A stretch of DNA of 64,000 nt from Glaciimonas soli (lineage in GTDB: Bacteria > Pseudomonadota > Gammaproteobacteria > Burkholderiales > Burkholderiaceae_D): assembly GCF_009497155.1 (NCBI RefSeq), contig NZ_WINI01000004.1:1-64000 (forward strand), written 5' to 3'. Shown here piece after piece: positions 1-64,000 of this stretch. Position 1 is the first letter of the stretch; each line of letters opens with the position of its first letter. The notes under the pieces are model-generated. The model was not told the DNA's origin. It saw only the letters and a list, made by a program, of their open reading frames with translations, and did not search any database. The translations under genes and the position numbers were made by a program.

Positions 1-61
1 CGTGGCCGATAGTACCGACGTTTACGTGCGGCTTGGTCCGTTCGAATTTGCCTTTTGCCAT
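1..61 (-). CDS. tuf: Elongation factor Tu, N-terminal start (partial)
   Basis: Only the first 20 codons are in the window. The reverse strand reads MAKGKFERTKPHVNVGTIGH, the invariant start of EF-Tu, the GTPase that delivers aminoacyl-tRNA to the ribosome. An AGGAG ribosome binding site lies about 6 bases before the ATG. The gene is preceded by tRNA-Tyr, tRNA-Gly and tRNA-Thr on the same strand, the usual tufB arrangement in beta- and gammaproteobacteria, so the copy here is probably tufB. The rest lies outside the window. Confidence 0.95.
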   Translation of the reverse strand, partial: MAKGKFERTKPHVNVGTIGH

Positions 62-175
62 TTTGAACTCCTAATGATTTGATAAGAATGCTCAGGCACA
101 CGCCCGACTGCGACTACAGATGAAAAACATTTACTTCTTTTTTGCATCAATCAAGAAATTGACACAGGAATTCTT

Positions 176-250
<75 letters not shown>

Positions 251-278
251 TACGCTTCATTTACGCTAAACACAGAAC

Positions 279-352
279 TGGAGCGGGTGAAGGGAATCGA
301 ACCCTCGTCTTAAGCTTGGAAGGCTTCGGCTCTACCATTGAGCTACACCCGC
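279..352 (-). tRNA. tRNA-Gly (anticodon TCC)
   Basis: This is a 74-nt cloverleaf with encoded CCA. The acceptor GCGGGTG pairs with CACCCGC, and the loop CTTCCAA gives anticodon TCC. The outermost anticodon-stem pair is a G-A mismatch as I align it, but the other arms pair well. It lies between tRNA-Tyr and tRNA-Thr. Confidence 0.96.
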
Positions 353-402
353 GAGATCATTTCCACATTCACTACCACGTTATTTTCACTACTGAATCCA
401 TT

Positions 403-488
403 TGGTGGGGAGGGCTGGATTCGAACCAGCGTACTCTCTCGAGGTCAGATTTACAGTCTGATGCCATTAACCACTCGACCACCTCCCC
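403..488 (-). tRNA. tRNA-Tyr (anticodon GTA)
   Basis: This is an 86-nt class II tRNA with encoded CCA. The acceptor GGGGAGG pairs with CCTCCCC, the anticodon stem-loop contains CTGTAAA (anticodon GTA), and a long variable arm follows. It is the first gene of the tRNA-tuf unit. Confidence 0.97.
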
Positions 489-617
489 GCACGGAACCCA
501 AGACTATAGTGAAAGACTCGTCATTTGTCAATATTTATTAGCAGCTTTACCTAAAATATTTCTTTTAAATAAAACACCATAAAAACTGCGGCGAACCCAA
601 TCACGTTTGGGTCGCGC

Positions 618-647
618 AGTATACTACGAGATTTTTCAAAATCACAA
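618..647 (-). promoter_or_regulatory. Probable sigma-70 promoter of the tRNA-tuf operon
   Basis: On the minus strand, TTGTGA (642-647) and TATACT (618-623) are separated by 18 bp. They are followed by a GC-rich discriminator (GCGCGACC), which is typical of growth-rate-controlled stable-RNA promoters. A hairpin (CCCAA/TTGGG, about 589-617) sits in the leader before tRNA-Tyr. Confidence 0.6.
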
Positions 648-700
648 GTGGAATACAGTAATTTTTACTGTTTTTTTTAACTTTCTATAAAAAGCCTAAG

Positions 701-1771
701 TCAGAAGCGCGTTGCACGTGCGGCTTGTAAAAACCCATCCAAAATTGGGGTGCAATCGAGCAATGCCGGGCCGCTTGCGCGATGAAATTCAGGGTGCCAC
801 TGCAATCCCATGACAAACGGTGCTTTGCGGTAACGAATTGCCTCAATGATGTTGTCATCGCAAGAAATCGCCTCCACCGTTAAATCTCGCCCCAAATCCT
901 TGACGGCCTGATGATGAATGGAATTGACGACCCACTCTTTCTCAGAATGAAACAATCCTGCCAGTGACGATCCTGGCGGAAACTTAACCGCGTGATGCAG
1001 ACGCTCATAATCCTCGTTCACGTGAGTAATTGAGCTTGGAACATCGCTTGCAATATCTTGATATAAGGTGCCGCCTAGTGCCACATTAATTAACTGACAA
1101 CCACGGCAAACTCCTAAAACCGGCTTCCCTGCCTCGATGAATTCGTGCAACAACTCCAATTCATACATATCACGAACCCGATCACCACCCCACTCCGGTC
1201 GGGTCACCGCTTCTGCATAACTTTGAGGCGAGACGTCGGCACCGCCTTGCAGCACAAGGCCATCCAAATGTTTGGCGTAATCACGCAAGCGGATGCTGCT
1301 GGGATGCACCAGACCATTGGTATTGACCGTCGGAATCATGAATACCATCACATCACGCGACATCACCCATTGCGCAATGGATTCCTCCAAATATTGCAAA
1401 GTCCGCCCACGCAATCCCTTCGCCCCCTCTTCCGGGTGAAAAATCCGCGCTGAAATACCAATCTTCAAGGTGCGCTGCATCATGCGGCGCCCGGCCTTAT
1501 CAGACAATGCGCGGAAACGTGCGGCAATCAAATTCCACACCTGCCCCCACGGCGCCTCATCGTTCTTCAAACTGGAAACAGACTGCGCCGGTTGATGATT
1601 TTGATTTTGCGCGGCGGTTTGCGATAAAGGTGTCTGAGTACTCGCAGCGGCGGATGCAGGTTGCGCACCATACGAATCCGAAGCAACCGCAACCGCAGGA
1701 TCAATTGCGTCAGGAGTGACTGAATCAACACCTGCATCAGGTTTAGTATCCATATTTTTTATATCAGCCAT
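701..1771 (-). CDS. Class I glutamine amidotransferase, PuuD-like (peptidase C26) hydrolase
   Basis: Residues about 102-350 form a class I amidotransferase fold. The nucleophile is Cys222 in GVCRGCQ, and the catalytic His326 and Glu328 lie in QWHPEFH. This resembles gamma-glutamyl-GABA hydrolases that act in polyamine breakdown. The first 100 residues are an Ala/Gln/Pro-rich extension absent from typical family members of about 250 aa. An internal start (Met7) is possible but would remove little of it. No puu genes are adjacent, so the substrate is not established. It is transcribed divergently from kefF. Confidence 0.8.
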   Translation of the reverse strand: MADIKNMDTKPDAGVDSVTPDAIDPAVAVASDSYGAQPASAAASTQTPLSQTAAQNQNHQPAQSVSSLKNDEAPWGQVWNLIAARFRALSDKAGRRMMQRTLKIGISARIFHPEEGAKGLRGRTLQYLEESIAQWVMSRDVMVFMIPTVNTNGLVHPSSIRLRDYAKHLDGLVLQGGADVSPQSYAEAVTRPEWGGDRVRDMYELELLHEFIEAGKPVLGVCRGCQLINVALGGTLYQDIASDVPSSITHVNEDYERLHHAVKFPPGSSLAGLFHSEKEWVVNSIHHQAVKDLGRDLTVEAISCDDNIIEAIRYRKAPFVMGLQWHPEFHRASGPALLDCTPILDGFLQAARATRF

Positions 1772-1987
1772 GTTGTCCGAATAGAAAAGAAGAATATAGG
1801 TAGACTACAAGCAACGTAAAAATATCCCCGCCCCATACGTAAAATTGTCCCGATAACAAATTCACCAAAGCTTGTTATCGCTGACAATACAGCGACAAGG
1901 CAATGTGATTCGACACTGCCAAAACGATTTTGCGTCAGTCCGATAACAAAGTATATGCTTAGTACACAGCCAGCAATCGCAACCACT

Positions 1988-2581
1988 ATGAAACCGATAC
2001 CGAATATTTTAGTTTTGTACGCCCACCCGACTCCGCATCATTCGCGCATCAATCAACGCATGGCCGATTCAGTGGCTTCATTGGCGCATGTGCATTTACA
2101 TGACCTATATGAAACTTATCCCGACTTTCATATCGCTGTGCGCCGGGAGCAAAGCTTGGTGGCCGCTGCTGATTTGATTGTGTTTCAACATCCAATTCAG
2201 TGGTACAGCATGCCAGCACTGCTTAAACAATGGGTCGATATGGTGCTCACACCGGGATGGGCATACGGCCCCGATGGCAACGCGTTGCGCGGTAAGGATT
2301 TCTGGTTAGTCGCCACAACTGGCGGCAGTGAAGCGTCTTATCGGGAAGAGGGGCACAATCGGCTACCATTCTCAGTCTTCCTGCCGCCTTATCAACAAAC
2401 GGCACAACTATGTGGCATGCGCTGGCTACCGCCGCACATTTTGCATGGCGCTCATCAAGCAAATGAAGCCGCTTTACTCGCCCACATCGATCTTTATCGC
2501 GAGCGCCTCGCAACTTATCCGCATTGGCCTGAATTGCAGACAATCAACGGCTCTCCCTCATCAACTCACGAAGTCGACTAA
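1988..2581 (+). CDS. kefF: NAD(P)H oxidoreductase, KefF-type regulator of K+ efflux
   Basis: This is a flavodoxin-fold quinone reductase-like protein of 197 aa starting MKPIPNILVLYAHP. The motif HPIQWYSMP followed by LKQWVDMV is characteristic of KefF/KefG ancillary proteins. In the family it binds FMN and is needed for full activity of the glutathione-gated K+/H+ antiporter. The next gene, 4 bp downstream, is kefC, so the two are translationally coupled. I chose the ATG at 1988 because homologues begin just before the first beta strand. An in-frame ATG at 1955 would add 11 residues. Confidence 0.85.
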   Translation: MKPIPNILVLYAHPTPHHSRINQRMADSVASLAHVHLHDLYETYPDFHIAVRREQSLVAAADLIVFQHPIQWYSMPALLKQWVDMVLTPGWAYGPDGNALRGKDFWLVATTGGSEASYREEGHNRLPFSVFLPPYQQTAQLCGMRWLPPHILHGAHQANEAALLAHIDLYRERLATYPHWPELQTINGSPSSTHEVD

Positions 2582-2585
2582 ATTC

Positions 2586-4424
2586 ATGGAACACAATCTT
2601 CTGTTCAACGCATTAGTTTATTTGGGCGCAGCAGTAGCCGTGGTGCCGATTGCAAAACGACTTGGGCTGGGTGCAGTGCTCGGCTATTTACTGGCTGGCA
2701 TGGCGATCGGTCCGTGGGGATTTGGCTTAATCACGGGCGTTGAAGTCATCCTGCATTTTGCTGAATTTGGTGTCGTATTACTGTTGTTTGTGATCGGACT
2801 AGAACTTGATCCTAAGCGTTTATGGTCGTTGCGGCGACCTATCTTTGGCTGGGGCGGCGCCCAAGTAGCCAGCGTCACGCTGGTTTTATTCGGCGCGGCA
2901 ATCGCCTATGGCGCTGATTGGAAAACCGCGCTGATCGCTGCTCTGGGCATGTCCTTGTCTTCCACAGCGATCGTCATGGCAACTCTGGGCGAACGCAAAC
3001 TGACATCCACGTCTGCCGGCACTGCTGGCTTTTCCATTTTGTTGTTTCAGGATATTGCCGCTATTCCGATGATTGCCATCGTGCCTTTTCTCGGCGTAGC
3101 TGTCGCTCATGGCAGTGGTCAAGGCTGGCTGACTGCCGTCAAAGTAATAGTCGTCATTGCCGCCTTGATCATCGGCGGTCGCTATCTGATTCGCCCTTTG
3201 TTACGCATGATGGCGATGACCGGATTGCGAGAAATTTTTACCGCTTTCGCGCTTTTTCTAGTCATCGCCACTGGTTTATTGATGGAATGGGTCGGTATGT
3301 CGATGGCTTTGGGTGCATTTCTGGCCGGCGTGTTGTTAGCCGATTCGGAATATCGTCATGCACTGGAAACCGATTTAGAGCCTTTCAAAGGCTTGTTGCT
3401 AGGTTTGTTTTTTATTGCGGTAGGCATGTCTGTCGATTTCGGCGTTTTCATCACCCATGCGTTGCTGATCGTAGAATTGCTGGCCACTTTTTTGCTGATC
3501 AAAATCTGTGTGCTATACCTGCTCAGCAAAGCGTTCAAGATCCCTCGCGAACAGCAATTCTTGTTCGCAGCGTTGCTATCGCAAGGTGGTGAATTTGCTT
3601 TTGTGGTGTTTGGCGCAGCGGCCACCGCCAAAGTGTTTTCTCATGAAACGGCCTCTATCCTGATCGCTGTGGTTGCCCTGTCAATGGTCACCACACCGTT
3701 TTTACTCATCATCTACGACAAGCTGGTCGCACCTTATTTTGCTGCCGCGCGAAAGCGGCCAGATGACGATATCGATGACAACGATGATCACGTCATCATT
3801 GCAGGCTTTGGCCGCTTCGGCCAAATTATCGGCCGCTTGCTACACGCCAATCGGATCAACTTGACGATACTTGATCATGATCCAGATCAGATAGAACTGC
3901 TACGTCAATTCGGATTCAAAGTTTTTTATGGTGACGCCACCCGTATCGATTTACTGAAGACTGCTGGCGCCGCCAAAGCGCGAATGCTAGTGGTAGCCAT
4001 CGACAATCCAGAAGACAGTGTGCGGCTGATCGCCGCAGCACGCCACGCTTTCCCACAATTGCCAATAGTTGCGCGGGCGCGTAACGTCACACATTATTAT
4101 GATCTGATGGATCTGGGCGTCACCGTAATCGAACGCGAAATGTTCGATTCAGCTTTATATCTGGGCCGACGTGCACTGCAAGAGCTTGGCTTTGGCGCCT
4201 ATCGCGCACGACAGGCCGCGATGAAATTTCGTGCTCACAATATCAAGACCGTACATGAGTTTTATCCGCATCGCGGAGACATGACAAAATTGGTGCCTTT
4301 GGCCAAAAAGGCGCGCGAAGAACTGGCAGAAATGTTTGCACAGGATCGTGTGCTACGTGGCGATACGCCGAATGAAAGTTGGGATGATGATGCGCAAAAC
4401 ATGCACGGACATAGTGAGAAGTAA
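2586..4424 (+). CDS. kefC: Glutathione-regulated potassium efflux antiporter KefB/KefC
   Basis: This is a 612-aa inner-membrane K+/H+ antiporter of the CPA2 family. Residues 1 to about 385 hold 12-13 hydrophobic helices, including the conserved GLELDPKRLW stretch. From about residue 400 there is an RCK/TrkA-N nucleotide-binding domain (IIAGFGRFGQ) that in the family binds glutathione adducts and NAD. Such systems acidify the cytoplasm to protect against electrophiles. The start ATG is 4 bp after the kefF stop. Longer upstream reading in this frame overlaps kefF and lacks family similarity. Assignment to KefB versus KefC is not decided from sequence alone. Confidence 0.88.
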   Translation: MEHNLLFNALVYLGAAVAVVPIAKRLGLGAVLGYLLAGMAIGPWGFGLITGVEVILHFAEFGVVLLLFVIGLELDPKRLWSLRRPIFGWGGAQVASVTLVLFGAAIAYGADWKTALIAALGMSLSSTAIVMATLGERKLTSTSAGTAGFSILLFQDIAAIPMIAIVPFLGVAVAHGSGQGWLTAVKVIVVIAALIIGGRYLIRPLLRMMAMTGLREIFTAFALFLVIATGLLMEWVGMSMALGAFLAGVLLADSEYRHALETDLEPFKGLLLGLFFIAVGMSVDFGVFITHALLIVELLATFLLIKICVLYLLSKAFKIPREQQFLFAALLSQGGEFAFVVFGAAATAKVFSHETASILIAVVALSMVTTPFLLIIYDKLVAPYFAAARKRPDDDIDDNDDHVIIAGFGRFGQIIGRLLHANRINLTILDHDPDQIELLRQFGFKVFYGDATRIDLLKTAGAAKARMLVVAIDNPEDSVRLIAAARHAFPQLPIVARARNVTHYYDLMDLGVTVIEREMFDSALYLGRRALQELGFGAYRARQAAMKFRAHNIKTVHEFYPHRGDMTKLVPLAKKAREELAEMFAQDRVLRGDTPNESWDDDAQNMHGHSEK

Positions 4425-4429
4425 GATAG

Positions 4430-4460
4430 GTGGATGAAGCGTAGCGATACCCATCCCACT
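4430..4460. repeat. Imperfect hairpin repeat between kefC and the DUF2905 gene
   Basis: GGTGGATG and CATCCCAC form an imperfect stem around GAAGCGTAGCGATACC. It sits between two convergent genes and resembles the short extragenic hairpin repeats common in Burkholderiales. It could act as a weak bidirectional terminator. The pairing is imperfect. Confidence 0.3.
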
Positions 4461-4473
4461 ATTTGCGTCCTCC

Positions 4474-4668
4474 TTACAAAAACCGCGCCAGCAAAAATAC
4501 GACCGTCGAAATCAATATAGTGGAAGCAAATGGCAAAGAAAAAACTTTGCCAAATAATTTGAAACGAAAATCGCCCGGCAAACGCCCGATGCCTAGTTTT
4601 TCCAACCACGGTAACGCGCTTGAAAATACAATCACCGCAATAAAAATCACTAACAGCCAGCGTATCAT
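4474..4668 (-). CDS. DUF2905 small membrane protein
   Basis: This 64-aa protein has two hydrophobic helices (residues about 3-22 and 45-63). The central conserved motif GRLPGDFRF is the signature of the DUF2905 family of small inner-membrane proteins with no assigned function. It lies directly upstream of the MidA-like methyltransferase gene on the same strand (end of one to start of the other about 40 bp, order reversed in transcription), so the two could be co-transcribed. Confidence 0.85.
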   Translation of the reverse strand: MIRWLLVIFIAVIVFSSALPWLEKLGIGRLPGDFRFKLFGKVFSLPFASTILISTVVFLLARFL

Positions 4669-4708
4669 CGCGTGCTTTCCGAAAAACGCCGTAAAGAAAA
4701 ATGGGCCA

Positions 4709-5890
4709 TTAAATACCTAAGCGATGGCTACGGTCTTGACGTAAAAAACGTTCTGGCAATGCTGCATTTATGCCGACCACCAGCACCTTGAATAACTCCC
4801 CCATTTCTGCGGGCGATAACAACTTTTGCATCGCATTGGCTTGCGGGAGATAGCGCATTACATTTTCCGGCGGCGTTCGCAGCAATAACTGGGAAATGCC
4901 AGCTTCCAGTAAAAATCCGGCTTGACTGGTATAGCCCAACACATCCAAACCACCGGCCATCGCCGCCTCGGTCATGGCAGTGAAATCAACGTGCGCGGTG
5001 ATATCCTGCAAACCCGGCAAATAAAATGGATCGGGATGCGCGTGATGGCGGTAGTGACACATCAGCGTGCCCTGATCACGCTGCTCTAAATAATATTCAG
5101 CCGCGGGAAAGCCATAATCAAACAAGAATGCCGCGCCACCTGCTCCGCCTTTCAGCATCGCCGCCAAAGAATGCATGAAACCGATTGCAACCGGATGCAC
5201 TTCGGTCAAATAATCAACTGCCAACACATCAGCGTCAGGAATTTGCGCCACCAATGCTGCATCAGCCGGTCGATCAATTGTGGAAAATACGATCTCATCA
5301 CCCACAGATTCATGCAACCCCACGCCGCGCTGCAGCCAGCCATGCTCGCCTTTCAGCACCAATTCAACCGGCATCGCGTCCAACACTTCATTCGCAACCA
5401 CCACGCCTGAAAAAACTGCAGGTAAACTATCTAACCAGCGCACTTGCGGGAATGCGCTTAATTTCTGTTCCTGGCGCGCCCGTAATTCGGCCGACAATTC
5501 AACGATGTAATACGCATCTATTGAACTGCCGATTGTTTGCAATTCCGTCAAGATATCAAAAGCCAGTTGTCCGGTGCCAGCGCCGAATTCCAAAATATTC
5601 GGCGATAATCCATCCTCTGGCGCAGAAATTAATTCTGTTGCCAAATTCGCCAATGTTGCACCAAACAACGGCGTAATCTCTGGCGCGGTTGTAAAATCAC
5701 CGTCTTTTCCTAATTTTGCCGCTCCGCCACTGTAATATCCGAGCCTGGGCGCATATAGCGCCAACTCCATAAAACGTGAAAATGGAATCCAACCTGCATG
5801 AGAGTGAATTTCTTGCGCTATGCGCTGCTTGAGTGCTTGAGACGCAGCCAGGGCGTCTGGATGTGGAATGGGTAATTGCATGCCCGGCAT
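4709..5890 (-). CDS. SAM-dependent methyltransferase, MidA/NDUFAF7 (COG1565) family
   Basis: This is a 393-aa class I methyltransferase. The family signature GDFTTAPEITPLFG lies at about residues 65-80, and the SAM-binding motif LEFGAGTGQLAFD at about 100-112. The mitochondrial homologue NDUFAF7 dimethylates an arginine of complex I. The bacterial target is not known. A start at Met4 (5881) is equally possible. It is transcribed divergently from the folM-like gene. Confidence 0.85.
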   Translation of the reverse strand: MPGMQLPIPHPDALAASQALKQRIAQEIHSHAGWIPFSRFMELALYAPRLGYYSGGAAKLGKDGDFTTAPEITPLFGATLANLATELISAPEDGLSPNILEFGAGTGQLAFDILTELQTIGSSIDAYYIVELSAELRARQEQKLSAFPQVRWLDSLPAVFSGVVVANEVLDAMPVELVLKGEHGWLQRGVGLHESVGDEIVFSTIDRPADAALVAQIPDADVLAVDYLTEVHPVAIGFMHSLAAMLKGGAGGAAFLFDYGFPAAEYYLEQRDQGTLMCHYRHHAHPDPFYLPGLQDITAHVDFTAMTEAAMAGGLDVLGYTSQAGFLLEAGISQLLLRTPPENVMRYLPQANAMQKLLSPAEMGELFKVLVVGINAALPERFLRQDRSHRLGI

Positions 5891-5907
5891 TATAGTGAAA
5901 CTGCGAG

Positions 5908-5934
5908 AAACTGCGGTAAAACTGCCGCAGTTTT
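5908..5934. other. Hairpin in the midA-folM divergent region
   Basis: AAACTGCGG (5908-5916) and CCGCAGTTT form a 9-bp perfect stem with an 8-nt loop, followed by TTTT on the plus strand. It lies between two divergent starts. It may be an operator or a short attenuator-like hairpin in the folM leader. A terminator role would be unexpected here. Confidence 0.4.
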
Positions 5935-5987
5935 AAGAAGCAAGCGCGCTAAAAACAGCAGAGTAGCCACCAATTGAACAAAATACG

Positions 5988-6836
5988 ATGACGCTATCTA
6001 ATCAAATTAAACAAACAAACAAAGTTGCCGAGCTTGCTAAAGTTGCACTAGTCACCGGCGCGGCTCAGCGCATAGGTCGCAGCATTGCGCTAGGACTTGC
6101 CAGGGATGGCTGGGATATCGCTGTGCATTATGGTCACTCTGAAGAGCAAGCATTGGCAACTGTTGCCGATATCACCGCCTTAGGCCGCCGCGCTGTCGCC
6201 CTGCAATGCGATTTAGGTGATGAAGCTGATGTGAAAACATTGCTGCCACGAGCGATTGCTGCACTGGGCTCGGTATCTTGCATTGTGAATAACGCGTCGC
6301 GCTTTGAATATGACAGTGCCTCCGATTTTTCGCAAATCCAGCTTGATCCACATATGCGCGTTAATCTGGCTGCACCGATTTTGCTGGCGCAGGCATTGCA
6401 TGCTGCCACACGGCCCGGCAATCAAGCGTGCGTGATTAATTTACTGGATCAAAAGTTGGCGAATCTGAATCCCGATTTTCTTTCTTACACCTTATCGAAA
6501 GCGGCGTTGCAAGCGGCCACCACGATGTTGGCACAAGCTTTAGCGCCAACGGTGCGGGTAGTCGGTCTTTCACCCGGCATCACGATCGTCTCGCCGCATC
6601 AAAGCGATGTCAATTTTGCCGCTGCCCACAAGATCGCACCATTGGGGCAGTCCAGCGTACCCGACGATATTGCTGCCGCCGCTTGTTATCTGGCCAGCGC
6701 CAGCGGCGTTACCGGCACCACCTTAATCGTCGATGGTGGCCAGCATCTGCTGTCATTGCCACGTGACGTCACGTTTGTCGCCGACTCAACCGCGCAGCCC
6801 AACACGCAAGCCAACCCTACTTCTGAAAATAACTAA
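5988..6836 (+). CDS. SDR oxidoreductase, pteridine reductase / FolM-like
   Basis: This is a 282-aa short-chain dehydrogenase. The N-terminal cofactor motif TGAAQRIG (residues 23-30) has the Arg typical of NADPH-dependent pteridine reductases, and the catalytic pair is Tyr167-x3-Lys171. It ends 4 bp before folB. This linkage, with the pteridine-reductase-like Rossmann motif, supports a role in dihydromonapterin or dihydrofolate reduction like FolM. The exact substrate is an inference. The C-terminus after about residue 265 is a polar tail. Confidence 0.75.
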   Translation: MTLSNQIKQTNKVAELAKVALVTGAAQRIGRSIALGLARDGWDIAVHYGHSEEQALATVADITALGRRAVALQCDLGDEADVKTLLPRAIAALGSVSCIVNNASRFEYDSASDFSQIQLDPHMRVNLAAPILLAQALHAATRPGNQACVINLLDQKLANLNPDFLSYTLSKAALQAATTMLAQALAPTVRVVGLSPGITIVSPHQSDVNFAAAHKIAPLGQSSVPDDIAAAACYLASASGVTGTTLIVDGGQHLLSLPRDVTFVADSTAQPNTQANPTSENN

Positions 6837-6840
6837 CATC

Positions 6841-7239
6841 ATGCTCTCAGCCCTGACCCATCCTCAATTAGCCGATTGTCGCCGCCTGTTTTTAAGTAAT
6901 TACGAGGTGATGATCAATATTGGCGTTTATGAATTCGAAAAAAAGGGTGAACAGCGTGTGTTGATTAATATCGACCTCTACGTACCGCTGGCGTTGACCA
7001 CTCCAAAGCAAGATCAAGAAAGTGAAGTCCTCGATTACAACCTGATGCGCAACACCATCAAAGAACGTATGGCGCAAGGTCACGTGCATCTGCAAGAAAC
7101 CTTATGTGATGACATTGCAGAACGTTTGTTGTCACATCCGTCAGTGCGCGCAGTACGTGTTTCAACCGAAAAACCAGATGCCTACCCTGATTGCGACAGC
7201 GTCGGTGTCGAAGTATTTAGAATCAAGTCATCAGTTTAG
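6841..7239 (+). CDS. folB: Dihydroneopterin aldolase
   Basis: This 132-aa protein has the FolB signature ([20 protein letters not shown]) in its N-terminal third and the DYN catalytic-region motif of the tunnelling fold. It cleaves 7,8-dihydroneopterin to 6-hydroxymethyl-dihydropterin in folate synthesis. The start ATG is 4 bp after the folM-like stop, which indicates an operon. Confidence 0.9.
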
Positions 7240-7255
7240 AAAGAGTTTCAGCAAC

Positions 7256-8260
7256 ATGAATATCGTACAAAAAATTTTTGCACCCAACCTGTTGGATTTA
7301 CCAACACCGAGTGCAGCAACCGAGCCAGTCACTATGACAACCACGAATAGTAGTGTGAATAGCGTCAAGCAAATCGAAAAAATTGCTCACGAAAATAACA
7401 AATTACACAAACGCTTGTGTCGTCAGGTCGGACAGGCGATTGGCGATTTCAACATGATCGAAGATGGCGATAAGATCATGGTCTGTTTATCGGGCGGTAA
7501 AGATAGTTATGCTCTGCTCGACATTTTGATGACGCTGCGTGAACGTGCGCCCATCAACTTCGACATCATTGCCGTCAATCTGGACCAAAAACAGCCTAAT
7601 TTCCCGGCTCACATTTTGCCGGAATACCTGACTAAACTCGGCGTTGCTTTTCACATTGAAAATCAGGACACTTACAGCATCGTCAAGCGTGTGATCCCAG
7701 AAGGGAAAACCACTTGCTCGCTATGTTCGCGACTACGCCGCGGCATTTTGTATCGCGTCGCGACGGAACTGGGCGCGACCAAAGTCGCCCTCGGCCATCA
7801 TCGTGACGACATCATGGAAACGTTTTTCCTGAACATGTTCTTTGGCGGAAAACTCAAAAGCATGCCGCCAAAATTACAATCAGATGACGGCAAACAAATC
7901 GTGATCCGACCATTGGCGTATGTTGAAGAAAAGGATCTGACGCGCTATGCAGAGGTCAAACAATTCCCCATCATTCCATGCGATCTATGCGGTAGTCAGG
8001 AAAATCTGCAACGCAAACAAATCAAGGGCATGCTGCGTGAGTGGGAGAAAAAACATCCTGGGCGCGTGGATAATATTTTTGCATCGCTGTCCACTGTCGC
8101 ACCATCACATTTAATGGATCGAAAGCTGTTTGGCTTTACTGATTTAAAAGCCGATGGCGTAGCGGACGCGAACGGCGACATCGCATTTGATGACGAACCG
8201 TGCGCAACACCGACGTCAACTATCCCCAACATCATTCCTTTGCGAACTATGGACGAGTAA
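7256..8260 (+). CDS. ttcA: tRNA 2-thiocytidine(32) synthetase TtcA
   Basis: This is a 334-aa PP-loop ATPase that thiolates cytidine 32 of certain tRNAs using an iron-sulfur cluster. The PP-loop SGGKDS lies at about residue 79, the [10 protein letters not shown] cysteine pair in the middle, and a further conserved Cys in CDLCGSQ. The ATG at 7256 follows an AAAGAG ribosome binding site. Met27 (7334) is an alternative start, and the first 30 residues are not conserved-looking. It lies 16 bp after folB and is followed by a strong terminator. Confidence 0.92.
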
Positions 8261-8261
8261 T

Positions 8262-8291
8262 AAAAAAAAGACGCGAATCGCGTCTTTTTTT
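8262..8291 (+). terminator. Rho-independent terminator after ttcA
   Basis: GACGCG-aat-CGCGTC forms a perfect stem flanked by A8 and T7, so it can work in both directions. It lies just after the ttcA stop codon. Confidence 0.93.
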
Positions 8292-8528
8292 ATAAGAATA
8301 CTTAATCGATAATTTTACGGTATTACCGCAACGATCCCGATTCCCCGATCAAAGACGACACACAGTAAATCAATAACAGGTCCGCTAACACCAACCTGGT
8401 CGTCACCAAAATACAACGGAATAGCCGTCTTTTCGGCAAATTCGCCTCAAGTTGAAAGCAATTGTAAGGCACGTATTCTTTCCGCACGGCATTTGTTTAC
8501 ACTCCTGTGTCCCTTTTTTGGAGTTAAT

Positions 8529-9122
8529 ATGAATCGCCGTTCCTACCGCAATACAGTTTTGGCACTGACTGCTGTGACCGTACTGTCACTCACCGGCTGT
8601 GTGGTCGAGCCTCCGCACCAGCATGTCGAACACGTGCAACCGCGCATAGTTCAAGCCCCGCCTGCACCGCTAGTTGAAATCATTCCTTCTGCACCCTCTC
8701 CTGATGCATATTGGGTTGGCGGACATTGGAAATGGGAAGGCAATCGCTACGTCTGGAACAACGGACATTGGGAACAATCACGTCAAGGTCAGGTATATCA
8801 ACAGTCTTACTGGACCCAAAATGGCGGTGAATTTGTTTTCCATCAAGGTCACTGGGTAAACATACAACCTGCATATAACACCGCACCTATCATCATTAAC
8901 GTCGCACCGCCACCACCAAGAATCGAAATCATCAGCGCCGCACCAAGCCCGAATCATGTCTGGATCGGCGGTTACTGGCGCTGGAATAACAATAATGGCC
9001 GCCACGAATGGGTCAATGGTCATTGGGAACAACGTCGCGATGGTCAATTCTGGGCACCAGGTCATTGGGTCAGAAATGGTAATAGCTGGTCGTTCTCAGG
9101 TGGCTTCTGGCAGCACTATTAA
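8529..9122 (+). CDS. Outer-membrane lipoprotein with WXXGXW repeats
   Basis: This 197-aa protein has a lipoprotein signal peptide ending at the lipobox LTGC (Cys at about residue 24). Its mature part is built of recurring units such as YWVGGHWKWE and WVNGHWEQ, the YXWXXGXW repeat family. Two halves repeat the pattern EIIPSAPSPDAYWVGGHW / EIISAAPSPNHVWIGGYW, which suggests an internal duplication. Function in the family is unknown. The ATG at 8529 is preceded by GGAG. It is flanked by terminators and so is probably monocistronic. Confidence 0.8.
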   Translation: MNRRSYRNTVLALTAVTVLSLTGCVVEPPHQHVEHVQPRIVQAPPAPLVEIIPSAPSPDAYWVGGHWKWEGNRYVWNNGHWEQSRQGQVYQQSYWTQNGGEFVFHQGHWVNIQPAYNTAPIIINVAPPPPRIEIISAAPSPNHVWIGGYWRWNNNNGRHEWVNGHWEQRRDGQFWAPGHWVRNGNSWSFSGGFWQHY

Positions 9123-9155
9123 TCTCTGAAATAACGTGTAGCTTGTTTGACGAGG

Positions 9156-9185
9156 CCGGGAAGCGTTGCGCTTTCCGGTCTTTTT
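9156..9185 (+). terminator. Rho-independent terminator after the WXXGXW lipoprotein gene
   Basis: CCGGGAAGCG-ttg-CGCTTTCCGG forms a near-perfect stem followed by TCTTTTT, 33 bp after the stop codon. Confidence 0.9.
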
Positions 9186-9299
9186 AGCAATTCAAGCGAT
9201 ACATATTGCATTCACCGGCACTTCCTCTTGAGACATATCGTCAATTCAGGTCGCGTGCTAAAATTTTGACCTTCCCTCTTATTCGTAAAGTCTGCTCTT

Positions 9300-10658
9300 A
9301 TGAACGTTGTTATCCTCGCCGCCGGTATGGGCAAACGCATGCAATCGGCACTGCCTAAAGTGTTACATCCTCTGGCAGGAAAATCGTTACTCGGCCATGT
9401 GATTGATACAGCACGCACGCTGTCACCGAGCAAGCTATGTGTGATTTATGGCCATGGCGGCGATGCGGTGTTAAAACAATTTGATGCCGCCGATCTGGTG
9501 TTTGCCAAACAAGAACCACAACTAGGTACCGGACACGCTGTGATGCAAGCGGTGCCACAATTGGATGAGAGCGTGCCGACTCTGGTGCTATATGGTGATG
9601 TGCCGCTGACTTCCAGCGCCACACTACAGCGTTTAGTCGATGCCGCAGGCGCAGACAAATTAGCGATTTTGACGGTGCAGCTGGATGACCCGACCGGTTA
9701 CGGCCGGATCGTTCGTGAAGATGGGAAAATCGCCCGCATCGTTGAACAAAAAGATGCCAACGCAGCCGAACGTGCTATCACCGAATGCAATACCGGCATC
9801 ATGGTAGCGCCAACCAAACAGCTCAAACAATGGCTGGCCAATCTGTCCAATAACAACGCACAAGGCGAATATTATTTGACCGATATCGTCGCCAGCGCGG
9901 TCGCTGCAGGCACACCGGTGGTATCAGCGCAACCGGATGCCGCATGGGAAACGCTCGGCGTTAACAGCAAAGTACAGCTGGCGGAACTAGAACGTATCCA
10001 TCAACGCAGCGTTGCCTATGCTCTGTTAGAACAAGGCGTGACCTTGCTGGATCCTGCCCGAATCGACGTTCGCGGCACCTTGCATTGCGGTCGCGATGTC
10101 ACGATTGATATCGGCTGTGTATTCGAAGGCTGCGTCACGCTGGAAGACGGGGTCAGCATCGGCGCCAACTGCGTCATCAAAAATGCACATATCGCGCGCG
10201 CATCCAACATCAAACCGTTTTGCCATGTTGAAGATGCGAGCGTCGGTGCAAGTTCACAAATCGGACCTTACGCACGTTTGCGCCCCGGTACAGAACTTGG
10301 CGAAGATGTTCACATCGGCAATTTTGTTGAGGTCAAAAACAGCCAGATCGCCGCGCACAGCAAAGCCAATCATTTAACGTACATCGGCGATGCCACCATA
10401 GGATCACGCGTCAACATCGGCGCTGGCACCATCACCTGCAACTATGATGGCGTCAACAAATTCCGTACCGTGATTGAAGATGATGCTTTCATTGGTAGCG
10501 ACAGTCAGCTAATTGCGCCAATAACGGTCGGCAAAGGCGCAACGCTAGGTGCGGGAACAACGCTGAGAAAAGATGCGCCAGCCGGGAAGTTGACCCTGTC
10601 ACACAGTAAACAGGTGACGCTTGAAGGTTGGGAGCGACCTGTGAAAATAAAGAAATAG
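9300..10658 (+). CDS. glmU: Bifunctional N-acetylglucosamine-1-P uridyltransferase / glucosamine-1-P acetyltransferase
   Basis: This 452-aa enzyme makes UDP-GlcNAc for peptidoglycan and LPS. The N-terminal pyrophosphorylase domain has LAAGMGKRM (residues 6-14) and LYGDVPL. The C-terminal left-handed beta-helix of hexapeptide repeats contains NFVEVKNS and [11 protein letters not shown]. Length and ends match the family. Its pathway partner glmS lies 1.36 kb downstream, separated by a toxin-antitoxin pair and an Lrp-type regulator on the opposite strand. Confidence 0.96.
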
Positions 10659-10728
10659 ATCTGAAAAATTAACGCCATGCTTGTGTTTAAGTCCGGCGCA
10701 AAATAAAAGAAACAAAATGGCCGGAGTG

Positions 10729-11025
10729 CTAGCTTCGGCCTTCCGCCAACGTGTAAGCTTGATTTTTATCGCGTTTCCCTACCGCCAGCACCAATACAGT
10801 GACCGTCATGTCGTTGACTTCATATACCAAGCGATAACCAGCATCCCGCAATTTGATTTTATAAGCATCTTTCATATCTCTGCCATGTAAACGCGCAGAA
10901 GGAACACGCGGCGTTTCAAGGCGTTTCTCGAGCTGCTTTTTGAATTGCACTTTGATCGAAGGATCAAGTTTTTTCCATTCGTTTAACGTATCCTAATGAA
11001 ATGCTAGCGTATATATTCCTGACAT
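10729..11025 (-). pseudogene. RelE/StbE-family toxin gene interrupted by an amber codon
   Basis: Read from the ATG at 11025, the frame gives MSGIYTLAFH, then TAG (10993-10995), then DTLNEWKKLDPSIK and the complete RelE body including LRDAGYRLVYEV and VLVLAVGKRD. Without the stop it would be 98 aa, a normal RelE ribosome-dependent mRNase length. The gene starts 10 bp after the antitoxin stop. One base change (AAG to TAG at codon 11) would explain the defect. A shorter product from the GTG at 10950 would lack the first strand and helix, so an inactive toxin is likely. Confidence 0.75.
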
Positions 11026-11035
11026 AACTCACGCT

Positions 11036-11290
11036 TCACAGCTCATCTAGCGTTACTTTCACCACTTTTCCACCACGGCGATTGCGAACTACGTCCGCTA
11101 AAGCAATATCCTCCAATTTTTCCAACATTGCCTCAAATGCCTCTGCTGGCACCAGATAGGCTGTTGCCCGATTGTGATTAAGTATCGCAACAGGGGAGTT
11201 TCCCCCCTCTTCGATAACCTGCCCGGGATTGCGTCGTAATTCGGTAATACTCACTGTTGCTCTGGCATGGATGGCATTTGTCATACTCAT
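11036..11290 (-). CDS. Phd/YefM-type antitoxin
   Basis: This 84-aa antitoxin is of the Phd/YefM (StbD/RelB-like) type. The N-terminal DNA-binding part contains VSITELRRNPGQVIE, followed by NHNRATAYLVPAEAFE. The C-terminal tail KVVKVTLDEL would wrap the toxin. The start at 11290 follows AAAGGA. A longer reading from 11314 lacks such a site. The partner RelE-like gene immediately downstream carries a nonsense codon, so the antitoxin may be a leftover. Confidence 0.85.
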   Translation of the reverse strand: MSMTNAIHARATVSITELRRNPGQVIEEGGNSPVAILNHNRATAYLVPAEAFEAMLEKLEDIALADVVRNRRGGKVVKVTLDEL

Positions 11291-11376
11291 GATAATGTCC
11301 TTTAATAAACTCATTTATATTGCGCATAACTATACGCATTTTTATGTGCTTTATTATTCCCGCAACATCCTCAATG

Positions 11377-11841
11377 TCAAACCGCAATCCGCGTCTCAAA
11401 CTTACTGCGCAAAATCGAAAAGTACGCCTTCACATTACGCACATTTTTTTGCGCAGCAAATACTTGATGCGCCAGGGCGTGATACGCCGCCATATCGGCC
11501 ACCTGCACCACCAACACAAAATCAGGTCCCGGTGAAACCCGATAACATTGCAATACTGCGGCAACGTTAGCGACTACTGCTTCAAAAGCAAGCTGATGCT
11601 CATCACCCTGATGATCCAGCGTCACTTCCACAATCGCGGTCAAACCGCTGCCAACCTTTTCTGGCGCTACCAAAGCCACCTGACGTGTGATTACGCCGAG
11701 CTCGGTTAAACGCTTTACACGACGCAAACAAGTTGCTGGCGATGCATGTATCCGCTCAGCTAATTGCTGATTGGTTTGCGATGCATCGGTTTGCAGTGCA
11801 TTTAGAATCCGCTTATCCAGCTCATCCAAAGTAATATCCAT
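11377..11841 (-). CDS. Lrp/AsnC-family transcriptional regulator
   Basis: This 154-aa protein has an N-terminal AsnC-type helix-turn-helix (residues about 5-60, LDKRILNALQTDASQTNQQL) and a C-terminal RAM ligand-binding domain (VSPGPDFVLVVQVADM). Such regulators respond to amino acids. It is divergent from glmS with a 172-bp AT-rich spacer that probably holds both promoters. An AAGGG ribosome binding site precedes the ATG. The effector and targets are not apparent. Confidence 0.9.
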   Translation of the reverse strand: MDITLDELDKRILNALQTDASQTNQQLAERIHASPATCLRRVKRLTELGVITRQVALVAPEKVGSGLTAIVEVTLDHQGDEHQLAFEAVVANVAAVLQCYRVSPGPDFVLVVQVADMAAYHALAHQVFAAQKNVRNVKAYFSILRSKFETRIAV

Positions 11842-12013
11842 TTTAACCCTTGGTAAATTTGAAATATAAATTCAATATTTATTAATAATTGATATTTAAT
11901 TTCACAGTAAAGTCTTTGTGAAATAATACATCGATTATCTATAAATTTAGATCATTTATTTCATTCACACTAACCTAAGATACGCGTATTCCATCTTTCT
12001 ATTCGAGGTTGCT

Positions 12014-13831
12014 ATGTGCGGTATCGTCGGCGCGGTTGCGCAAAATAATGTCGTTCCAGTTTTGCTAGAGGGCTTAAAGCGGCTTGAGTATCGCGGTTAT
12101 GATTCGTGCGGCATAGCATTGCATGTCGACGGCAAATTGCAGCGCTCGCGTAGCACCTCGCGTGTGGCGGATCTCGAAAACCAGATCGCCATCTCCGGCC
12201 TGGCTGGCTTCACCGGCATCGCCCACACTCGTTGGGCCACGCACGGTGCGCCGGCAACCCACAACGCCCACCCGCATTTTTCACGTGATCGCATCGCACT
12301 GGTTCACAACGGCATCATCGAAAATCACGATGAACTGCGTGCTGAATTGCAAGCGGCCGGTTATGTGTTTGAAAGTCAGACCGACACCGAAGTGATCGCT
12401 CATCTGATCAATCACATGTACACCGGTGATTTGTTCGAAACCGTACAGCAAGCCGTCAAACGTTTAACCGGCGCTTATGCCATTGCCGTATTCAGCGTCG
12501 ACGAACCACATCGCGTCGTCGCTGCGCGCCAAGGTTCGCCGCTGATCGTCGGTGTCGGTAACGGTGCCAATTATGTCGCATCAGATGCAATGGCACTGGC
12601 TGGCACGACCGATCAAATTATCTATTTGGAAGAAGGCGATGTCGTTGATCTGCAATTGCAGCGCGTCTGGATCGTCGATGTCAACGGCAAAGCGGTAGAA
12701 CGCGAAGTCAAAACCGTGCACGCATATAGCAGCGCGGTTGAACTCGGCCCGTATCAGCACTACATGCAAAAAGAAATTTTCGAACAGCCGCGCGCCATCG
12801 CCAACACATTAGAAGGCGTCACTGGCGTGATGCCGGAATTGTTTGGCGATAAGGCGTTTGGCATTTTCAAGCAGGTAGACTCAGTCTTGATTCTGGCTTG
12901 CGGTACCAGTTATTACGCAGGCCTCACCGCCAAATACTGGATCGAATCGGTTGCTAAAATTCCTGTCAGCGTCGAAATCGCCAGCGAATACCGCTATCGC
13001 GATAGTGTGCCAAACCCGAATTCATTAGTCGTCACCATTTCGCAAAGCGGCGAAACGGCCGACACGCTTGCCGCACTAAAACACGCCCGTGCGCTAGGCA
13101 TGCACCACACGCTCACCATCTGCAACGTCGGCACCAGCGCGATGGTGCGCGAGTGTGCATTGGCGTATATCACACGTGCAGGCGTTGAAGTCGGCGTCGC
13201 GTCGACCAAAGCCTTCACTACGCAATTGGTCGCCCTGTTCTTGCTGACTCTCGCGTTGGCACAAAGCAAAGGCCGGCTCAGCGACGAACAAGAAGCCGCG
13301 CACTTGAAAGCATTGCGCCATTTGCCCGCCGCATTGCAAAGCGTACTGGCGCTAGAGCCGCACATCGTCGCCTGGGCCGAAGCCTTCGCCCGCAAAGAAA
13401 ACGCCCTGTTTCTCGGGCGCGGCATTCACTATCCGATTGCTCTGGAAGGTGCATTAAAACTCAAAGAAATCACCTACATCCACGCTGAAGCCTATGCTGC
13501 AGGTGAACTCAAACACGGCCCACTGGCACTAGTCACCGAAGAAATGCCAGTCGTCACCGTCGCACCAAACGATGCACTTATCGAAAAACTCAAATCGAAC
13601 ATGCAAGAAGTCCGCGCCCGCGGCGGCCAGCTATACGTCTTCGCCGATGCCGATTCCCGCATCAACTCCAGCGAAGGCGTACACGTGATTCGCCTGCCTG
13701 AAAATTATGGTTTGCTGTCGCCGATTTTGCATGTGGTGCCGCTGCAGTTGCTGGCGTATCACACGGCGTTGGTGCGTGGGACGGATGTGGATAAGCCGCG
13801 GAATTTGGCTAAGTCTGTGACTGTGGAGTAA
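12014..13831 (+). CDS. glmS: Glutamine-fructose-6-phosphate aminotransferase (isomerizing)
   Basis: This 605-aa enzyme makes glucosamine-6-phosphate from fructose-6-P and glutamine. Cys2 is the N-terminal nucleophile (MCGIVGAV). The class II glutaminase domain is followed by two SIS sugar-isomerase domains ([17 protein letters not shown]) and the C-terminal [12 protein letters not shown] signature. A GAGG ribosome binding site lies 5 bases before the ATG. The 3' end is the conserved TnsD recognition region, and a Tn7-like end starts 24 bp after the stop. Confidence 0.97.
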
Positions 13832-13854
13832 GGTTGGGGCAAGGTCTGGAATGA

Positions 13855-13903
13855 TGAAAACAAACAATAAAGTCTGTCGGGTGGCAATATAGTCTGTCGG
13901 GGG
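13855..13903 (+). repeat. glmS-proximal Tn7-like end with two adjacent transposase-binding repeats
   Basis: The terminal sequence TGAAAACAA leads into ACAATAAAGTCTGTCGGG, and 21 bp later GGCAATATAGTCTGTCGG follows. It starts 24 bp after the glmS stop codon, the spacing used by Tn7 family members that target attTn7. Confidence 0.75.
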
Positions 13904-13954
13904 ATACTAAATTCCATAGATATCTTTAATTCTCTTTTTTTAAGAGTTATCAGT

Positions 13955-14060
13955 GGCTTTAATGGAATGAACGCTCCTTTAGTTAAGCGGGTAATTCTCA
14001 CCCTCACTATTTTGGCACTTTGATGCCGTTTTGAAAGGGGGCGTCCATTCCATTAAAGCC
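13955..14060. repeat. 106-bp MITE-like inverted-repeat element
   Basis: GGCTTTAATGGAATG (from 13955) is repeated as a perfect inverted copy ending at 14060. The similarity continues inward (ACGCTCCTTT versus the complement of AAAGGGGGCGT), giving arms of about 26 bp around a 54-bp centre with no ORF. It looks like a miniature inverted-repeat element or the fused ends of a lost insertion sequence. Clear target duplications are not visible. The remaining intergenic stretch, 14061-14434, shows nothing else I can name. Confidence 0.6.
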
Positions 14061-14434
14061 CAGATAAATCAAAATCAATCACGTTTCACACTGAACTTCA
14101 AGCAACTATTGGGATTCAATTTTATAGAAATTTAAATACTGAATCATCAATTGAGCTTGGCCCAGGAATTCATTCGATATATTTTAAGCAGTCAATCCCC
14201 AAAGATTATTTCCAACGAGGGAACGTCAATGCTCGCAGATAAATTTCATCGTAGAATTCTCCCATATTTGTTCAACACGTCCGTAGATGCATAGTCGCAT
14301 CAATATGACCACCATTTCGCGTCTTAAAGTAGGCACACATTCGCATTTCAAAATAGCCGCCACAAGCAAAGTTCGATTCGCGCGTCATCGAAAACTGCCA
14401 AATGTCGCATGCGATCATTTTGAACCGATTCGGA

Positions 14435-15400
14435 TTACTGGTAATCCAGCAGCACGGTCATCGCGCCGTTAACCGTCCCCGGCTTGATTGTTTCATCGGT
14501 CTTGATATAAGAGGCCTGCATCGGAATCATGTACGAACCGCCGGTTGCCTTGTTGTACGCGTTTACCATCTTCGACATCCCGAAGACCGCAGCGATGCCC
14601 TGGTCGTCGGTGATCCGAATATTCACGCCACTCGCGGTCGAATCTCCGGTAAGTGGCAACACGCCCGATGAGCTTGAGAGCATGCCTCCGATTGGTGAAA
14701 GCGTATAGCCAATCCGATTGTAGCCCGCCGGACAATTGTTGATCTGGATCCGAAAGTTCTGCGACCCGGCCGTTGAACCGATATCACCGAAATTACGCAC
14801 TGGCGCGGTGGGCAACGTCACGGTTTGGGCCGGCACTGAGCAAGTGCCAGAGATCGGTGTGATCTTACCGCTCAAATAGATGGCTTGGTAAGTTGTTCCT
14901 TGCTCTTGCGAGTAAAGGATGAAATAGGACGCTGAGCCCGATGCGTTGATGCCCGCGAGCGAACCACTGCGAATTGGCTGTCCGTTGCTCAACAATTGTA
15001 CCTCGAGCGGCTGACTGCTCTGTAGCGCGGGAGTGAACCTCATCGTCGGATATGCCTGTCCGTTGATTAGGAAACGAGTGGACACGCCGGGCACGTTTGT
15101 GGCGATCGTCGGTCCCGGAGCGTTAGCCTGGCCGCCATTCGGATAATTGAGAATTTGGGAATAATTACAAGTCGGCTTTCCGCAAGCTTCCAACGGTGAA
15201 ATGTAGTGCCGCGCCAGCACAACTCCGCTAGGCGTGTTCATCGGTAGCGATATCTCTCTCCCAAAAGCATAAATCGCGCTCATCGCTGATGGCGAGGTGC
15301 CTATGCCGACCAGAAAAACAAAAAAGAACACGACTGTATGCAATTGCCGCATGATCATCGTAAGTGCATCATTGTTATGTTTCATCTCGATCGTCACCAT
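14435..15400 (-). CDS. Minor fimbrial subunit / tip adhesin
   Basis: This 321-aa exported protein has an N-terminal hydrophobic signal (residues about 15-40) and a C-terminal pilin domain from about 200 onward. That domain has a disulfide-forming Cys pair (SGTCSVP, NNCPAGY) and the terminal beta strand ending VLLDYQ, as in FimH- or PapG-like tip proteins. It is the last gene of the fimA-chaperone-usher-adhesin unit, 104 bp after the usher. The start at 15400 follows AGAGGAAA. A longer frame to 15520 overlaps the usher and lacks a site. The N-terminal lectin-like half is not recognisable, so the receptor is unknown. Confidence 0.75.
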   Translation of the reverse strand: MVTIEMKHNNDALTMIMRQLHTVVFFFVFLVGIGTSPSAMSAIYAFGREISLPMNTPSGVVLARHYISPLEACGKPTCNYSQILNYPNGGQANAPGPTIATNVPGVSTRFLINGQAYPTMRFTPALQSSQPLEVQLLSNGQPIRSGSLAGINASGSASYFILYSQEQGTTYQAIYLSGKITPISGTCSVPAQTVTLPTAPVRNFGDIGSTAGSQNFRIQINNCPAGYNRIGYTLSPIGGMLSSSSGVLPLTGDSTASGVNIRITDDQGIAAVFGMSKMVNAYNKATGGSYMIPMQASYIKTDETIKPGTVNGAMTVLLDYQ

Positions 15401-15504
15401 TAAATTTCCTCTTTCCTGATCATTTTGTCTTTTCGTACCTGCATAGCCTAGCGGGCGGACAACGCGACGAACCCACCCTGTTCGCGGCTCAGCCCCTCCA
15501 GGGA

Positions 15505-18093
15505 CTACTGTGTGGCACACACCGCGTCGAGCCGCCGCACCGTATTCCTGTATGCCATTTCATTGACCATCGGCAGCGCATAGGAGATCGAACACAAGGC
15601 CCGCGCGTCGTCGCTCCAGCGCACGGTCAACGTCCCCTTGTCGTCTAGCCCTCGCGCGAAGACCCGGCTACCCTGTCCAACTACGCCGACCTCCTTGCCC
15701 GTTGCATCGACGACCGCCGCGCCGAACGGCAGTCCGCTGCCGTTTGGACGCCGCGCGTCAATCACCGCTGACTTACCCAATGACGTCGGGAATGTCAGCA
15801 TCAATACCGCACCGGCACGCGGCGCAACCTGCTGCGTCGTCGTCTTCACTTCAACGTCGGTGGATAAGCCTTCTGGATCAATCTCGACCGAGTTCATCGA
15901 ATACGGCGTCAGGTACGGCACGACGGCATAGCCATGTCCATCCACCCGCACTCCCTGCGCATTGAGCACGCGCGCACCGGCCGCATCCGGTGCGTTGACG
16001 ATCGCGAAAGTCTCTGACAGCGGCTGCGCGAGTGTCACGCCGCCGCGATGCGCAACTGCCGCGCCGCGAATGCCGAGCGAACCCTGCTGATAGCCGGTTC
16101 CCGCGCCCGCCGTCGCCGACACTTCACCGTAAGCACCGCGATACACGAGCGTGCCGCTGCCGTCGTTGCTGGCGCGGTCAACGCCGCCGGATGCCCGGTT
16201 CCCCGTTACGCTGTACGACAGCTGATCATCGCGGCCTGCCGAGCCAGACAAGGTCGTGGTTGCCTGCATCTGCCCGTTTGTGTTACGTGAGAAACTGGCT
16301 GTCGCCATCGTCGACGATGCGCGACCGAGCGGAATCGTCGCGCTCACGTAGTACGTCGTCTCGCTCCGCCCCATCCGACTCCTCTCGCGCAACGCCGATA
16401 CGCTGTAGCTGACCCTGCGAAAGTTATTCGAATAGGAAACCGAATAGTTGAGATCCGAGCTGTTGCGATTCCAGTAATTCACCGTCGACACGCTACCCGC
16501 AAGTCGCCCGCCGCGCTGACCGAGAGCCTGATTAAGCGACAGCGACATGCGGCTACGCTGCCGCACGACCGAATCGACCGATCCGTATTTTTCGACCTGC
16601 TCGCGCACGCGCATCGCGTCGTTCAGCCCGAAATAGCCACTCGTCGAATAGCGATACGCGGCGACCGTCACGTCGGTCTGCGTCTGCCTGATCGACTTCG
16701 AATAACTAATCCGCGCACTAGTACCGGTGAAGCGCTTGACGCCCGGTACCGAGGTGCCGGCCTGCGCGACATCTATCCCGATCGCTCCGACCGGCGTGTT
16801 GAACGCGCCGCCGAGCATTCCCGACAGATAGCCCTGTGCGATGGTCATGCCGCCGTATCCAGTGACCAGGTTCGTAATGCCTTGCTGCCACGTGCCCTGC
16901 ATAAATAACGGATTATTGTTACTCTGCATATCGCGGACCGTACCAGCGACAAAGTTGTAGCGATGCATGCCGGGCCGCAGAGACAACGGTATCGCGGCAT
17001 ACGGTACACTGAACTGACGTACCGAACCATTAGCTTCAGTCACCGTCACATTCAAATCACCGCCGTATCCGGTCGTATACAAATCATCGATCTCGAAGGC
17101 GCCAGGCGCAACCGTGGTCTCGTAGATTGTCAGGCCGTTCTGGCGAATCGCCACCTTGGCATTGCTATTCGCGACTCCGCGCACGACCGGCGCATAGCCG
17201 CGCATCGATTCCGGCAACATCCGGTCGTCAGAGCCGAGCTGCACGCCGCGAAACTGCGTCGAATCGAACAACTCACCCGTCGTATACGATTCGCCGATTG
17301 TCAATTGCGCTTTCAGTGCCGCGAAGTCTCGGCGCATGTAGGTCGCGATGTCCTGATACTGGCCACCGCGAGTAGTTCCCCAGCTGTACGTGCCTTCGTG
17401 CCGAAAGCGCCATTCATTCAAGTTCACCCCTGCGGTCAACCCGACATAACCCTGCGTGGTCGTCGCCCTTCCCGCGCTGCGCTGCGCGTAGACATTGGCG
17501 TTGTAGTTCAACATCCCCATCGTCACGCCCTCATCCCAACGATCGGGGCCGACATAGCCACGCGGGCTGCGGCGCAAGGCGGATTGAGGAATGCCCAGAC
17601 GAAGGCGCTGATCGTCGAACACGAACGCGACCGCAGCGTTCGGAATCGCTTCCGCCAATTCCATGCACGCGCGATCCTCGCTCAACCGCGCGCGTGTTTG
17701 TTCGGACAGACGCTCGACATCCACGCCTATGTTTTGTAGCAAGCTTGCATCGAAGCAGGGTTGAGCATCCGGCGAATGCGCCGACACCCGGAACGCGATC
17801 CGCTCGCTCTTGACGAGATTGTCGTTCACGTAAACATCGACGCGATATATGCTGGGTAACACGGCATTGCCCTTCTCAAACCGAGACAGATCCACCTCAC
17901 GGCGACCATTGTCGGTCAAAAAACCACTGTCGAATTGGACTCTTGCCACCTGCGTTGCAACTTCGCTTGACGTCAACGTTCCGCCGTTCGCTGACTCGTG
18001 CCAGCAGATGATCGCCGTTAGTACCATCGAATAGAGCAAGTTCAGGCGCGGCGCATAACGCAAGTCGGCGTCGCTTTCGTAAAACCAATTCAT
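15505..18093 (-). CDS. Outer-membrane fimbrial usher (FimD/PapC family)
   Basis: This 862-aa usher assembles and secretes pilin subunits through the outer membrane. It has an N-terminal periplasmic domain with QFDSGFL and DLSRFEKGN, then the beta-barrel with plug. Hallmarks include VTEANGSVRQF and the C-terminal PFGAAV, VGQGSRVF and CSISYALP (final Cys region). An atypically short or hidden signal peptide precedes the mature start. The ATG at 18093 follows GGAG at 5-base spacing. It is 141 bp after the chaperone gene on the same strand. Confidence 0.92.
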   Translation of the reverse strand: MNWFYESDADLRYAPRLNLLYSMVLTAIICWHESANGGTLTSSEVATQVARVQFDSGFLTDNGRREVDLSRFEKGNAVLPSIYRVDVYVNDNLVKSERIAFRVSAHSPDAQPCFDASLLQNIGVDVERLSEQTRARLSEDRACMELAEAIPNAAVAFVFDDQRLRLGIPQSALRRSPRGYVGPDRWDEGVTMGMLNYNANVYAQRSAGRATTTQGYVGLTAGVNLNEWRFRHEGTYSWGTTRGGQYQDIATYMRRDFAALKAQLTIGESYTTGELFDSTQFRGVQLGSDDRMLPESMRGYAPVVRGVANSNAKVAIRQNGLTIYETTVAPGAFEIDDLYTTGYGGDLNVTVTEANGSVRQFSVPYAAIPLSLRPGMHRYNFVAGTVRDMQSNNNPLFMQGTWQQGITNLVTGYGGMTIAQGYLSGMLGGAFNTPVGAIGIDVAQAGTSVPGVKRFTGTSARISYSKSIRQTQTDVTVAAYRYSTSGYFGLNDAMRVREQVEKYGSVDSVVRQRSRMSLSLNQALGQRGGRLAGSVSTVNYWNRNSSDLNYSVSYSNNFRRVSYSVSALRERSRMGRSETTYYVSATIPLGRASSTMATASFSRNTNGQMQATTTLSGSAGRDDQLSYSVTGNRASGGVDRASNDGSGTLVYRGAYGEVSATAGAGTGYQQGSLGIRGAAVAHRGGVTLAQPLSETFAIVNAPDAAGARVLNAQGVRVDGHGYAVVPYLTPYSMNSVEIDPEGLSTDVEVKTTTQQVAPRAGAVLMLTFPTSLGKSAVIDARRPNGSGLPFGAAVVDATGKEVGVVGQGSRVFARGLDDKGTLTVRWSDDARALCSISYALPMVNEMAYRNTVRRLDAVCATQ

Positions 18094-18234
18094 ATTCACT
18101 CCGATTTTTATTTCATATTGCGAATCTGCCCGCCTGTAGATCGCAAATTATTCCGCACCGCGCAGAAGTCAGATGGCAGCCACTTCACCGGCTATTTTTG
18201 TTCTGAACGGAAAAATTCTTATCTCTAATGGACA

Positions 18235-18990
18235 TCAATCGCTCGGCTTGTCGCTGATCGAGATTGTTTTCTGCGGCCGAATCACACCCCAATCATCAAT
18301 CACGCTGTAATCGACCGTCGCGCGGACGGGGGCGGTTTTCACCCCGTGAGCCGACAACGTCACGGACTCTCTGGGGCGTACGAAGCCTGGCTGTAACGCA
18401 TACTTGTGACCATCAGCGACGAGTTCAATGCTGCCGAAATTCACGACATATGCACTCGGATTCGTCACTTTGACGGCTAAATCTTTGTCGTCAGGCTGAC
18501 GGACGATTTCCCAGCGCAGTTGTGTCGCTGGGGTAGCCTTATCCGGCAGGCCAGCAGGGCGAAACATCAGCTTGATACGCGTACGGAATGCGAGCTGAAT
18601 GCGGTTCGCGCCATCGCTGCTGCTTGCCTTCGGCGGCACTTCCAGTACGTTCAGCCAGAACAGCGACTCGCGATCTTCCGGCAGCGGTTCGCCGGTATAG
18701 AGCAGCCGCAGCGACTGCCCGTTGCCCTGATCCAGCCGGAATATCGACGGCGTCAGCGCGAACGGCACGACGATCTGCTCCGGCGGCTGCTTTTCGTTGC
18801 CGGTATCGATCCAGGTTTGCACCAGTGCCGGCGTATCACCATCGTTCAACAGGCGTACCGTGACTTCACGGTTCTCACCCGGAAAAATCACGCGCGTTCC
18901 GGTGATGACGACGCTTGCATGCGCACATTGAGCCCACATCGCCGCACACAGGGCGAGCGCAGCCATGGATTTAGGTATCCGCCAGTTCAT
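18235..18990 (-). CDS. Periplasmic pilus assembly chaperone (PapD/FimC family)
   Basis: This 251-aa protein has a cleavable signal (residues 1-25, ending AHAS) and two Ig-like domains. The G1/F1 region shows LFWLNVLEVPPKA, the chaperone signature, and the conserved subunit-binding Arg and Lys are present (RVIFPGENREVTV; IQLAFRTRIKLMFRP). It stabilises pilin subunits by donor-strand complementation and hands them to the usher encoded next. Confidence 0.93.
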   Translation of the reverse strand: MNWRIPKSMAALALCAAMWAQCAHASVVITGTRVIFPGENREVTVRLLNDGDTPALVQTWIDTGNEKQPPEQIVVPFALTPSIFRLDQGNGQSLRLLYTGEPLPEDRESLFWLNVLEVPPKASSSDGANRIQLAFRTRIKLMFRPAGLPDKATPATQLRWEIVRQPDDKDLAVKVTNPSAYVVNFGSIELVADGHKYALQPGFVRPRESVTLSAHGVKTAPVRATVDYSVIDDWGVIRPQKTISISDKPSD

Positions 18991-19115
18991 AGGTTAACTC
19001 GTTCGTTTAATCGAATTCAAGCAGCCGGACGAACTATCGGCGCTTGAATACAGTTAGATATGGGGATGGAGCGTGAAGCCGTCCGACATCGCGTCGAGCG
19101 GCCTCCGCGGGAGAC

Positions 19116-19691
19116 TTACTGATAGTCCAGCGAATACTGAATACGCGAGTTCGCGGAGCCAGCCGTTGCCTTGCCGGTCGCGAAGTACTCGGCGTAGTAA
19201 TTGAGCGTTGCGGTGCCATCGGTCAGCGCGACGGCCTGGGAGTTCTGCTGCAAACCTGCGGCACCCACCTTGATCGGTTGTTGTACGTCGTTGAGCAGAT
19301 TGATCTGCACGTTGCCTGCAACCGTATCGGCGTCGCCGGAGGAAACGGGCATCAGGCGACCGCTTGACATATCGACGGTATCGCCTGCTTCAAACACCGT
19401 CGACACCTTGGTCGAATCGCCTGTGCAGCCACTTAGTTGAATCGAAAACGGCGTACGACCAGCCGCTACACCGGTATCCGCAAGTGCGCTTACAGATACG
19501 CTGGGCAGCTTGACGCTCATGTTCTTACCGCCGACTGCACCGCCACCGGCACTGATCGTGCAGGTCGTCGCCAACACCTTCCCGCTAAACGCGATCTCGC
19601 CGTCGGCCGCCATGGCCGGTAATGCCGCCGCCATGGCAGCTACTGTAGTCACACACAGGATCGTGCGTTCAATGTTCATTTTCTTACGCAT
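19116..19691 (-). CDS. Major type 1-like fimbrial subunit
   Basis: This 191-aa pilin has a signal peptide ending PAMAAD (about residue 29). The mature protein begins with a donor strand (GEIAFSGKV), followed by the Cys pair TTCTISAG and LSGCTGDS. It has the typical C-terminal NYYAEYFATG and terminal Tyr (SLDYQ). It is the first gene of the fimbrial cluster. The ATG at 19691 follows GAGG at 9 bases. Its upstream region contains a palindrome pair that may bind the neighbouring response regulator. Confidence 0.92.
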   Translation of the reverse strand: MRKKMNIERTILCVTTVAAMAAALPAMAADGEIAFSGKVLATTCTISAGGGAVGGKNMSVKLPSVSVSALADTGVAAGRTPFSIQLSGCTGDSTKVSTVFEAGDTVDMSSGRLMPVSSGDADTVAGNVQINLLNDVQQPIKVGAAGLQQNSQAVALTDGTATLNYYAEYFATGKATAGSANSRIQYSLDYQ

Positions 19692-19810
19692 ATGTCTTTA
19701 CCTCAAAAAAATCAGATTATCGAAGAAAATAAAGCGTCACCTTTGCATCACAAGTGTTTTCGCTTAACTTCGATTGAGATTATCCCAAGTGATGATTCAC
19801 ATGAATATGA

Positions 19811-19850
19811 GACATGTACCAAGCTCATGAGGTATTGACTAGTACATGTC
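19811..19850. promoter_or_regulatory. Paired GACATGTAC inverted repeats upstream of the pilin gene
   Basis: GACATGTAC (19811-19819) and its exact inverse GTACATGTC (19842-19850) lie about 31 bp apart centre to centre, close to three helical turns. Each contains the palindrome ACATGT. The position, 120-160 bp before the pilin start, suits an activator such as the adjacent LuxR-type response regulator. This is an inference from layout. Confidence 0.4.
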
Positions 19851-19913
19851 CTATTGCAGCCTCACGGTGAGCACAATCCGATTTATAGGGAGCGCTGCAA
19901 CGACGTTGCGCTG

Positions 19914-22900
19914 TCAAAGTCGCGTTGCCGTATCGAACTGCGCCAACGCAGTTTCTACGCGCTCACCGAGATGTACCAGCGCGTGCGTGAGAGCCTCACT
20001 TTCGCTGATCGGATCGTGCGCGAGTTGCGTTTCGATCTGCCGGCACACCGCCGCAACCTCGTCAAGTTGCAGCATCTTGAACGCCCCTTTGATCGAATGG
20101 ATCTGAGCGGAAAACGTGTCCCAATCGTGGCGCTCTAGTGCGTCGTGAGCTGATCGAAGTGACTTTTCCGTTTGCTGCGCGAGCATGCCCTTCAAGTGTG
20201 CGGGCCGTGCGACTGGCGAAACGTGAGCCGCGCCGCCAGTCGCGGCACTTGGTCCCATCGTTTTTTTCAGACAACGGCGAACGACCGCATCAATCAATGC
20301 CAGCGACATCGGCTTAGATAGGATCGCCGATATCCCAACCTCTTGAAAACGCATAGTGTCCGTGGCGGTGACATCCGCCGTAATCGCGATGATCGGCGTA
20401 TTCGCTCCCTGATTGCGCAAGCACGTCGCCAGCGCGTAGCCGTCTAATTTCGGCATCCCCAGATCGGTGAGCACAATATCGTAATGTCGTTCATTGAAAT
20501 AGCGAAGCGCTACGAGCCCGTCTTCAGCAAGATCGCAGGTATAGCCGAGCGTATGGAGCTGATCGCGGATCAGCTCACGGTTCACTTCATGATCCTCTGC
20601 CACTAACACGTGAATACCACGCAGTTCCTCGTCCGTGACTTCCGGCTCGGTCGATACCTCCATTTCGTCGGCGCTGGTGGCGAGTGGCAGCGTCACCGTA
20701 AAGATGCTCCCGCGATCCGGCTCACTCGTGACTGCTATCGTGCCGCCCATCGCCTCGACGAGCCGCTTGCAGAGTGCAAGCCCGAGGCCCGTCCCACCGA
20801 AGCGGCGCGCGATCGTTTCGTCCGCTTGACCAAACGCCTCGAAGATTTTGGCCTGCCGTTCCGTCGGGATGCCGATGCCGGTGTCCGTCACTACAATGTC
20901 GAGCCCCTGCGCAGAGCTCTGGCTCGTTTGCACGCTAATCGCCACGGCACCACTGTCCGTGAACTTGATAGCGTTGCCCACGAGGTTCACGACGATCTGA
21001 CGCAATCGCGTCGAGTCGCCGATATAGCGCAGCGCGATCGAGGCATCGACCGTCTCGGTCAACGTCAGTTTCTTGTGTTGCGCAAGCGGCATCAACATTG
21101 CGACGGTGTCGCGGATCATCGCACGAACATCGAAGCTGCTCGACTCGAAGCGCATTGCTCCCGCTTCGGCCTTCGAAAAATCGAGAGTGTCGTTCAAGAT
21201 GTCAAGCAACGCACGCGACGATGAGGTCACCGTGCGCAGCCGCGCTGCAATCGGTGCCGACTGGGGCAAGCGCTCGATTAATTCCAGATGACCAAGGATC
21301 GCATTGAGCGGCGTACGAATCTCGTGGCTTATCGTCGCGAAGAACACACTCTTTGCCGCATTCGCACTGTCCGCCGCCTGTTTCGCCACAGTCAGTTGAC
21401 GCGCGAGTTGCCGCTCTGCCGTCACATCCGAGAATGCTGCAACCATCACCGGACGTCGCTGGAAATGTGCAGGCGTCAGCTTCGCCACGACGTCAATCGC
21501 ACCATCATCCGTCGTCGGCAAATGCAGTTCGACGTCAACCGTCTCCGCTTTTTCTTCGCGCCGCTGATGAAACGCTGTCGGTGCGTCCTGACTCAGCGCA
21601 CCTCCGATCAACCCTTTTCCCCGTTCATCCAACTTCGCCCTGAGCGCCTGCATGTGCGCATTCTCCAGCAACGTCGAATGGTCGCTTGCATCGATCAACG
21701 CGAGTCCTACCTGGGCCGTCTCGATCAACGTACGACTTAGGTTTTCGCTGTCGAACACGCGTTCGGAGCGCTCGAACAGCGGAACCATAATCTTTCTATG
21801 AAAAAAGAGAACAAATATCCACAGTATTGCAACGGCGATTGCGGCGACAGCGGCCGACGTTGCCATATCACCGGCGACGACATGGAACATCACGCGCCAC
21901 GGCAACGTATAGATTATCGTAAAGCCGGTATCGCCGAGCGGGCTCGCCAAGGTAAATGCGCCCCTCTCAAACGCCTCAGCGATATTACGCGGCGCGGTGT
22001 GCAATATCGTCAGTGCCCATGCAATAGTCGATACTGTCGGTCTCTCGGAAGAGGTGCTGATGATCGGCTCGCCACGTGCGTCGACAATGGTATAAAAGCC
22101 CGTGAGCGAACGACCAGCCAGGCCCTCGGTCAACAAGGACGTGCGATATTCGCCGACCACCACGCCGAATGGAGTACTCCCGTCGAATGCAAGCGCGGAG
22201 GCGCGAAACGTATCGCGCCCGGACAACCACCCTGTGTCCGGCGGCAGCCATCTAATACTACGCTTTCCCTCGCGCCGCTCGGAGGCCCATAGCACCACAT
22301 CGTCGAGGCCAGCGCTGAAATAGCGCACGAGACGCGCACGATCCTTGAATGCGGCCGCAATAGCCGGGGCGTCCAGATTCGGTGCCGGCCGTATCGCGAC
22401 GGTTGATCCCGACAGCGTCACGAAATAGATCCTGGGATCCCATAGGACTCTCGCGGAGTCGGTTAATATGTCGAGCCGACGCTCGCCCTCTCTCTGCACG
22501 CCATGCACCAATTCGATTACATGCTGTATGGTAGCGCCATCGTCCGGCCGTACCGACGGCAACCGTAGCATGAGCCCGGTATTCTGGCCTAGGCCATCGA
22601 AACGGACCAATCCGGCGCGCTGGAGTGTTGCGAGATCCGCCTCATCTCCTTGAGCAGCATGTTTCCACAAATACTCGGCATTCGTGGCGCGGAGTCGTAC
22701 ACTCGAGCTGATCGAATTGATGTTCGTTATCACACGAATGAGGTCGTTTCCGAACACATTGCGCTCATCCGTAAGCAACTGGCTCAAGGCGCTGATCGTT
22801 CCCAACACGAACCCAAGCAGAAGGAACAACGTCAACACACCCGCGCCGGTGAAGAGCAGGCGCAACTGATGGACTCGAAACCGGGAAAATAAAGTAGAAA

Positions 22901-22916
22901 GGGTTTGTGAGTACAT
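19914..22916 (-). CDS. Hybrid sensor histidine kinase with receiver and Hpt domains (BvgS/EvgS type)
   Basis: This is a 1000-aa inner-membrane kinase. TM1 spans about 20-45, a roughly 300-residue periplasmic sensor follows, and TM2 spans about 352-372. The HisKA motif SHEIRTPLNAIL has its phospho-His near 531. HATPase motifs DTGIGIP and GGTGLGLALC end near 745. The receiver (VLVAEDHE) has its Asp in VLTDLGMP near 816, and the C-terminal Hpt motif IHSIKGAF has its His near 940. The full phosphorelay matches Bvg/Evg-type regulators of adhesins. Its partner response regulator is divergent, 186 bp away. The sensor is not recognisable as a Venus-flytrap pair, and the signal is unknown. Confidence 0.92.
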   Translation of the reverse strand: MYSQTLSTLFSRFRVHQLRLLFTGAGVLTLFLLLGFVLGTISALSQLLTDERNVFGNDLIRVITNINSISSSVRLRATNAEYLWKHAAQGDEADLATLQRAGLVRFDGLGQNTGLMLRLPSVRPDDGATIQHVIELVHGVQREGERRLDILTDSARVLWDPRIYFVTLSGSTVAIRPAPNLDAPAIAAAFKDRARLVRYFSAGLDDVVLWASERREGKRSIRWLPPDTGWLSGRDTFRASALAFDGSTPFGVVVGEYRTSLLTEGLAGRSLTGFYTIVDARGEPIISTSSERPTVSTIAWALTILHTAPRNIAEAFERGAFTLASPLGDTGFTIIYTLPWRVMFHVVAGDMATSAAVAAIAVAILWIFVLFFHRKIMVPLFERSERVFDSENLSRTLIETAQVGLALIDASDHSTLLENAHMQALRAKLDERGKGLIGGALSQDAPTAFHQRREEKAETVDVELHLPTTDDGAIDVVAKLTPAHFQRRPVMVAAFSDVTAERQLARQLTVAKQAADSANAAKSVFFATISHEIRTPLNAILGHLELIERLPQSAPIAARLRTVTSSSRALLDILNDTLDFSKAEAGAMRFESSSFDVRAMIRDTVAMLMPLAQHKKLTLTETVDASIALRYIGDSTRLRQIVVNLVGNAIKFTDSGAVAISVQTSQSSAQGLDIVVTDTGIGIPTERQAKIFEAFGQADETIARRFGGTGLGLALCKRLVEAMGGTIAVTSEPDRGSIFTVTLPLATSADEMEVSTEPEVTDEELRGIHVLVAEDHEVNRELIRDQLHTLGYTCDLAEDGLVALRYFNERHYDIVLTDLGMPKLDGYALATCLRNQGANTPIIAITADVTATDTMRFQEVGISAILSKPMSLALIDAVVRRCLKKTMGPSAATGGAAHVSPVARPAHLKGMLAQQTEKSLRSAHDALERHDWDTFSAQIHSIKGAFKMLQLDEVAAVCRQIETQLAHDPISESEALTHALVHLGERVETALAQFDTATRL

Positions 22917-23102
22917 GAAAGATGGACGATGTTAGATAGTGTGGCCGAGGCTTTTCATTCCTGATCGCAGTAGGTATTCAAATTCCTGTACAACACCCGG
23001 AAAATTGCGCCCCGACTGCGATATACTTCATTCGAAGCGCTACGCCATATCTGAAAGTCAGCGCTGAAGACATACATTCGACAATAGGCTAGCACAAATA
23101 TC

Positions 23103-23774
23103 TTGAACAGCAAGAACCCATTTTTGATCCGCGTTATGCTTGCCGACGATCACCCGACGGTGCTTAGCGGACTTGCCCACGCACTGACGCCGATCAGCAG
23201 CGTGAAAATCGTCGGAACAAGCCAGAATGGCAGAGAACTGTGCGCAGCGCTCGCAAAGGAGTCGTGCGACGTAGTCGTCTCCGACTATTCGATGCCGGGC
23301 GGTCAACATAGTGATGGGCTCACGCTCTTTGAATACATCCAGCGCCAATATCCAGATGTAAACATTGTCGCGCTGACGGCGATGGACAGTCCGTCGGTCA
23401 TTCAATCGCTGCTCGCAGTTGGTATTTCGTCGATTCTAAGCAAGTCGGATGCCATCGGCCACATCATCACGGCCATTCACGCGAGCTTTAGCGGCGGCGC
23501 ATATCTGTCGCCAATCATCGACGACATTGTTCGCCAGCTCTCCAGCACAGGCGACGTCGGGCATCCGCTGTCACCGCGCGAGCATGAAGTCGTGCGACTT
23601 TTCGCGTCTGGACTGACGATCGGTGAAATCGCAAAGCGCCTCAATCGCAGCAAGCAAACAATCAGTTCGCAAAAGACATTCGCGATGCGTAAGCTCGGTG
23701 TGACGAACGATGCAGACTTGATCCGCTACGCGATAGAAACGCAGCTTGTCGCGTCGACTCCCAAGGATCGCTAG
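23103..23774 (+). CDS. LuxR-family response regulator (BvgA/FimZ type)
   Basis: This 223-aa regulator has a receiver domain (LADDHPTVLSGLA, phospho-acceptor Asp61 in VVSDYSMP) and a C-terminal LuxR helix-turn-helix (SPREHEVVRLFASGLTIGEI, about 155-212). It is the likely target of the Hpt domain of the divergent hybrid kinase and a probable regulator of the fimbrial genes. No ATG exists at a sensible position. The frame opens after a stop at 23085 and TTG at 23103 is the only good start. Confidence 0.88.
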   Translation: MNSKNPFLIRVMLADDHPTVLSGLAHALTPISSVKIVGTSQNGRELCAALAKESCDVVVSDYSMPGGQHSDGLTLFEYIQRQYPDVNIVALTAMDSPSVIQSLLAVGISSILSKSDAIGHIITAIHASFSGGAYLSPIIDDIVRQLSSTGDVGHPLSPREHEVVRLFASGLTIGEIAKRLNRSKQTISSQKTFAMRKLGVTNDADLIRYAIETQLVASTPKDR

Positions 23775-23995
23775 CCCTGCGCCGTGTCAGCTTGGCGGGT
23801 GTAATACCCTGTCAAAACCCAAGAACAATTTGTGGCCCACGTCGAAATTCGTATATTCCACTTATGTGTGATGCTAAATCGCTGACTAGCGGTTACTTTC
23901 ACATGCGAAGTCGTGGCTACTTTAATGCGGATATGCAAGACATTCATCATCTGTTCAAAAATGCATCGGTTCGGAATAACCTCGAAAGCCGCGTG

Positions 23996-24153
23996 AATAA
24001 AGGGCTCGACAGACTATATTGCCTATTTCAACTGAAAATTTAAGATTCGCTATTAGCCCGACAGACTTTGCCGTCGATCTCTCGATTTTTCTTTTTCATA
24101 AAAATCAGATACTTATGAAATGCGTTTCCGACAGACTTTATTGTTCGCTTTCA
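23996..24153 (-). repeat. glmS-distal Tn7-like end with three spaced repeats
   Basis: Reading inward from 24153 on the minus strand there is a terminal TGAAAGCGAACAATAAAGTC copy. A second unit (GGCAAAGTCTGTCGGGC, about 24056-24073) and a third (GGCAATATAGTCTGTCG, about 24009-24025) follow. The third matches the inner repeat of the opposite end exactly over 17 bases. The stretch 23775-23995 before it shows no convincing gene. Confidence 0.75.
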
Positions 24154-24831
24154 AATACGTAAAGCGTTGCGGAAAATCTATTTCCCTTGTTTTTCTGAAT
24201 TCTGTGTAAAATCAAAATCAACTTTGATGCAAACAACGGCCAGGGACGATATGGTCTATCGAGCCAGTTCTGACTCCCGAAAATACAGTCGTCAATAGCG
24301 AATATCGCTACTATGTAGTTATCCAAAACACAGGAGGAGCGAACACTTCGAAATGTCCAGGTCGTGACAGAAATGACAGGGGAATTGAGGCACAAACCAT
24401 CTGCAGCTCAATTTGAGATGACGAATGCATCTGATACTGACCTTCATCCTGGCGACGAGCGGCGGGTTAATATCCTCTCTTGGCCGTATCCAGCGATCCA
24501 GTCGGGCATGCTTACCAGTTCTTCCGGTAAGACTTGGTATCGTGGAGGCGTTGTCAGTGTTAGCGTTGAATACTCCTTGGGTCACACGCATTTTCCATTT
24601 TGACTATATGAAACAACCCATGTTGTTTGATCCACTTCCGGGCGGGCAAAGCGCTCCAGACGCTTTTAACCCTTTCCGTGATCCAACTCATCAATTAGGA
24701 TCATGATTGATTGTTCAGACGTTCGTCAACAGACCTTCATTCAAGTTCACTTGGTCAGCTATTGCAATATGCTTCACTCCTTTTTCTTCATGGATTTCTG
24801 ATATAACGTGCTCAAGAAGTTCGTACATGGT
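24154..24831. other. Non-coding stretch between the two Tn7-like cargo blocks
   Basis: Several overlapping ORFs of 60-90 codons occur on both strands but none has a recognisable family, good ribosome binding site or sustained codon bias. I could not find a second element's glmS-proximal end here. It is probably decayed cargo. Confidence 0.4.
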
Positions 24832-27800
24832 TCAAACATCGTCCATTGTTAGGATTTCCAATTGTGGAAAAGTGACATCTAACGAAATATTTGCTTGCAG
24901 CGTACTCGTTTCCAATATGCTTTTGTTCCAATTTTTCGGGTCGTAGTATGGTTTGATAAGGGCAGCAGAATGCCCGTACGAGTTTCCCTTGCCATTTGAA
25001 AGTACAAGTACCGCTGGCTGTCCAGCTTTGGTCGGAGGTATGTCATTATCACTTATGGTTCCAACGCCCGCTCCTGATGATTTCAAAAGGCTCCATTTTG
25101 ATCCGTGATGCGTCGCTTCTAAATGACTTAAATTCGCCTTTTGCTGGATTGGAATGTACGAATAGGAGCAGTCGCCAGGTAAAAGAATTTTGAACCCATT
25201 GGCTCCACTTATTGTGGCAGCAACTGAATAATTATTATTTTTATCCCATGAACTTTCACTTTTTGTTGACGCACTAAGCACCACATTATTTGGTATCAAT
25301 GCTGCCGCTACTACCGTTACTGCAGCAAAATCTACACCTTTCCAGGCACCAATTGAATTTTGGGCAAAAGCGGGAATAGTTGGACCTCCTAAATATAATG
25401 ATGGAATCCCTTTATTTTTTCCTGCTAACAGGATTGCACTGACTATGCGCTCGACAGTAGGGCCTTTTATTCCATAGGACGGAGAAAGGAATGTATTACT
25501 GGTCAGAAGTCGACCTAACGCTAAGGTACTAAGGCGGTAATGATCGCGATCCCAATGAGACAAGCAAATTGCCGCTTCTGACTTGACAATTTCACCGACT
25601 AATATTGTCATACTAGCGGAGTCAGCGGGGCTACCAAATCCAATATCGTGCCAGAAAAACACCTTACTATTTCCACCAACTGTTGCATTTAACGAGTGGC
25701 ACGCACCTTGCCCAATATTGCGCACAATCACTGTATCAATTGAAGGGATCGTTACATTGGGGATTCTGAGTTTCGGTATGGGATCATTTTGCTTTACTGG
25801 AACCGGTATATTTTGAAAGAGTTGATCCAACAACGGTCCAATGACAGGTTCTAAGGTAGGAGTTAAGAACTCCGCAGCAATTCTTGCTGGGAGTTCAAAA
25901 ACCGTACCGATTGTTGTCCCCGCTCCAATATTTGAGCCACTGATATAGGTATCAATTGATGAGGTGCCGCTACCAATTGTTTTTGCCTCAAGCTTATGCC
26001 ACTCGCCAGGAACAATCCCTTTAATCTCATTATCTGTAAGTGGAATAGTTATAACGAAAGAAAATCCGAGGAATGCGTTTGCAATAAACGCAGATAGTGA
26101 AGCCGTATCTGTCATTAGTGGACATAAGAGGCAATCGAAAACTGCTATGAAGTTCCCGGGCTTATCCTCTACAGGATCAAGCGAATCCAGAACACCGATA
26201 TATCTCCGTCCAAAATCATTTCTAACAATTGTCTTTGTATCTTCTTTAGCTTTTTGCCTACTGCGTGCAAGCGAGAGTTGAAGTTCTCTAGCTCCTTGCG
26301 CTTTATTTTGTTCGACGATCGCTTGGTATGTTAACTTTTCCTTGGCTTCTTCCAATTGCCATTTTTTTGTATCCCTAACCCATTGTTCCAATGCTTTCTG
26401 ATACGCTATTTCTTCGGCATTATTATGTCCCCAAAGACTCATTTGAAATGCAACTGTAATAATAGTAAACGCGGCAAGCCCACCGATTATAGCTATACCT
26501 TCCAAACCAAGCGCCATCTCCGATATGGACGTGGCCATCAAACTATCAAATTCACCTAAAACATCTCCAAACAAAAAACCGGCATCGGCATCCATCCCAT
26601 CTGCGCCAATACCATACTCTTTATCCATTAGTTTGAATAAATCATCCAACTCAATATCTGCAATTCCATTCAATTTGGATTGCGATGCAAGGGATTTAGC
26701 AGCTAACTGCATTCTTACTGAAAAGCCACTTTTATATACTTCTTTTGGATCAACAATACTTGAGCTCAACGTTTGCCGAATTTCATTTAGATCGTTTTGC
26801 CGAGTTACACCTTGTTTCATACTTGAATTAAAGATCGCTGCTTTCAGTTGGTTGATTTTTTGGTAGTCATCATTACCAATATTGGCGAGCGATTGAAGCA
26901 AAGTTATTGCCGCACTTACGGAAACTTTCCTCTGATAGCGTGGTGGAGTACTGTCATACTGTTTTTGACTTGCTAATGTCTCCTCAATTCGTGTTGTGAC
27001 TGTTGGCAAGTTAAGCGCACTAGGAGCTGCAAGATCCTGAAGCCACTTTAGCTTAGTATTTAGGCTATTTGAGGAGCCTTTTAGCGATGACAAAACGGCT
27101 GCGGTTATCATACGATGCATCCGAATTTCCAGCCCATTTGGCACCTGGTCATTCAACATGCAATTCGCAAGAGCGCCAAAGCTGAGTGATTCCACTTTGG
27201 CGTTGCCATCATTTCCTGACGAGCCCACTGCTCCTGGATTGCCCGGTATGCCGTCAGGTCCATCTTCACCACATGGAAAACGGCTGGTAGCAGGTGATCC
27301 TTTCCCGCCTTTACCTAGAGTGCCACCTTTCCCACCTTCTCCAGCTGTGCCTCCAAGTGCCTGCACCAACAACTGTTTTTCTAAGCCGAGTTTGTATTCT
27401 GCTGAACTCACAGCGATAGAAATTGAACCGCCATTGCCACCTTTACCCCCATTTCCACCATCTCCACCATGGCCACCCGGCCCTCCGCTTAGCGGCGGAT
27501 GTCCAGGCTGCAATGGCGGAATATCCGCGCCGGGAAACCCAAACATGCCCTCAGCACCATTTCCACCAGCACCTCCATTTGCCATAACGGATAACTTACT
27601 TGAGTTGTCATCAAAATCGATCCTAACTGCATTTATACTTATCGCTCCACCAGTAAATCCTTCATCGCCTACTTTGCTAATTTTAGATTTCCATCCCAGA
27701 GCTGTGTCAGTTCCGGAAAAATTAACGGTTACATGTCCGACTATTTTGATAGTCTCACAATCAATACGTAAATCGATCGGACTCACCCCAAGAGCCGCCT

Positions 27801-27978
27801 GCCACGACGTATCGTCAACCAAAATAACTTCACGCGCAAAAATTCTAATAACACTTCTGTACGGATTTTTAGCTAGATACTGAGGTAACGAAACAGTATC
27901 GGCAACATACCAGGTTGGTATGTCACCTTCAGTAATTTGCCATATTGTCTCTTCAGGATTATTCGAGAGCGATTTCAT
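24832..27978 (-). CDS. Giant glycine-rich protein with a C-terminal ComEC-like metallo-beta-lactamase domain
   Basis: This 1048-aa protein matches no full-length family I know. Residues 1-130 look beta-rich. Two glycine-rich collagen-like blocks follow (about 131-185 and 205-260, such as GGHGGDGGNGGKGGNGG). A helical middle contains a candidate TM segment near 495-515 (EGIAIIGGLAAFTIITVAF) and a charged coiled-coil-like stretch. Residues about 745-1040 carry metallo-beta-lactamase-fold motifs: NIGQGACHS, SHWDRDHY near 806, LPGDCSYSY near 933 and EATHHGSKWS near 956. These are as in the ComEC nuclease-like domain. There is no signal peptide. The gene is more AT-rich than its surroundings, stands alone and sits inside the attTn7 island, where defence genes are common. 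Function is unknown. Confidence 0.7.
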   Translation of the reverse strand: MKSLSNNPEETIWQITEGDIPTWYVADTVSLPQYLAKNPYRSVIRIFAREVILVDDTSWQAALGVSPIDLRIDCETIKIVGHVTVNFSGTDTALGWKSKISKVGDEGFTGGAISINAVRIDFDDNSSKLSVMANGGAGGNGAEGMFGFPGADIPPLQPGHPPLSGGPGGHGGDGGNGGKGGNGGSISIAVSSAEYKLGLEKQLLVQALGGTAGEGGKGGTLGKGGKGSPATSRFPCGEDGPDGIPGNPGAVGSSGNDGNAKVESLSFGALANCMLNDQVPNGLEIRMHRMITAAVLSSLKGSSNSLNTKLKWLQDLAAPSALNLPTVTTRIEETLASQKQYDSTPPRYQRKVSVSAAITLLQSLANIGNDDYQKINQLKAAIFNSSMKQGVTRQNDLNEIRQTLSSSIVDPKEVYKSGFSVRMQLAAKSLASQSKLNGIADIELDDLFKLMDKEYGIGADGMDADAGFLFGDVLGEFDSLMATSISEMALGLEGIAIIGGLAAFTIITVAFQMSLWGHNNAEEIAYQKALEQWVRDTKKWQLEEAKEKLTYQAIVEQNKAQGARELQLSLARSRQKAKEDTKTIVRNDFGRRYIGVLDSLDPVEDKPGNFIAVFDCLLCPLMTDTASLSAFIANAFLGFSFVITIPLTDNEIKGIVPGEWHKLEAKTIGSGTSSIDTYISGSNIGAGTTIGTVFELPARIAAEFLTPTLEPVIGPLLDQLFQNIPVPVKQNDPIPKLRIPNVTIPSIDTVIVRNIGQGACHSLNATVGGNSKVFFWHDIGFGSPADSASMTILVGEIVKSEAAICLSHWDRDHYRLSTLALGRLLTSNTFLSPSYGIKGPTVERIVSAILLAGKNKGIPSLYLGGPTIPAFAQNSIGAWKGVDFAAVTVVAAALIPNNVVLSASTKSESSWDKNNNYSVAATISGANGFKILLPGDCSYSYIPIQQKANLSHLEATHHGSKWSLLKSSGAGVGTISDNDIPPTKAGQPAVLVLSNGKGNSYGHSAALIKPYYDPKNWNKSILETSTLQANISLDVTFPQLEILTMDDV

Positions 27979-28290
27979 TCATGTCTTTCAAATTATTAAT
28001 TTAGAGACAATAACACGCCTTGATATATTTCATATAAGAACTATTTGCGTCACTTCCAGAGCGCCAGAAAAGTGCTTTCCACACTCCTGCAACACCGACC
28101 GTCAAAGGCGCTAACCTCCGCGCTGTCCATCAAAGAACCCACCCCGCTCGCTCGATCCCCCTTCTGACGAAGCGGGAGTCTGCGCTCGACTGGCTTCGCC
28201 AGTACTGCCGCCCAAACTATTTTGGTTCACAATCTGATTGGTTTCAGATGTTGGTTGTCCAGAATATCGCTGACCGGTTCTTTGACTCTC

Positions 28291-28590
28291 CTAACGTTGC
28301 TCTGCACTGATCTCGTTATCCGACTCCATGACACCTTTATGGCCGTGTGCATAGACTTTCTTTCCATAGTAGCCAATTGACGTGTACGGATTGATTCCCA
28401 AGTCTGCGGCTGCGCCGGCTACACCCCTGTCCTTTTTACGGTTGGCTGCGAACTGGCCACATAGTTGATGCAAAGTCAACAAAAATTCAGTTCCCAGTTT
28501 TCTTATTTTTTGCTTATCCGCGTTAATCGCAGGAACATTCTCTTGTCGATTGCTGCCTGGTCGCGCAAAGCTTTGTTGGCACCGAACCAA
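28291..28590 (-). pseudogene. Decayed IS3-family orfA-like transposase fragment
   Basis: The 99-codon frame contains VAGAAADLGINPYTSIGYYG and, later, SDNEISAEQR, which resemble the helix-turn-helix and following segment of IS3-family OrfA proteins (ADLGINPYTLY..., then D-EISAEQ). The surrounding residues do not align and there is no orfB, so this would be a rearranged remnant. Similarity is by eye over short motifs only. The flanking bases 27979-28290 hold only stop-interrupted frames. Confidence 0.35.
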
Positions 28591-28731
28591 TCCTTGATCT
28601 TGCGGGTTGAATGACCGCTTGCAGGATTTGCGAATGTCCCTAATGGGTGGTTGCTGACTGTCGCAACACGTATTAGTTCGTAATAACGTAACGTGTGATC
28701 AACGATGACCCCATCTCAACGTATCAAGACG

Positions 28732-28874
28732 TTTTGTTTTCGACTTTATTTGTTGGATGAACGTCCCCTCTGGCCTTTCACATTTGTGTTTTCGACTTTG
28801 GACAATTTGTAATTAGATTTGAATGGCCGGGAACCAGCATGGATGCTAGTGGCTTGTTTTCGACTTTAATGACA
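28732..28874 (-). repeat. Second set of Tn7-like end repeats (three copies)
   Basis: Three copies of TGTTTTCGACTTT occur on the plus strand, at 28732-28753, 28783-28805 and 28852-28874. Read on the minus strand the outermost begins TGTCATTAAAGTCGAAAAC and the others contain AAAGTCGAAAACA. Spacing of about 50 and 70 bp over 143 bp resembles the dispersed distal end of Tn7. The repeat sequence differs from that of the 13855-24153 element, so a different transposase family member is implied. The exact terminal base is uncertain. Confidence 0.6.
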
Positions 28875-28913
28875 CGGAATAAATGATATTTCTTACGCCA
28901 CATCCAAGCCGGA

Positions 28914-30131
28914 TTATTCCTTGCCCTTGATCGGCTTGGGGTAATCCTTCATCACATCGATCGGTTGCGCATATGCCGAATCCCAGGTTTGCTGGTGCAA
29001 CTCCGCGATGCGTTGTGCCATCTTCTCATTGCGCAGCACGACTTCCAGATTGCGCGAATTATCCAGGTAGCCGCCGCTCCAGTTACTGGTGCCGATCCAT
29101 GCCAGTTGGCCGTCGATCTCCATGGTCTTGCTGTGGATCACGCGGGCGAACGGAATGAAGCCGGTGCTGGCCTGCGGCAGCGTAACGATCCTGATTTCCA
29201 TGCCGGGCAGCAGCGCCAGACTTTTCAGATAAGCGATCGCCGGTTTTTCGGTATTCCAGTTTGACACCATTAGCTTGACCTTGACGCCGCGCGCCAGTGC
29301 CGCGCGGATCGCATTATCAATGACCGCGTAATAAGGACGTGTACGATGCGGGCCGTAACTTAACGGCGCATAGTCGAGCAACTGGATCCGAACCTCGGAT
29401 TTGGCGGCGGCCAGCAGTTTCGGCAATTCGGTTTCCGAGTCGCCGACGCCGGGCGGGTTAAAAGCATTCGGGCTGGCCACCAGAAATGTCGCCTGCCGGT
29501 CGTTGGCCGCCATCACGCCCTGATTGAGTTTTGGCACCTCCTTTCCTTGTGCAATCAGTTCCTGCGCATGCCAGTCGTGCTCGAAAATATTCTGCAGCTG
29601 GCTGACGACCACGGCGTCCGTGATGCGCAAACCGGTTTCATGAATGTGCACAAACGAGCGCCAGTCGAAATTCTGGCTGCCGACATAGGCGGCACTACCA
29701 TCGACCACCATATATTTTGCATGGATGATGCCGTTGCCGGTCAGCTTGGAATAATCGAGATAGCGGAATTCCAAATTCGGAATCTGCTTGAGCCGTTCGA
29801 TGGTTGCCATGTCGGAGGCGAATTTCCCTTTTTCCTCCATCAGAAAGCGGATCTTGACGCCGCGCGCGCCGGCGGCTGCGAGCCGTGCGATCACCTGCTC
29901 AAATGTGGCACCAGGTTGGCTCGCCACATAAAACTGGCCCAGCACGATCTGCTGTCTGGCGGCGTCGAACATTTCGCTCCAGACTTGCAGCGGCTCACGC
30001 AAATCGGGCGTTGCCAAGGTGGTTTCGACCGGGGCAGTATGCACCAGTTCGTAACCGGGGATGCTGAATTCGGCATGGGCGCTGCCAGCACAAACGAACA
30101 GCGTTGCTATCAAAACGATCAATTTACGCAT
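28914..30131 (-). CDS. Exported phospholipase D-superfamily protein
   Basis: This 405-aa protein has an N-terminal signal peptide (residues 1-20, ending AHA) and two HKD catalytic motifs, HAKYMVVD near 136 and HSKTMEID near 332. Each is followed by GSQNFDW or GTSNWSGG. This is a complete two-motif phospholipase D fold acting on phosphodiesters in the periplasm or outside. It could be a lipase, nuclease or cardiolipin-type enzyme, and sequence alone does not decide. It follows the 5'-nucleotidase gene by 28 bp and ends a TonB-linked operon. Confidence 0.85.
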   Translation of the reverse strand: MRKLIVLIATLFVCAGSAHAEFSIPGYELVHTAPVETTLATPDLREPLQVWSEMFDAARQQIVLGQFYVASQPGATFEQVIARLAAAGARGVKIRFLMEEKGKFASDMATIERLKQIPNLEFRYLDYSKLTGNGIIHAKYMVVDGSAAYVGSQNFDWRSFVHIHETGLRITDAVVVSQLQNIFEHDWHAQELIAQGKEVPKLNQGVMAANDRQATFLVASPNAFNPPGVGDSETELPKLLAAAKSEVRIQLLDYAPLSYGPHRTRPYYAVIDNAIRAALARGVKVKLMVSNWNTEKPAIAYLKSLALLPGMEIRIVTLPQASTGFIPFARVIHSKTMEIDGQLAWIGTSNWSGGYLDNSRNLEVVLRNEKMAQRIAELHQQTWDSAYAQPIDVMKDYPKPIKGKE

Positions 30132-30159
30132 GGAATTTCCGAGAAATATTCAGTTAAGG

Positions 30160-31890
30160 TTAATGCACGCGCACAATGCGGCCGTCCGCCTGTGCGCTGC
30201 CGGCCGGATGGCCATCGTGTTCGCTCGCGCTCAGATAATGAGTCAGGGCATCAAGGTCATTAATGCCGGTGTCGACGCGGTCGGCCCCTTGCGTCAACAG
30301 GCTAAAGCCGTCGCCGCCCTGAGCGATAAAGCTGTTGACGCTAAGCCGGTACAGTCCCTGCGGCTTTAAATCGACGCCGTTCAGCTTGACGCTGCCGGGC
30401 AGCACCCGCTGTCCGAGCGGCCGCCTGGCATCCCAGCGATAACTCAGGCCATGCGAGACTTGCAACATGATGCGGCCGCTGGGGCGGTCCTGCTCCAACC
30501 AGCTTTGCTGCTCCAGCAAAGCAAGCAACTGGTTGCCCGTGAGCGACAGCAGTATCAGCGTATTGCCGTAGGGTGTGGTGGCGGCTATCTGGGCATAGTT
30601 ACTACCGTCGGCGCCGCTGTCCAGACTCTCGCGAATGCTCTTGTGATTGGTCACGGCAATTTGGGCGCCCAACTTGCGCGTAGCTGCCAGTTGCGAATCG
30701 GCGATGACGTCGCCCAGAGGCGATTCACCGGCGTCATCGATCTTGCTATCGATGCGTGCGACCGCAATGCGTGCAATCGGTTGTACCAGCACCACATCGC
30801 TGCGTGCTTTCAACGTTTGCAGGAAAGTCGACAAGGCAGGATCTGGCGCAAAGTGCTGGTTGTCCATCAATACGTTCTGGGCCCGGATAGCCGTGATTTT
30901 CTGCTGCAGATCGGCGATGCGCGGATCGATGGTGAGCTTGATCCGCGTTAGCATGTGACCAAACGATTCACCCTGCGTCACGGTGCGACCGTCGACCTGG
31001 CAGGTATAGCCGTTATGGGTATGCGCGCTGATCACCAGCCGGATCGCCGGGTCGAGACGCTTGACGATATCGACGATAGGGCCGCGCAACCGGGTGCATG
31101 CCGCCATGTCGAACGGCTCGGCAGTCTCGCCGCCTTGATGTATCAAGACCACGATGGCGCTGACGCCCTGTGCCTTGATCTCCGGGATCCATTGATTGAT
31201 GGCGTCGGCTTCGTCGATGAAGCTGACATTGCTGATGCCGTCGGCGGATACCATTTTCTCGGTTTCGCGCACTACGGCGCCGATGAAAGCGATCTTGATG
31301 CCGCGCACCTGTTCAATCCGATAGGGCGCCATCAACGGCCGGCCGCTGCTCTTGTCGATGACGTTGGCCGCCAAATAGGAAAATTTTGCGCCTGAAAAAT
31401 GCTCTTCAAAATGACAGGCTTTGTCGGGCCGGTTTGACTTGCAGCCACCATGTTGATAGCGCAGCAGTTCGGCGCTGCCCTGATCGAATTCATGATTGCC
31501 GACGGAACTGACACGCATGTCGAGCTGGTTGAGCGTGCTGATGGTCGGCTCATCGGCCCAGATTGAGGACAAGGCCGGGCTGGCGCCGATCAAGTCGCCG
31601 GTGCCAACCAGCAGCAGCTGCGGATCTTGGGCGCGCCACGCGTTGAGAGCACCGCCTATGGTGGCGATGCCGCCAACCTTGGATTTGTGCGGTATGGGAT
31701 AGTCGGCGCTGACATAGCTTCTGGTTTCGGCTTCCAGATGACCATGCAAATCATTAATCGCGACCAGGTTAATTTCAAGCGGCGCGCCCGGCGTTGTGTT
31801 TTGTAAGCTGGCGCACGCACTCAGGAACACCAGCGCCATGTAGCACAACAGCCTGGATAGCACTACAGATTTTGCGCGGAAATATTTCAA
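30160..31890 (-). CDS. Bifunctional metallophosphatase / 5'-nucleotidase lipoprotein (UshA-like)
   Basis: This 576-aa protein has a lipoprotein signal (lipobox LSAC, Cys at about residue 26). Metallophosphatase motifs are NDLHGHLE, GTGDLIGASPALS, GNHEFDQG and a later SAHTHNGY. A C-terminal 5'-nucleotidase substrate domain has the YRLSVNSFIAQGGDGF region. It should release phosphate and nucleosides from nucleotides at the cell envelope. The start is a TTG preceded by GAGGA at ideal spacing. It follows exbB by 22 bp, and the PLD-like gene comes next. Confidence 0.88.
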   Translation of the reverse strand: MKYFRAKSVVLSRLLCYMALVFLSACASLQNTTPGAPLEINLVAINDLHGHLEAETRSYVSADYPIPHKSKVGGIATIGGALNAWRAQDPQLLLVGTGDLIGASPALSSIWADEPTISTLNQLDMRVSSVGNHEFDQGSAELLRYQHGGCKSNRPDKACHFEEHFSGAKFSYLAANVIDKSSGRPLMAPYRIEQVRGIKIAFIGAVVRETEKMVSADGISNVSFIDEADAINQWIPEIKAQGVSAIVVLIHQGGETAEPFDMAACTRLRGPIVDIVKRLDPAIRLVISAHTHNGYTCQVDGRTVTQGESFGHMLTRIKLTIDPRIADLQQKITAIRAQNVLMDNQHFAPDPALSTFLQTLKARSDVVLVQPIARIAVARIDSKIDDAGESPLGDVIADSQLAATRKLGAQIAVTNHKSIRESLDSGADGSNYAQIAATTPYGNTLILLSLTGNQLLALLEQQSWLEQDRPSGRIMLQVSHGLSYRWDARRPLGQRVLPGSVKLNGVDLKPQGLYRLSVNSFIAQGGDGFSLLTQGADRVDTGINDLDALTHYLSASEHDGHPAGSAQADGRIVRVH

Positions 31891-31912
31891 GCTGTCCTCG
31901 ATTCAATCCTGA

Positions 31913-32572
31913 TCAGGCGAGATGCAATTTACCGGATTCTGCCGGCGCCGCTTTGATACTGTTTTTTATGTCGCCACCAGCCAAGCGGCCGACGCAGGCA
32001 CGCAACATCAACACCTTCAAATGATCGTTGATGCGTTCGATCCGTTCCTGGAACATATTAAAGAAAAACATGCCGATTACCGCGATGCCGATGCCCAGAG
32101 CCGTTGCATACAAAGCGGTACCTATGCCTTGCGACACCTGGCCCGGATCGGATACGCCCGATACTGCCAGCGCTTTGAACGTATCGATGATCCCCAAAAT
32201 CGTACCGAGCAGGCCGAGCAGAGGAGCGGCGGTGACGATGGTGTCCAGAATCCACAACCGGTGCTGCACTTCGCCGCGGTTGGCGATGTAGACCGATTCG
32301 CTGAAATCTTCCAGATCCTTGTCGCTGGTCAGCTGATGTTTTTCTGCCAGGATGTCGGATACCAGAGTCAGCGGCAAACTGGCACGCGATGTGAGCGCCG
32401 CCGGCAGTTCACGCACATGCTGCACAGCGTGCGTCATGGCGCGTTCCAGGCCGATTGCCTGGCGCAGCGTGTAATTGAAAAATAGTCCGCGCTCGACAAT
32501 CACGAATATCGCGAGGGCGGCACAGGCGTACATCAGATAGAAAGCGAGCTCGTGGAATAATTGCATGTTCAT
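31913..32572 (-). CDS. exbB: ExbB/MotA/TolQ proton-channel protein
   Basis: This 219-aa protein has three membrane helices: about 8-30, and the pair near 110-135 and 150-180. The family core is VTAAPLLGLLGTILGIIDTF followed by the GIGTALYATALGI motif. With ExbD it uses the proton gradient to energise TonB. The ATG at 32572 has AAAGG upstream. The frame extends to 32665 but without a site. It lies 98 bp after the receptor gene in an operon with its own exbD and tonB. Confidence 0.88.
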   Translation of the reverse strand: MNMQLFHELAFYLMYACAALAIFVIVERGLFFNYTLRQAIGLERAMTHAVQHVRELPAALTSRASLPLTLVSDILAEKHQLTSDKDLEDFSESVYIANRGEVQHRLWILDTIVTAAPLLGLLGTILGIIDTFKALAVSGVSDPGQVSQGIGTALYATALGIGIAVIGMFFFNMFQERIERINDHLKVLMLRACVGRLAGGDIKNSIKAAPAESGKLHLA

Positions 32573-32670
32573 GGTGACCTTTCTGCGCACGAATGCACGT
32601 TTGTTGCAGCGGCGAACCCAACTCAGGATCCGCCACCAGGGATTGCTAGCCAGGAATTGCGCCAACTAGA

Positions 32671-35067
32671 TTAAAAATCCGCCATCAGCGTCACGCTGAA
32701 AGTGCGTGGAGAACTGACATAGAACAACGGCGCGCTTGCCGGTGCGCTGGAACCAATCGCAACCGCATTTGTGGTGAAAGTGCTGCCACTGCCGGAGCTG
32801 AGACTCAGATACTGTTTGTCGAAGATATTGCTGAGGTTGAAGCGCACGGTCGGTTTTTTCAACCAGGTCGACGACGGGAACGTATATCCGGCGCCGGCGT
32901 TGAATACCGTATAACCGCCCAGGCTGTCATCATTGACCAGCGTGGTGTAGCGCTTGCCAGTGTATTTGGCCTGTCCGAACACGTACCAGCTGTCTTGCGC
33001 ATATTGCAAGCTCATGCCGCTCAGCCAGTTTGGTGTATCAGGAAATTCCTTGCCGGCGGTCGGCAAGGAGAAATTGGCGGCAAACGGCATGTCGCTCTTC
33101 ATCTTGCTCTTGATGTAGGACAGCGATCCGTACATGCTTAGATTCCTGGTGAGCGCATAACCGGATTCCAGCTCGAGACCCTTGGAGGTGGAATCGCCGA
33201 CGTTGAAGTCGGTGCGATTTTGGGTATCGGGATTGTAAGAGGTGGCGATGCGATTTTGGTAGTCGATAAAAAACAACGAGCTTGAAAATGTCCACTTGTC
33301 GCCGGCGTAGCGGTAACCGAGGTCATAGTTCCACGACGTTTCCTTGTCCACCAATGGATTGCGTACGGTGCCGCCGGTATACGCGCCGTTGACGATATTG
33401 CCGCCCGAGATCAAACCGAAATAAGAGAAATTACCTGGCGCCTTGAAGTTCTTCGCCGCGTTGAAAAATACCGACTGTGCAGGATCAAGCTGATAGCGGA
33501 TACCGACGCTAGGCAGCAAGTCGGAATACGATTTCTGCAAAGTATAGAAACCGGGTGCGCTTTGGCTCGGATTGTTGGTGAAGTCGCGGTCGATGCTCGA
33601 ATAACGGGCACCGAGTTGCAGGTTCAGCTTGTCCTGCATCAGGCTGATGTTGTCCTGCGCAAAAGCGGATTTCCCGGTGCTGATGGTCATCGTGTCGCGG
33701 TATTGTACGAAAGAGCCGTCCTGGTTGCGCAGCCATACATCGGGATTGTTTTGCCAGACGTCCGCGGAGTTGCCGTTGTTGTCGATCGGTGCATAAGGGC
33801 CGGTTTGTTGATGACGTGCGCGTTCGTACCAATAGCCGACCATCAGTTTGTGGTTGTCGATCTGCTGGTTGTACTTGAGCGTGACGCCTGGACGATAGGT
33901 GCGGGTACGACTGCCTTCGTAAGCGAACACGGTGTCCTTGGTGTCGCCGTCGCCGTTGGCGTCACGCACGCCGCCGCCCAGCAAGCTGCCGGAATTGCCT
34001 TCCGTGATGGTTTGTAACTGATTGCCACCGGTGCCGAAGCCATACCACATGTACGGGCTGACATCGACGCTGGATTGCGGCGCCAGCTGGAAGTGGGCGT
34101 TCATGGTGGCAAGCCAGTTCTTGAACGGATTCAGGTTGTAGCCGTAGTACAGATTTTTGTTGCCAGTATTGATGCCGGCGTTCGGTCCGTAGGTCGAATC
34201 GTTCTGCGCACCGGGGCCGCCTGGCTGGTGGACCGGAGCACGGGTGCCGAAATCCAGATCGGGCCCGAATTGGGCGATCTGCGCTTTGGTCAACGAGCGA
34301 TAATTGTTGTTCAGAGCCGAGTTATACATGAAGCCGGTATCGATAAAACTGCCGCCGTCCAGATCGAATTTGCTGTTGAAGTCGACGTGTTCCTTGTCGG
34401 CACGGCCGTCACCTTTGAACTTGTCGGCCTGGGTCTTGGAATAAGAGACGAAGAACTTGAAGCGATCATTGAGCAATTTGCCGGAATCGAGACGCACGTA
34501 GCCCTTCCACAAACTGTTCGAACCGAAGGTGTATTCAGTACGGAAGCGGCGTTGGTCTTCCGGAGTACACATGGTCATGCCGATATTGCCGCCGGTGGCG
34601 CCGACGTGCGGTGCTTCTGTGTCGGTCGAACCTTGGGTGACGAAGATGTCGCACAAGTTTTCTGCATCGGTGTATTCCTGCGGATAGACGGCGAAGCTGC
34701 CGGAATCGTTGACCGGCGCGCCGTTGATGGTGAAGCCGAGCTGGTCGCTGTTAAAGCCGCGCACCCGGATGTTACCGCCGAACAGGCCAGTGCCATCGGT
34801 ATCGTAGCTATTCACGCCAGGCAGCAGATTAATCATCTGGAACGGATTGCTGGTGGTGCTTTGCTTGTCCATATAATCGCGATTGACCGAGCTGCGCGCT
34901 TTTGCCGATTCCTCTTGCTGGATCAGGCCGGTGTTCAGGCCGCCGTTGGCATCGCCTTGCACTGTGACCTTGCCGACGTCAGACGTATCGGCGGCGTGAA
35001 CCAGCGGACTGGCGGCGATGAATAACCCGGAAATCAGCAGTGCTAGCCGGGTGACTTTGAATTGCAT
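32671..35067 (-). CDS. TonB-dependent outer-membrane receptor
   Basis: This 798-aa protein has a signal peptide (ending VHAAD, about residue 26) and a plug domain (NLLPGVNSYDTDGTGLFGG, IRVRGFNSDQLGFTINGAPV). A 22-strand-type barrel ends with the terminal aromatic strand SVTLMADF. It should import a large or scarce substrate. The operon (exbD, tonB, receptor, exbB, nucleotidase, PLD) argues for a phosphodiester or nucleotide-containing ligand rather than a siderophore, but this is inference. A GGGAG site precedes the ATG. Confidence 0.92.
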   Translation of the reverse strand: MQFKVTRLALLISGLFIAASPLVHAADTSDVGKVTVQGDANGGLNTGLIQQEESAKARSSVNRDYMDKQSTTSNPFQMINLLPGVNSYDTDGTGLFGGNIRVRGFNSDQLGFTINGAPVNDSGSFAVYPQEYTDAENLCDIFVTQGSTDTEAPHVGATGGNIGMTMCTPEDQRRFRTEYTFGSNSLWKGYVRLDSGKLLNDRFKFFVSYSKTQADKFKGDGRADKEHVDFNSKFDLDGGSFIDTGFMYNSALNNNYRSLTKAQIAQFGPDLDFGTRAPVHQPGGPGAQNDSTYGPNAGINTGNKNLYYGYNLNPFKNWLATMNAHFQLAPQSSVDVSPYMWYGFGTGGNQLQTITEGNSGSLLGGGVRDANGDGDTKDTVFAYEGSRTRTYRPGVTLKYNQQIDNHKLMVGYWYERARHQQTGPYAPIDNNGNSADVWQNNPDVWLRNQDGSFVQYRDTMTISTGKSAFAQDNISLMQDKLNLQLGARYSSIDRDFTNNPSQSAPGFYTLQKSYSDLLPSVGIRYQLDPAQSVFFNAAKNFKAPGNFSYFGLISGGNIVNGAYTGGTVRNPLVDKETSWNYDLGYRYAGDKWTFSSSLFFIDYQNRIATSYNPDTQNRTDFNVGDSTSKGLELESGYALTRNLSMYGSLSYIKSKMKSDMPFAANFSLPTAGKEFPDTPNWLSGMSLQYAQDSWYVFGQAKYTGKRYTTLVNDDSLGGYTVFNAGAGYTFPSSTWLKKPTVRFNLSNIFDKQYLSLSSGSGSTFTTNAVAIGSSAPASAPLFYVSSPRTFSVTLMADF

Positions 35068-35169
35068 GGCATTACTCCCTGTACGTTTTTTTATGAAGTG
35101 TAAAAATTAAGTCTTCCAGCAGCTAAGTTTTCAAGCTGCTAGATATTCAAACCGTTGCTGGCTGTTTCT

Positions 35170-35910
35170 CTATCCCGCTACCGGGATGAATTCCAGCTCG
35201 GCGCTGAATCGATGTGTCGCTTCCCCGGCCCAGCTAGATTCGGGAAAAGCAGAAAAAGTGGCGCGGTTGATGGTCTTGCGGGCAGCTTCGTCGAGCAGCA
35301 TGGAGTTCGATGATTCTTCGATGCCTTGTTCCGCCAGGGTGCCGTCGCGATTCAGCACGAACCAGATTTTGACTTTGCCTTGCGGCCGCTGCAGGCTGGC
35401 CTCGCGGCCTGTCGGATAGCGTTTGATGCTGTTCAGATGTGCTCGCACCTTGGCGACATAGCTGGCCTCGACGCTGGCGCTGTTCGGTTTGGCTACAGGC
35501 GGCGCAGGTTCCGGCGCCGGTGATGTTGCCGCCACTACAGGGGCGGGCGCCGCGACGATTTTTGGCGGCGTTGGCGGCGCAGCCACCTCTGCGCTTGGGC
35601 TGTTGGTGTTCGGTGTGGCGCTCACTGTCTGCGGCGGTCGCGGCGGCCGGATCGGCTGGATTAACGGTACCGGCTTCGACACTTGCGGCGGGGTCGGGGT
35701 TGGCGGCGGCGTGGGTGCGGTTACGGGCGGCATCGGCGGTTCGGGTTCCATCAATGCAATCTGCACCAGCGAATCGTCGGTGTGGGCTTCACTCTTGGCT
35801 GCTTTCTGGATGCCGGCAAAGATCAGGATGGCGAGTATGAGTATCGAAGGCAAAATTGCCAACGCGTCGCGGAATCGGTAGAAGAACGGCATCGTCATCA
35901 TCGCTTGCAT
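35170..35910 (-). CDS. tonB: TonB-family energy transducer
   Basis: This is a protein of about 246 aa. One N-terminal membrane anchor (about 14-36) is followed by a long proline-rich spanner (about 55-150, repeating PPTPTPP and PIRPPRPPQ). A C-terminal TonB domain has VRAHLNSIKRYPTGREA, GKVKIWFVLNRDGTL and SNSMLLDEAARKTINRA. The ATG overlaps the exbD stop (TGATG), so translation is coupled. A GTG three bases earlier is an alternative start. Confidence 0.9.
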   Translation of the reverse strand: MQAMMTMPFFYRFRDALAILPSILILAILIFAGIQKAAKSEAHTDDSLVQIALMEPEPPMPPVTAPTPPPTPTPPQVSKPVPLIQPIRPPRPPQTVSATPNTNSPSAEVAAPPTPPKIVAAPAPVVAATSPAPEPAPPVAKPNSASVEASYVAKVRAHLNSIKRYPTGREASLQRPQGKVKIWFVLNRDGTLAEQGIEESSNSMLLDEAARKTINRATFSAFPESSWAGEATHRFSAELEFIPVAG

Positions 35911-36317
35911 CACGGCTTGCGAGTGGCAATGGAAATCGATTCGAAACCGTTTTGTTTCAGCGTATCCATCACCTCCACCAGACGCTGCACCTCGACCCCG
36001 CGATCGCTGTTGACGATAACGTTCAGTTTTTCACCGCTCTTCTTTGCTTGATTCAAGCGTGCTGGCAGATCGGTGATTTTGGTGTCGACGCCATCGACTT
36101 GCAATGCGTCATTGAGACCGATCGTGACTACCGCCTTGTTTTGCGGTTTCAGATCCTGTGAGCTACTGGCTGTCGGCAAATGCGTTTTCATGCCGAGCGC
36201 AGGAATAACGTTGAGGCTGATCAGCACAAAAAACACCAACAGGAACATCATCACGTCGATCATAGGAATAATTTCGACGCGGGCTTTCCGCTTTTTTGGT
36301 TCGTCCCAACTACGCAT
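35910..36317 (-). CDS. exbD: ExbD/TolR biopolymer transport protein
   Basis: This 135-aa protein has one membrane helix (about 20-42) with the functional Asp in IPMIDVMMFLLVFF. The periplasmic domain ends in MDTLKQNGFESISIATRK, typical of ExbD. It is the first gene of the TonB operon and overlaps tonB by one base. The promoter should lie in the 200 bp upstream, where a minus-strand TATAAA-rich stretch occurs. Confidence 0.92.
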   Translation of the reverse strand: MRSWDEPKKRKARVEIIPMIDVMMFLLVFFVLISLNVIPALGMKTHLPTASSSQDLKPQNKAVVTIGLNDALQVDGVDTKITDLPARLNQAKKSGEKLNVIVNSDRGVEVQRLVEVMDTLKQNGFESISIATRKP

Positions 36318-36434
36318 TGCACTACCCCGAAGAAAGATGCGCGGTGCTAGCGTGAATTCGCTAACCGCTATAATTTTTATAACCGTCGGCAGAATAGCGA
36401 AGAATTATTTCGGCAGTATTACAATCGATAATGA

Positions 36435-36447
36435 TGTGACGATCACA
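36435..36447. promoter_or_regulatory. TGTGA-N3-TCACA palindrome upstream of exbD
   Basis: TGTGACGATCACA has 5-bp arms and a 3-bp spacer. It lies about 120 bp before the exbD start and 73 bp past the end of the upstream membrane-protein gene. The spacer is too short for a CRP site. It is a candidate operator for the TonB operon. I found no clear Pho box in this interval. Confidence 0.3.
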
Positions 36448-36519
36448 CCGCGCAAAGTTAGGCGGAAGATCGCGAGGTGCCCTGAATATACGTGTGCGGT
36501 GTGCGCGCTGCTTACTTGC

Positions 36520-37089
36520 TTAACGGCGTGGCAACGGCACGAAAGACAGCAGGAACTTGATCGCATAGACCACGATCAGAGAGCCGGTCAGGTCGCCGAT
36601 GGACATCACGACCAGGCCCGACCAGAAATGATAGGAGATGCCGCGCATTACAAACCACACCAGCTGCAACAACGGATTGGCGAGGCCGTACAGCAGGATG
36701 CAGGTCAGCAAGCGAGTGGTGGTCAGATTGCTCAGCGATCGCTGCAGACGCATCTCCTGCAATGTGAATCTGTAGGCAAGATATGGCGCCAGCGCCGAGA
36801 TCGCGCTATAGCCGATGGTGGTGACTGGATCGCCGGGAAAGATGGCGTAGATGCTGGAAGTCAGTATTGAGGCAAGCAGGATGCCGAATACGCCCGCCTC
36901 GGCAAATAGCAATGTGCAGATCAACCGTATTCCGGCCGGCAAATAGATCCAGGCGATTCCTTGGGTAAACTCGATGTGTTTGAATAGCCAGTCGTTGGTC
37001 ATGTACACCAGCATATAGACGATCACCGTGGTGGTGATTGTCAGCAGATTGAGACGCAATTTTTCGACAAGGGACGGGGTAGTGATCAT
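36520..37089 (-). CDS. MASE1-like integral membrane protein, function unknown
   Basis: This 189-aa protein has about six hydrophobic helices. The motif GIAWIYLPAGIRLI early in the protein and the following helix resemble the MASE1 sensory membrane domain normally fused to diguanylate cyclases, but here no output domain follows. It lies upstream of exbD on the same strand with a 200-bp gap, so membership of the TonB operon is possible but not shown. Confidence 0.6.
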   Translation of the reverse strand: MITTPSLVEKLRLNLLTITTTVIVYMLVYMTNDWLFKHIEFTQGIAWIYLPAGIRLICTLLFAEAGVFGILLASILTSSIYAIFPGDPVTTIGYSAISALAPYLAYRFTLQEMRLQRSLSNLTTTRLLTCILLYGLANPLLQLVWFVMRGISYHFWSGLVVMSIGDLTGSLIVVYAIKFLLSFVPLPRR

Positions 37090-37231
37090 GACGCGCGTAT
37101 ATTACCGAATTATCTGCGCGGGTGCTGTAAGATACTTGCGATTGCGATGAAATGACGGGTATGATCGATATAAAATTAACAGCGTTAGCAGAGTGAAACT
37201 GACATTTCTGACAACAGCTTACAATAGTGCT

Positions 37232-37594
37232 ATGGATAAAAATAATAGACCTGCAGATATCTATGTGCGTTTTTTACAGCTGGCGAATGCGCTACGCGGC
37301 TTACCGTCGCTGCCTTCGCTAGATCCGTTGGAAGACCGTATTTTGGCTTTTGTTGCGCGCGCAGGACAAGCCAAGGAGCGCTTGTCGGTACGCGACATGA
37401 TGGCGCAAAGCGAACTCGGTTCGCCGGCCATGCTGCATTCGCGTCTGAAGTCGATGCGGGAGAAGGGCTGGATCGTATTGACGGATACTGACGATACACG
37501 CCGCAAGCAAGTGGAGTTGAGCCAGGCAGCGTGGCTGCATTTCGATAAATTGTCGAAGTGCTTGCTACAGGCAACGCGGGATGCCGGTGCATAG
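37232..37594 (+). CDS. MarR-like winged-helix DNA-binding protein
   Basis: This protein is of about 120 aa. The segment SVRDMMAQSELGSPAMLHSRLKSM followed by a wing-like GWIVLTDTDDTRRKQVELS (residues about 50-100) has the MarR winged-helix layout. The ATG at 37232 was chosen because upstream codons from the GTG at 37193 look non-conserved. Both starts lack a strong ribosome binding site. It is divergent from the MASE1-like gene. Confidence 0.6.
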   Translation: MDKNNRPADIYVRFLQLANALRGLPSLPSLDPLEDRILAFVARAGQAKERLSVRDMMAQSELGSPAMLHSRLKSMREKGWIVLTDTDDTRRKQVELSQAAWLHFDKLSKCLLQATRDAGA

Positions 37595-37631
37595 TCTTGC
37601 GGGTTGCAGGTTTAAGATTGCACCGGTGCCG

Positions 37632-38234
37632 ATGAAAAAAATTATAGTTATCCCGTTCATTTCCATTGCCTTCGCATCTGCCGTACATGGATCTCCTCTC
37701 GCCATCACAGCGGGTGGCGCAACAACGGTCCAGACTCGGTCACCTGCCATGACAATTGAGAGCGCCTTTTCTCCGGATGATGGCGCTGAGGCGCTCGTTC
37801 TCAAGGTGATAAATAGATCTGTTTCGAAAATCAGGCTCGCAGCATACTCCTTCAATTCGCCTCATGTAGTCGAAGCTTTGGTTAACGCAAAGAGGCGCGG
37901 TGTCGATGTCAAAGTAATTGTTGATGACCGGCGCAATAAGCGAAAAAACAGTATTGCTGCCCTAAATCTTTTGGTTAATGCAGACATCCCGACGAGAACA
38001 ATTTCAGTTTATGCCATGCATCACGATAAATATATCGTTTCTGATGACTTATCCGTTCAGAATGGAAGCTTCAATTACAGCAAAGATGCAGCCACATCCA
38101 ATAGCGAAAATGTAGTTGTAGTGTGGAACAATCCAGAATTAGCGAAAGCGTTTCTCGGTCACTGGGAAAACCGCTGGTCTAAGGGTATCGACTATAAATA
38201 TTCAGATGATAAAGGTGACGCAGGCAGCCGTTAA
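37632..38234 (+). CDS. Small exported PLD-family endonuclease (Nuc-like)
   Basis: This 200-aa protein has a signal peptide (about residues 1-21). A single HKD-type motif appears as HHDKYIVSDD with NGSFNYS following. The preceding VKVIVDDRRNKRK region matches Nuc and the C-terminal halves of PLD-superfamily nucleases, which act as dimers. A periplasmic nuclease role fits. It lies just downstream of the MarR-like gene. The upstream frame from 37581 is probably untranslated. Confidence 0.8.
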   Translation: MKKIIVIPFISIAFASAVHGSPLAITAGGATTVQTRSPAMTIESAFSPDDGAEALVLKVINRSVSKIRLAAYSFNSPHVVEALVNAKRRGVDVKVIVDDRRNKRKNSIAALNLLVNADIPTRTISVYAMHHDKYIVSDDLSVQNGSFNYSKDAATSNSENVVVVWNNPELAKAFLGHWENRWSKGIDYKYSDDKGDAGSR

Positions 38235-38425
38235 ATCCAAGAAGTGACTCTCCCACGACACTGCCTGAGCGATTGCAGTCGGCAGAACTGTGCGATTCGT
38301 GAAGACGGGTTTCGATGCCAAATTGTCCATCACATCCTGTCAACTTTTCCCTAAAAAAACTAGGCCCATCATATAAACACGTCGACGGTCACACCATCAC
38401 TGGTTGACGTGACACATCCAAATTG

Positions 38426-38818
38426 TTACGGCGACTCAACGACGGTTCCTTGGTGGTAGACAATTTTCCATTCTCCGGTAGTGCGTCGCCAAAGCGTTGC
38501 CCGACGGGTAGTTCTGGAACCCTGTAACAACGTATAGGTCAACAGATAGGTATCAGGCGCAACTTCCTGGCAGAAGAAGTCTTGCGTCTCCCAATTTTCC
38601 TCGATTGACTGGCCGTATCGCTCTTCGAGAATGTCAAGGACGTGCGCCCGACTGTATCGGCGGCCAGACGCACCGACCTCCCAGAACTCTGCGTCTGTCA
38701 TCAACTCGAAGGCGGCACGCGTTGTTCCATGTTCGGGCCGATGGAAGATCGGTTCTCGCGCCGACAATTCGTCTTGCACGGCCATAAGCCGTATTTCTGT
38801 GATTCGAGTAGGTTCCAT
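38426..38818 (-). CDS. DUF4440 / SnoaL-like (NTF2 fold) protein
   Basis: This is a 130-aa cytosolic protein. FWEVGASGRRYSRAHVLDIL in the middle and ATLWRRTTGEWKIVYHQGT at the end match the DUF4440 NTF2-like family, small cone-shaped folds with varied ligands. No operon partner is visible, with gaps of about 190 and 290 bp on either side. No specific function can be given. Confidence 0.78.
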   Translation of the reverse strand: MEPTRITEIRLMAVQDELSAREPIFHRPEHGTTRAAFELMTDAEFWEVGASGRRYSRAHVLDILEERYGQSIEENWETQDFFCQEVAPDTYLLTYTLLQGSRTTRRATLWRRTTGEWKIVYHQGTVVESP

Positions 38819-39051
38819 ATGATTGCCGCTAAGGCTTAATAACGGATTTGTCCTTTATCGACTCAATTCTCGGGTAGAAATAGCAGCTTCGTAGCCTGCA
38901 CCAGATTGCATGGATCAGTCTCCACCAAAAGACGCCGTGACATGAGCCGATGGCACGACGAATGCCAATAGTATGACCGATAATTTCGCAATGCTAACTC
39001 CCTAACAGATATGGTGCTCATGCGGGCCGAGTTACGTAAATTGCAGGCATG

Positions 39052-39079
39052 AAAAAGCCACCTCCTCGGTGGCTTTTTT
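39052..39079. terminator. Bidirectional rho-independent terminator
   Basis: GCCACC-tcctc-GGTGGC is flanked by A5 and T6. It lies 29 bp after the stop of the DUF1090 gene (minus strand) and could also stop plus-strand transcripts. Confidence 0.92.
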
Positions 39080-39107
39080 ATTCCAGGTAAAGCCTTGCGG
39101 CGGAACT

Positions 39108-39488
39108 TTATGGCGCGCGTTTCGCTTCTTCCAGTTCTGCTTCTGCATGCGCCAGTTTGCTTTTGCTCTTGGCGATTTTTTTGGGGCTGCCGCTTGCTTG
39201 CGCCCGCTTCAGATCAGCTTTCTTTTCCTCGACTGCATGCGTCTTTTCTGTAATCTTCTCCTCGCGCTCTGCTGCCAGGCTGGCTTCCGAGCAGTTGTTT
39301 CTGACTGCGTCCAGTGCCGTCTGCAAACCAGCGATCCGTCCGCTGTTGCCATGGGCCTTGGCATAGTCCATTTCTTTTTCAAGCGATGCTCTTTTTGCCG
39401 CACATCCAGCAGGTACAGGAGATTGTGCCAATGCTGGCAGGCTGATCAGGATAGTTGCGGCCAAGGTGGCGGAGCGTAAATAGCGCAT
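39108..39488 (-). CDS. DUF1090 (YqjC-like) periplasmic protein
   Basis: This 126-aa protein has a signal peptide (ending ALAQS, about residue 22) and the conserved N-terminal Cys (PAGCAAKRASLEKEM). A second Cys (RNNCSEASL) leads into a long Lys/Glu/Ala-rich coiled coil, the DUF1090 pattern. The family is small and periplasmic, with unknown function. AAGGA precedes the ATG, and a strong terminator follows. Confidence 0.85.
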   Translation of the reverse strand: MRYLRSATLAATILISLPALAQSPVPAGCAAKRASLEKEMDYAKAHGNSGRIAGLQTALDAVRNNCSEASLAAEREEKITEKTHAVEEKKADLKRAQASGSPKKIAKSKSKLAHAEAELEEAKRAP

Positions 39489-39765
39489 GGAGGTCCTTAT
39501 TTGAATATGGGATGATTATTAAAATCACACGTAAAGATTGGCCAACTATACAACATATGAGTATTCGAAAGCAAAGCCATACGCACCAAAACAATGTTAA
39601 CTTGATCCGTCATAGGCTCACAACACTCTGAATTGATGACCGCCTATGGTCATGAGTCCCAAGCGTCTGACAACCGATTTTTGAGACGACAAAATCATAA
39701 GGGTACGTGAAACAATTTGCATGGCCTATGTCCGACGGAGTCTGTGCTCGCGTCCGGCAAAAAGT

Positions 39766-40833
39766 TTACAGATCGAAATTGACGATTAGTGGTGTGCCAT
39801 TAACTGATTGAACTTTACGAAACGCCTTTACTGCCTGGGTCTGTAATTCCACCGGCAATGGCACCAGTCCGGACTGCTCAATCGAATCGTCACCTTTGTT
39901 GAATGTCCAAAATATAAAGCGCAATGCTAAAGTCATTTTTTTGTCGTTCACGGCTTTTTGCGGGAGAACTATATAAATCGGCAGAAGGATAGGCCAGTTC
40001 TGACCAAGGTCCATGGCGGTCAATCTGCGCACACCATAACCGCCGTCTGTCGTTCTGGCACCAACTACGCCAGATCGAAGAAAACCCATATCTGCTTTTA
40101 CGATTGAGCCGGTTGGGTGCTTTAGTTTTACAAACGTCATTTTATTTATATTGCCAATGTCCATTTCGATATAAGAAATCGCTCCGACAGTATCGTGAAT
40201 CGTTGTTTCAAGGGTTTCGCCGCTATGCAAAAGCTGGACGGTACTTGGCCACCTGACCAATTCACCCGCTCCTATCTTGGTACTGAACTCGGTAGAAGAC
40301 TTAGAAAGAAAAGAAGAGATCGCGAGCGTTGCACCTGAAGCATCGGATCGCGCCAAGGGCTTGATACGTATTGAAGGCAGACTCATACCTGGATTTAATG
40401 CGCGAATTGACTCGTCATTCCAAGCAGTGATTTCACCAGTCATGATCTTTGCCAATACCAAGCCATTGAGTACTAACTTATTCGACTCGACTCCTGGAAG
40501 ATTCACGACTGGGACAATTGCTGTAACCATTGATGGAAACTGAATAAGCTTGCGCTCATCCAGTTCCTTGCCTGTAAGTGGAATATCAGTCACGGAAAAA
40601 TCCACGGCACCAGATGCAACGCTCTTGGCGAATTCTTCCGTTTTCCCACCCGTATATTTTAATAAGAGTGGATTATCGATAGAAGCAAAGTCGTCGGCCA
40701 GAGCCATGTACAGTGTTTGCATGTACGGAACGCCCATGACATTAACGGTGACGCTGTTCTCGCTGAACGCCGGGTTCACTAAGAAGATCGATGCTGCCAC
40801 TATCCAAAACGTTTTCAAGAATAAATTTTTCAT
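39766..40833 (-). CDS. PstS-like phosphate-binding protein (orphan)
   Basis: This 355-aa protein has a signal peptide (residues 1-23, ending AFSEN). SDASGATLAISSFL and an earlier GAVDFSVTDIPLTGKEL resemble the phosphate-binding segments of PstS (VHRSDGSGT-type and ADFGASD-type). No pstCAB genes are nearby, so it is either an orphan binding protein or a sensor. The start at 40833 follows AGGGA. The frame runs further up to 41019 but that part is not family-like. Confidence 0.75.
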   Translation of the reverse strand: MKNLFLKTFWIVAASIFLVNPAFSENSVTVNVMGVPYMQTLYMALADDFASIDNPLLLKYTGGKTEEFAKSVASGAVDFSVTDIPLTGKELDERKLIQFPSMVTAIVPVVNLPGVESNKLVLNGLVLAKIMTGEITAWNDESIRALNPGMSLPSIRIKPLARSDASGATLAISSFLSKSSTEFSTKIGAGELVRWPSTVQLLHSGETLETTIHDTVGAISYIEMDIGNINKMTFVKLKHPTGSIVKADMGFLRSGVVGARTTDGGYGVRRLTAMDLGQNWPILLPIYIVLPQKAVNDKKMTLALRFIFWTFNKGDDSIEQSGLVPLPVELQTQAVKAFRKVQSVNGTPLIVNFDL

Positions 40834-41402
40834 AGTCCCTATATGGATAAAAAAATATGAAAGGCGCGTAACTGAGAGGCGGCTCCACTTGTCAGGCATG
40901 GTAGCGGAGAGTAAAGCTATCAACGAAAACCCAAGCTCGCCTTGTCGAGGCGCGTCTGAGTTGTTAGGACCAGAGCGTTTTACGTAATGCTGATACAGAT
41001 AAGTTTTAGCCCCGTACATTTGTCGAAAGCATACAAAGACTTATCGCACCCGTTACCGGTTCACTGGTAGCTACCGAACGGCACCGTCATGTCATTTTCG
41101 TTTTACTGGTTGACGTGCACCGTGCGGATATCCGAGACCCAGGCTGCGGCTGACAAGCCAAGCGAGAGCGGAATTACTATAACCGAATAATTGTTCGGCT
41201 TTCAAGTGTTATTTGACAACCCTGCGTATCATTGTTCTCTCCATCAACCGTAAGTCTGAATGATTTAGACAGCATTTCGGCTATCTGGGCGAGAACCGCA
41301 ATCAAGAATGGGCAGTACGCTATTTTTACTGATCCAATGTAAACAAATACGCTTGCGCTTCAACTCCCCGCATGTCCGAATAGCAAATACGTTCGTGCGG
41401 TA
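40834..41402. other. Intergenic stretch upstream of the Ser/Thr kinase
   Basis: I see no convincing gene. A short hairpin CCGAATAATTGTTCGG-like stretch lies at about 41183-41198. Promoters for the divergent PstS-like and kinase genes must lie here, but I could not place them with confidence. Confidence 0.35.
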
Positions 41403-41419
41403 GCTTGTTTTCAACTTTA
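41403..41419 (-). repeat. Isolated copy of the second Tn7-like end motif
   Basis: GCTTGTTTTCAACTTTA matches GCTTGTTTTCGACTTTA at 28852-28868 in 16 of 17 positions and in the same orientation. Only one copy is seen here and it has no TGTCA terminus, so it may be a remnant or a coincidence in T-rich sequence. Confidence 0.3.
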
Positions 41420-41495
41420 TTTAAGCTAATATGCGTTGCCGTCAGTTTGTTTACGGCAATATTGTTAGTTTACGCCTTGAAAACGGGGATTTCGA

Positions 41496-43709
41496 ATGGC
41501 CGAAGCACAATCGATAGATAATCCGATCGCTGTAAAGCACTATCAGATTCATGGTCGTTTGGGTGAAGGTGGCTTTGCTCACGTTTATGAAGCCTGGGAT
41601 AGCAAGCTTTGTCGCAGCGTTGCCATCAAGCGCCTTAAAAATATCGATGGTGTCAGCAATGCCAAAGACATGCTGCGGGAAGCGCGTTTGTCGTCATCAC
41701 TCAAGCATGCCGCCTTTGTCAAAATTCACGCTTTAGAAGAAGACGATAACGATACGGCCTCTATCGTCATGGAGTTAGTGCCAGGCCGTAGCTTGAAGCA
41801 GTTACTGGCCGAAGCGCCCGTCTCGGAACTGCAAGCGCTGCAGATAGTACAGGCCACTGCCGAGGCTATGTGCGAAGCACATGATTCAGGTCTGACTCAT
41901 GGCGATTTGAAGCTCTCGAACCTTATGATCGAGCCATCGGGAACCTTGCGCATACTCGACTTCGGCCTGGCGGTGCACAGCGATCAGCAAGTCACAATCA
42001 CATTACAGCAAGCAGATCCTCAGGGCACAATCGCTTACATGGCGCCAGAGCGCCTGCGAGGCGCCGCACTGAGTCCGCAATGCGACATTTACGCGCTCGG
42101 CGTGGTTTTATACGAATTGGCGACGGCAACGCGACCGTTTCCGCATTTATCAGGGCTCGCACTAGCCGCCGCCCATCTGCAATCTTCATCCGAGCAATGG
42201 CACTACCCGGTTACGATGCATGCTCAATTAATCGGTTTGATACACAGAATGACCGCCTATTCGAGCGAGCAACGGCTTCAATCCATGCGCGAGACGCATA
42301 GCCAAATCGTTGAGGTTGTGAAAGCACTGCAATCAGATTCATCCACCACTTCCGCGCCGACCGCGTTGATGCCGACTGTTTCGGCACCATTGCCGCCGGT
42401 AAGCAAAAATACGCCGCTCTCCCGGCTGGGGCGAAAACTCCCGCTGGCAATTGCACTGACAATTGCGCTCGCCGGTGGCGTGTGGCTGGCGTCGCCGTAC
42501 GCATCGTATTGGTTAACACTGGTCACACCGAAAGCACCGTTCAGTGAAGCGCTGGAAATGAAACAGGGGCTGGCAGCGCTGCAAGCGTGGGACCGTCCGG
42601 GCGAACTGGACGACGCGGAAACCAAATTCACGACCGTACTCCAGCACGATTCGAGTAACGCTGCTGCCGTCGCAGGGTTATCGCAGGTCTACAGCCTGCG
42701 CTACAAGAACGACAATCTGGACGATACCTGGCGACAAAAGGCCGCAGCGGCGGCCCAACAGGCGCTCAAGCTGAATGACCAATTGGCGCTGAGCCATGTT
42801 GCCTATGGCAACGCACTGTTCAATGAAGGCAAAATCGAGGACGCGTCGGCAGCTTACGAACACGCGCTAAATCTGGACCCGACGAACCTGTTTGGATTAT
42901 TAGCCAAGGCGCAATCGCTGGACAAATTGCATCGCCCCAATGAAGCGCTGGCCGCAGCGCAAAAGGATCTACAGGATTACCCGCATGAGCGAGCATTTGC
43001 CGACCTGATCGGTACGATATTTTATGAGCAGGGAAACTTCAAGGCGGCGGAGCAGGCATTCCGCCAGAGTATCAAGATTCAACCGGACGCCGTATTTTCA
43101 TACGCGAATCTGAGTGCCGCGCTGCTCAGTCAGGATCGTTCGGCCGAAGCCATGCAAGTGCTGCAACAAGGCTTGCAGATCAGGCCTAGCGCCTGGCTGT
43201 ATAGCAACCTGGGCAACGCCTTGTTCATGCGTGAAGATTATGTCGGCGCTGTCGCCGCTTTCGAGGCGGCAGTTTCCACAACCAAGGGTAACCCCAACGA
43301 TTATCTTGGCTGGGCCGATCTTGCGGATACCTTGCTGTGGATACCAGGGCGTGAAGCGGAAGCCCGCACTAGTTATCAACACGCGATCAACCTGCTGTCG
43401 ACACGCCTCGTACACACGCCAAACAATGAAAAAATGCTATCGCAAATGGCGTTGTACCTTGCCAGAGTGGGTAATCGAAGCGAGTGTGAAACTCTGTTAC
43501 AGAAGGTGCTAAAACTGGCCCCCGACGATGCTTACGTTCATTTTCGTGCTGGCCTCGCCTACGAATTAATCGGTAACCGGAGCAAAGCGCTGGAATCCAT
43601 CGCGCGCGCAAGGCATTTGGGGTTTCCTGCAAAATTTATCGAGACCACACCGGAACTGGTTGGACTACGCAAAGACCCGGGGTATTTAAAAATAGGGGCA
43701 ATTCCGTGA
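41496..43709 (+). CDS. Membrane Ser/Thr protein kinase with C-terminal TPR domain
   Basis: This is a 737-aa Hanks-type kinase. The P-loop GEGGFAHVYEA begins near 23, with Lys45 in VAIKRLK. The catalytic loop HGDLKLSN has Asp137 but Gly in place of the usual Arg, making it a non-RD kinase. Asp155 lies in DFGLAV, and APERL follows. One TM helix lies near 315-334. About 400 residues of tetratricopeptide repeats follow (such as ALNLDPTNLFGLLAKAQSL). GGGGA precedes the ATG. It is followed by a sigma-54 promoter and opposed by an FHA-containing sigma-54 activator, a plausible phospho-substrate. Confidence 0.92.
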   Translation: MAEAQSIDNPIAVKHYQIHGRLGEGGFAHVYEAWDSKLCRSVAIKRLKNIDGVSNAKDMLREARLSSSLKHAAFVKIHALEEDDNDTASIVMELVPGRSLKQLLAEAPVSELQALQIVQATAEAMCEAHDSGLTHGDLKLSNLMIEPSGTLRILDFGLAVHSDQQVTITLQQADPQGTIAYMAPERLRGAALSPQCDIYALGVVLYELATATRPFPHLSGLALAAAHLQSSSEQWHYPVTMHAQLIGLIHRMTAYSSEQRLQSMRETHSQIVEVVKALQSDSSTTSAPTALMPTVSAPLPPVSKNTPLSRLGRKLPLAIALTIALAGGVWLASPYASYWLTLVTPKAPFSEALEMKQGLAALQAWDRPGELDDAETKFTTVLQHDSSNAAAVAGLSQVYSLRYKNDNLDDTWRQKAAAAAQQALKLNDQLALSHVAYGNALFNEGKIEDASAAYEHALNLDPTNLFGLLAKAQSLDKLHRPNEALAAAQKDLQDYPHERAFADLIGTIFYEQGNFKAAEQAFRQSIKIQPDAVFSYANLSAALLSQDRSAEAMQVLQQGLQIRPSAWLYSNLGNALFMREDYVGAVAAFEAAVSTTKGNPNDYLGWADLADTLLWIPGREAEARTSYQHAINLLSTRLVHTPNNEKMLSQMALYLARVGNRSECETLLQKVLKLAPDDAYVHFRAGLAYELIGNRSKALESIARARHLGFPAKFIETTPELVGLRKDPGYLKIGAIP

Positions 43710-43722
43710 ACAGAAATGAGCC

Positions 43723-43738
43723 TGGCACGGCTTGTGCA
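43723..43738 (+). promoter_or_regulatory. Sigma-54 (-24/-12) promoter
   Basis: TGGCACGGCTTGTGCA matches the consensus TGGCACG-N4-TTGCA at every position except the first T of the -12 box, with exact GG-N10-GC spacing. It starts 14 bp after the kinase stop. The expected start site is about 80 bp before the ATG of the 157-aa gene. It is the likely target of the FHA-containing activator encoded at 44367-45884. Confidence 0.8.
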
Positions 43739-43828
43739 TTAGATAGCATTCGCGTCACCTTCATGCCAACGAAATAATTCGGAACCCAACCCAATTTCGG
43801 CGGCCAATTTAATACCCGGAGAAGTTAT

Positions 43829-44302
43829 ATGACTCAAACGAAGCAACCTATAGCCTACACTAGCACTTTGATTCCGTTAGACCAGACGATCCGTTCTGCT
43901 CCATACGTACCATGGGTAATTACGCCGACGCCAGAGCATACTGCGGAACCGGGTAAACTCGGCGGAATGCCGTGGTTCAGAGCGGGGGACACAATCACTT
44001 TTAACATCCAGGGCGTTGAGTCGGGCTCCGGCAAGAGCACCCTTACTTTCGCCAAACTCCCGCCGATGGAATCGACTTTGCCGACGCCATTCAAACAGTA
44101 CAATAAGGAAAAACACCCGCACTCACCGTATCATTACAAACTGGGTGAGGTATTGGAGTTTGACAATATCGCCGGGCAGGAAGCGCAGTGGAGTTTTACC
44201 TTGGCGCATGATGCTGGAAACGGCAATCACCACGTACTGGAACTTGACCCGGAACTGCGGGTTGGTACTGGTGTTCAAGGCTGTGGCGACGATAAAAGTT
44301 AA
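43829..44302 (+). CDS. Protein of unknown function under a sigma-54 promoter
   Basis: I do not recognise this 157-aa protein. It has no signal peptide or membrane helix. The sequence is Pro/Thr-rich, with predicted beta character (FRAGDTITFNIQGV, WSFTLAHDAGNGNHHVLELD) and a single Cys near the C-terminus (VQGCGDDKS). It lies between the Ser/Thr kinase and the FHA-sigma-54 activator and directly behind a sigma-54 promoter, so it is probably the regulated output of that module. GAGAAG precedes the ATG. Confidence 0.75.
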   Translation: MTQTKQPIAYTSTLIPLDQTIRSAPYVPWVITPTPEHTAEPGKLGGMPWFRAGDTITFNIQGVESGSGKSTLTFAKLPPMESTLPTPFKQYNKEKHPHSPYHYKLGEVLEFDNIAGQEAQWSFTLAHDAGNGNHHVLELDPELRVGTGVQGCGDDKS

Positions 44303-44366
44303 ACGGCCTTAACGATCACAAGATAATGGCGGGTGAAATCCGGAAAAATCCGGACTAGCTCGCCAA

Positions 44367-45884
44367 CTACAATACCCGCAGATAACGCCTCAATGGCTCC
44401 GCGGGTGTCTTCAAGCGCGACGCGCACCGCTCGACGTTTCCGCCGCAATCGACCATGGCCTGACGAATTTCCTCCAGCGAAATGCTGTCCAGATTACGAA
44501 TCTGAGGATGGGCTTCCAATAACTTGTACATTGACGGGCGCGATATCCCCAGCGTTTGTGCGGCACCCTGAATGTGCCAATCGTTCTTCTCCATGGCCGC
44601 CAATATCTCCGCCTGCGTCAGATCCACCAACCGCCGCCGGCCCGATACAGCGCTGGCCCTGGCAACACTCGAAAGAGCGCCGGTGGCGGGTCTGATCCGG
44701 GCAGCATCAGCCCTGGCATCAACCAAGGTGTAAAAGTCCGGCGCTGGTTCGCCCGGCAGCAATAGTAATAAGCGATTGACGGCATGTGTTAGCTGACGCA
44801 CATTTCCCGGCCAGTCGTAGAGTATAAATTGCGCGATCAGCGAGGCCGGCAGCTGAAGTTCAACCCCCGTTGATAAGTTGGACGACGCCAGCAAATGGGC
44901 GATCAGCGTGCCGATGTCTTCACGTCGCTCACGCAGTGGCGGCAAATGGATGGTAAAACTCTCCAGTCGGCATAATAACGCCTGATTAAACATAAACCCG
45001 GTGTCATATAAATTCTGATCAGTAGCGGTAATCAGCCGCGCGCTCGATCGTACGTCGTGCGCCGCACCAAGCGGACGGTATTCACCCGTTTCCAGCACGC
45101 GCAGTAGCATGGGCTGTACTGCCGCCGGCGTGTTGCCCACTTCATCAAGGAACAGTGTGGAGTCCTCCGCTTCGGCGAACAGGCCGCTGCGGGCCGTTTG
45201 TGCCCCGGTATAGGCACCGCGAGTAGCGCCGAACAAATCTGCCGCCGCCAGTGACTCATTGAGCGTTGCCATATTTACACTTACCAGACGCGCCTTGGCA
45301 CGCCGGCTCAATCTATGAATACCGCGCGCCGCGACCTCTTTTCCGGTACCGGTTTCCCCCATTAGCAAAACGGAAACATCGGTCTTGGCTACTTGCCGAA
45401 TCTGGTCACGCGTGGCGATTGCGGCACTGCCTATTCCCAGCCAGCCATCGACCGGATTATCTCTGGGAAGACAGTGCATCCAATGCAGACATAGCACAAC
45501 CATCCGGCCCAGACTCAATACCGCGCCAGCGGTAATTTGCTCGTGCGACAGAAAAGTGCTCTCGCTGATGTCGTTACCATTGATTTCGAGCGCCATGCGG
45601 GTATTACCCGATGGTTGAATGACAATACCGCCCTGGCTCTGTGTGATTCGCAGCGGCGCCCGTGAAATCCCGCCATATGCCAAGCCTCCGGCCTCCCCTC
45701 CTGGGCGGCGAAACAAAGGCTCAAAACGCGATAAATCCAACGGCGTGGATGGATCCGCCCACAAGAATTGCTCGCCTATGCGCATCGCATCCGGATGCCA
45801 AGCGATACTGAGGGCCAGCAGTGGCACATCCTTTTGCGCACCGGCGAATGAAGGCGATGGGATGGTAAAGTCTGAATTGATCAT
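44367..45884 (-). CDS. Sigma-54-dependent activator with an N-terminal FHA-like domain
   Basis: This 505-aa protein has residues about 20-130 that look like an FHA phosphothreonine-binding fold (strands around LSIAWHPDAMRIGEQF and NGNDISESTFLSHEQ). The AAA+ domain has Walker A GETGTGKE near 174, the sigma-54 contact loop GAYTGA near 220 (the Tyr variant of GAFTGA) and Walker B LFLDEVGN near 243. A Fis-type helix-turn-helix (IQGAAQTLGISRPSMYKLL) is followed by an extra C-terminal helical segment. There is no receiver, so control probably comes from the adjacent Ser/Thr kinase. The start at 45884 was preferred to 45959. Confidence 0.88.
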   Translation of the reverse strand: MINSDFTIPSPSFAGAQKDVPLLALSIAWHPDAMRIGEQFLWADPSTPLDLSRFEPLFRRPGGEAGGLAYGGISRAPLRITQSQGGIVIQPSGNTRMALEINGNDISESTFLSHEQITAGAVLSLGRMVVLCLHWMHCLPRDNPVDGWLGIGSAAIATRDQIRQVAKTDVSVLLMGETGTGKEVAARGIHRLSRRAKARLVSVNMATLNESLAAADLFGATRGAYTGAQTARSGLFAEAEDSTLFLDEVGNTPAAVQPMLLRVLETGEYRPLGAAHDVRSSARLITATDQNLYDTGFMFNQALLCRLESFTIHLPPLRERREDIGTLIAHLLASSNLSTGVELQLPASLIAQFILYDWPGNVRQLTHAVNRLLLLLPGEPAPDFYTLVDARADAARIRPATGALSSVARASAVSGRRRLVDLTQAEILAAMEKNDWHIQGAAQTLGISRPSMYKLLEAHPQIRNLDSISLEEIRQAMVDCGGNVERCASRLKTPAEPLRRYLRVL

Positions 45885-45992
45885 TGTCCGCCAGAAACAG
45901 TCTGAAGGGCGAATGTAAATGAGTGCGGGGCGAGTGTCAACTCGCCCCGCTACAGGCAAATGCAGCGCCGATTCAAAGTCAGATTTTGGCGG

Positions 45993-46037
45993 ATACTACT
46001 CAGCAAGACGGCGAGGTATCGTCTTGCTGAGTAGTAT
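45993..46037. other. Perfect 18-bp stem-loop downstream of the 529-aa gene
   Basis: ATACTACTCAGCAAGACG (45993-46010) pairs perfectly with its inverse (46020-46037) across a 9-nt loop. It sits 10 bp after the stop of the 529-aa gene and before the activator gene on the same strand. There is no T-tract, so it is either a protective 3' hairpin, a non-canonical terminator or a protein binding site. Confidence 0.6.
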
Positions 46038-46046
46038 TGTTAGAAA

Positions 46047-47636
46047 TTACACGTTAGCCGGCGAACAAGAAACCACTCCGCCCAAGACATAGGCCTTTTG
46101 CTGCTGGATCGGGGTCGTGCCGCTGATCACCGGCGGTCCAAGCGTGACAGTGACCGATCCCGACGACGACCCAGCATTGATTTTTTGTACCGAATAAGAG
46201 CCTGAGGCTCCGCCGAAATCGAACATGCCGAGTAATTTAAGTTGTACCGCGGCGTTAACCTGAAAGTCGCTGGTGATACCACTGGCGTTGGAGCCGGCAA
46301 ACGTGATGCTGATGGTCGGTTGCTGGCTGATGACGAAGGTTTTGAGACGCGACAAGGCTTTGCCCGGTCCAAACAATTTGGCCACATCGAACTCACTACC
46401 TTGCAGCTGGTAACCGGTCGCATCTTTTCCAGTCTGGGCAGCTATTTCCTGCAAAACATCGTCCGCATACCAACCCGTGGTGTTATCGGCCGATAGCACG
46501 CTCGGATTCGACGCAAACATGGTCACGCCCGGATAGGTAACGTTCATGGTGATCTTGGACTGCGACGTAATGTAGCGCGACAAATCGTGCGAGGCACCGG
46601 CGTTGACCGCAATGTCCAAAATATCGACGATGGGAATAGTGAAGCTGGCACCACCCGCAATGCTCAACTGTGCGCTGTAGGAACCGAAGTCGGATATATT
46701 GATTGCCACACTAATCGCATTGGTACTGGCATTCAAACCCACAACCAATTGATTAGCGGTAGGTAATTTGTTCGGCGTAAAGCCAACATAATCGTCCATA
46801 TCACTAACCTGCATGCCCCCATTAGTTTGTGATGGCTTAGTGACGTTAGCGACAATTGCCGCAAGACGCGCGGTAGCGGCATAGTAGCGGTTGTGCAGCA
46901 CATAGCTGTCACCAGATATGCTGTGGTATGCAGCGATCGCGTTACGCAAGGAATGCAACGAGGCTGGCATGTTGGGAACCGAGCCGTATGTCGCATTAAT
47001 TTGATTGAATATATCCTGTAGTTTTCCACCAAAAGACAACGGCTTTTTGTACCTGCCGCCGACGTTCTCAAACTCGCTCAGGATAGCTGCGATCTGCGCG
47101 CTGGCAACCGCGTCTTGCCTCGCCATTATCGCCTGATCGTACTGGGAGAACGAGAACGTAACGGCACCCATGATCCGCGCATACAGTCTGGAAAAACCAC
47201 CGGCGATGAGTTCTGGCCGACCATTGCTTGCCACACCCAGCAAGGTGTCGATGTCTTGCAGTGCGGCCTGATTATAATAAGTGTTGCTGCCGTCAGTGAT
47301 ACCGTAGTTAAAGCCAGACGGATAGTTAATCATGCTGAATGCGCCGTCGAGCCTGGTCGACAATAACTGGGTAACCTGCTTCTCGACACCATCGATGAAA
47401 GCTTGTTGCATCGGTAACACGCCCGCCCTGGCCGCCTGCACCTTGGGCTTATTCGGAAAAGTCAACGCGCGGCACTTCGACAGCAAAGGTGGCGCAGGAA
47501 TTGGTTTGGCAGCGACCCAATTGGCGTAACATTCTTGTATGGCCGCAGCTGAGGAGGATGCAACGACTGTTTGTACCCAGTCGTATAGAGGGGAATTGGT
47601 GGATGGGCGAGCAATGCTGACGCGATACGCAGGCAT
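46047..47636 (-). CDS. Unrecognised 529-aa protein of the kinase/FHA/sigma-54 locus
   Basis: I recognise no family. There is no signal peptide or TM helix. The N-terminal half is helical with aromatic-rich stretches (FNYGITDGSNTYYNQ, RYYAATARLAAIVANV). The C-terminal half looks beta-rich with Ser/Thr/Gly repeats (FGGASGSYSVQKI, SSSGSVTVTLGP). It lies upstream of, and on the same strand as, the sigma-54 activator, separated by a long hairpin. A set of TTTACACA repeats lies about 240 bp before its start. It could be an effector or structural protein of the system. Confidence 0.7.
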   Translation of the reverse strand: MPAYRVSIARPSTNSPLYDWVQTVVASSSAAAIQECYANWVAAKPIPAPPLLSKCRALTFPNKPKVQAARAGVLPMQQAFIDGVEKQVTQLLSTRLDGAFSMINYPSGFNYGITDGSNTYYNQAALQDIDTLLGVASNGRPELIAGGFSRLYARIMGAVTFSFSQYDQAIMARQDAVASAQIAAILSEFENVGGRYKKPLSFGGKLQDIFNQINATYGSVPNMPASLHSLRNAIAAYHSISGDSYVLHNRYYAATARLAAIVANVTKPSQTNGGMQVSDMDDYVGFTPNKLPTANQLVVGLNASTNAISVAINISDFGSYSAQLSIAGGASFTIPIVDILDIAVNAGASHDLSRYITSQSKITMNVTYPGVTMFASNPSVLSADNTTGWYADDVLQEIAAQTGKDATGYQLQGSEFDVAKLFGPGKALSRLKTFVISQQPTISITFAGSNASGITSDFQVNAAVQLKLLGMFDFGGASGSYSVQKINAGSSSGSVTVTLGPPVISGTTPIQQQKAYVLGGVVSCSPANV

Positions 47637-47860
47637 GATGGTAAAGGCTCCGGATAAAATGATGGTTCAAATAAATGTCGGACGTGAACGGTTTTCCAAA
47701 TCCGTCACACACACCGCACCTGATGCCAGGGTGACAGTGCCGATCATCGTTACTGCATTTCGACGATCGATTCTTCCTCCACTAACAACATTATTTGCAA
47801 ACATCATGCCAAGCCAAAAAGCACCGGTTTTAAGCAGATCTCCATCACATCTGTGTAAAG

Positions 47861-47913
47861 TCGCCGATAATTTTACACACCGCGATTTTCTTTACACACC
47901 TTCTTTACACACC
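47861..47913. repeat. Cluster of TTTACACAC repeats upstream of the 529-aa gene
   Basis: TTTACACACC occurs at 47872-47881, 47891-47900 and 47904-47913, with an inverted partner CTGTGTAAAG at 47861-47870. This is an operator-like array in the 438-bp gap between the 529-aa gene and metE. No gene is evident in the rest of the gap. Confidence 0.5.
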
Positions 47914-48074
47914 TTGCCGTGACAATAGGAAGTGCCAATGCGTCCATCTTCTCGTCATCGATGGATTCGTCTGTGCTCAAACCATAACGTAAATCCCGAG
48001 ACGGAACCTCGGGACGTTAACGAGATAATTACTGTGTGCATACGCTATCGAGCGCATCCACACAGTTCTGCCGT

Positions 48075-50366
48075 TCAGGCGGACGCGCGCAACGTCCTGG
48101 CTGCAGCAACCATGTTGTTCAGCGCAGGAATGACTTCTGCCCATTGACGTGTTTTCAGACCGCAGTCCGGATTGACCCACAGACGCTCGGCAGGAACACG
48201 CTCTGCGGCTTTTTTCATTAGTTGCACGATGTGTTCTTGCGTCGGAATGTTAGGCGAGTGAATGTCATACACGCCAGGTCCGATTTCATTAGGGTAGTTG
48301 AAGTTATCGAATGCATCGAGCAACTCCATGTCCGAACGCGATGTTTCGATCGTGATCACGTCGGCATCCATATCGGCGATTGACGCGATGATGTCGTTGA
48401 ACTCCGAATAGCACATGTGAGTATGGATCTGTGTTTCATCGTCGACTCCGTTGGCGGTGATACGGAAGGATTCGACAGCCCAGTCCAGGTATTCTTTCCA
48501 TTGCGATTTGCGCAGTGGCAGGCCTTCACGCAAAGCTGCTTCGTCAATCTGAATGACGCGCACACCCGCTTTTTCCAGATCCAGTACTTCTTCACGGATA
48601 GCCAGTGCGAGCTGCTTGCACGATACCGAACGCGGCTGGTCGTCGCGCACGAACGACCAGTTCAGGATCGTTACAGGACCGGTGAGCATGCCTTTCATCG
48701 GCTTGGTGGTCAACGATTGCGCGTAGGTGATCCATTCGACCGTCATCGCCTGCGGACGGCTGATGTCGCCGAACAGGATAGGCGGCTTCACGCAGCGCGA
48801 ACCGTAAGACTGTACCCAACCAAACTGGCTGAATGCGTAGCCTTGCAGTTGCTCGCCGAAGTATTCGACCATGTCGTTACGCTCTGCTTCGCCGTGCACC
48901 AACACGTCCAGACCCAGTGTTTCTTGTTCACGGACGCTGCGTTCGATTTCGGCTTGCATTGCAGTCTTGTAAGCTGCGTTGTCGAGACGCCCTGCCTTGA
49001 ACTCGCTACGTGCATGGCGGATTTCTGCAGTTTGCGGGAACGAACCTATGGTCGTCGTCGGATACGCCGGCAATTTGAGCAAAGCCGCTTGTTTCGTTGC
49101 ACGTTGCAGGTAGACGCTGTCACGTTGACCGAGTTTGGCATCGATCTTGGCAACTGCGGCTTGCACTGCAGGATTGTTCACCCGCGGCGATGCACGGCGC
49201 GCAGCCAGAGCAGCTTGATTGGCGGCCAACGCAGTCTTGACGGCATCGCGACCTTCGCGCAGTGCCTTGCCGAGCACACGCAATTCGTCCAGCTTTTGCT
49301 GCGCATAGGCCAACCAGGACTTGATCTCACCATCTAGTTTTTGTTCGCCGTTCAGATCGACAGGTACGTGCAGCAGCGAACACGAAGGAGCCACCCACAG
49401 ACGGTCACCAAGGCGTTTAGCCAACGGTTCGATCCAATCCAGCACGGCAGTCAGATCGGTCTTCCAGATGTTACGGCCGTTGATCACGCCGAGCGACAAC
49501 ACCTTGTCGGACGACAGCAGGTCGATCAGCGGCAGCACGTCGTTGCGGCCGTTGATTGCATCTATGTGCAGACCGGCGACCGGCAGATTGGCGACGAGCT
49601 TCTGGTTTTCCAGCAACTGGCCGAAGTAAGTTGCCAGCAATAGCTTGACGCGGCTGTTCTTCAACTGACCGTAGGCAGTATTGAACGCATTTTGCCAGGC
49701 AGCGTCTAGTTCGGTAACCAGCAGCGGCTCGTCGATCTGCACCCATTCCACGCCTTGTGCAGCCAACGCGTCCAGCAATTGTGCGTATACCGGCAGAAGA
49801 CGCGGCAATAGCGCCAACTTGTCCGAGTCGTCCTTGGCTTTACCCAGCGCCAGATAAGTGACAGGGCCGACGATAACCGGCTTGACCTTGACGCCTTGCG
49901 TCTTGGCTTCTGCCAGTTGCTCCAGCAGGCGCGAAGTATCCAGCTTGAATTCGGTTCCTGCGTTGAATTCCGGAACAATGTAGTGATAGTTGGTATCGAA
50001 CCATTTGGTCATTTCGCCTGCGGCAACACCGCCGCAGCATGCGCTATGGTCCTCAGCGCCTTGGGCCGAACGACCGCGCGCCACGCGGAAATAGTTGTCC
50101 AGCGTATCGCCATGGAAATCACTGACACGTTGCGGCAGATTGCCTAGCGTAAAGCTCATGTCGAGTACCTGATCGTAGAACGCGAAGTCGCCGACTGGAA
50201 CCAAATCCAGGCCAGCCTGATTGTCCCAGTGGCGCTTGCGCAGTTGCGCGCCGAGATCCTTCAGCGCTTCGCGTGAGGATTCGCCTTTCCAGTAAGACTC
50301 AAGAGCAAACTTCAGTTCGCGCTTGGCGCCGATGCGGGGAAAGCCCAAATTGTGGATGGTGGTCAT
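48075..50366 (-). CDS. metE: Cobalamin-independent methionine synthase
   Basis: This 763-aa enzyme transfers a methyl group from 5-methyl-tetrahydropteroyltriglutamate to homocysteine. The N-terminal domain begins [15 protein letters not shown]. The catalytic C-terminal domain contains [13 protein letters not shown], zinc-ligand motifs HTHMCYSEF and [10 protein letters not shown], and [12 protein letters not shown]. Length is standard. It is divergent from metR with a 104-bp shared control region, the classical arrangement. Confidence 0.97.
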
Positions 50367-50419
50367 GATCTATCAGTTTCCAATGGTTAAGAATGGGCTG
50401 ATAGTAGACGTCGAATTTA

Positions 50420-50465
50420 ATGAAGTAAAATGGTATTATTTCAGCAATCCATGAATTTTACTCAT
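50420..50465. promoter_or_regulatory. metE-metR intergenic control region with an inverted site pair
   Basis: ATGAAGTAAAAT (50420-50431) and its near inverse ATTTTACTCAT (50455-50465) lie between the divergent starts. They could be MetR sites, though a textbook TGAA-N5-TTCA match is not present. Confidence 0.35.
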
Positions 50466-50470
50466 ATAAC

Positions 50471-51361
50471 ATGCTAGAACGTATCCATTTGGCGGTCGTC
50501 CAGGAAGTCGAAAAAACCGGCTCTCTGACCGGTGCCGCAAACGTCCTCTGCGTGACGCAATCTGCCCTGAGCCACAGCATGAAAAAGCTGGAACAGCAAC
50601 TGGGAACCGACATCTGGCTGCGCGAAGGACGCAACTTGCGACTGACACAGGCCGGAGAATATTTGCTGGCCGTCGCCAATCGTGTACTCCCCCAACTGGC
50701 CATGGCTGAAGAAAGGTTGCGCCAGTTCGCGCAAGGCGAGCGCGGCGCATTACGCATCGGTATGGAATGCCACCCCTGCTATCAATGGCTGTTGAAGGTG
50801 GCGGCACCTTATTTGACGGCGTACCCCGACGTTGATGTGGACGTCAAACAAAAATTCCAATTCGGCGGCATTGGCGCACTGTTCGGTTATGAGATCGATT
50901 TGCTGGTTACGCCGGATCCGCTCTATAAACCGGGCTTGAAATTCGTGCCAGTGTTCGACTACGAGCAGGTGCTGGTAGTTGCTCGCGGCCATGCTCTTGC
51001 AAAGGAAAAATACGTCAAGCCGCAACAGCTGACAAATGAAGTGTTGATTACCTACCCCGTCGCCACCGACCGTCTGGATATTTATAATCAATTTCTGATG
51101 CCGGCCGGCATAACACCCAAGCGTCACAAAGCCATCGAAACCACTGACATCATGATGCAAATGGTAGCCAGTGGTCGCGGCGTTGCGGCCTTGCCGCGCT
51201 GGCTGGTGGCGGAATATGCCAGTAAAAGCGAGGTTGTTCCAGTCCGCTTAGGCGCTGGCGGGATTGCCAAACAAATTTTTCTCGGCGCGCGCGAAGCGGA
51301 CCTGGAAATCGACTACCTCCAGGCCTTCATTGAATTGGCTCGCAAGCACTCTACAAAATAG
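50471..51361 (+). CDS. metR: LysR-family regulator of methionine biosynthesis
   Basis: This 296-aa protein has an N-terminal LysR helix-turn-helix (TGSLTGAANVLCVTQSALSHSM, residues about 15-40) and a substrate-binding effector domain. In the family homocysteine is the co-activator for metE. Its divergent position next to metE supports MetR over other LysR types. The last bases overlap the start of a decayed oxidase fragment. Confidence 0.92.
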   Translation: MLERIHLAVVQEVEKTGSLTGAANVLCVTQSALSHSMKKLEQQLGTDIWLREGRNLRLTQAGEYLLAVANRVLPQLAMAEERLRQFAQGERGALRIGMECHPCYQWLLKVAAPYLTAYPDVDVDVKQKFQFGGIGALFGYEIDLLVTPDPLYKPGLKFVPVFDYEQVLVVARGHALAKEKYVKPQQLTNEVLITYPVATDRLDIYNQFLMPAGITPKRHKAIETTDIMMQMVASGRGVAALPRWLVAEYASKSEVVPVRLGAGGIAKQIFLGAREADLEIDYLQAFIELARKHSTK

Positions 51362-51558
51362 TGCCCAATGCTGGCTCCTACGTTTCAGAAAGCAATTATT
51401 TCAATCCTGATTGGCAGCAAGCCTTCCGGGGCGAAAATTATTCCGGACTATTAGCTATCAAGAATAAATATGAAGCCGATGGCTTGTTGTTTGTGCATCA
51501 TGGTGTAGGAAGTGAAGAGTTGAGTGCTGATGGCTGCACACGTATATGTCGGCGCTAA
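51361..51558 (+). pseudogene. C-terminal remnant of an FAD-linked (berberine-type) oxidase
   Basis: The frame encodes SYVSESNYFNPDWQQAF, then LLAIKNKYEADGLLFVHHGVG and ELSADGCTR. This is the conserved BBE C-terminus of FAD-binding oxidoreductases (normally about 450-550 aa). Only about 65 codons survive and the rest of the enzyme is absent upstream, where metR lies, so this is a truncated leftover rather than a gene. It marks a past deletion or insertion next to metR. Confidence 0.7.
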
Positions 51559-51663
51559 GACAGCTAGTCCATGATGAAAATTGCTCTTAATTGAATGCGT
51601 CAGCAATGTCAGCGCAATGATGCTGCGGGGGCGACATTTTTGCTATGCTAACGCCTTTCCATA

Positions 51664-51687
51664 GTCGGCGCCAATGGCTGCGCCGAC
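51664..51687 (+). other. GC-rich hairpin in the DUF2058 gene leader
   Basis: GTCGGCGC and GCGCCGAC form a perfect 8-bp stem with an 8-nt loop, ending 25 bp before the ATG at 51713. It has no T-tract and may affect expression of the downstream gene. Confidence 0.45.
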
Positions 51688-51712
51688 AGACCCTATATAC
51701 GGAGCAGCACAT

Positions 51713-52249
51713 ATGGCCTCTTTGCAAGAGCAATTTTTGAAAGCCGGTTTAGTTGACAAAAATACAGTCAAACTGGCCAATCAGGATAAGAATAAGCAGA
51801 AGAAGGCCGAGCGCCGAGCCGGCACGGTTAGCGTCGATGAAACGCGCCTGGCCGCACTCGAAACGCAGCGCAAGAATGCCGAACGGGCCCGCGAACTCAA
51901 TGCGCAACGCGATGCGGCCGCCACCCAAAAAGCAATCGCTGCGCAAATTGTTCAGATGGTGCAGAAAAATCGCCAAAGCCTGGGTTCCGGTGACATTGCC
52001 TACAATTTCACCCACAACAATAAGATCGAACGGCTGTATGTGTCCGCCGCGGTTCAGGCGCATTTAATCGCTGGGCGCCTGGTGATCATTTGCCAGGGCG
52101 ACTCCAGAGAATTAGTGCCCCGGATCATCGCCGATAAGATAGCGGAACGCGATGCCTCGCTCGTCGTGCGGGTGAACAAAACCAGCACTGAGATCGATGC
52201 GGATGATCCGTATGCCGCCTTCCAAATCCCCGACGATTTGATGTGGTAG
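51713..52249 (+). CDS. DUF2058 (YaiL-like) nucleoprotein-like protein
   Basis: This 178-aa cytosolic protein has an N-terminal LQEQFLKAGLVDKNTVK followed by a Lys/Arg/Glu-rich coiled stretch. The C-terminal DIAYNFTHNNKIERLYVS domain is the DUF2058 signature. Family function is unknown. GGAG at 8 bases supports the start at 51713 rather than 51674. It appears monocistronic. Confidence 0.85.
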   Translation: MASLQEQFLKAGLVDKNTVKLANQDKNKQKKAERRAGTVSVDETRLAALETQRKNAERARELNAQRDAAATQKAIAAQIVQMVQKNRQSLGSGDIAYNFTHNNKIERLYVSAAVQAHLIAGRLVIICQGDSRELVPRIIADKIAERDASLVVRVNKTSTEIDADDPYAAFQIPDDLMW

Positions 52250-52455
52250 TCCCCGCGACAGTCTGCTACCGGAAAATAAACACCTGCACAGAAAATTGCG
52301 CATCGCTCGCTTTTTAAGTCTAGACAAAGCGAGTGAATTTCGATTTTGAACAGAGTCAGGCGGACATGCCACCACCTTAGGGATAAGTTTGATCTGCACT
52401 TTTTCCGATAGAAGGCAATGACGGAAGGATCGCATCGCACGCCCACTACACTTCG

Positions 52456-53052
52456 TCAGGTGCTCAGTGCGTCCAGAACGAAGTCGAGACGATCTTGTCC
52501 AAAGAACATTTCCTCACCGACGAAGAAAGTCGGTGCGCCAAAAGCGCCGCGCTTGATCGCTTCTTCCGTGTTCGCTTTCAGTTGGTCTTTAACCGCCTGG
52601 TTTGTGCTCATGGCAAAGATTTCCTCAGGATTAAAGCCAGCCTTGACTAGCATGTCAGCCACCACTTCAGCTTTGCCGAGGTTCAGTTGATCGATCCACA
52701 TGCCGCGAAAAATCAAGTCCGTGAAGCCCATAAAACGGTCGGGCTGGTGCATCTGTACCGCCACGATCATGCGCATCAATTGCAGCGTGTCGATGGGAAA
52801 GTGCGGGTTGTAATTGAACGGGACCTGATAGCGGCGGGCAAAGCGTTGCAAGTCCGTGATCATATGCATCGCCTTCGCTGGCACCAAAGCCGGCGAGCCG
52901 TTGCCTGTCGCTTTGAATACACCGCCCAGCAGTAGCGGCTTGCGGTCGATCTGGGCACCTGTGGCGGCTTGAATGCGAGACATTTGGGTCCAGGCCAGGT
53001 AAGTTGTCGGACTGCCGACGTCGAAATAGAACTCCAGAGTTTTGTTGGTCAT
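52456..53052 (-). CDS. 2-hydroxychromene-2-carboxylate isomerase family (DsbA-like) protein
   Basis: This 198-aa thioredoxin-fold protein has the kappa-class GST/HCCA isomerase start FYFDVGSPTTYLAW, where Ser replaces the DsbA cysteine. The C-terminal GAFGAPTFFVGEEMFFGQDRL is the family hallmark. In naphthalene degradation such enzymes isomerise the chromene acid with glutathione. Here no naphthalene genes are near, so the substrate is open. It is divergent from a TetR gene with which it shares an operator. Confidence 0.85.
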   Translation of the reverse strand: MTNKTLEFYFDVGSPTTYLAWTQMSRIQAATGAQIDRKPLLLGGVFKATGNGSPALVPAKAMHMITDLQRFARRYQVPFNYNPHFPIDTLQLMRMIVAVQMHQPDRFMGFTDLIFRGMWIDQLNLGKAEVVADMLVKAGFNPEEIFAMSTNQAVKDQLKANTEEAIKRGAFGAPTFFVGEEMFFGQDRLDFVLDALST

Positions 53053-53062
53053 GGCCTCGCAC

Positions 53063-53087
53063 CCATTGGTAAGTGATCGTTAGGTAA
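53063..53087. promoter_or_regulatory. TetR operator, copy 1 (isomerase / tetR divergent promoter)
   Basis: CCATTGGTAAGTGATCGTTA continues into GGTAA. The reverse complement matches a site before the SDR gene (53769-53794) in all but three or four positions of 25, with an imperfect palindrome around GATC. It lies between the isomerase and tetR starts. Confidence 0.65.
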
Positions 53088-53137
53088 ATGACCATTATGC
53101 TATCATTAAAATCTCAATGTCAAGCCGACGACTACAG

Positions 53138-53710
53138 ATGCGCTACTCAAAGACTCACAAAGAAGAAACTCGCCGCAAGCTGCTGGATAGCAGTCGCGCA
53201 CTGGTAAAGCAAGGTGGATTCGACTCGACTGGCGTCGACTCGCTGATGTCCGCTATCGGCCTGACGTCTGGCGCTTTCTATACCCACTTTCCTTCCAAGC
53301 AAGCGCTGCTTGAGGCCGTTATCCAGGAGGAAATCGACAATTCCGTTGAGTTGCTCTCCGTGCCGGAAGTCGGCAACATCCAAGACGTGAACCATGCCGT
53401 GGCGCTTTACTTGAGCAATGCCCATGCGCAGCACCCCGAGACGGGCTGCGTACTCCCGGCGCTTGGCGCAGAAATCAGCCGTACACCTCCGAAGATTCGA
53501 TTCATTGTCGAGTCCGGACTCAAGCAACTGCACGGCAACTGGGAGGCTATCATTGGTGACAGCGATGCCGCCTGGTCGGTAATTTCTCAATGTGTGGGCG
53601 CCCTGACAATCGCCAGGACGGTCAAGTCTGAGAAGGCTCGCACAGAGATCCTAGAAGCCAATCGGCGCCACATTGGAAGGCTCGTGTCACAGCTTTTGTC
53701 ACTCAAGTGA
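53138..53710 (+). CDS. TetR-family transcriptional regulator
   Basis: This protein is of about 190 aa. The N-terminal TetR helix-turn-helix has THKEETRRKLLDSSRALVKQ followed by STGVDSLMSAIGLTSGAFYTHF. The C-terminal ligand domain is of the NemR/YxaF-like type (ETGCVLPALGAEI). The start at Met8 of the longer frame (53117) fits family ends. It is flanked by two copies of a 25-bp conserved site and probably represses both the isomerase and SDR genes. Confidence 0.88.
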   Translation: MRYSKTHKEETRRKLLDSSRALVKQGGFDSTGVDSLMSAIGLTSGAFYTHFPSKQALLEAVIQEEIDNSVELLSVPEVGNIQDVNHAVALYLSNAHAQHPETGCVLPALGAEISRTPPKIRFIVESGLKQLHGNWEAIIGDSDAAWSVISQCVGALTIARTVKSEKARTEILEANRRHIGRLVSQLLSLK

Positions 53711-53768
53711 CGGCTTAAACCAACAACAAATTTCCCTGCTTGACAAGCGAAGACTTTGCGCCACACAA

Positions 53769-53794
53769 TTACATAACGATCATTTACCAATAGG
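53769..53794. promoter_or_regulatory. TetR operator, copy 2 (upstream of the SDR gene)
   Basis: TTACATAACGATCATTTACC continues into AATAGG and matches the site at 53063-53087 in inverted orientation. It ends 6 bp before the SDR start, so binding would block initiation. Confidence 0.65.
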
Positions 53795-53800
53795 GAATTT

Positions 53801-54541
53801 ATGCCGCAAAATAAATCCGCCAAGAAGGTTGCCTTAGTGATTGGCGCGGGAGACGCAACCGGGGGCGCCATTGCCAAGCGCTTTGCGCGCGAAGGTTATG
53901 CAACCTGTGTGACGCGTCGCTCTGCGGACAAGCTGCGGCCTCTGGTTGACGAGATACTCGCCGCGGGAGGAGAAGCCCATGCCTTTGCATCTGACGCACG
54001 CAAGGAAGAAGAAGTCGTCGCCCTGATTGAGAACATCGAGTCGACCATTGGACCTATTGAGGTCTTCGTTTTCAACATTGGTGCCAACGTGCCCTGCAGT
54101 CTTTTGGAAGAGACAGCCCGTAAGTACTTCAAGATCTGGGAGATGGCGTGCTTCTCTGCCTTCCTGAACGCGAGGGAAGTTGCCAAGCGCATGGTCAAGC
54201 GCGAGCACGGAACGATGTTGTTTACGGGGGCCACGGCTGGCATGCGAGGCTCGGCCAATTTTGCTGCGTTCTCCGGTGCCAAGTTTGCCCTCAGATCTCT
54301 GGCGCAGAGTTCGGCGCGCGAATTGGGTCCACTGGGAATTCATGTTGCCCACATCGTTGTGGATGGCGCCATTGATTCGGAGTTCATTCGTACAGCCATG
54401 CCAGGCAAATACGCTCTCAAAGATCGCGATGGCATCCTCAATCCAGATCATATCGCGGAGAATTACTGGAACCTCCATTGTCAACCTCGCGACGCATGGA
54501 CCTTCGAACTCGACCTTCGTCCATGGACAGAAACGTGGTAA
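53801..54541 (+). CDS. SDR-family protein with Phe in place of the catalytic Tyr
   Basis: This 246-aa protein has a Rossmann fold with the glycine motif GAGDATGGAIA, residues 15-25. The usual YxxxK is Phe157-x3-Lys161 (FAAFSGAKFAL). The following SARELGPLGIHVAHIVVDGAI matches a recognised subgroup of SDR-like proteins where Phe occurs. Reductase activity may thus be altered. It carries the same operator as the isomerase gene, implying a shared pathway. GGGAA precedes the ATG. Confidence 0.82.
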   Translation: MPQNKSAKKVALVIGAGDATGGAIAKRFAREGYATCVTRRSADKLRPLVDEILAAGGEAHAFASDARKEEEVVALIENIESTIGPIEVFVFNIGANVPCSLLEETARKYFKIWEMACFSAFLNAREVAKRMVKREHGTMLFTGATAGMRGSANFAAFSGAKFALRSLAQSSARELGPLGIHVAHIVVDGAIDSEFIRTAMPGKYALKDRDGILNPDHIAENYWNLHCQPRDAWTFELDLRPWTETW

Positions 54542-54700
54542 TGAAGGATTCCCCAAAAGTCCGATAAGTTGACTAATCCTAGCGAATTGCAGCACCTGAA
54601 TTAACCGCTGAACCTATCGGCAACACCGAGCCTGCAACATTGCCTCTGAACGGCAGGGTCGCGGGGTTTACTTCTCAACTGTAAAAAAGGAGTTACTTGC

Positions 54701-54913
54701 ATGCCCTATTCCATCGACTCGAAACTCGGCGAGTTGCTCGACAACGAAGCTACCAAAGCCATCCTCGAAAAATACATGCCAGACATCAATGAACATCCGC
54801 AGCTCAGCATGGGCCGAGGCTTCCCGTTGATGGCGGTGATCAAATTCGTTGGTCTAGCGATCCCGAAGGGCCAGCTCGAGATAATCGACGCGGAGCTAAG
54901 GACGCTCGGCTGA
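54701..54913 (+). CDS. Small helical protein of unknown function
   Basis: This is a 70-aa protein. DSKLGELLDNEATKAILEKY and KGQLEIIDAELRTL resemble a small helical module also seen at the C-termini of some esterases and glycosidases. It stands alone here, behind AAGGAG at 8 bases. It lies 159 bp after the SDR gene on the same strand and may belong to that unit. Function is unknown. Confidence 0.65.
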   Translation: MPYSIDSKLGELLDNEATKAILEKYMPDINEHPQLSMGRGFPLMAVIKFVGLAIPKGQLEIIDAELRTLG

Positions 54914-55020
54914 TTCGATACCTTCCACTCTTCATATAGAGATGTCCGCTTTGGACTGAATTCGCCAAACTCGGTCATTCGCAAAATACCAAACTCTCCC
55001 CATTGCAGGCATACGTAATT

Positions 55021-55068
55021 CCAAATTTGATCAGTAATTAATTACACTAATTGGCTGATCAAATTTGG
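55021..55068. repeat. Perfect 14-bp inverted repeat upstream of the marR-type gene
   Basis: CCAAATTTGATCAG (55021-55034) and CTGATCAAATTTGG (55055-55068) flank a 20-bp AT-rich centre that itself contains TAATTAATTA. There is no T-tract. It is probably a protein binding site or short mobile repeat. Confidence 0.6.
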
Positions 55069-55098
55069 TAAACCTCAACAGCGCTTACTTAACTTTCG

Positions 55099-55317
55099 TC
55101 ATTGAGCGGGAATTTGCATAGAAACTGAGCCAGGGCCTTTTGGTAAATTCAATGGCTGCCCTGCGGCCATGCCACCAGAACTCAGTTCAAATGCGCCGTT
55201 TACTACACTGCATTGATAATTTTCACACACCTCATTATGGTTCGGTGTCCAGACCGCATCGCCGCTTGCTTTGGTTAAGCAAAGCAGCATGTTAAGATTC
55301 GGCAAATTTCGATTCAT
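55099..55317 (-). CDS. Possible small protein, unknown
   Basis: This is a frame of about 72 codons divergent from the MarR-type gene. It has two Cys in a short spacing ([15 protein letters not shown]) and a Gly/Pro-rich tail. There is no clear ribosome binding site or family, and the start is uncertain (MLLCLTK at 55290 is an alternative). It is listed because nothing else occupies this interval, and it may be non-coding. Confidence 0.25.
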
Positions 55318-55327
55318 TTGCCGACTG

Positions 55328-55798
55328 ATGACAAACAAACAGAAGCCAACTCCGACAGATATCACTGGACACAAACGCCACGCGAAGTTGCGCCTTTCTT
55401 ATGTCGTAGGTAGTCTTGACCGCATCATTCGGCGCAAGTTAGCCGAAGCGCTCACTCCGCTTGGCCTGACCATCGGGCAATTCACAGTCATGTCCGTTCT
55501 CGATGCCGGCGGTCAAACATCCAATGCAAAGCTTGCGGAACGTTCCCTGATAACGCCGCAATCGGCCAACGAAGTCATGAGCGCTATGGCCTTACGGGGC
55601 TGGGTTACCAGACAGCCTGATCCCAAGCACGGGCGAATTGTTTTGCTCCAGCTGACCGACGAAGGGCGTGAAATCCTTCGTCAATGTGAGCAGGCAGTGC
55701 AGGTAATTGAAGAACAGATGCTCAGTGGCATGGCACCAGACGTTGGAAGCTCCGTCCAAAGTTCTCTCGAACTTTTCGTGCGCAACCTGCGCGCCTAA
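55328..55798 (+). CDS. MarR-family regulator of hydroxycinnamate catabolism
   Basis: This 156-aa protein has a winged helix of the MarR type ([55 protein letters not shown] wing). Its position immediately upstream of the hydratase-lyase gene matches CouR/FerC-type repressors that respond to p-coumaroyl- or feruloyl-CoA. A palindrome in the downstream promoter is the likely operator. The start at 55328 was chosen over 55271. Confidence 0.85.
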
Positions 55799-55845
55799 GT
55801 CCTTTTCCTTTTTTTGTTTTTTTTGCCCAATCGGAATAATCGCGT

Positions 55846-55874
55846 TTGACATATCAGGCTACCTGATATAAAGT
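55846..55874 (+). promoter_or_regulatory. Promoter and MarR operator of the hydratase-lyase gene
   Basis: TTGACA (55846-55851) and TAAAGT (55869-55874) are 17 bp apart. Between and over them lies ATATCAG-gctac-CTGATAT (55851-55869), a perfect 7-bp-arm palindrome. A repressor bound there would block RNA polymerase. Confidence 0.65.
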
Positions 55875-55942
55875 TGATTTCAAGGTTGGTGAGCGGCAAG
55901 AAAAATCACCTGTTTTATTGGATATTCATGAAGGAGTCTGCA

Positions 55943-56773
55943 ATGAGCAATTACGAAGGTCGTTGGAAAACAGTAGAAGTAAAAGTCGAGAATGGCATCG
56001 CCTGGGTGATGCTCAATCGTCCCGAGAAACGTAATGCAATGAGCCCTACGCTAAATAGCGAAATGGTTCAGGTACTCGATGCCATTGAACTGGATGATGC
56101 AGCCAAGGTGCTGGTGTTATCCGGCAACGGCACTGCCTGGACCGCAGGCATGGATTTGAAAGAATATTTCCGTGAAGTCGATGCCGGCCCTGAAATACTG
56201 CAAGAAAAAATTCGTCGGGATGCATCGGAATGGCAGTGGCGTCGCCTGCGGATGTATACAAAACCGACTATCGCGATGGTTAACGGCTGGTGTTTCGGTG
56301 GTGGTTTCTCACCTTTGGTTGCTTGCGATCTGGCGATTGCGGCTGACGAAGCTGTGTTTGGTTTGTCAGAAATCAACTGGGGTATCCCACCTGGCAATCT
56401 GGTAAGCAAGGCAATGGCCGACACAGTTGGTCATCGGCGTGCGCTGCACTACATCATGACGGGTGACACGTTTACCGGCGTCGAAGCAGCCGATATGGGC
56501 CTGGTCAACAAAAGCGTACCACTAGAACAGCTGCGTGCAGAAACAATAGCGTTGGCCGCGAAGCTGACCGAAAAGAATCCCGTCGTATTGCGCACAGCGA
56601 AGCACGGATTCAAGCGTGCCCGCGAATTGACCTGGGAACAAGCCGAAGACTATTTGTACGCGAAACTCGATCAGGCACAATTGCGCGATCCGGAGCACGG
56701 CCGACAACAGGGCCTCAAACAGTTCCTCGACGACAAGTCAATCAAGCCTGGCCTGCAAGCTTACAAGCGTTGA
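55943..56773 (+). CDS. ech: Hydroxycinnamoyl-CoA hydratase-lyase
   Basis: This 276-aa crotonase-fold enzyme converts feruloyl-CoA to vanillin and p-coumaroyl-CoA to 4-hydroxybenzaldehyde plus acetyl-CoA. The catalytic residues described for the Pseudomonas enzyme fall at the same numbers here: Ser123 (GGGFSP), Glu143 (GLSEINWG) and Tyr239 (DYLYAK). AAGGAG 6 bases before the ATG fixes the start. It is followed by the aldehyde dehydrogenase and CoA-ligase genes on the same strand. Confidence 0.94.
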   Translation: MSNYEGRWKTVEVKVENGIAWVMLNRPEKRNAMSPTLNSEMVQVLDAIELDDAAKVLVLSGNGTAWTAGMDLKEYFREVDAGPEILQEKIRRDASEWQWRRLRMYTKPTIAMVNGWCFGGGFSPLVACDLAIAADEAVFGLSEINWGIPPGNLVSKAMADTVGHRRALHYIMTGDTFTGVEAADMGLVNKSVPLEQLRAETIALAAKLTEKNPVVLRTAKHGFKRARELTWEQAEDYLYAKLDQAQLRDPEHGRQQGLKQFLDDKSIKPGLQAYKR

Positions 56774-56826
56774 ATTGACGGCACTGCTCTATCACTACTC
56801 TCTATAACTATTCAGGAGATCGTCAA

Positions 56827-58278
56827 ATGAACGAAATTACCATGCTAATTGGCGGCAAAAAGGTACAAGCTACCGACGGTCGCACCTTTGAGCGCCGCAA
56901 TCCGCTGAGCGGCGACGTTGCTACCCGCGCACCAGCCGCGAGCCTTGCTGACGCCGATGCTGCGGTCGAAGCCGCTCATGCGGCGTTTCCGGCATGGGCC
57001 GCGTTAGCGCCGACCGAGCGCCGCAAGCGACTGCTTAAAGCCGCCGATCTGATGGATGCGTGCACCGTTGAATTCATTGCTGCTGGCGCTATCGAGACTG
57101 GTGCAATGCCGAATTGGATAGGCTTTAACGTCATGTTGGCGGCCAATATGTTGCGCGAGGCGGCCGCCATGACGACCCAGATTGACGGCAGCGTGATTCC
57201 GTCTGACATACCGGGAAATCTCGCACTTGCAGTGCGCCAGCCATGCGGCGTCGTGCTCGGTATCGCGCCCTGGAATGCGCCTGTGATCCTTGCTACGCGC
57301 GCAGTAGCGATGCCCCTGGCGTGTGGTAATACGGTTGTATTGAAAGCGTCGGAACTGTGTCCTGCCATGCACGCGATGATCGGCTCCGTGCTGCACGAAG
57401 CGGGGCTGGGCGATGGCGTGATCAACGTCGTGACCAATGCCCCGGAGGACGCAGCCGCGATTGTCGAAAGACTCATCGCGAACCCTCATGTGCGCCGCGT
57501 AAACTTCACAGGTTCCACGCATGTCGGACGCATCATCGCCAAACTTGCTGCGCAACACTTGAAACCGGTGTTGCTGGAGCTGGGCGGTAAAGCAGCGGTT
57601 CTGGTACTGCACGACGCAGATCTGGACGCTGCTGTGAATGCAGTGGCATTCGGCGCTTTCTTCAATCAAGGCCAGATTTGCATGTCGACCGAACGCGTGA
57701 TTGTGGATCGTAAAATTGCCGATGCCTTCGTCGAGAAACTCTCTGTGAAAGCACGTTCACTTGTTGCGGGGAATCCGAGTGACGCAAATAGTGTGCTCGG
57801 CGCCATGGTCGACGCCAATGCGGTAACGCGCGTAACGGAACTGATTGCGGACGCGAGCGCCAAGGGTGCGCATTTACCGGTTGGCTGCAAACACGAAGGC
57901 GTCATCATGCAGCCTTCCATCATCGACGGCGTCACCCCGGAAATGCGGATCTATCGCGAAGAGTCGTTCGGCCCGGTCGTGACCGTACAGCGCGTGGACA
58001 GCGAAGCAGAAGCGGTGCGGATTGCCAACGACAGCGAATACGGGCTTTCATCGGCCATTTTCAGTCGCGACGTCTCGCGTGCGATGACGCTTGCAAAGCA
58101 GATTCAATCCGGTATTTGCCACATCAACGGCCCGACCGTCCATGACGAAGCGCAAATGCCATTTGGCGGCGTAAAAAACAGCGGTTATGGGCGTTTCGGC
58201 AGCAAGGCGTCGATAGGCGAATTCACCGAACTACGCTGGATCACCATCCAGAACGAAGAACGGCATTATCCGGTGTAG
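56827..58278 (+). CDS. vdh: Vanillin / aromatic aldehyde dehydrogenase
   Basis: This 483-aa NAD-dependent aldehyde dehydrogenase has GIAPWNAPV, the cofactor motif NFTGSTHVG, catalytic Glu in LLELGGKAA (about 251) and Cys in GQICMSTER (about 285). The MPFGGVKNSGYGRFG C-terminal region is of the vanillin/salicylaldehyde subgroup. It should oxidise vanillin and 4-hydroxybenzaldehyde to the acids. It lies 53 bp after ech behind CAGGAG. Confidence 0.9.
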   Translation: MNEITMLIGGKKVQATDGRTFERRNPLSGDVATRAPAASLADADAAVEAAHAAFPAWAALAPTERRKRLLKAADLMDACTVEFIAAGAIETGAMPNWIGFNVMLAANMLREAAAMTTQIDGSVIPSDIPGNLALAVRQPCGVVLGIAPWNAPVILATRAVAMPLACGNTVVLKASELCPAMHAMIGSVLHEAGLGDGVINVVTNAPEDAAAIVERLIANPHVRRVNFTGSTHVGRIIAKLAAQHLKPVLLELGGKAAVLVLHDADLDAAVNAVAFGAFFNQGQICMSTERVIVDRKIADAFVEKLSVKARSLVAGNPSDANSVLGAMVDANAVTRVTELIADASAKGAHLPVGCKHEGVIMQPSIIDGVTPEMRIYREESFGPVVTVQRVDSEAEAVRIANDSEYGLSSAIFSRDVSRAMTLAKQIQSGICHINGPTVHDEAQMPFGGVKNSGYGRFGSKASIGEFTELRWITIQNEERHYPV

Positions 58279-58359
58279 ACCTGGATGCAGTTATAACCAC
58301 AGGCCACAACGCCGTCATTTAGAAAGGCGGGCCGCAGTAGAAAAGCAGGAGACAAGAAC

Positions 58360-60216
58360 ATGACTAGTGCTGAAGCTGGCATAGGTGCGCGCTATAGAGA
58401 TGTGGCAGTAACTACGGCAACGCCGGAAATCGTAAAAAAAGGCAGCGCCTGGTATCTGCGCTCGACAGAAGCGTTGCAAGCCTTCCCGCTGCGTTTGACC
58501 GACCGCCTGGTCAGTGGTGCGCAAGCTCACCCGGACCGAATTCTGGTCGCACGCCGAGACGAACACGGTGCGTGGATCAAGATCACCTATGCAGACATGT
58601 TGCGTCGCGCGCGGGCTATCGGCCAGGCGCTTCTGGATCTTGGCTTATCGCCTGAACGGCCACTTGCCATTTTGTCCGGCAATAGCCTGGAACATTTACA
58701 ACTAAGCTTCGGTGCGATGTTGGCGGGCATTCCTTTTGCACCGCTTTCGCCGGCCTACTCTCTCATTTCCAGTGATTTCGGCAAGCTCCGTCATATGATG
58801 GAACGGCTGCGTCCTGGATTGGTGTATGCCGATGATTTTGATACGTATTCTCGTGCCATCGAAGCCACCGTTCCGATTGATGCAAAACTGGTGACGAATC
58901 AAACGAGCCACCGTTCTATGTCGTTCAATGCCCTGTTGGCGCATACGCCAACCAATATCGACGCAGTGTCGGCAAAGATCGACGCCGACACGATAGTAAA
59001 AATACTCTTTACTTCCGGTTCGACAAAACTGCCTAAGGCGGTACCGACGACCCATCGCATGTTGTGCAGCAACCAGCAGATGCTCTTGCAAACGTTTCCT
59101 GAATTTGCAAAGGAGCCGCCAGTACTGGTTGATTGGTTGCCGTGGAATCACACCTATGGTGGAAGTCATAACGTCGGCATTGCTTTGTACAACGGCGGCA
59201 CACTCTATATCGACGATGGCAAGCCGGTCGGCGGCAAGTTCGAGGAAACATTACGCAATCTGCGTGAAATTTCGCCTACCGCATACTTTAACGTCCCAAA
59301 GGGTTGGGAGGAGCTGGCGATTGCATTGGAAACCGATGAGGTATTGCGACAGCGTTTCTTTGCCCGCGTGAAGCTATATTTTTTCGGCGGCGCAGGATTA
59401 TCACAAGCGGCGTGGAACCGATTGGAGCGAGTCACAGAACGATATTGTGGCGAGCGCATCCGCATCATGTCCGGCCTCGGCATGACAGAAACGTCGCCGT
59501 CCTGCCTGTTTACTACCGGTTCGATCGCTCGTGCCGGTTATATCGGACTGCCTGCTCCTGGCTGTGAGACTAAGTTGGCGCCAGTTGATGGGAAATTCGA
59601 AGTGCGTTTTCGCGGCCCCAACGTCATGGCCGGCTATTGGCGCCACGACACAATCGGCGAACAAGTTTTCGATGAAGAAGGATTTTATTGCTCCGGGGAT
59701 GCCGCCACTTTCGTCGACCCGGAACGACCCGAGATCGGACTGCAGTTCGACGGACGTATCACGGAAGATTTCAAACTGAGTTCTGGCACGTTCGTCAGTG
59801 TGGGGCCGTTGCGCGCTCGCGCGGTATCTGAAGGTGCACCTTACGTTCAAGACGTGGTGGTAACCGGCATTAATCGTGGTGAAGTCGGTTTGCTGATATT
59901 TCCGCGTATCGACGATTGCCGCCGATACGCACAACTCCCGCCTGGCACTGAGGTGAAAAATATATTGACCGCAGAACCGCTGAGGGCATTTTTTTCTGAC
60001 TTCCTGACACGCGTAAATCTGCAAGCTACGGGCGGAGCGACGTTTGTTGCTCGTCTGTTGCTGCTCGAAACTCCACCGTCATTAGATCTCGGTGAAATCA
60101 CCGACAAAGGATCTATTAATCAACGTGCAGTGCAGCAGCATCGGGAAGCACTGATCGAGGCGATGTACGCCCCTGATTCAGATCATCCACATGTAATCGC
60201 GAAGTGCAGTAAGTAG
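58360..60216 (+). CDS. fcs: Feruloyl-CoA synthetase (aromatic acid CoA ligase)
   Basis: This 618-aa protein is an ANL-superfamily adenylating enzyme. The phosphate loop is FTSGSTKLPKAVP, followed by GLGMTETSPSC and the hinge region QFDGRITEDFKLSSGTFVS, which is feruloyl-CoA-synthetase-like (DFKLSSG rather than the usual DxxK pattern). It activates ferulate and p-coumarate for the hydratase-lyase encoded upstream. It lies 81 bp after vdh. Confidence 0.9.
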   Translation: MTSAEAGIGARYRDVAVTTATPEIVKKGSAWYLRSTEALQAFPLRLTDRLVSGAQAHPDRILVARRDEHGAWIKITYADMLRRARAIGQALLDLGLSPERPLAILSGNSLEHLQLSFGAMLAGIPFAPLSPAYSLISSDFGKLRHMMERLRPGLVYADDFDTYSRAIEATVPIDAKLVTNQTSHRSMSFNALLAHTPTNIDAVSAKIDADTIVKILFTSGSTKLPKAVPTTHRMLCSNQQMLLQTFPEFAKEPPVLVDWLPWNHTYGGSHNVGIALYNGGTLYIDDGKPVGGKFEETLRNLREISPTAYFNVPKGWEELAIALETDEVLRQRFFARVKLYFFGGAGLSQAAWNRLERVTERYCGERIRIMSGLGMTETSPSCLFTTGSIARAGYIGLPAPGCETKLAPVDGKFEVRFRGPNVMAGYWRHDTIGEQVFDEEGFYCSGDAATFVDPERPEIGLQFDGRITEDFKLSSGTFVSVGPLRARAVSEGAPYVQDVVVTGINRGEVGLLIFPRIDDCRRYAQLPPGTEVKNILTAEPLRAFFSDFLTRVNLQATGGATFVARLLLLETPPSLDLGEITDKGSINQRAVQQHREALIEAMYAPDSDHPHVIAKCSK

Positions 60217-60316
60217 TCGATGGAGGAACTAAGTTAGCCGTGCAGTACGCAATTGCAAGTCTAAGTTGTATCAAAAAAACCAACACATATACTAATAATT
60301 GATGGGGACAACGAAT

Positions 60317-61561
60317 ATGAAATCACTTGGCGCTGAGCTGTCAGAAAGTAAGGTATCTGACGGGCCTGCTTTCAAATCCAGTACGATTACTACATTGGGA
60401 TTGTGTTTTGCCGTCGCCTTGCTCGAGGGACTTGATTTGCAATCGGTTGGCGTTGCTGCTCCGCGCATGGCACGCGAATTTGGTTTGTCGGTTAGCCAAA
60501 TGGGACTGGTATTCAGCGCCGGAACATTCGGTTTATTACCCGGCGCCATGTTCGGAGGACGGCTGGCAGATCGCATCGGGCGCAAACGCGTGCTGGTGAT
60601 TTCGGCTTGTCTCTTCGGTTTGCTTTCAATTGCTACCGCACTTGTCAGTGATCTTCACACGCTCGTGATTGTACGTATATTAACTGGCATCGGCCTGGGC
60701 GGTGCGTTACCTAATCTGATTGCATTATCGTCGGAAGCGGTGTCGCCGAGATTACGCAGTACTGCCGTGAGTGTCATGTATTGCGGCGTCCCGTTTGGCG
60801 GCGTGATTGCAGCGGCTGTTGGCGTATTGTTTGCAGGTGATGCCGACTGGCGACATATTTTCTATGTTGGCGGGGTCGGTCCGCTTGTATTAGTGCCACT
60901 AATATTGATGTTTCTACCGGAGTCGACAGCATTTGTGCGCGCCTCAGGTAACGGCAACGTAAAACCTGCCCCGGTGAAGAAGGTACTCTTCGGCGAAACG
61001 CGCAGCCTGTCTACATTGCAAATCTGGATCAGTTATTTTTGCACGCTGATCGTTCTCTATTTTCTGCTCAACTGGCTGCCCTCGTTAATGGCTGCACGCG
61101 GACTTAGCCGACCTGAAGTCGGTTACGTACAGATATTTTTCAACATAGGCGCCGGGCTAGGCGTACTGTTTATCGGTGCGCTAATGGATCGCATACGTGC
61201 AGGTGCAGTCGTAACGGGCATGTACGTTGGCATCATCGCGTCGCTTGCAGCCTTGTCCATGGCACCGGATTTCACTGCTCTTGTTGCATCTGCATTCTTT
61301 GCTGGCATGTTTGTAACTGGTGCGCAATCCGTTCTGTACGCACTGGCAGCCGCGTTCTATCCAACAGCGATGCGTGGCACTGGCGTAGGAGCGGCTGTTG
61401 CGTTTGGTCGCCTCGGTTCGGTGGTCGGACCGTTGGCTGCCGGTCAATTGCTGGCAATGGGAAGCAGTTCAGCAATCGTCATTGGCGCAAGCATTCCGGT
61501 CACGTTGGTTGCCGCAGCTGCCGCCCTGTTGCTGATCGGACGGCCACGCGCAAACGATTAA
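60317..61561 (+). CDS. MFS transporter for aromatic acids (AAHS family)
   Basis: This protein is of about 414 aa with 12 TM helices. The signature GLDLQSVGVAAPRMAREF and the loop GRLADRIGRKRV between helices 2 and 3 are typical of the aromatic acid:H+ symporters (PcaK/MhpT group). A second half repeats the pattern. The location behind fcs points to uptake of hydroxycinnamates or 4-hydroxybenzoate. GGGGA supports the ATG at 60317, although starts at 60302 or TTG 60299 are possible. Confidence 0.85.
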   Translation: MKSLGAELSESKVSDGPAFKSSTITTLGLCFAVALLEGLDLQSVGVAAPRMAREFGLSVSQMGLVFSAGTFGLLPGAMFGGRLADRIGRKRVLVISACLFGLLSIATALVSDLHTLVIVRILTGIGLGGALPNLIALSSEAVSPRLRSTAVSVMYCGVPFGGVIAAAVGVLFAGDADWRHIFYVGGVGPLVLVPLILMFLPESTAFVRASGNGNVKPAPVKKVLFGETRSLSTLQIWISYFCTLIVLYFLLNWLPSLMAARGLSRPEVGYVQIFFNIGAGLGVLFIGALMDRIRAGAVVTGMYVGIIASLAALSMAPDFTALVASAFFAGMFVTGAQSVLYALAAAFYPTAMRGTGVGAAVAFGRLGSVVGPLAAGQLLAMGSSSAIVIGASIPVTLVAAAAALLLIGRPRAND

Positions 61562-61751
61562 TGCACTTGTTATCCCTCAAGAGATGCGCAGTGAAACACA
61601 CATTGCAATTTTCCTTGAGGGTTATCAGTTGTCAATTACCGGCCGCTAGTAACTACGAAACACGAGATCTAACGACTATCAGTTAGACACAGTCATTATT
61701 ATGACAATCCTCCAATGAGTTTAATGAATAATTAAATGCTCTATTGCCGCC

Positions 61752-63008
<1,257 letters not shown>

Positions 63009-63047
63009 CTATTTTGACACACCGTATGTTTTAGCTACTTTCACTAC

Positions 63048-63962
63048 ATGCCCGATATATCCAAACTCGCTTCCGCCGACATTCCTCAGTTTGCTCTGTA
63101 CGGCGAACAAACACGGGCGGAAAACGCCGAATTCGTGCATATCGAGCTGATCGAAACACGTAGCCGTCTGTACAATTGGCATATCGCCAACCACACCCAT
63201 CCTGGCTTGTTTCAGGTACTTTTTTTATTCGGTGGTCAGGTTCGTGCGAACGTCAATAATGTGGTGTGGGAATGCAATGGACCAGTTGCCATCACCGTCC
63301 ATCCATCGGTGGCACACAGCTTTGATTTTTCGCAGGAAGCACAAGGTTATGTACTGACGGTGGATCAAAATGTGATCTTCGCCGTGGCGGGGAGCCACGC
63401 TGACCTCTATTCCTCATTGTTCGTACAACCGCTTGCAATCGCGCTGGCCGAACTGCCGGAAGTACACAGTCGGTTAGAGTCGCTACTGAAAAACTTGTTG
63501 GCGGAAGCCTCTTGGCCACAATACGGTCATACACTCATGCTGGAATGGCTGGCGCGTAGCGCCCTTCTGTTGCTGGTGCGCGTGCATGCGGAACATCGGT
63601 TGGCCGATCAGTCTGGCCGCAACGACTTTGAACTTTTCAGCCGCTTTCGCGCCGAGGTAGAACGGCATTTCAAGGATCAATGGCAGGTCAGCCAGTACGC
63701 CGATGTGCTACGCGTCACACCGACGCGACTGAATCGGCTTTGCCTCAAGCTGTCCGGCAAGTCGGCCTTTGACATCACGCAAGACCGGTTGATGCTGGAA
63801 GCCTGCCGCAAACTGACCTATGTCCCGACCAGCATCGCCAGCATCGCTTATGAACTCGGATTTCAGGACCCTGCTTATTTCAGCCGGCTATTCAAAAAAC
63901 GTATGGGCGTCACGCCCAAGGAATTCCGTCGTCATCCGGCCGAAGCGACAGCAGAAGATTAG
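63048..63962 (+). CDS. pobR: AraC-family regulator of pobA
   Basis: This 304-aa protein has an N-terminal cupin-like sensor (NHTHPGLFQVLFLFGGQ) and a C-terminal AraC double helix-turn-helix (VTPTRLNRLCLKLSGKSAF, IAYELGFQDPAYFSRLFKKR). The divergent position relative to pobA and its AraC rather than IclR type match one of the two known PobR classes. It presumably activates pobA with 4-hydroxybenzoate. Confidence 0.88.
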   Translation: MPDISKLASADIPQFALYGEQTRAENAEFVHIELIETRSRLYNWHIANHTHPGLFQVLFLFGGQVRANVNNVVWECNGPVAITVHPSVAHSFDFSQEAQGYVLTVDQNVIFAVAGSHADLYSSLFVQPLAIALAELPEVHSRLESLLKNLLAEASWPQYGHTLMLEWLARSALLLLVRVHAEHRLADQSGRNDFELFSRFRAEVERHFKDQWQVSQYADVLRVTPTRLNRLCLKLSGKSAFDITQDRLMLEACRKLTYVPTSIASIAYELGFQDPAYFSRLFKKRMGVTPKEFRRHPAEATAED

Positions 63963-64000
63963 AGCAAGGCGTTCAGTTCAACCTGAATCTTGATCATCGC
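63959..64000 (-). CDS. Possible C-terminal end of a convergent gene (partial)
   Basis: The minus strand reads AMIKIQVELNALL then TAA at 63959-63961, overlapping the pobR stop. Only 13 codons are visible. It looks like a natural C-terminus, but its identity cannot be given. Confidence 0.3.
   Translation of the reverse strand, partial: AMIKIQVELNALL

Follow-up and report, generated by a model that had tools for sequence, protein, structure and literature searches.

A putative phosphothreonine-dependent transcription switch with a conserved core and a species-variable output gene in Glaciimonas soli and its relatives

Introduction

FHA domains bind phosphothreonine. To our knowledge, the route from Ser/Thr kinases to sigma-54 activators has been poorly worked out. 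FHA-domain enhancer-binding proteins were reportedly described in Myxococcus xanthus by Jelsbak et al. in 2005. In the PknG/GarA/OdhI system, as described in PMC8546545, a TPR-containing Ser/Thr kinase acts on an FHA protein with a phosphorylatable N-terminal threonine in an ETTS motif. PMC10482370 deals with the threonine-phosphorylation pathway of the type VI secretion system (T6SS), consisting of the kinase PpkA and Fha.

Here we describe a locus of Glaciimonas soli located in a stretch of 64,000 nucleotides (contig NZ_WINI01000004.1, positions 1 to 64,000), referred to below as the window. A first-pass annotation had listed four clustered genes, all of which are present where they had been placed (Table 1). 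The clustering goes beyond chance, as the kinase, the small protein and the activator are found together in many genomes. Judging from the sequence comparisons below, the four genes probably constitute one control switch operated through threonine phosphorylation.

Results

Table 1. Features of the locus, in window coordinates.
Feature	Position	Strand	Basis
Hanks-type Ser/Thr kinase, 737 aa, C-terminal TPR domain	41496..43709	+	Pfam and motifs
Weaker sigma-54-like site TGGCACGGCTTGTGCA, 90 bp upstream of the 157-aa ATG, role doubtful	43723..43738	+	Pattern match
157-aa ORF, unnamed small protein family, predicted beta-rich	43829..44302	+	Family model match
Sigma-54 activator (enhancer-binding protein): FHA, AAA+ with GAYTGA, Fis-type HTH	44367..45884	-	Pfam, start comparison
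Predicted FHA domain (activator residues 21-140, counted from the ATG)	45465..45824	-	AlphaFold2, Foldseek, profile against PDB
Disordered N-terminal tail of the activator, residues 1-17, Thr7 as candidate phosphosite	45834..45884	-	pLDDT, alignment
529-aa ORF, probable output gene	46047..47636	-	Sigma-54 site and half-sites upstream; one relative
Sigma-54 -24/-12-like promoter TGGCATGATGTTTGCA, 159 bp upstream of the 529-aa ATG	47796..47811	-	Pattern match
Four GTGTAAA half-sites (three -, one +), candidate operator of the activator	47853..47910	.	Half-site enriched in relatives

Pfam identified a protein kinase domain (Pkinase, PF00069, E 5.7e-46) and many TPRs in the product of the first gene, and the catalytic motifs VAIK, HGDLK, DFG, and APE are all found in it. 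Kyte-Doolittle analysis predicted a single membrane segment at residues 315-333. When the same threshold was applied to 59 kinase ORFs of relatives, 28 had one or two membrane segments and 31 had none, so a membrane location is unestablished for the family as a whole.

The activator matched the Pfam models Sigma54_activat (PF00158, E 5.5e-48) and HTH_8 (PF02954, E 3e-10). The motif GAYTGA was present in the window protein and in 61 of 74 relatives; one relative had GAFTGA and 12 gave no match to the search expression. Sigma-54 itself is encoded in the same genome (Sigma54_DBD, E 3.5e-66). Read from a TTG (45959), the frame encodes 530 aa; with the ATG at 45884 as its start it encodes 505 aa. 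The ATG is the more likely of the two, as the relatives start there too.

The N-terminus of the activator had been thought to resemble an FHA domain. The Pfam FHA model did not match the window activator, nor did it do so when the whole genome was searched, although two other FHA proteins came up there. Of 23 relatives, it matched only one (E 0.073). On the other hand, the best match of a profile of this domain in the PDB was the FHA domain 3gqs (E 0.0057). AlphaFold2 modeled residues 21-140 with a pLDDT of about 90 or more, and all eight Foldseek matches of this model at E<=0.001 were FHA proteins (best E 1.2e-5). The N-terminus is therefore predicted to adopt the FHA fold, as the first reading had supposed, with a sequence that has diverged beyond the reach of the Pfam model.

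The residues that we take to bind phosphothreonine in FHA domains, i.e., Arg, Ser-Arg, and Asn-Gly, are present in the window protein as R53, S74-R75, and N102-G103. In an alignment of 70 of the 73 prepared sequences (A3; L081, L089, and L141 omitted), R53, R75, and G103 occur in 70/70 rows. Position 74 is Ser in 49 rows (window included), Ala in 19, and Thr in 2, and position 102 is Asn in 56, Asp in 12, and another residue in 2. Thr7, which precedes the domain, is found in all 57 rows that have a residue at that position; the untrimmed tails were compared as well. The pLDDT of this tail (residues 1-17) was below 50. An unvarying Thr7 in such a predicted disordered segment, just ahead of an FHA domain, suggests a phospho-switch of the GarA/OdhI type.

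Of the 195 family genomes searched, 26 encode an orthologous activator, the own genome among them. A scan of named records gave 75 activator loci, two of them weak (L139 and L141), with Massilia, Duganella, Undibacterium, and relatives as hosts by record title, in addition to two Cellvibrio records. The module had seemed to be a one-off for a betaproteobacterium, a view that these numbers do not bear out. The conservation count covers the 64 loci in which the sequence continues for at least 5 kb on the right-hand side of the activator. A convergent kinase lies within 5 kb of the activator in 54 of them, so the kinase and the FHA activator form a conserved pair, as had been anticipated. Three loci (L071, L093, and L099) are arranged differently, yet contain both the kinase and the small gene, and in seven (L117, L121, L124, L125, L128, L138, and L141) no kinase is within reach of the activator.

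The 157-aa protein belongs to a family without any match in Pfam or NCBIfam. The family was gathered in rounds that included the window protein, which was then removed from the model; against the remaining family it scored E 4.4e-9, while the best of 500 shuffles reached 0.61. Counted with a family model to which most of these proteins had contributed, a member of the family lies between the convergent kinase and the activator in 46 of 54 loci and is missing from eight. Because of this position, the 157-aa protein looks like a core component of the switch rather than an output. On the present comparisons, the kinase, the 157-aa-family protein, and the predicted FHA activator are the conserved core, and the putative output gene differs by species.

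Some candidates for the small family were rejected. A single-sequence search of the 195 genomes returned the own genome and one weak match (L003, E 2.6e-4), which was dropped as a module carrier since the ORFs in its 3.2 kb bore no sign of the module. Apparent kinase-small protein fusions in L118 and L133 were discarded as well, as the part of these long ORFs that precedes the small domain was not kinase- or TPR-like; this part reads as a shadow frame of the kinase gene, which is GC-rich, and an internal ATG is the start of the small protein.

The structure of the 157-aa protein was modeled as beta-rich with a pLDDT of 70.9. The best fold match of this model was MakD (6tct, E 0.023, probability 0.97), and there were no matches at E<=0.001. 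Comparison with the PixA/AidA/MakD group of small beta proteins by hhalign gave a probability of only 12.5% (E 0.0023), and PixA was not among the seven Pfam families matched by any of 51 small-family members at E<=0.1. Membership in PixA was not established. The family alignment (A2) omits members above 240 aa and two fragments.

A pattern search of the whole genome resulted in 38 sigma-54-like sites, compared with 13 for the reversed control, and both TGGCATGATGTTTGCA and TGGCACGGCTTGTGCA were among the 38. With a matrix of approximate weights, the two top-scoring sites between 38 and 52 kb of the window precede the 157-aa and 529-aa genes. Among the relatives, a sigma-54 site that points away from the activator gene was found within 400 bp in 34 of 73 loci, with 0.94 expected from the background rate, and the opposite strand of the same regions contained one. 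These sites usually sit behind an operator, TTTACATGTAAA or TTGACATGTCAA, with the half-site TGTAAA. Of 36 regions upstream of such promoters, 34 contain this half-site, against an expectation of 1.9. With an operator matrix for which 25 of these regions had served as the training set, 70 operator sites fell into the 500 bp directly ahead of the activator and 1-12 into any other occupied 500-bp bin. The loci are related and not independent. Upstream of the relatives' kinases, an operator was found in 10/57 regions and a co-directional sigma-54 site in 1/57; an operator was also looked for upstream of the window kinase and none was found.

In the window, the half-sites read GTGTAAA, are mostly in tandem and not in a 12-bp palindrome, and score low with the operator matrix (8.3). 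GTGTAAA is not over-represented, as it has 10 matches in the window and 8 of 100 shuffles reach this number; genome-wide, there are five pairs in three places, hardly above the three of the control pattern. What is telling is not the frequency of GTGTAAA but the clustering of four copies in 58 bp of sequence, upstream of a sigma-54-like site, and only the 529-aa site has four among 30 examined of the 38 genomic sites. This promoter-like site, together with the putative operator half-sites, supports the sigma-54 control that had been proposed for the 529-aa gene, which is likely the output of the switch.

The 529-aa protein had no match in Pfam. A homologue was found only in its own genome among the 195 genomes of the family, while 399 genomes of the order gave the protein itself and three marginal matches (E 0.002-0.009) that were taken as chance, and plasmids gave none. 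One relative was found, adjoining the same module in Massilia sp. H-1 (L089). A weak match in L123 was set aside as the profile search did not recover it, and so was homology to uncharacterized ORFs of 442, 472, and 510 aa in L072 and L105 (hhalign probability 0.3%; shuffle Z 1.5, 0.3, and 1.2). With one relative only, co-occurrence of the 529-aa family with FHA-sigma-54 genes, which had been expected, is not general. Such rarity fits swappable outputs, and the 529-aa gene itself stays rare. The genes behind the sigma-54 sites of the relatives are widely varied.

Discussion

We consider it fairly probable that the locus encodes a transcription switch that depends on phosphothreonine and joins a fixed core to an output that can be exchanged. 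A signal would be sensed by the TPR region of the kinase, which would be periplasmic should the membrane segment exist as predicted, and would alter the kinase activity. The kinase would then phosphorylate Thr7 in the tail of the activator, possibly with the 157-aa protein as an adaptor or regulator of this step. Binding of the phosphothreonine by the FHA domain, in cis or in trans, would permit or block the assembly of the AAA+ ring, and an active ring on the half-sites would open the sigma-54 promoter of the 529-aa gene.

Alternatively, the FHA domain could have the autophosphorylated kinase as its binding partner. This would hold the activator at the kinase (off) or recruit it (on), and the tail threonine would have a docking or structural role. 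Recruitment of an FHA substrate via autophosphorylated sites of the TPR kinase PknG, as described in PMC8546545, offers a precedent, and the predicted membrane segment of the window kinase is in line with it. We nevertheless find this unlikely, since an invariant Thr7 in a predicted disordered tail is hard to explain unless it is modified or bound; kinase docking and a tail switch could also operate jointly.

It is rather improbable that the 157-aa protein is, as first thought, an output of the activator, produced alongside the 529-aa protein. A sigma-54-like site, one of the 38 genomic matches, does precede its ATG, but the -12 element of this site (43723) is imperfect (GTGCA for TTGCA) and there are no half-sites in the 250 bp upstream. 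In addition, when the regions upstream of the small gene were examined in relatives, only 10 of 51 had a sigma-54-like site. Nine of these ten share one sequence in slightly different forms (TGGCATATGAATTGCT or TGGCATACGAATTGCT), which by eye reads as LAYELLG within the kinase gene; sites reading TGGCATATGAATTGCT were set aside as kinase coding sequence. Together with the position of the family between kinase and activator, this argues for a part in the switch.

Least credible is an FHA domain that no longer binds phosphopeptides and is a plain protein-protein or dimer interface, with kinase and activator in two separate pathways: the failure of the Pfam model, the Ala at the FHA serine in 19/70 rows, and the seven loci without a nearby kinase would fit it, but R53 and R75 in every row, Ser74 in 49 including the window, and a convergent kinase in 54/64 loci speak against it.

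Taking the phosphothreonine-dependent switch further, we tentatively propose, at somewhat less than even confidence, a self-contained transferable cassette. Besides the TPR kinase, it would comprise a member of the undescribed small family, as the third part of the signalling chain, and an FHA activator that has TTTACATGTAAA as an operator of its own and in which a phosphothreonine tail gates the sigma-54 AAA+ ring. It would behave as a plug-in controller, with outputs exchanged between lineages (an FAD oxidoreductase, a GGDEF protein, an AAA ATPase, the 529-aa protein).

The cassette would represent a compact system in which the kinase is defined and the phosphosite, the operator, and the target are all predicted. 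It provides a functional setting for a small protein family that Pfam and NCBIfam do not cover, and the operator motif could be used for finding the genes that it controls in Massilia, Duganella, Undibacterium, and relatives. A description of the module was not found among the matches listed in the full-text literature on kinases/FHA/sigma-54, GarA/OdhI, and MakD, a coverage outside which most subscription journals lie.

PknG is soluble. The window kinase, unlike PknG, has a predicted membrane segment. The PknG-GarA/OdhI system of Actinobacteria resembles the present one in combining a TPR kinase with an FHA protein that has an N-terminal threonine. The motif is ETTS in GarA/OdhI, whereas it is mostly TLTS in the activator relatives and TIPS in the window, and the output there is control of metabolic enzymes, in contrast to the sigma-54 transcription predicted here. 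The T6SS pair PpkA/Fha likewise joins a Ser/Thr kinase and an FHA protein; it controls a secretion machine post-translationally, while here the FHA domain is inside a transcription activator, and Pfam found no T6SS families among eight window proteins scanned. The small beta proteins PixA, AidA, and MakD (6tct, MakD; 4lzk, 'PixA inclusion body protein') have a C-terminal F-x-DP-x-x-x-V ending similar to that of the 157-aa protein, as seen by eye, but their context is inclusion bodies or a toxin operon and not a kinase and an activator.

The Myxococcus xanthus FHA enhancer-binding proteins are similar in combining a sigma-54 activator with an FHA domain and a presumed Ser/Thr kinase input. The present system would differ as a cassette of three genes, one of them for a dedicated small partner protein, with a shared operator, species-variable neighbouring outputs, and an FHA domain divergent from the Pfam model.

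Gene Layout and Conservation

The four genes described in the first-pass annotation were all found: a kinase with a Ser/Thr kinase domain and TPRs and the 157-aa ORF on the + strand, and the activator, with an AAA+ sigma-54 activation domain and a Fis-type HTH, and the 529-aa ORF on the − strand (domains by Pfam). The 157-aa and activator genes are convergent. The 157-aa and 529-aa proteins gave no Pfam match and no convincing NCBIfam match, the only NCBIfam match of the latter (E 0.018) scoring 13.9 bits where the cut-off is 255. Translation of the activator probably starts at the ATG listed in the table, because the alignment of the relatives begins there. By eye, a second, similar helix-turn-helix-like stretch follows the Fis-type HTH at the C-terminus and is perhaps a tandem DNA-binding module.

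Coordinates of the module and of features at related loci (L numbers)
Feature	Sequence	Position
Four-gene module	window	41496-47636
Activator start (probable ATG)	window	45884
Second HTH-like stretch of activator	window	44367-44600
Sigma-54-like site before 157-aa gene	window	43723
Sigma-54-like site before 529-aa gene	window	47796
Four GTGTAAA half-sites	window	47853-47910
LanC-like, HopA1-family and APH-like genes upstream of kinase	L038	12791-16412
Tandem kinase pair	L040	3301-7784
Four tandem small genes	L085 (Oxalobacteraceae bacterium)	11490-13439
Sigma-54-like site before 345-aa ORF	L154 (own genome, contig C2)	32895-32910

Orthologous activators, matching over most of their length, were found at 32 places in a draw of 195 family genomes, 26 of which carry one, the own genome among them; the E values of this search pass directly from 3.5e-108 to 1.0e-55. 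None of the four other genomes of the window's genus in this draw has an orthologue. When 369 class genomes were searched, only the own genome gave an activator match at E ≤ 1e-6. According to their record titles, most of the 75 activator loci of a named scan come from Massilia, Duganella, Undibacterium and related genera, and two come from Cellvibrio; L139 and L141 are weak members.

At 64 loci the sequence extends 5 kb or more beyond the activator on its right; 54 of these have a convergent kinase within 5 kb, and 7 have no kinase. The first-pass annotation had tied both unknown families to the module. This stood for the 157-aa family, encoded between kinase and activator in 46 of these 54 loci, and did not hold generally for the 529-aa protein, a relative of which was found at one locus, in Massilia sp. 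H-1. The window 157-aa protein matched a model of 52 small proteins excluding it with an E value of 4.4e-9 (best of 500 shuffles, 0.61). A membrane segment was predicted in 28 of 59 kinase ORFs of relatives and in none of the other 31, at a threshold that finds that of the window kinase.

The core varies in detail. A thioesterase gene (L038) or a response-regulator receiver gene (L039) is interposed between kinase and activator, the small gene occurs there in four tandem copies in L085, and a tandem kinase pair adjoins the same activator in L040 and in L069 and L080 of Undibacterium. Five Massilia loci (L117, L124, L125, L128 and L138) carry a more divergent activator paralogue with neither kinase nor small protein in reach.

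The model of the 157-aa protein is beta-rich and of moderate confidence (pLDDT 70.9). No Foldseek match reached E ≤ 0.001; the top one was MakD (E 0.023, probability 0.97). According to PMC11484084, DALI matches of the MakC and MakD structures include 4lzk, labelled PixA inclusion body protein in its PDB file. Direct comparison of the family profile with four PixA proteins gave a probability of 12.5% and an E value of 0.0023. We take the MakD/PixA resemblance as a lead and not as a classification.

Predicted FHA Domain and Threonine Tail of the Activator

The Pfam FHA model does not detect the window activator and detects only one of 23 relatives, at E 0.073; with a profile of the 23 N-termini, the best PDB sequence match was 3gqs, an FHA domain of known structure (E 0.0057). 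The earlier reading of the N-terminus as FHA-like was borne out on an AlphaFold2 model built from 70 sequences, in which residues 21-140 have pLDDT block means of 89 to 95: all eight Foldseek matches at E ≤ 0.001 are FHA proteins, including 3gqs and OdhI, with GarA next at 1.2e-3. R53, R75 and G103 are each invariant across the 70 alignment rows; at position 74, 49 rows have Ser, 19 Ala and 2 Thr, and at position 102, 56 have Asn and 12 have Asp.

The model shows a disordered tail ahead of the domain. Thr7 is found in all 57 rows having a residue there, the 13 gapped rows being mainly a product of sequence trimming. Most untrimmed tails of relatives carry TL[TAS], in place of which a Massilia/Telluria group has YTQTLQ; the window tail has TIPS. 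No tail is visible in the L122 activator, and that of L141 is divergent.

Sigma-54-like Sites, Candidate Operator and Probable Output Genes

Using a matrix of approximate weights (score at least 14, within 400 bp of the activator), a sigma-54-like site that points away from the activator gene was found at 34 of 73 loci (0.94 expected; related, non-independent species), and the opposite strand of the same regions has one. With the two window sites these loci make 36 regions, in which TGTAAA stands upstream of the site in 34 (1.9 expected) and ATGTAAA in 30 (0.74 expected), again among related and non-independent species. A candidate operator motif trained on 25 of these regions, TT[GT]ACATGTAAA, scored at least 15 in 23 of 24 regions of relatives, L089 reaching 6.1 and the window 8.3. 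The 500-bp bin directly ahead of the activator holds 70 predicted operator sites, and no other bin has more than 12. By motif, a predicted shared operator is present upstream of the sigma-54 sites.

The genes behind these sites differ between loci. Ten of their proteins were scanned with Pfam. A FAD oxidoreductase, an AAA ATPase and a GGDEF protein (L072, divergent from the kinase there) were recognised, six proteins gave no match at E ≤ 0.01, and one had a single match under the cut-off. The L038 kinase is preceded by LanC-like, HopA1-family and APH-like genes, and an ORF resembling a FAD oxidoreductase is divergent from the activator; its counterpart in the related L080 matches FAD_binding_3 and stands behind a sigma-54 site. 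The L038 genes may form a small biosynthetic cluster that the switch controls.

In the window, the sites before the 157-aa and 529-aa genes are the two top-scoring sigma-54-like sites in 38-52 kb. The whole genome (4.27 Mb) yields 38 matches to the pattern, these two among them, and 13 to the control. Among the 30 of these 38 that were examined, the site before the 529-aa gene alone has four GTGTAAA half-sites; the runner-up, L154, has two TGTAAA half-sites, and the site before the 157-aa gene has no GTGTAAA. Two counts argue against an operator here: the 10 GTGTAAA in the window were reached by 8 of 100 shuffles, which is not significant, and GTGTAAA pairs, with 5 genomic matches spread over 3 places, barely exceed the 3 control matches. 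The Massilia sp. H-1 relative of the 529-aa protein is present as two ORF pieces with 25-26% identity, one of which gave a shuffle Z of 13.6. It is encoded divergently from the same activator and is preceded by a 116-aa ORF and by a sigma-54-like site scoring 14.2. The L154 site, with an operator score of 14.4 upstream, is a possible second target of the activator.

Proposed Mechanism and Known Parallels

Sequence and prediction show the co-occurring core, the predicted FHA fold, the invariant tail threonine, the sigma-54-like sites and the candidate operator. In the mechanism that we propose, the TPR region of the kinase would sense a signal, Thr7 of the activator tail would be phosphorylated and then bound by the FHA domain, the AAA+ ring would be gated, and the 529-aa gene would be activated as output; the 157-aa protein may act as an adaptor. 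FHA enhancer-binding proteins are reportedly already known in Myxococcus.

For the proposed step from a TPR kinase to the tail threonine of an FHA protein, the nearest worked example found is PknG with OdhI/GarA, where, according to PMC8546545, a TPR kinase acts on an FHA protein via a tail threonine.
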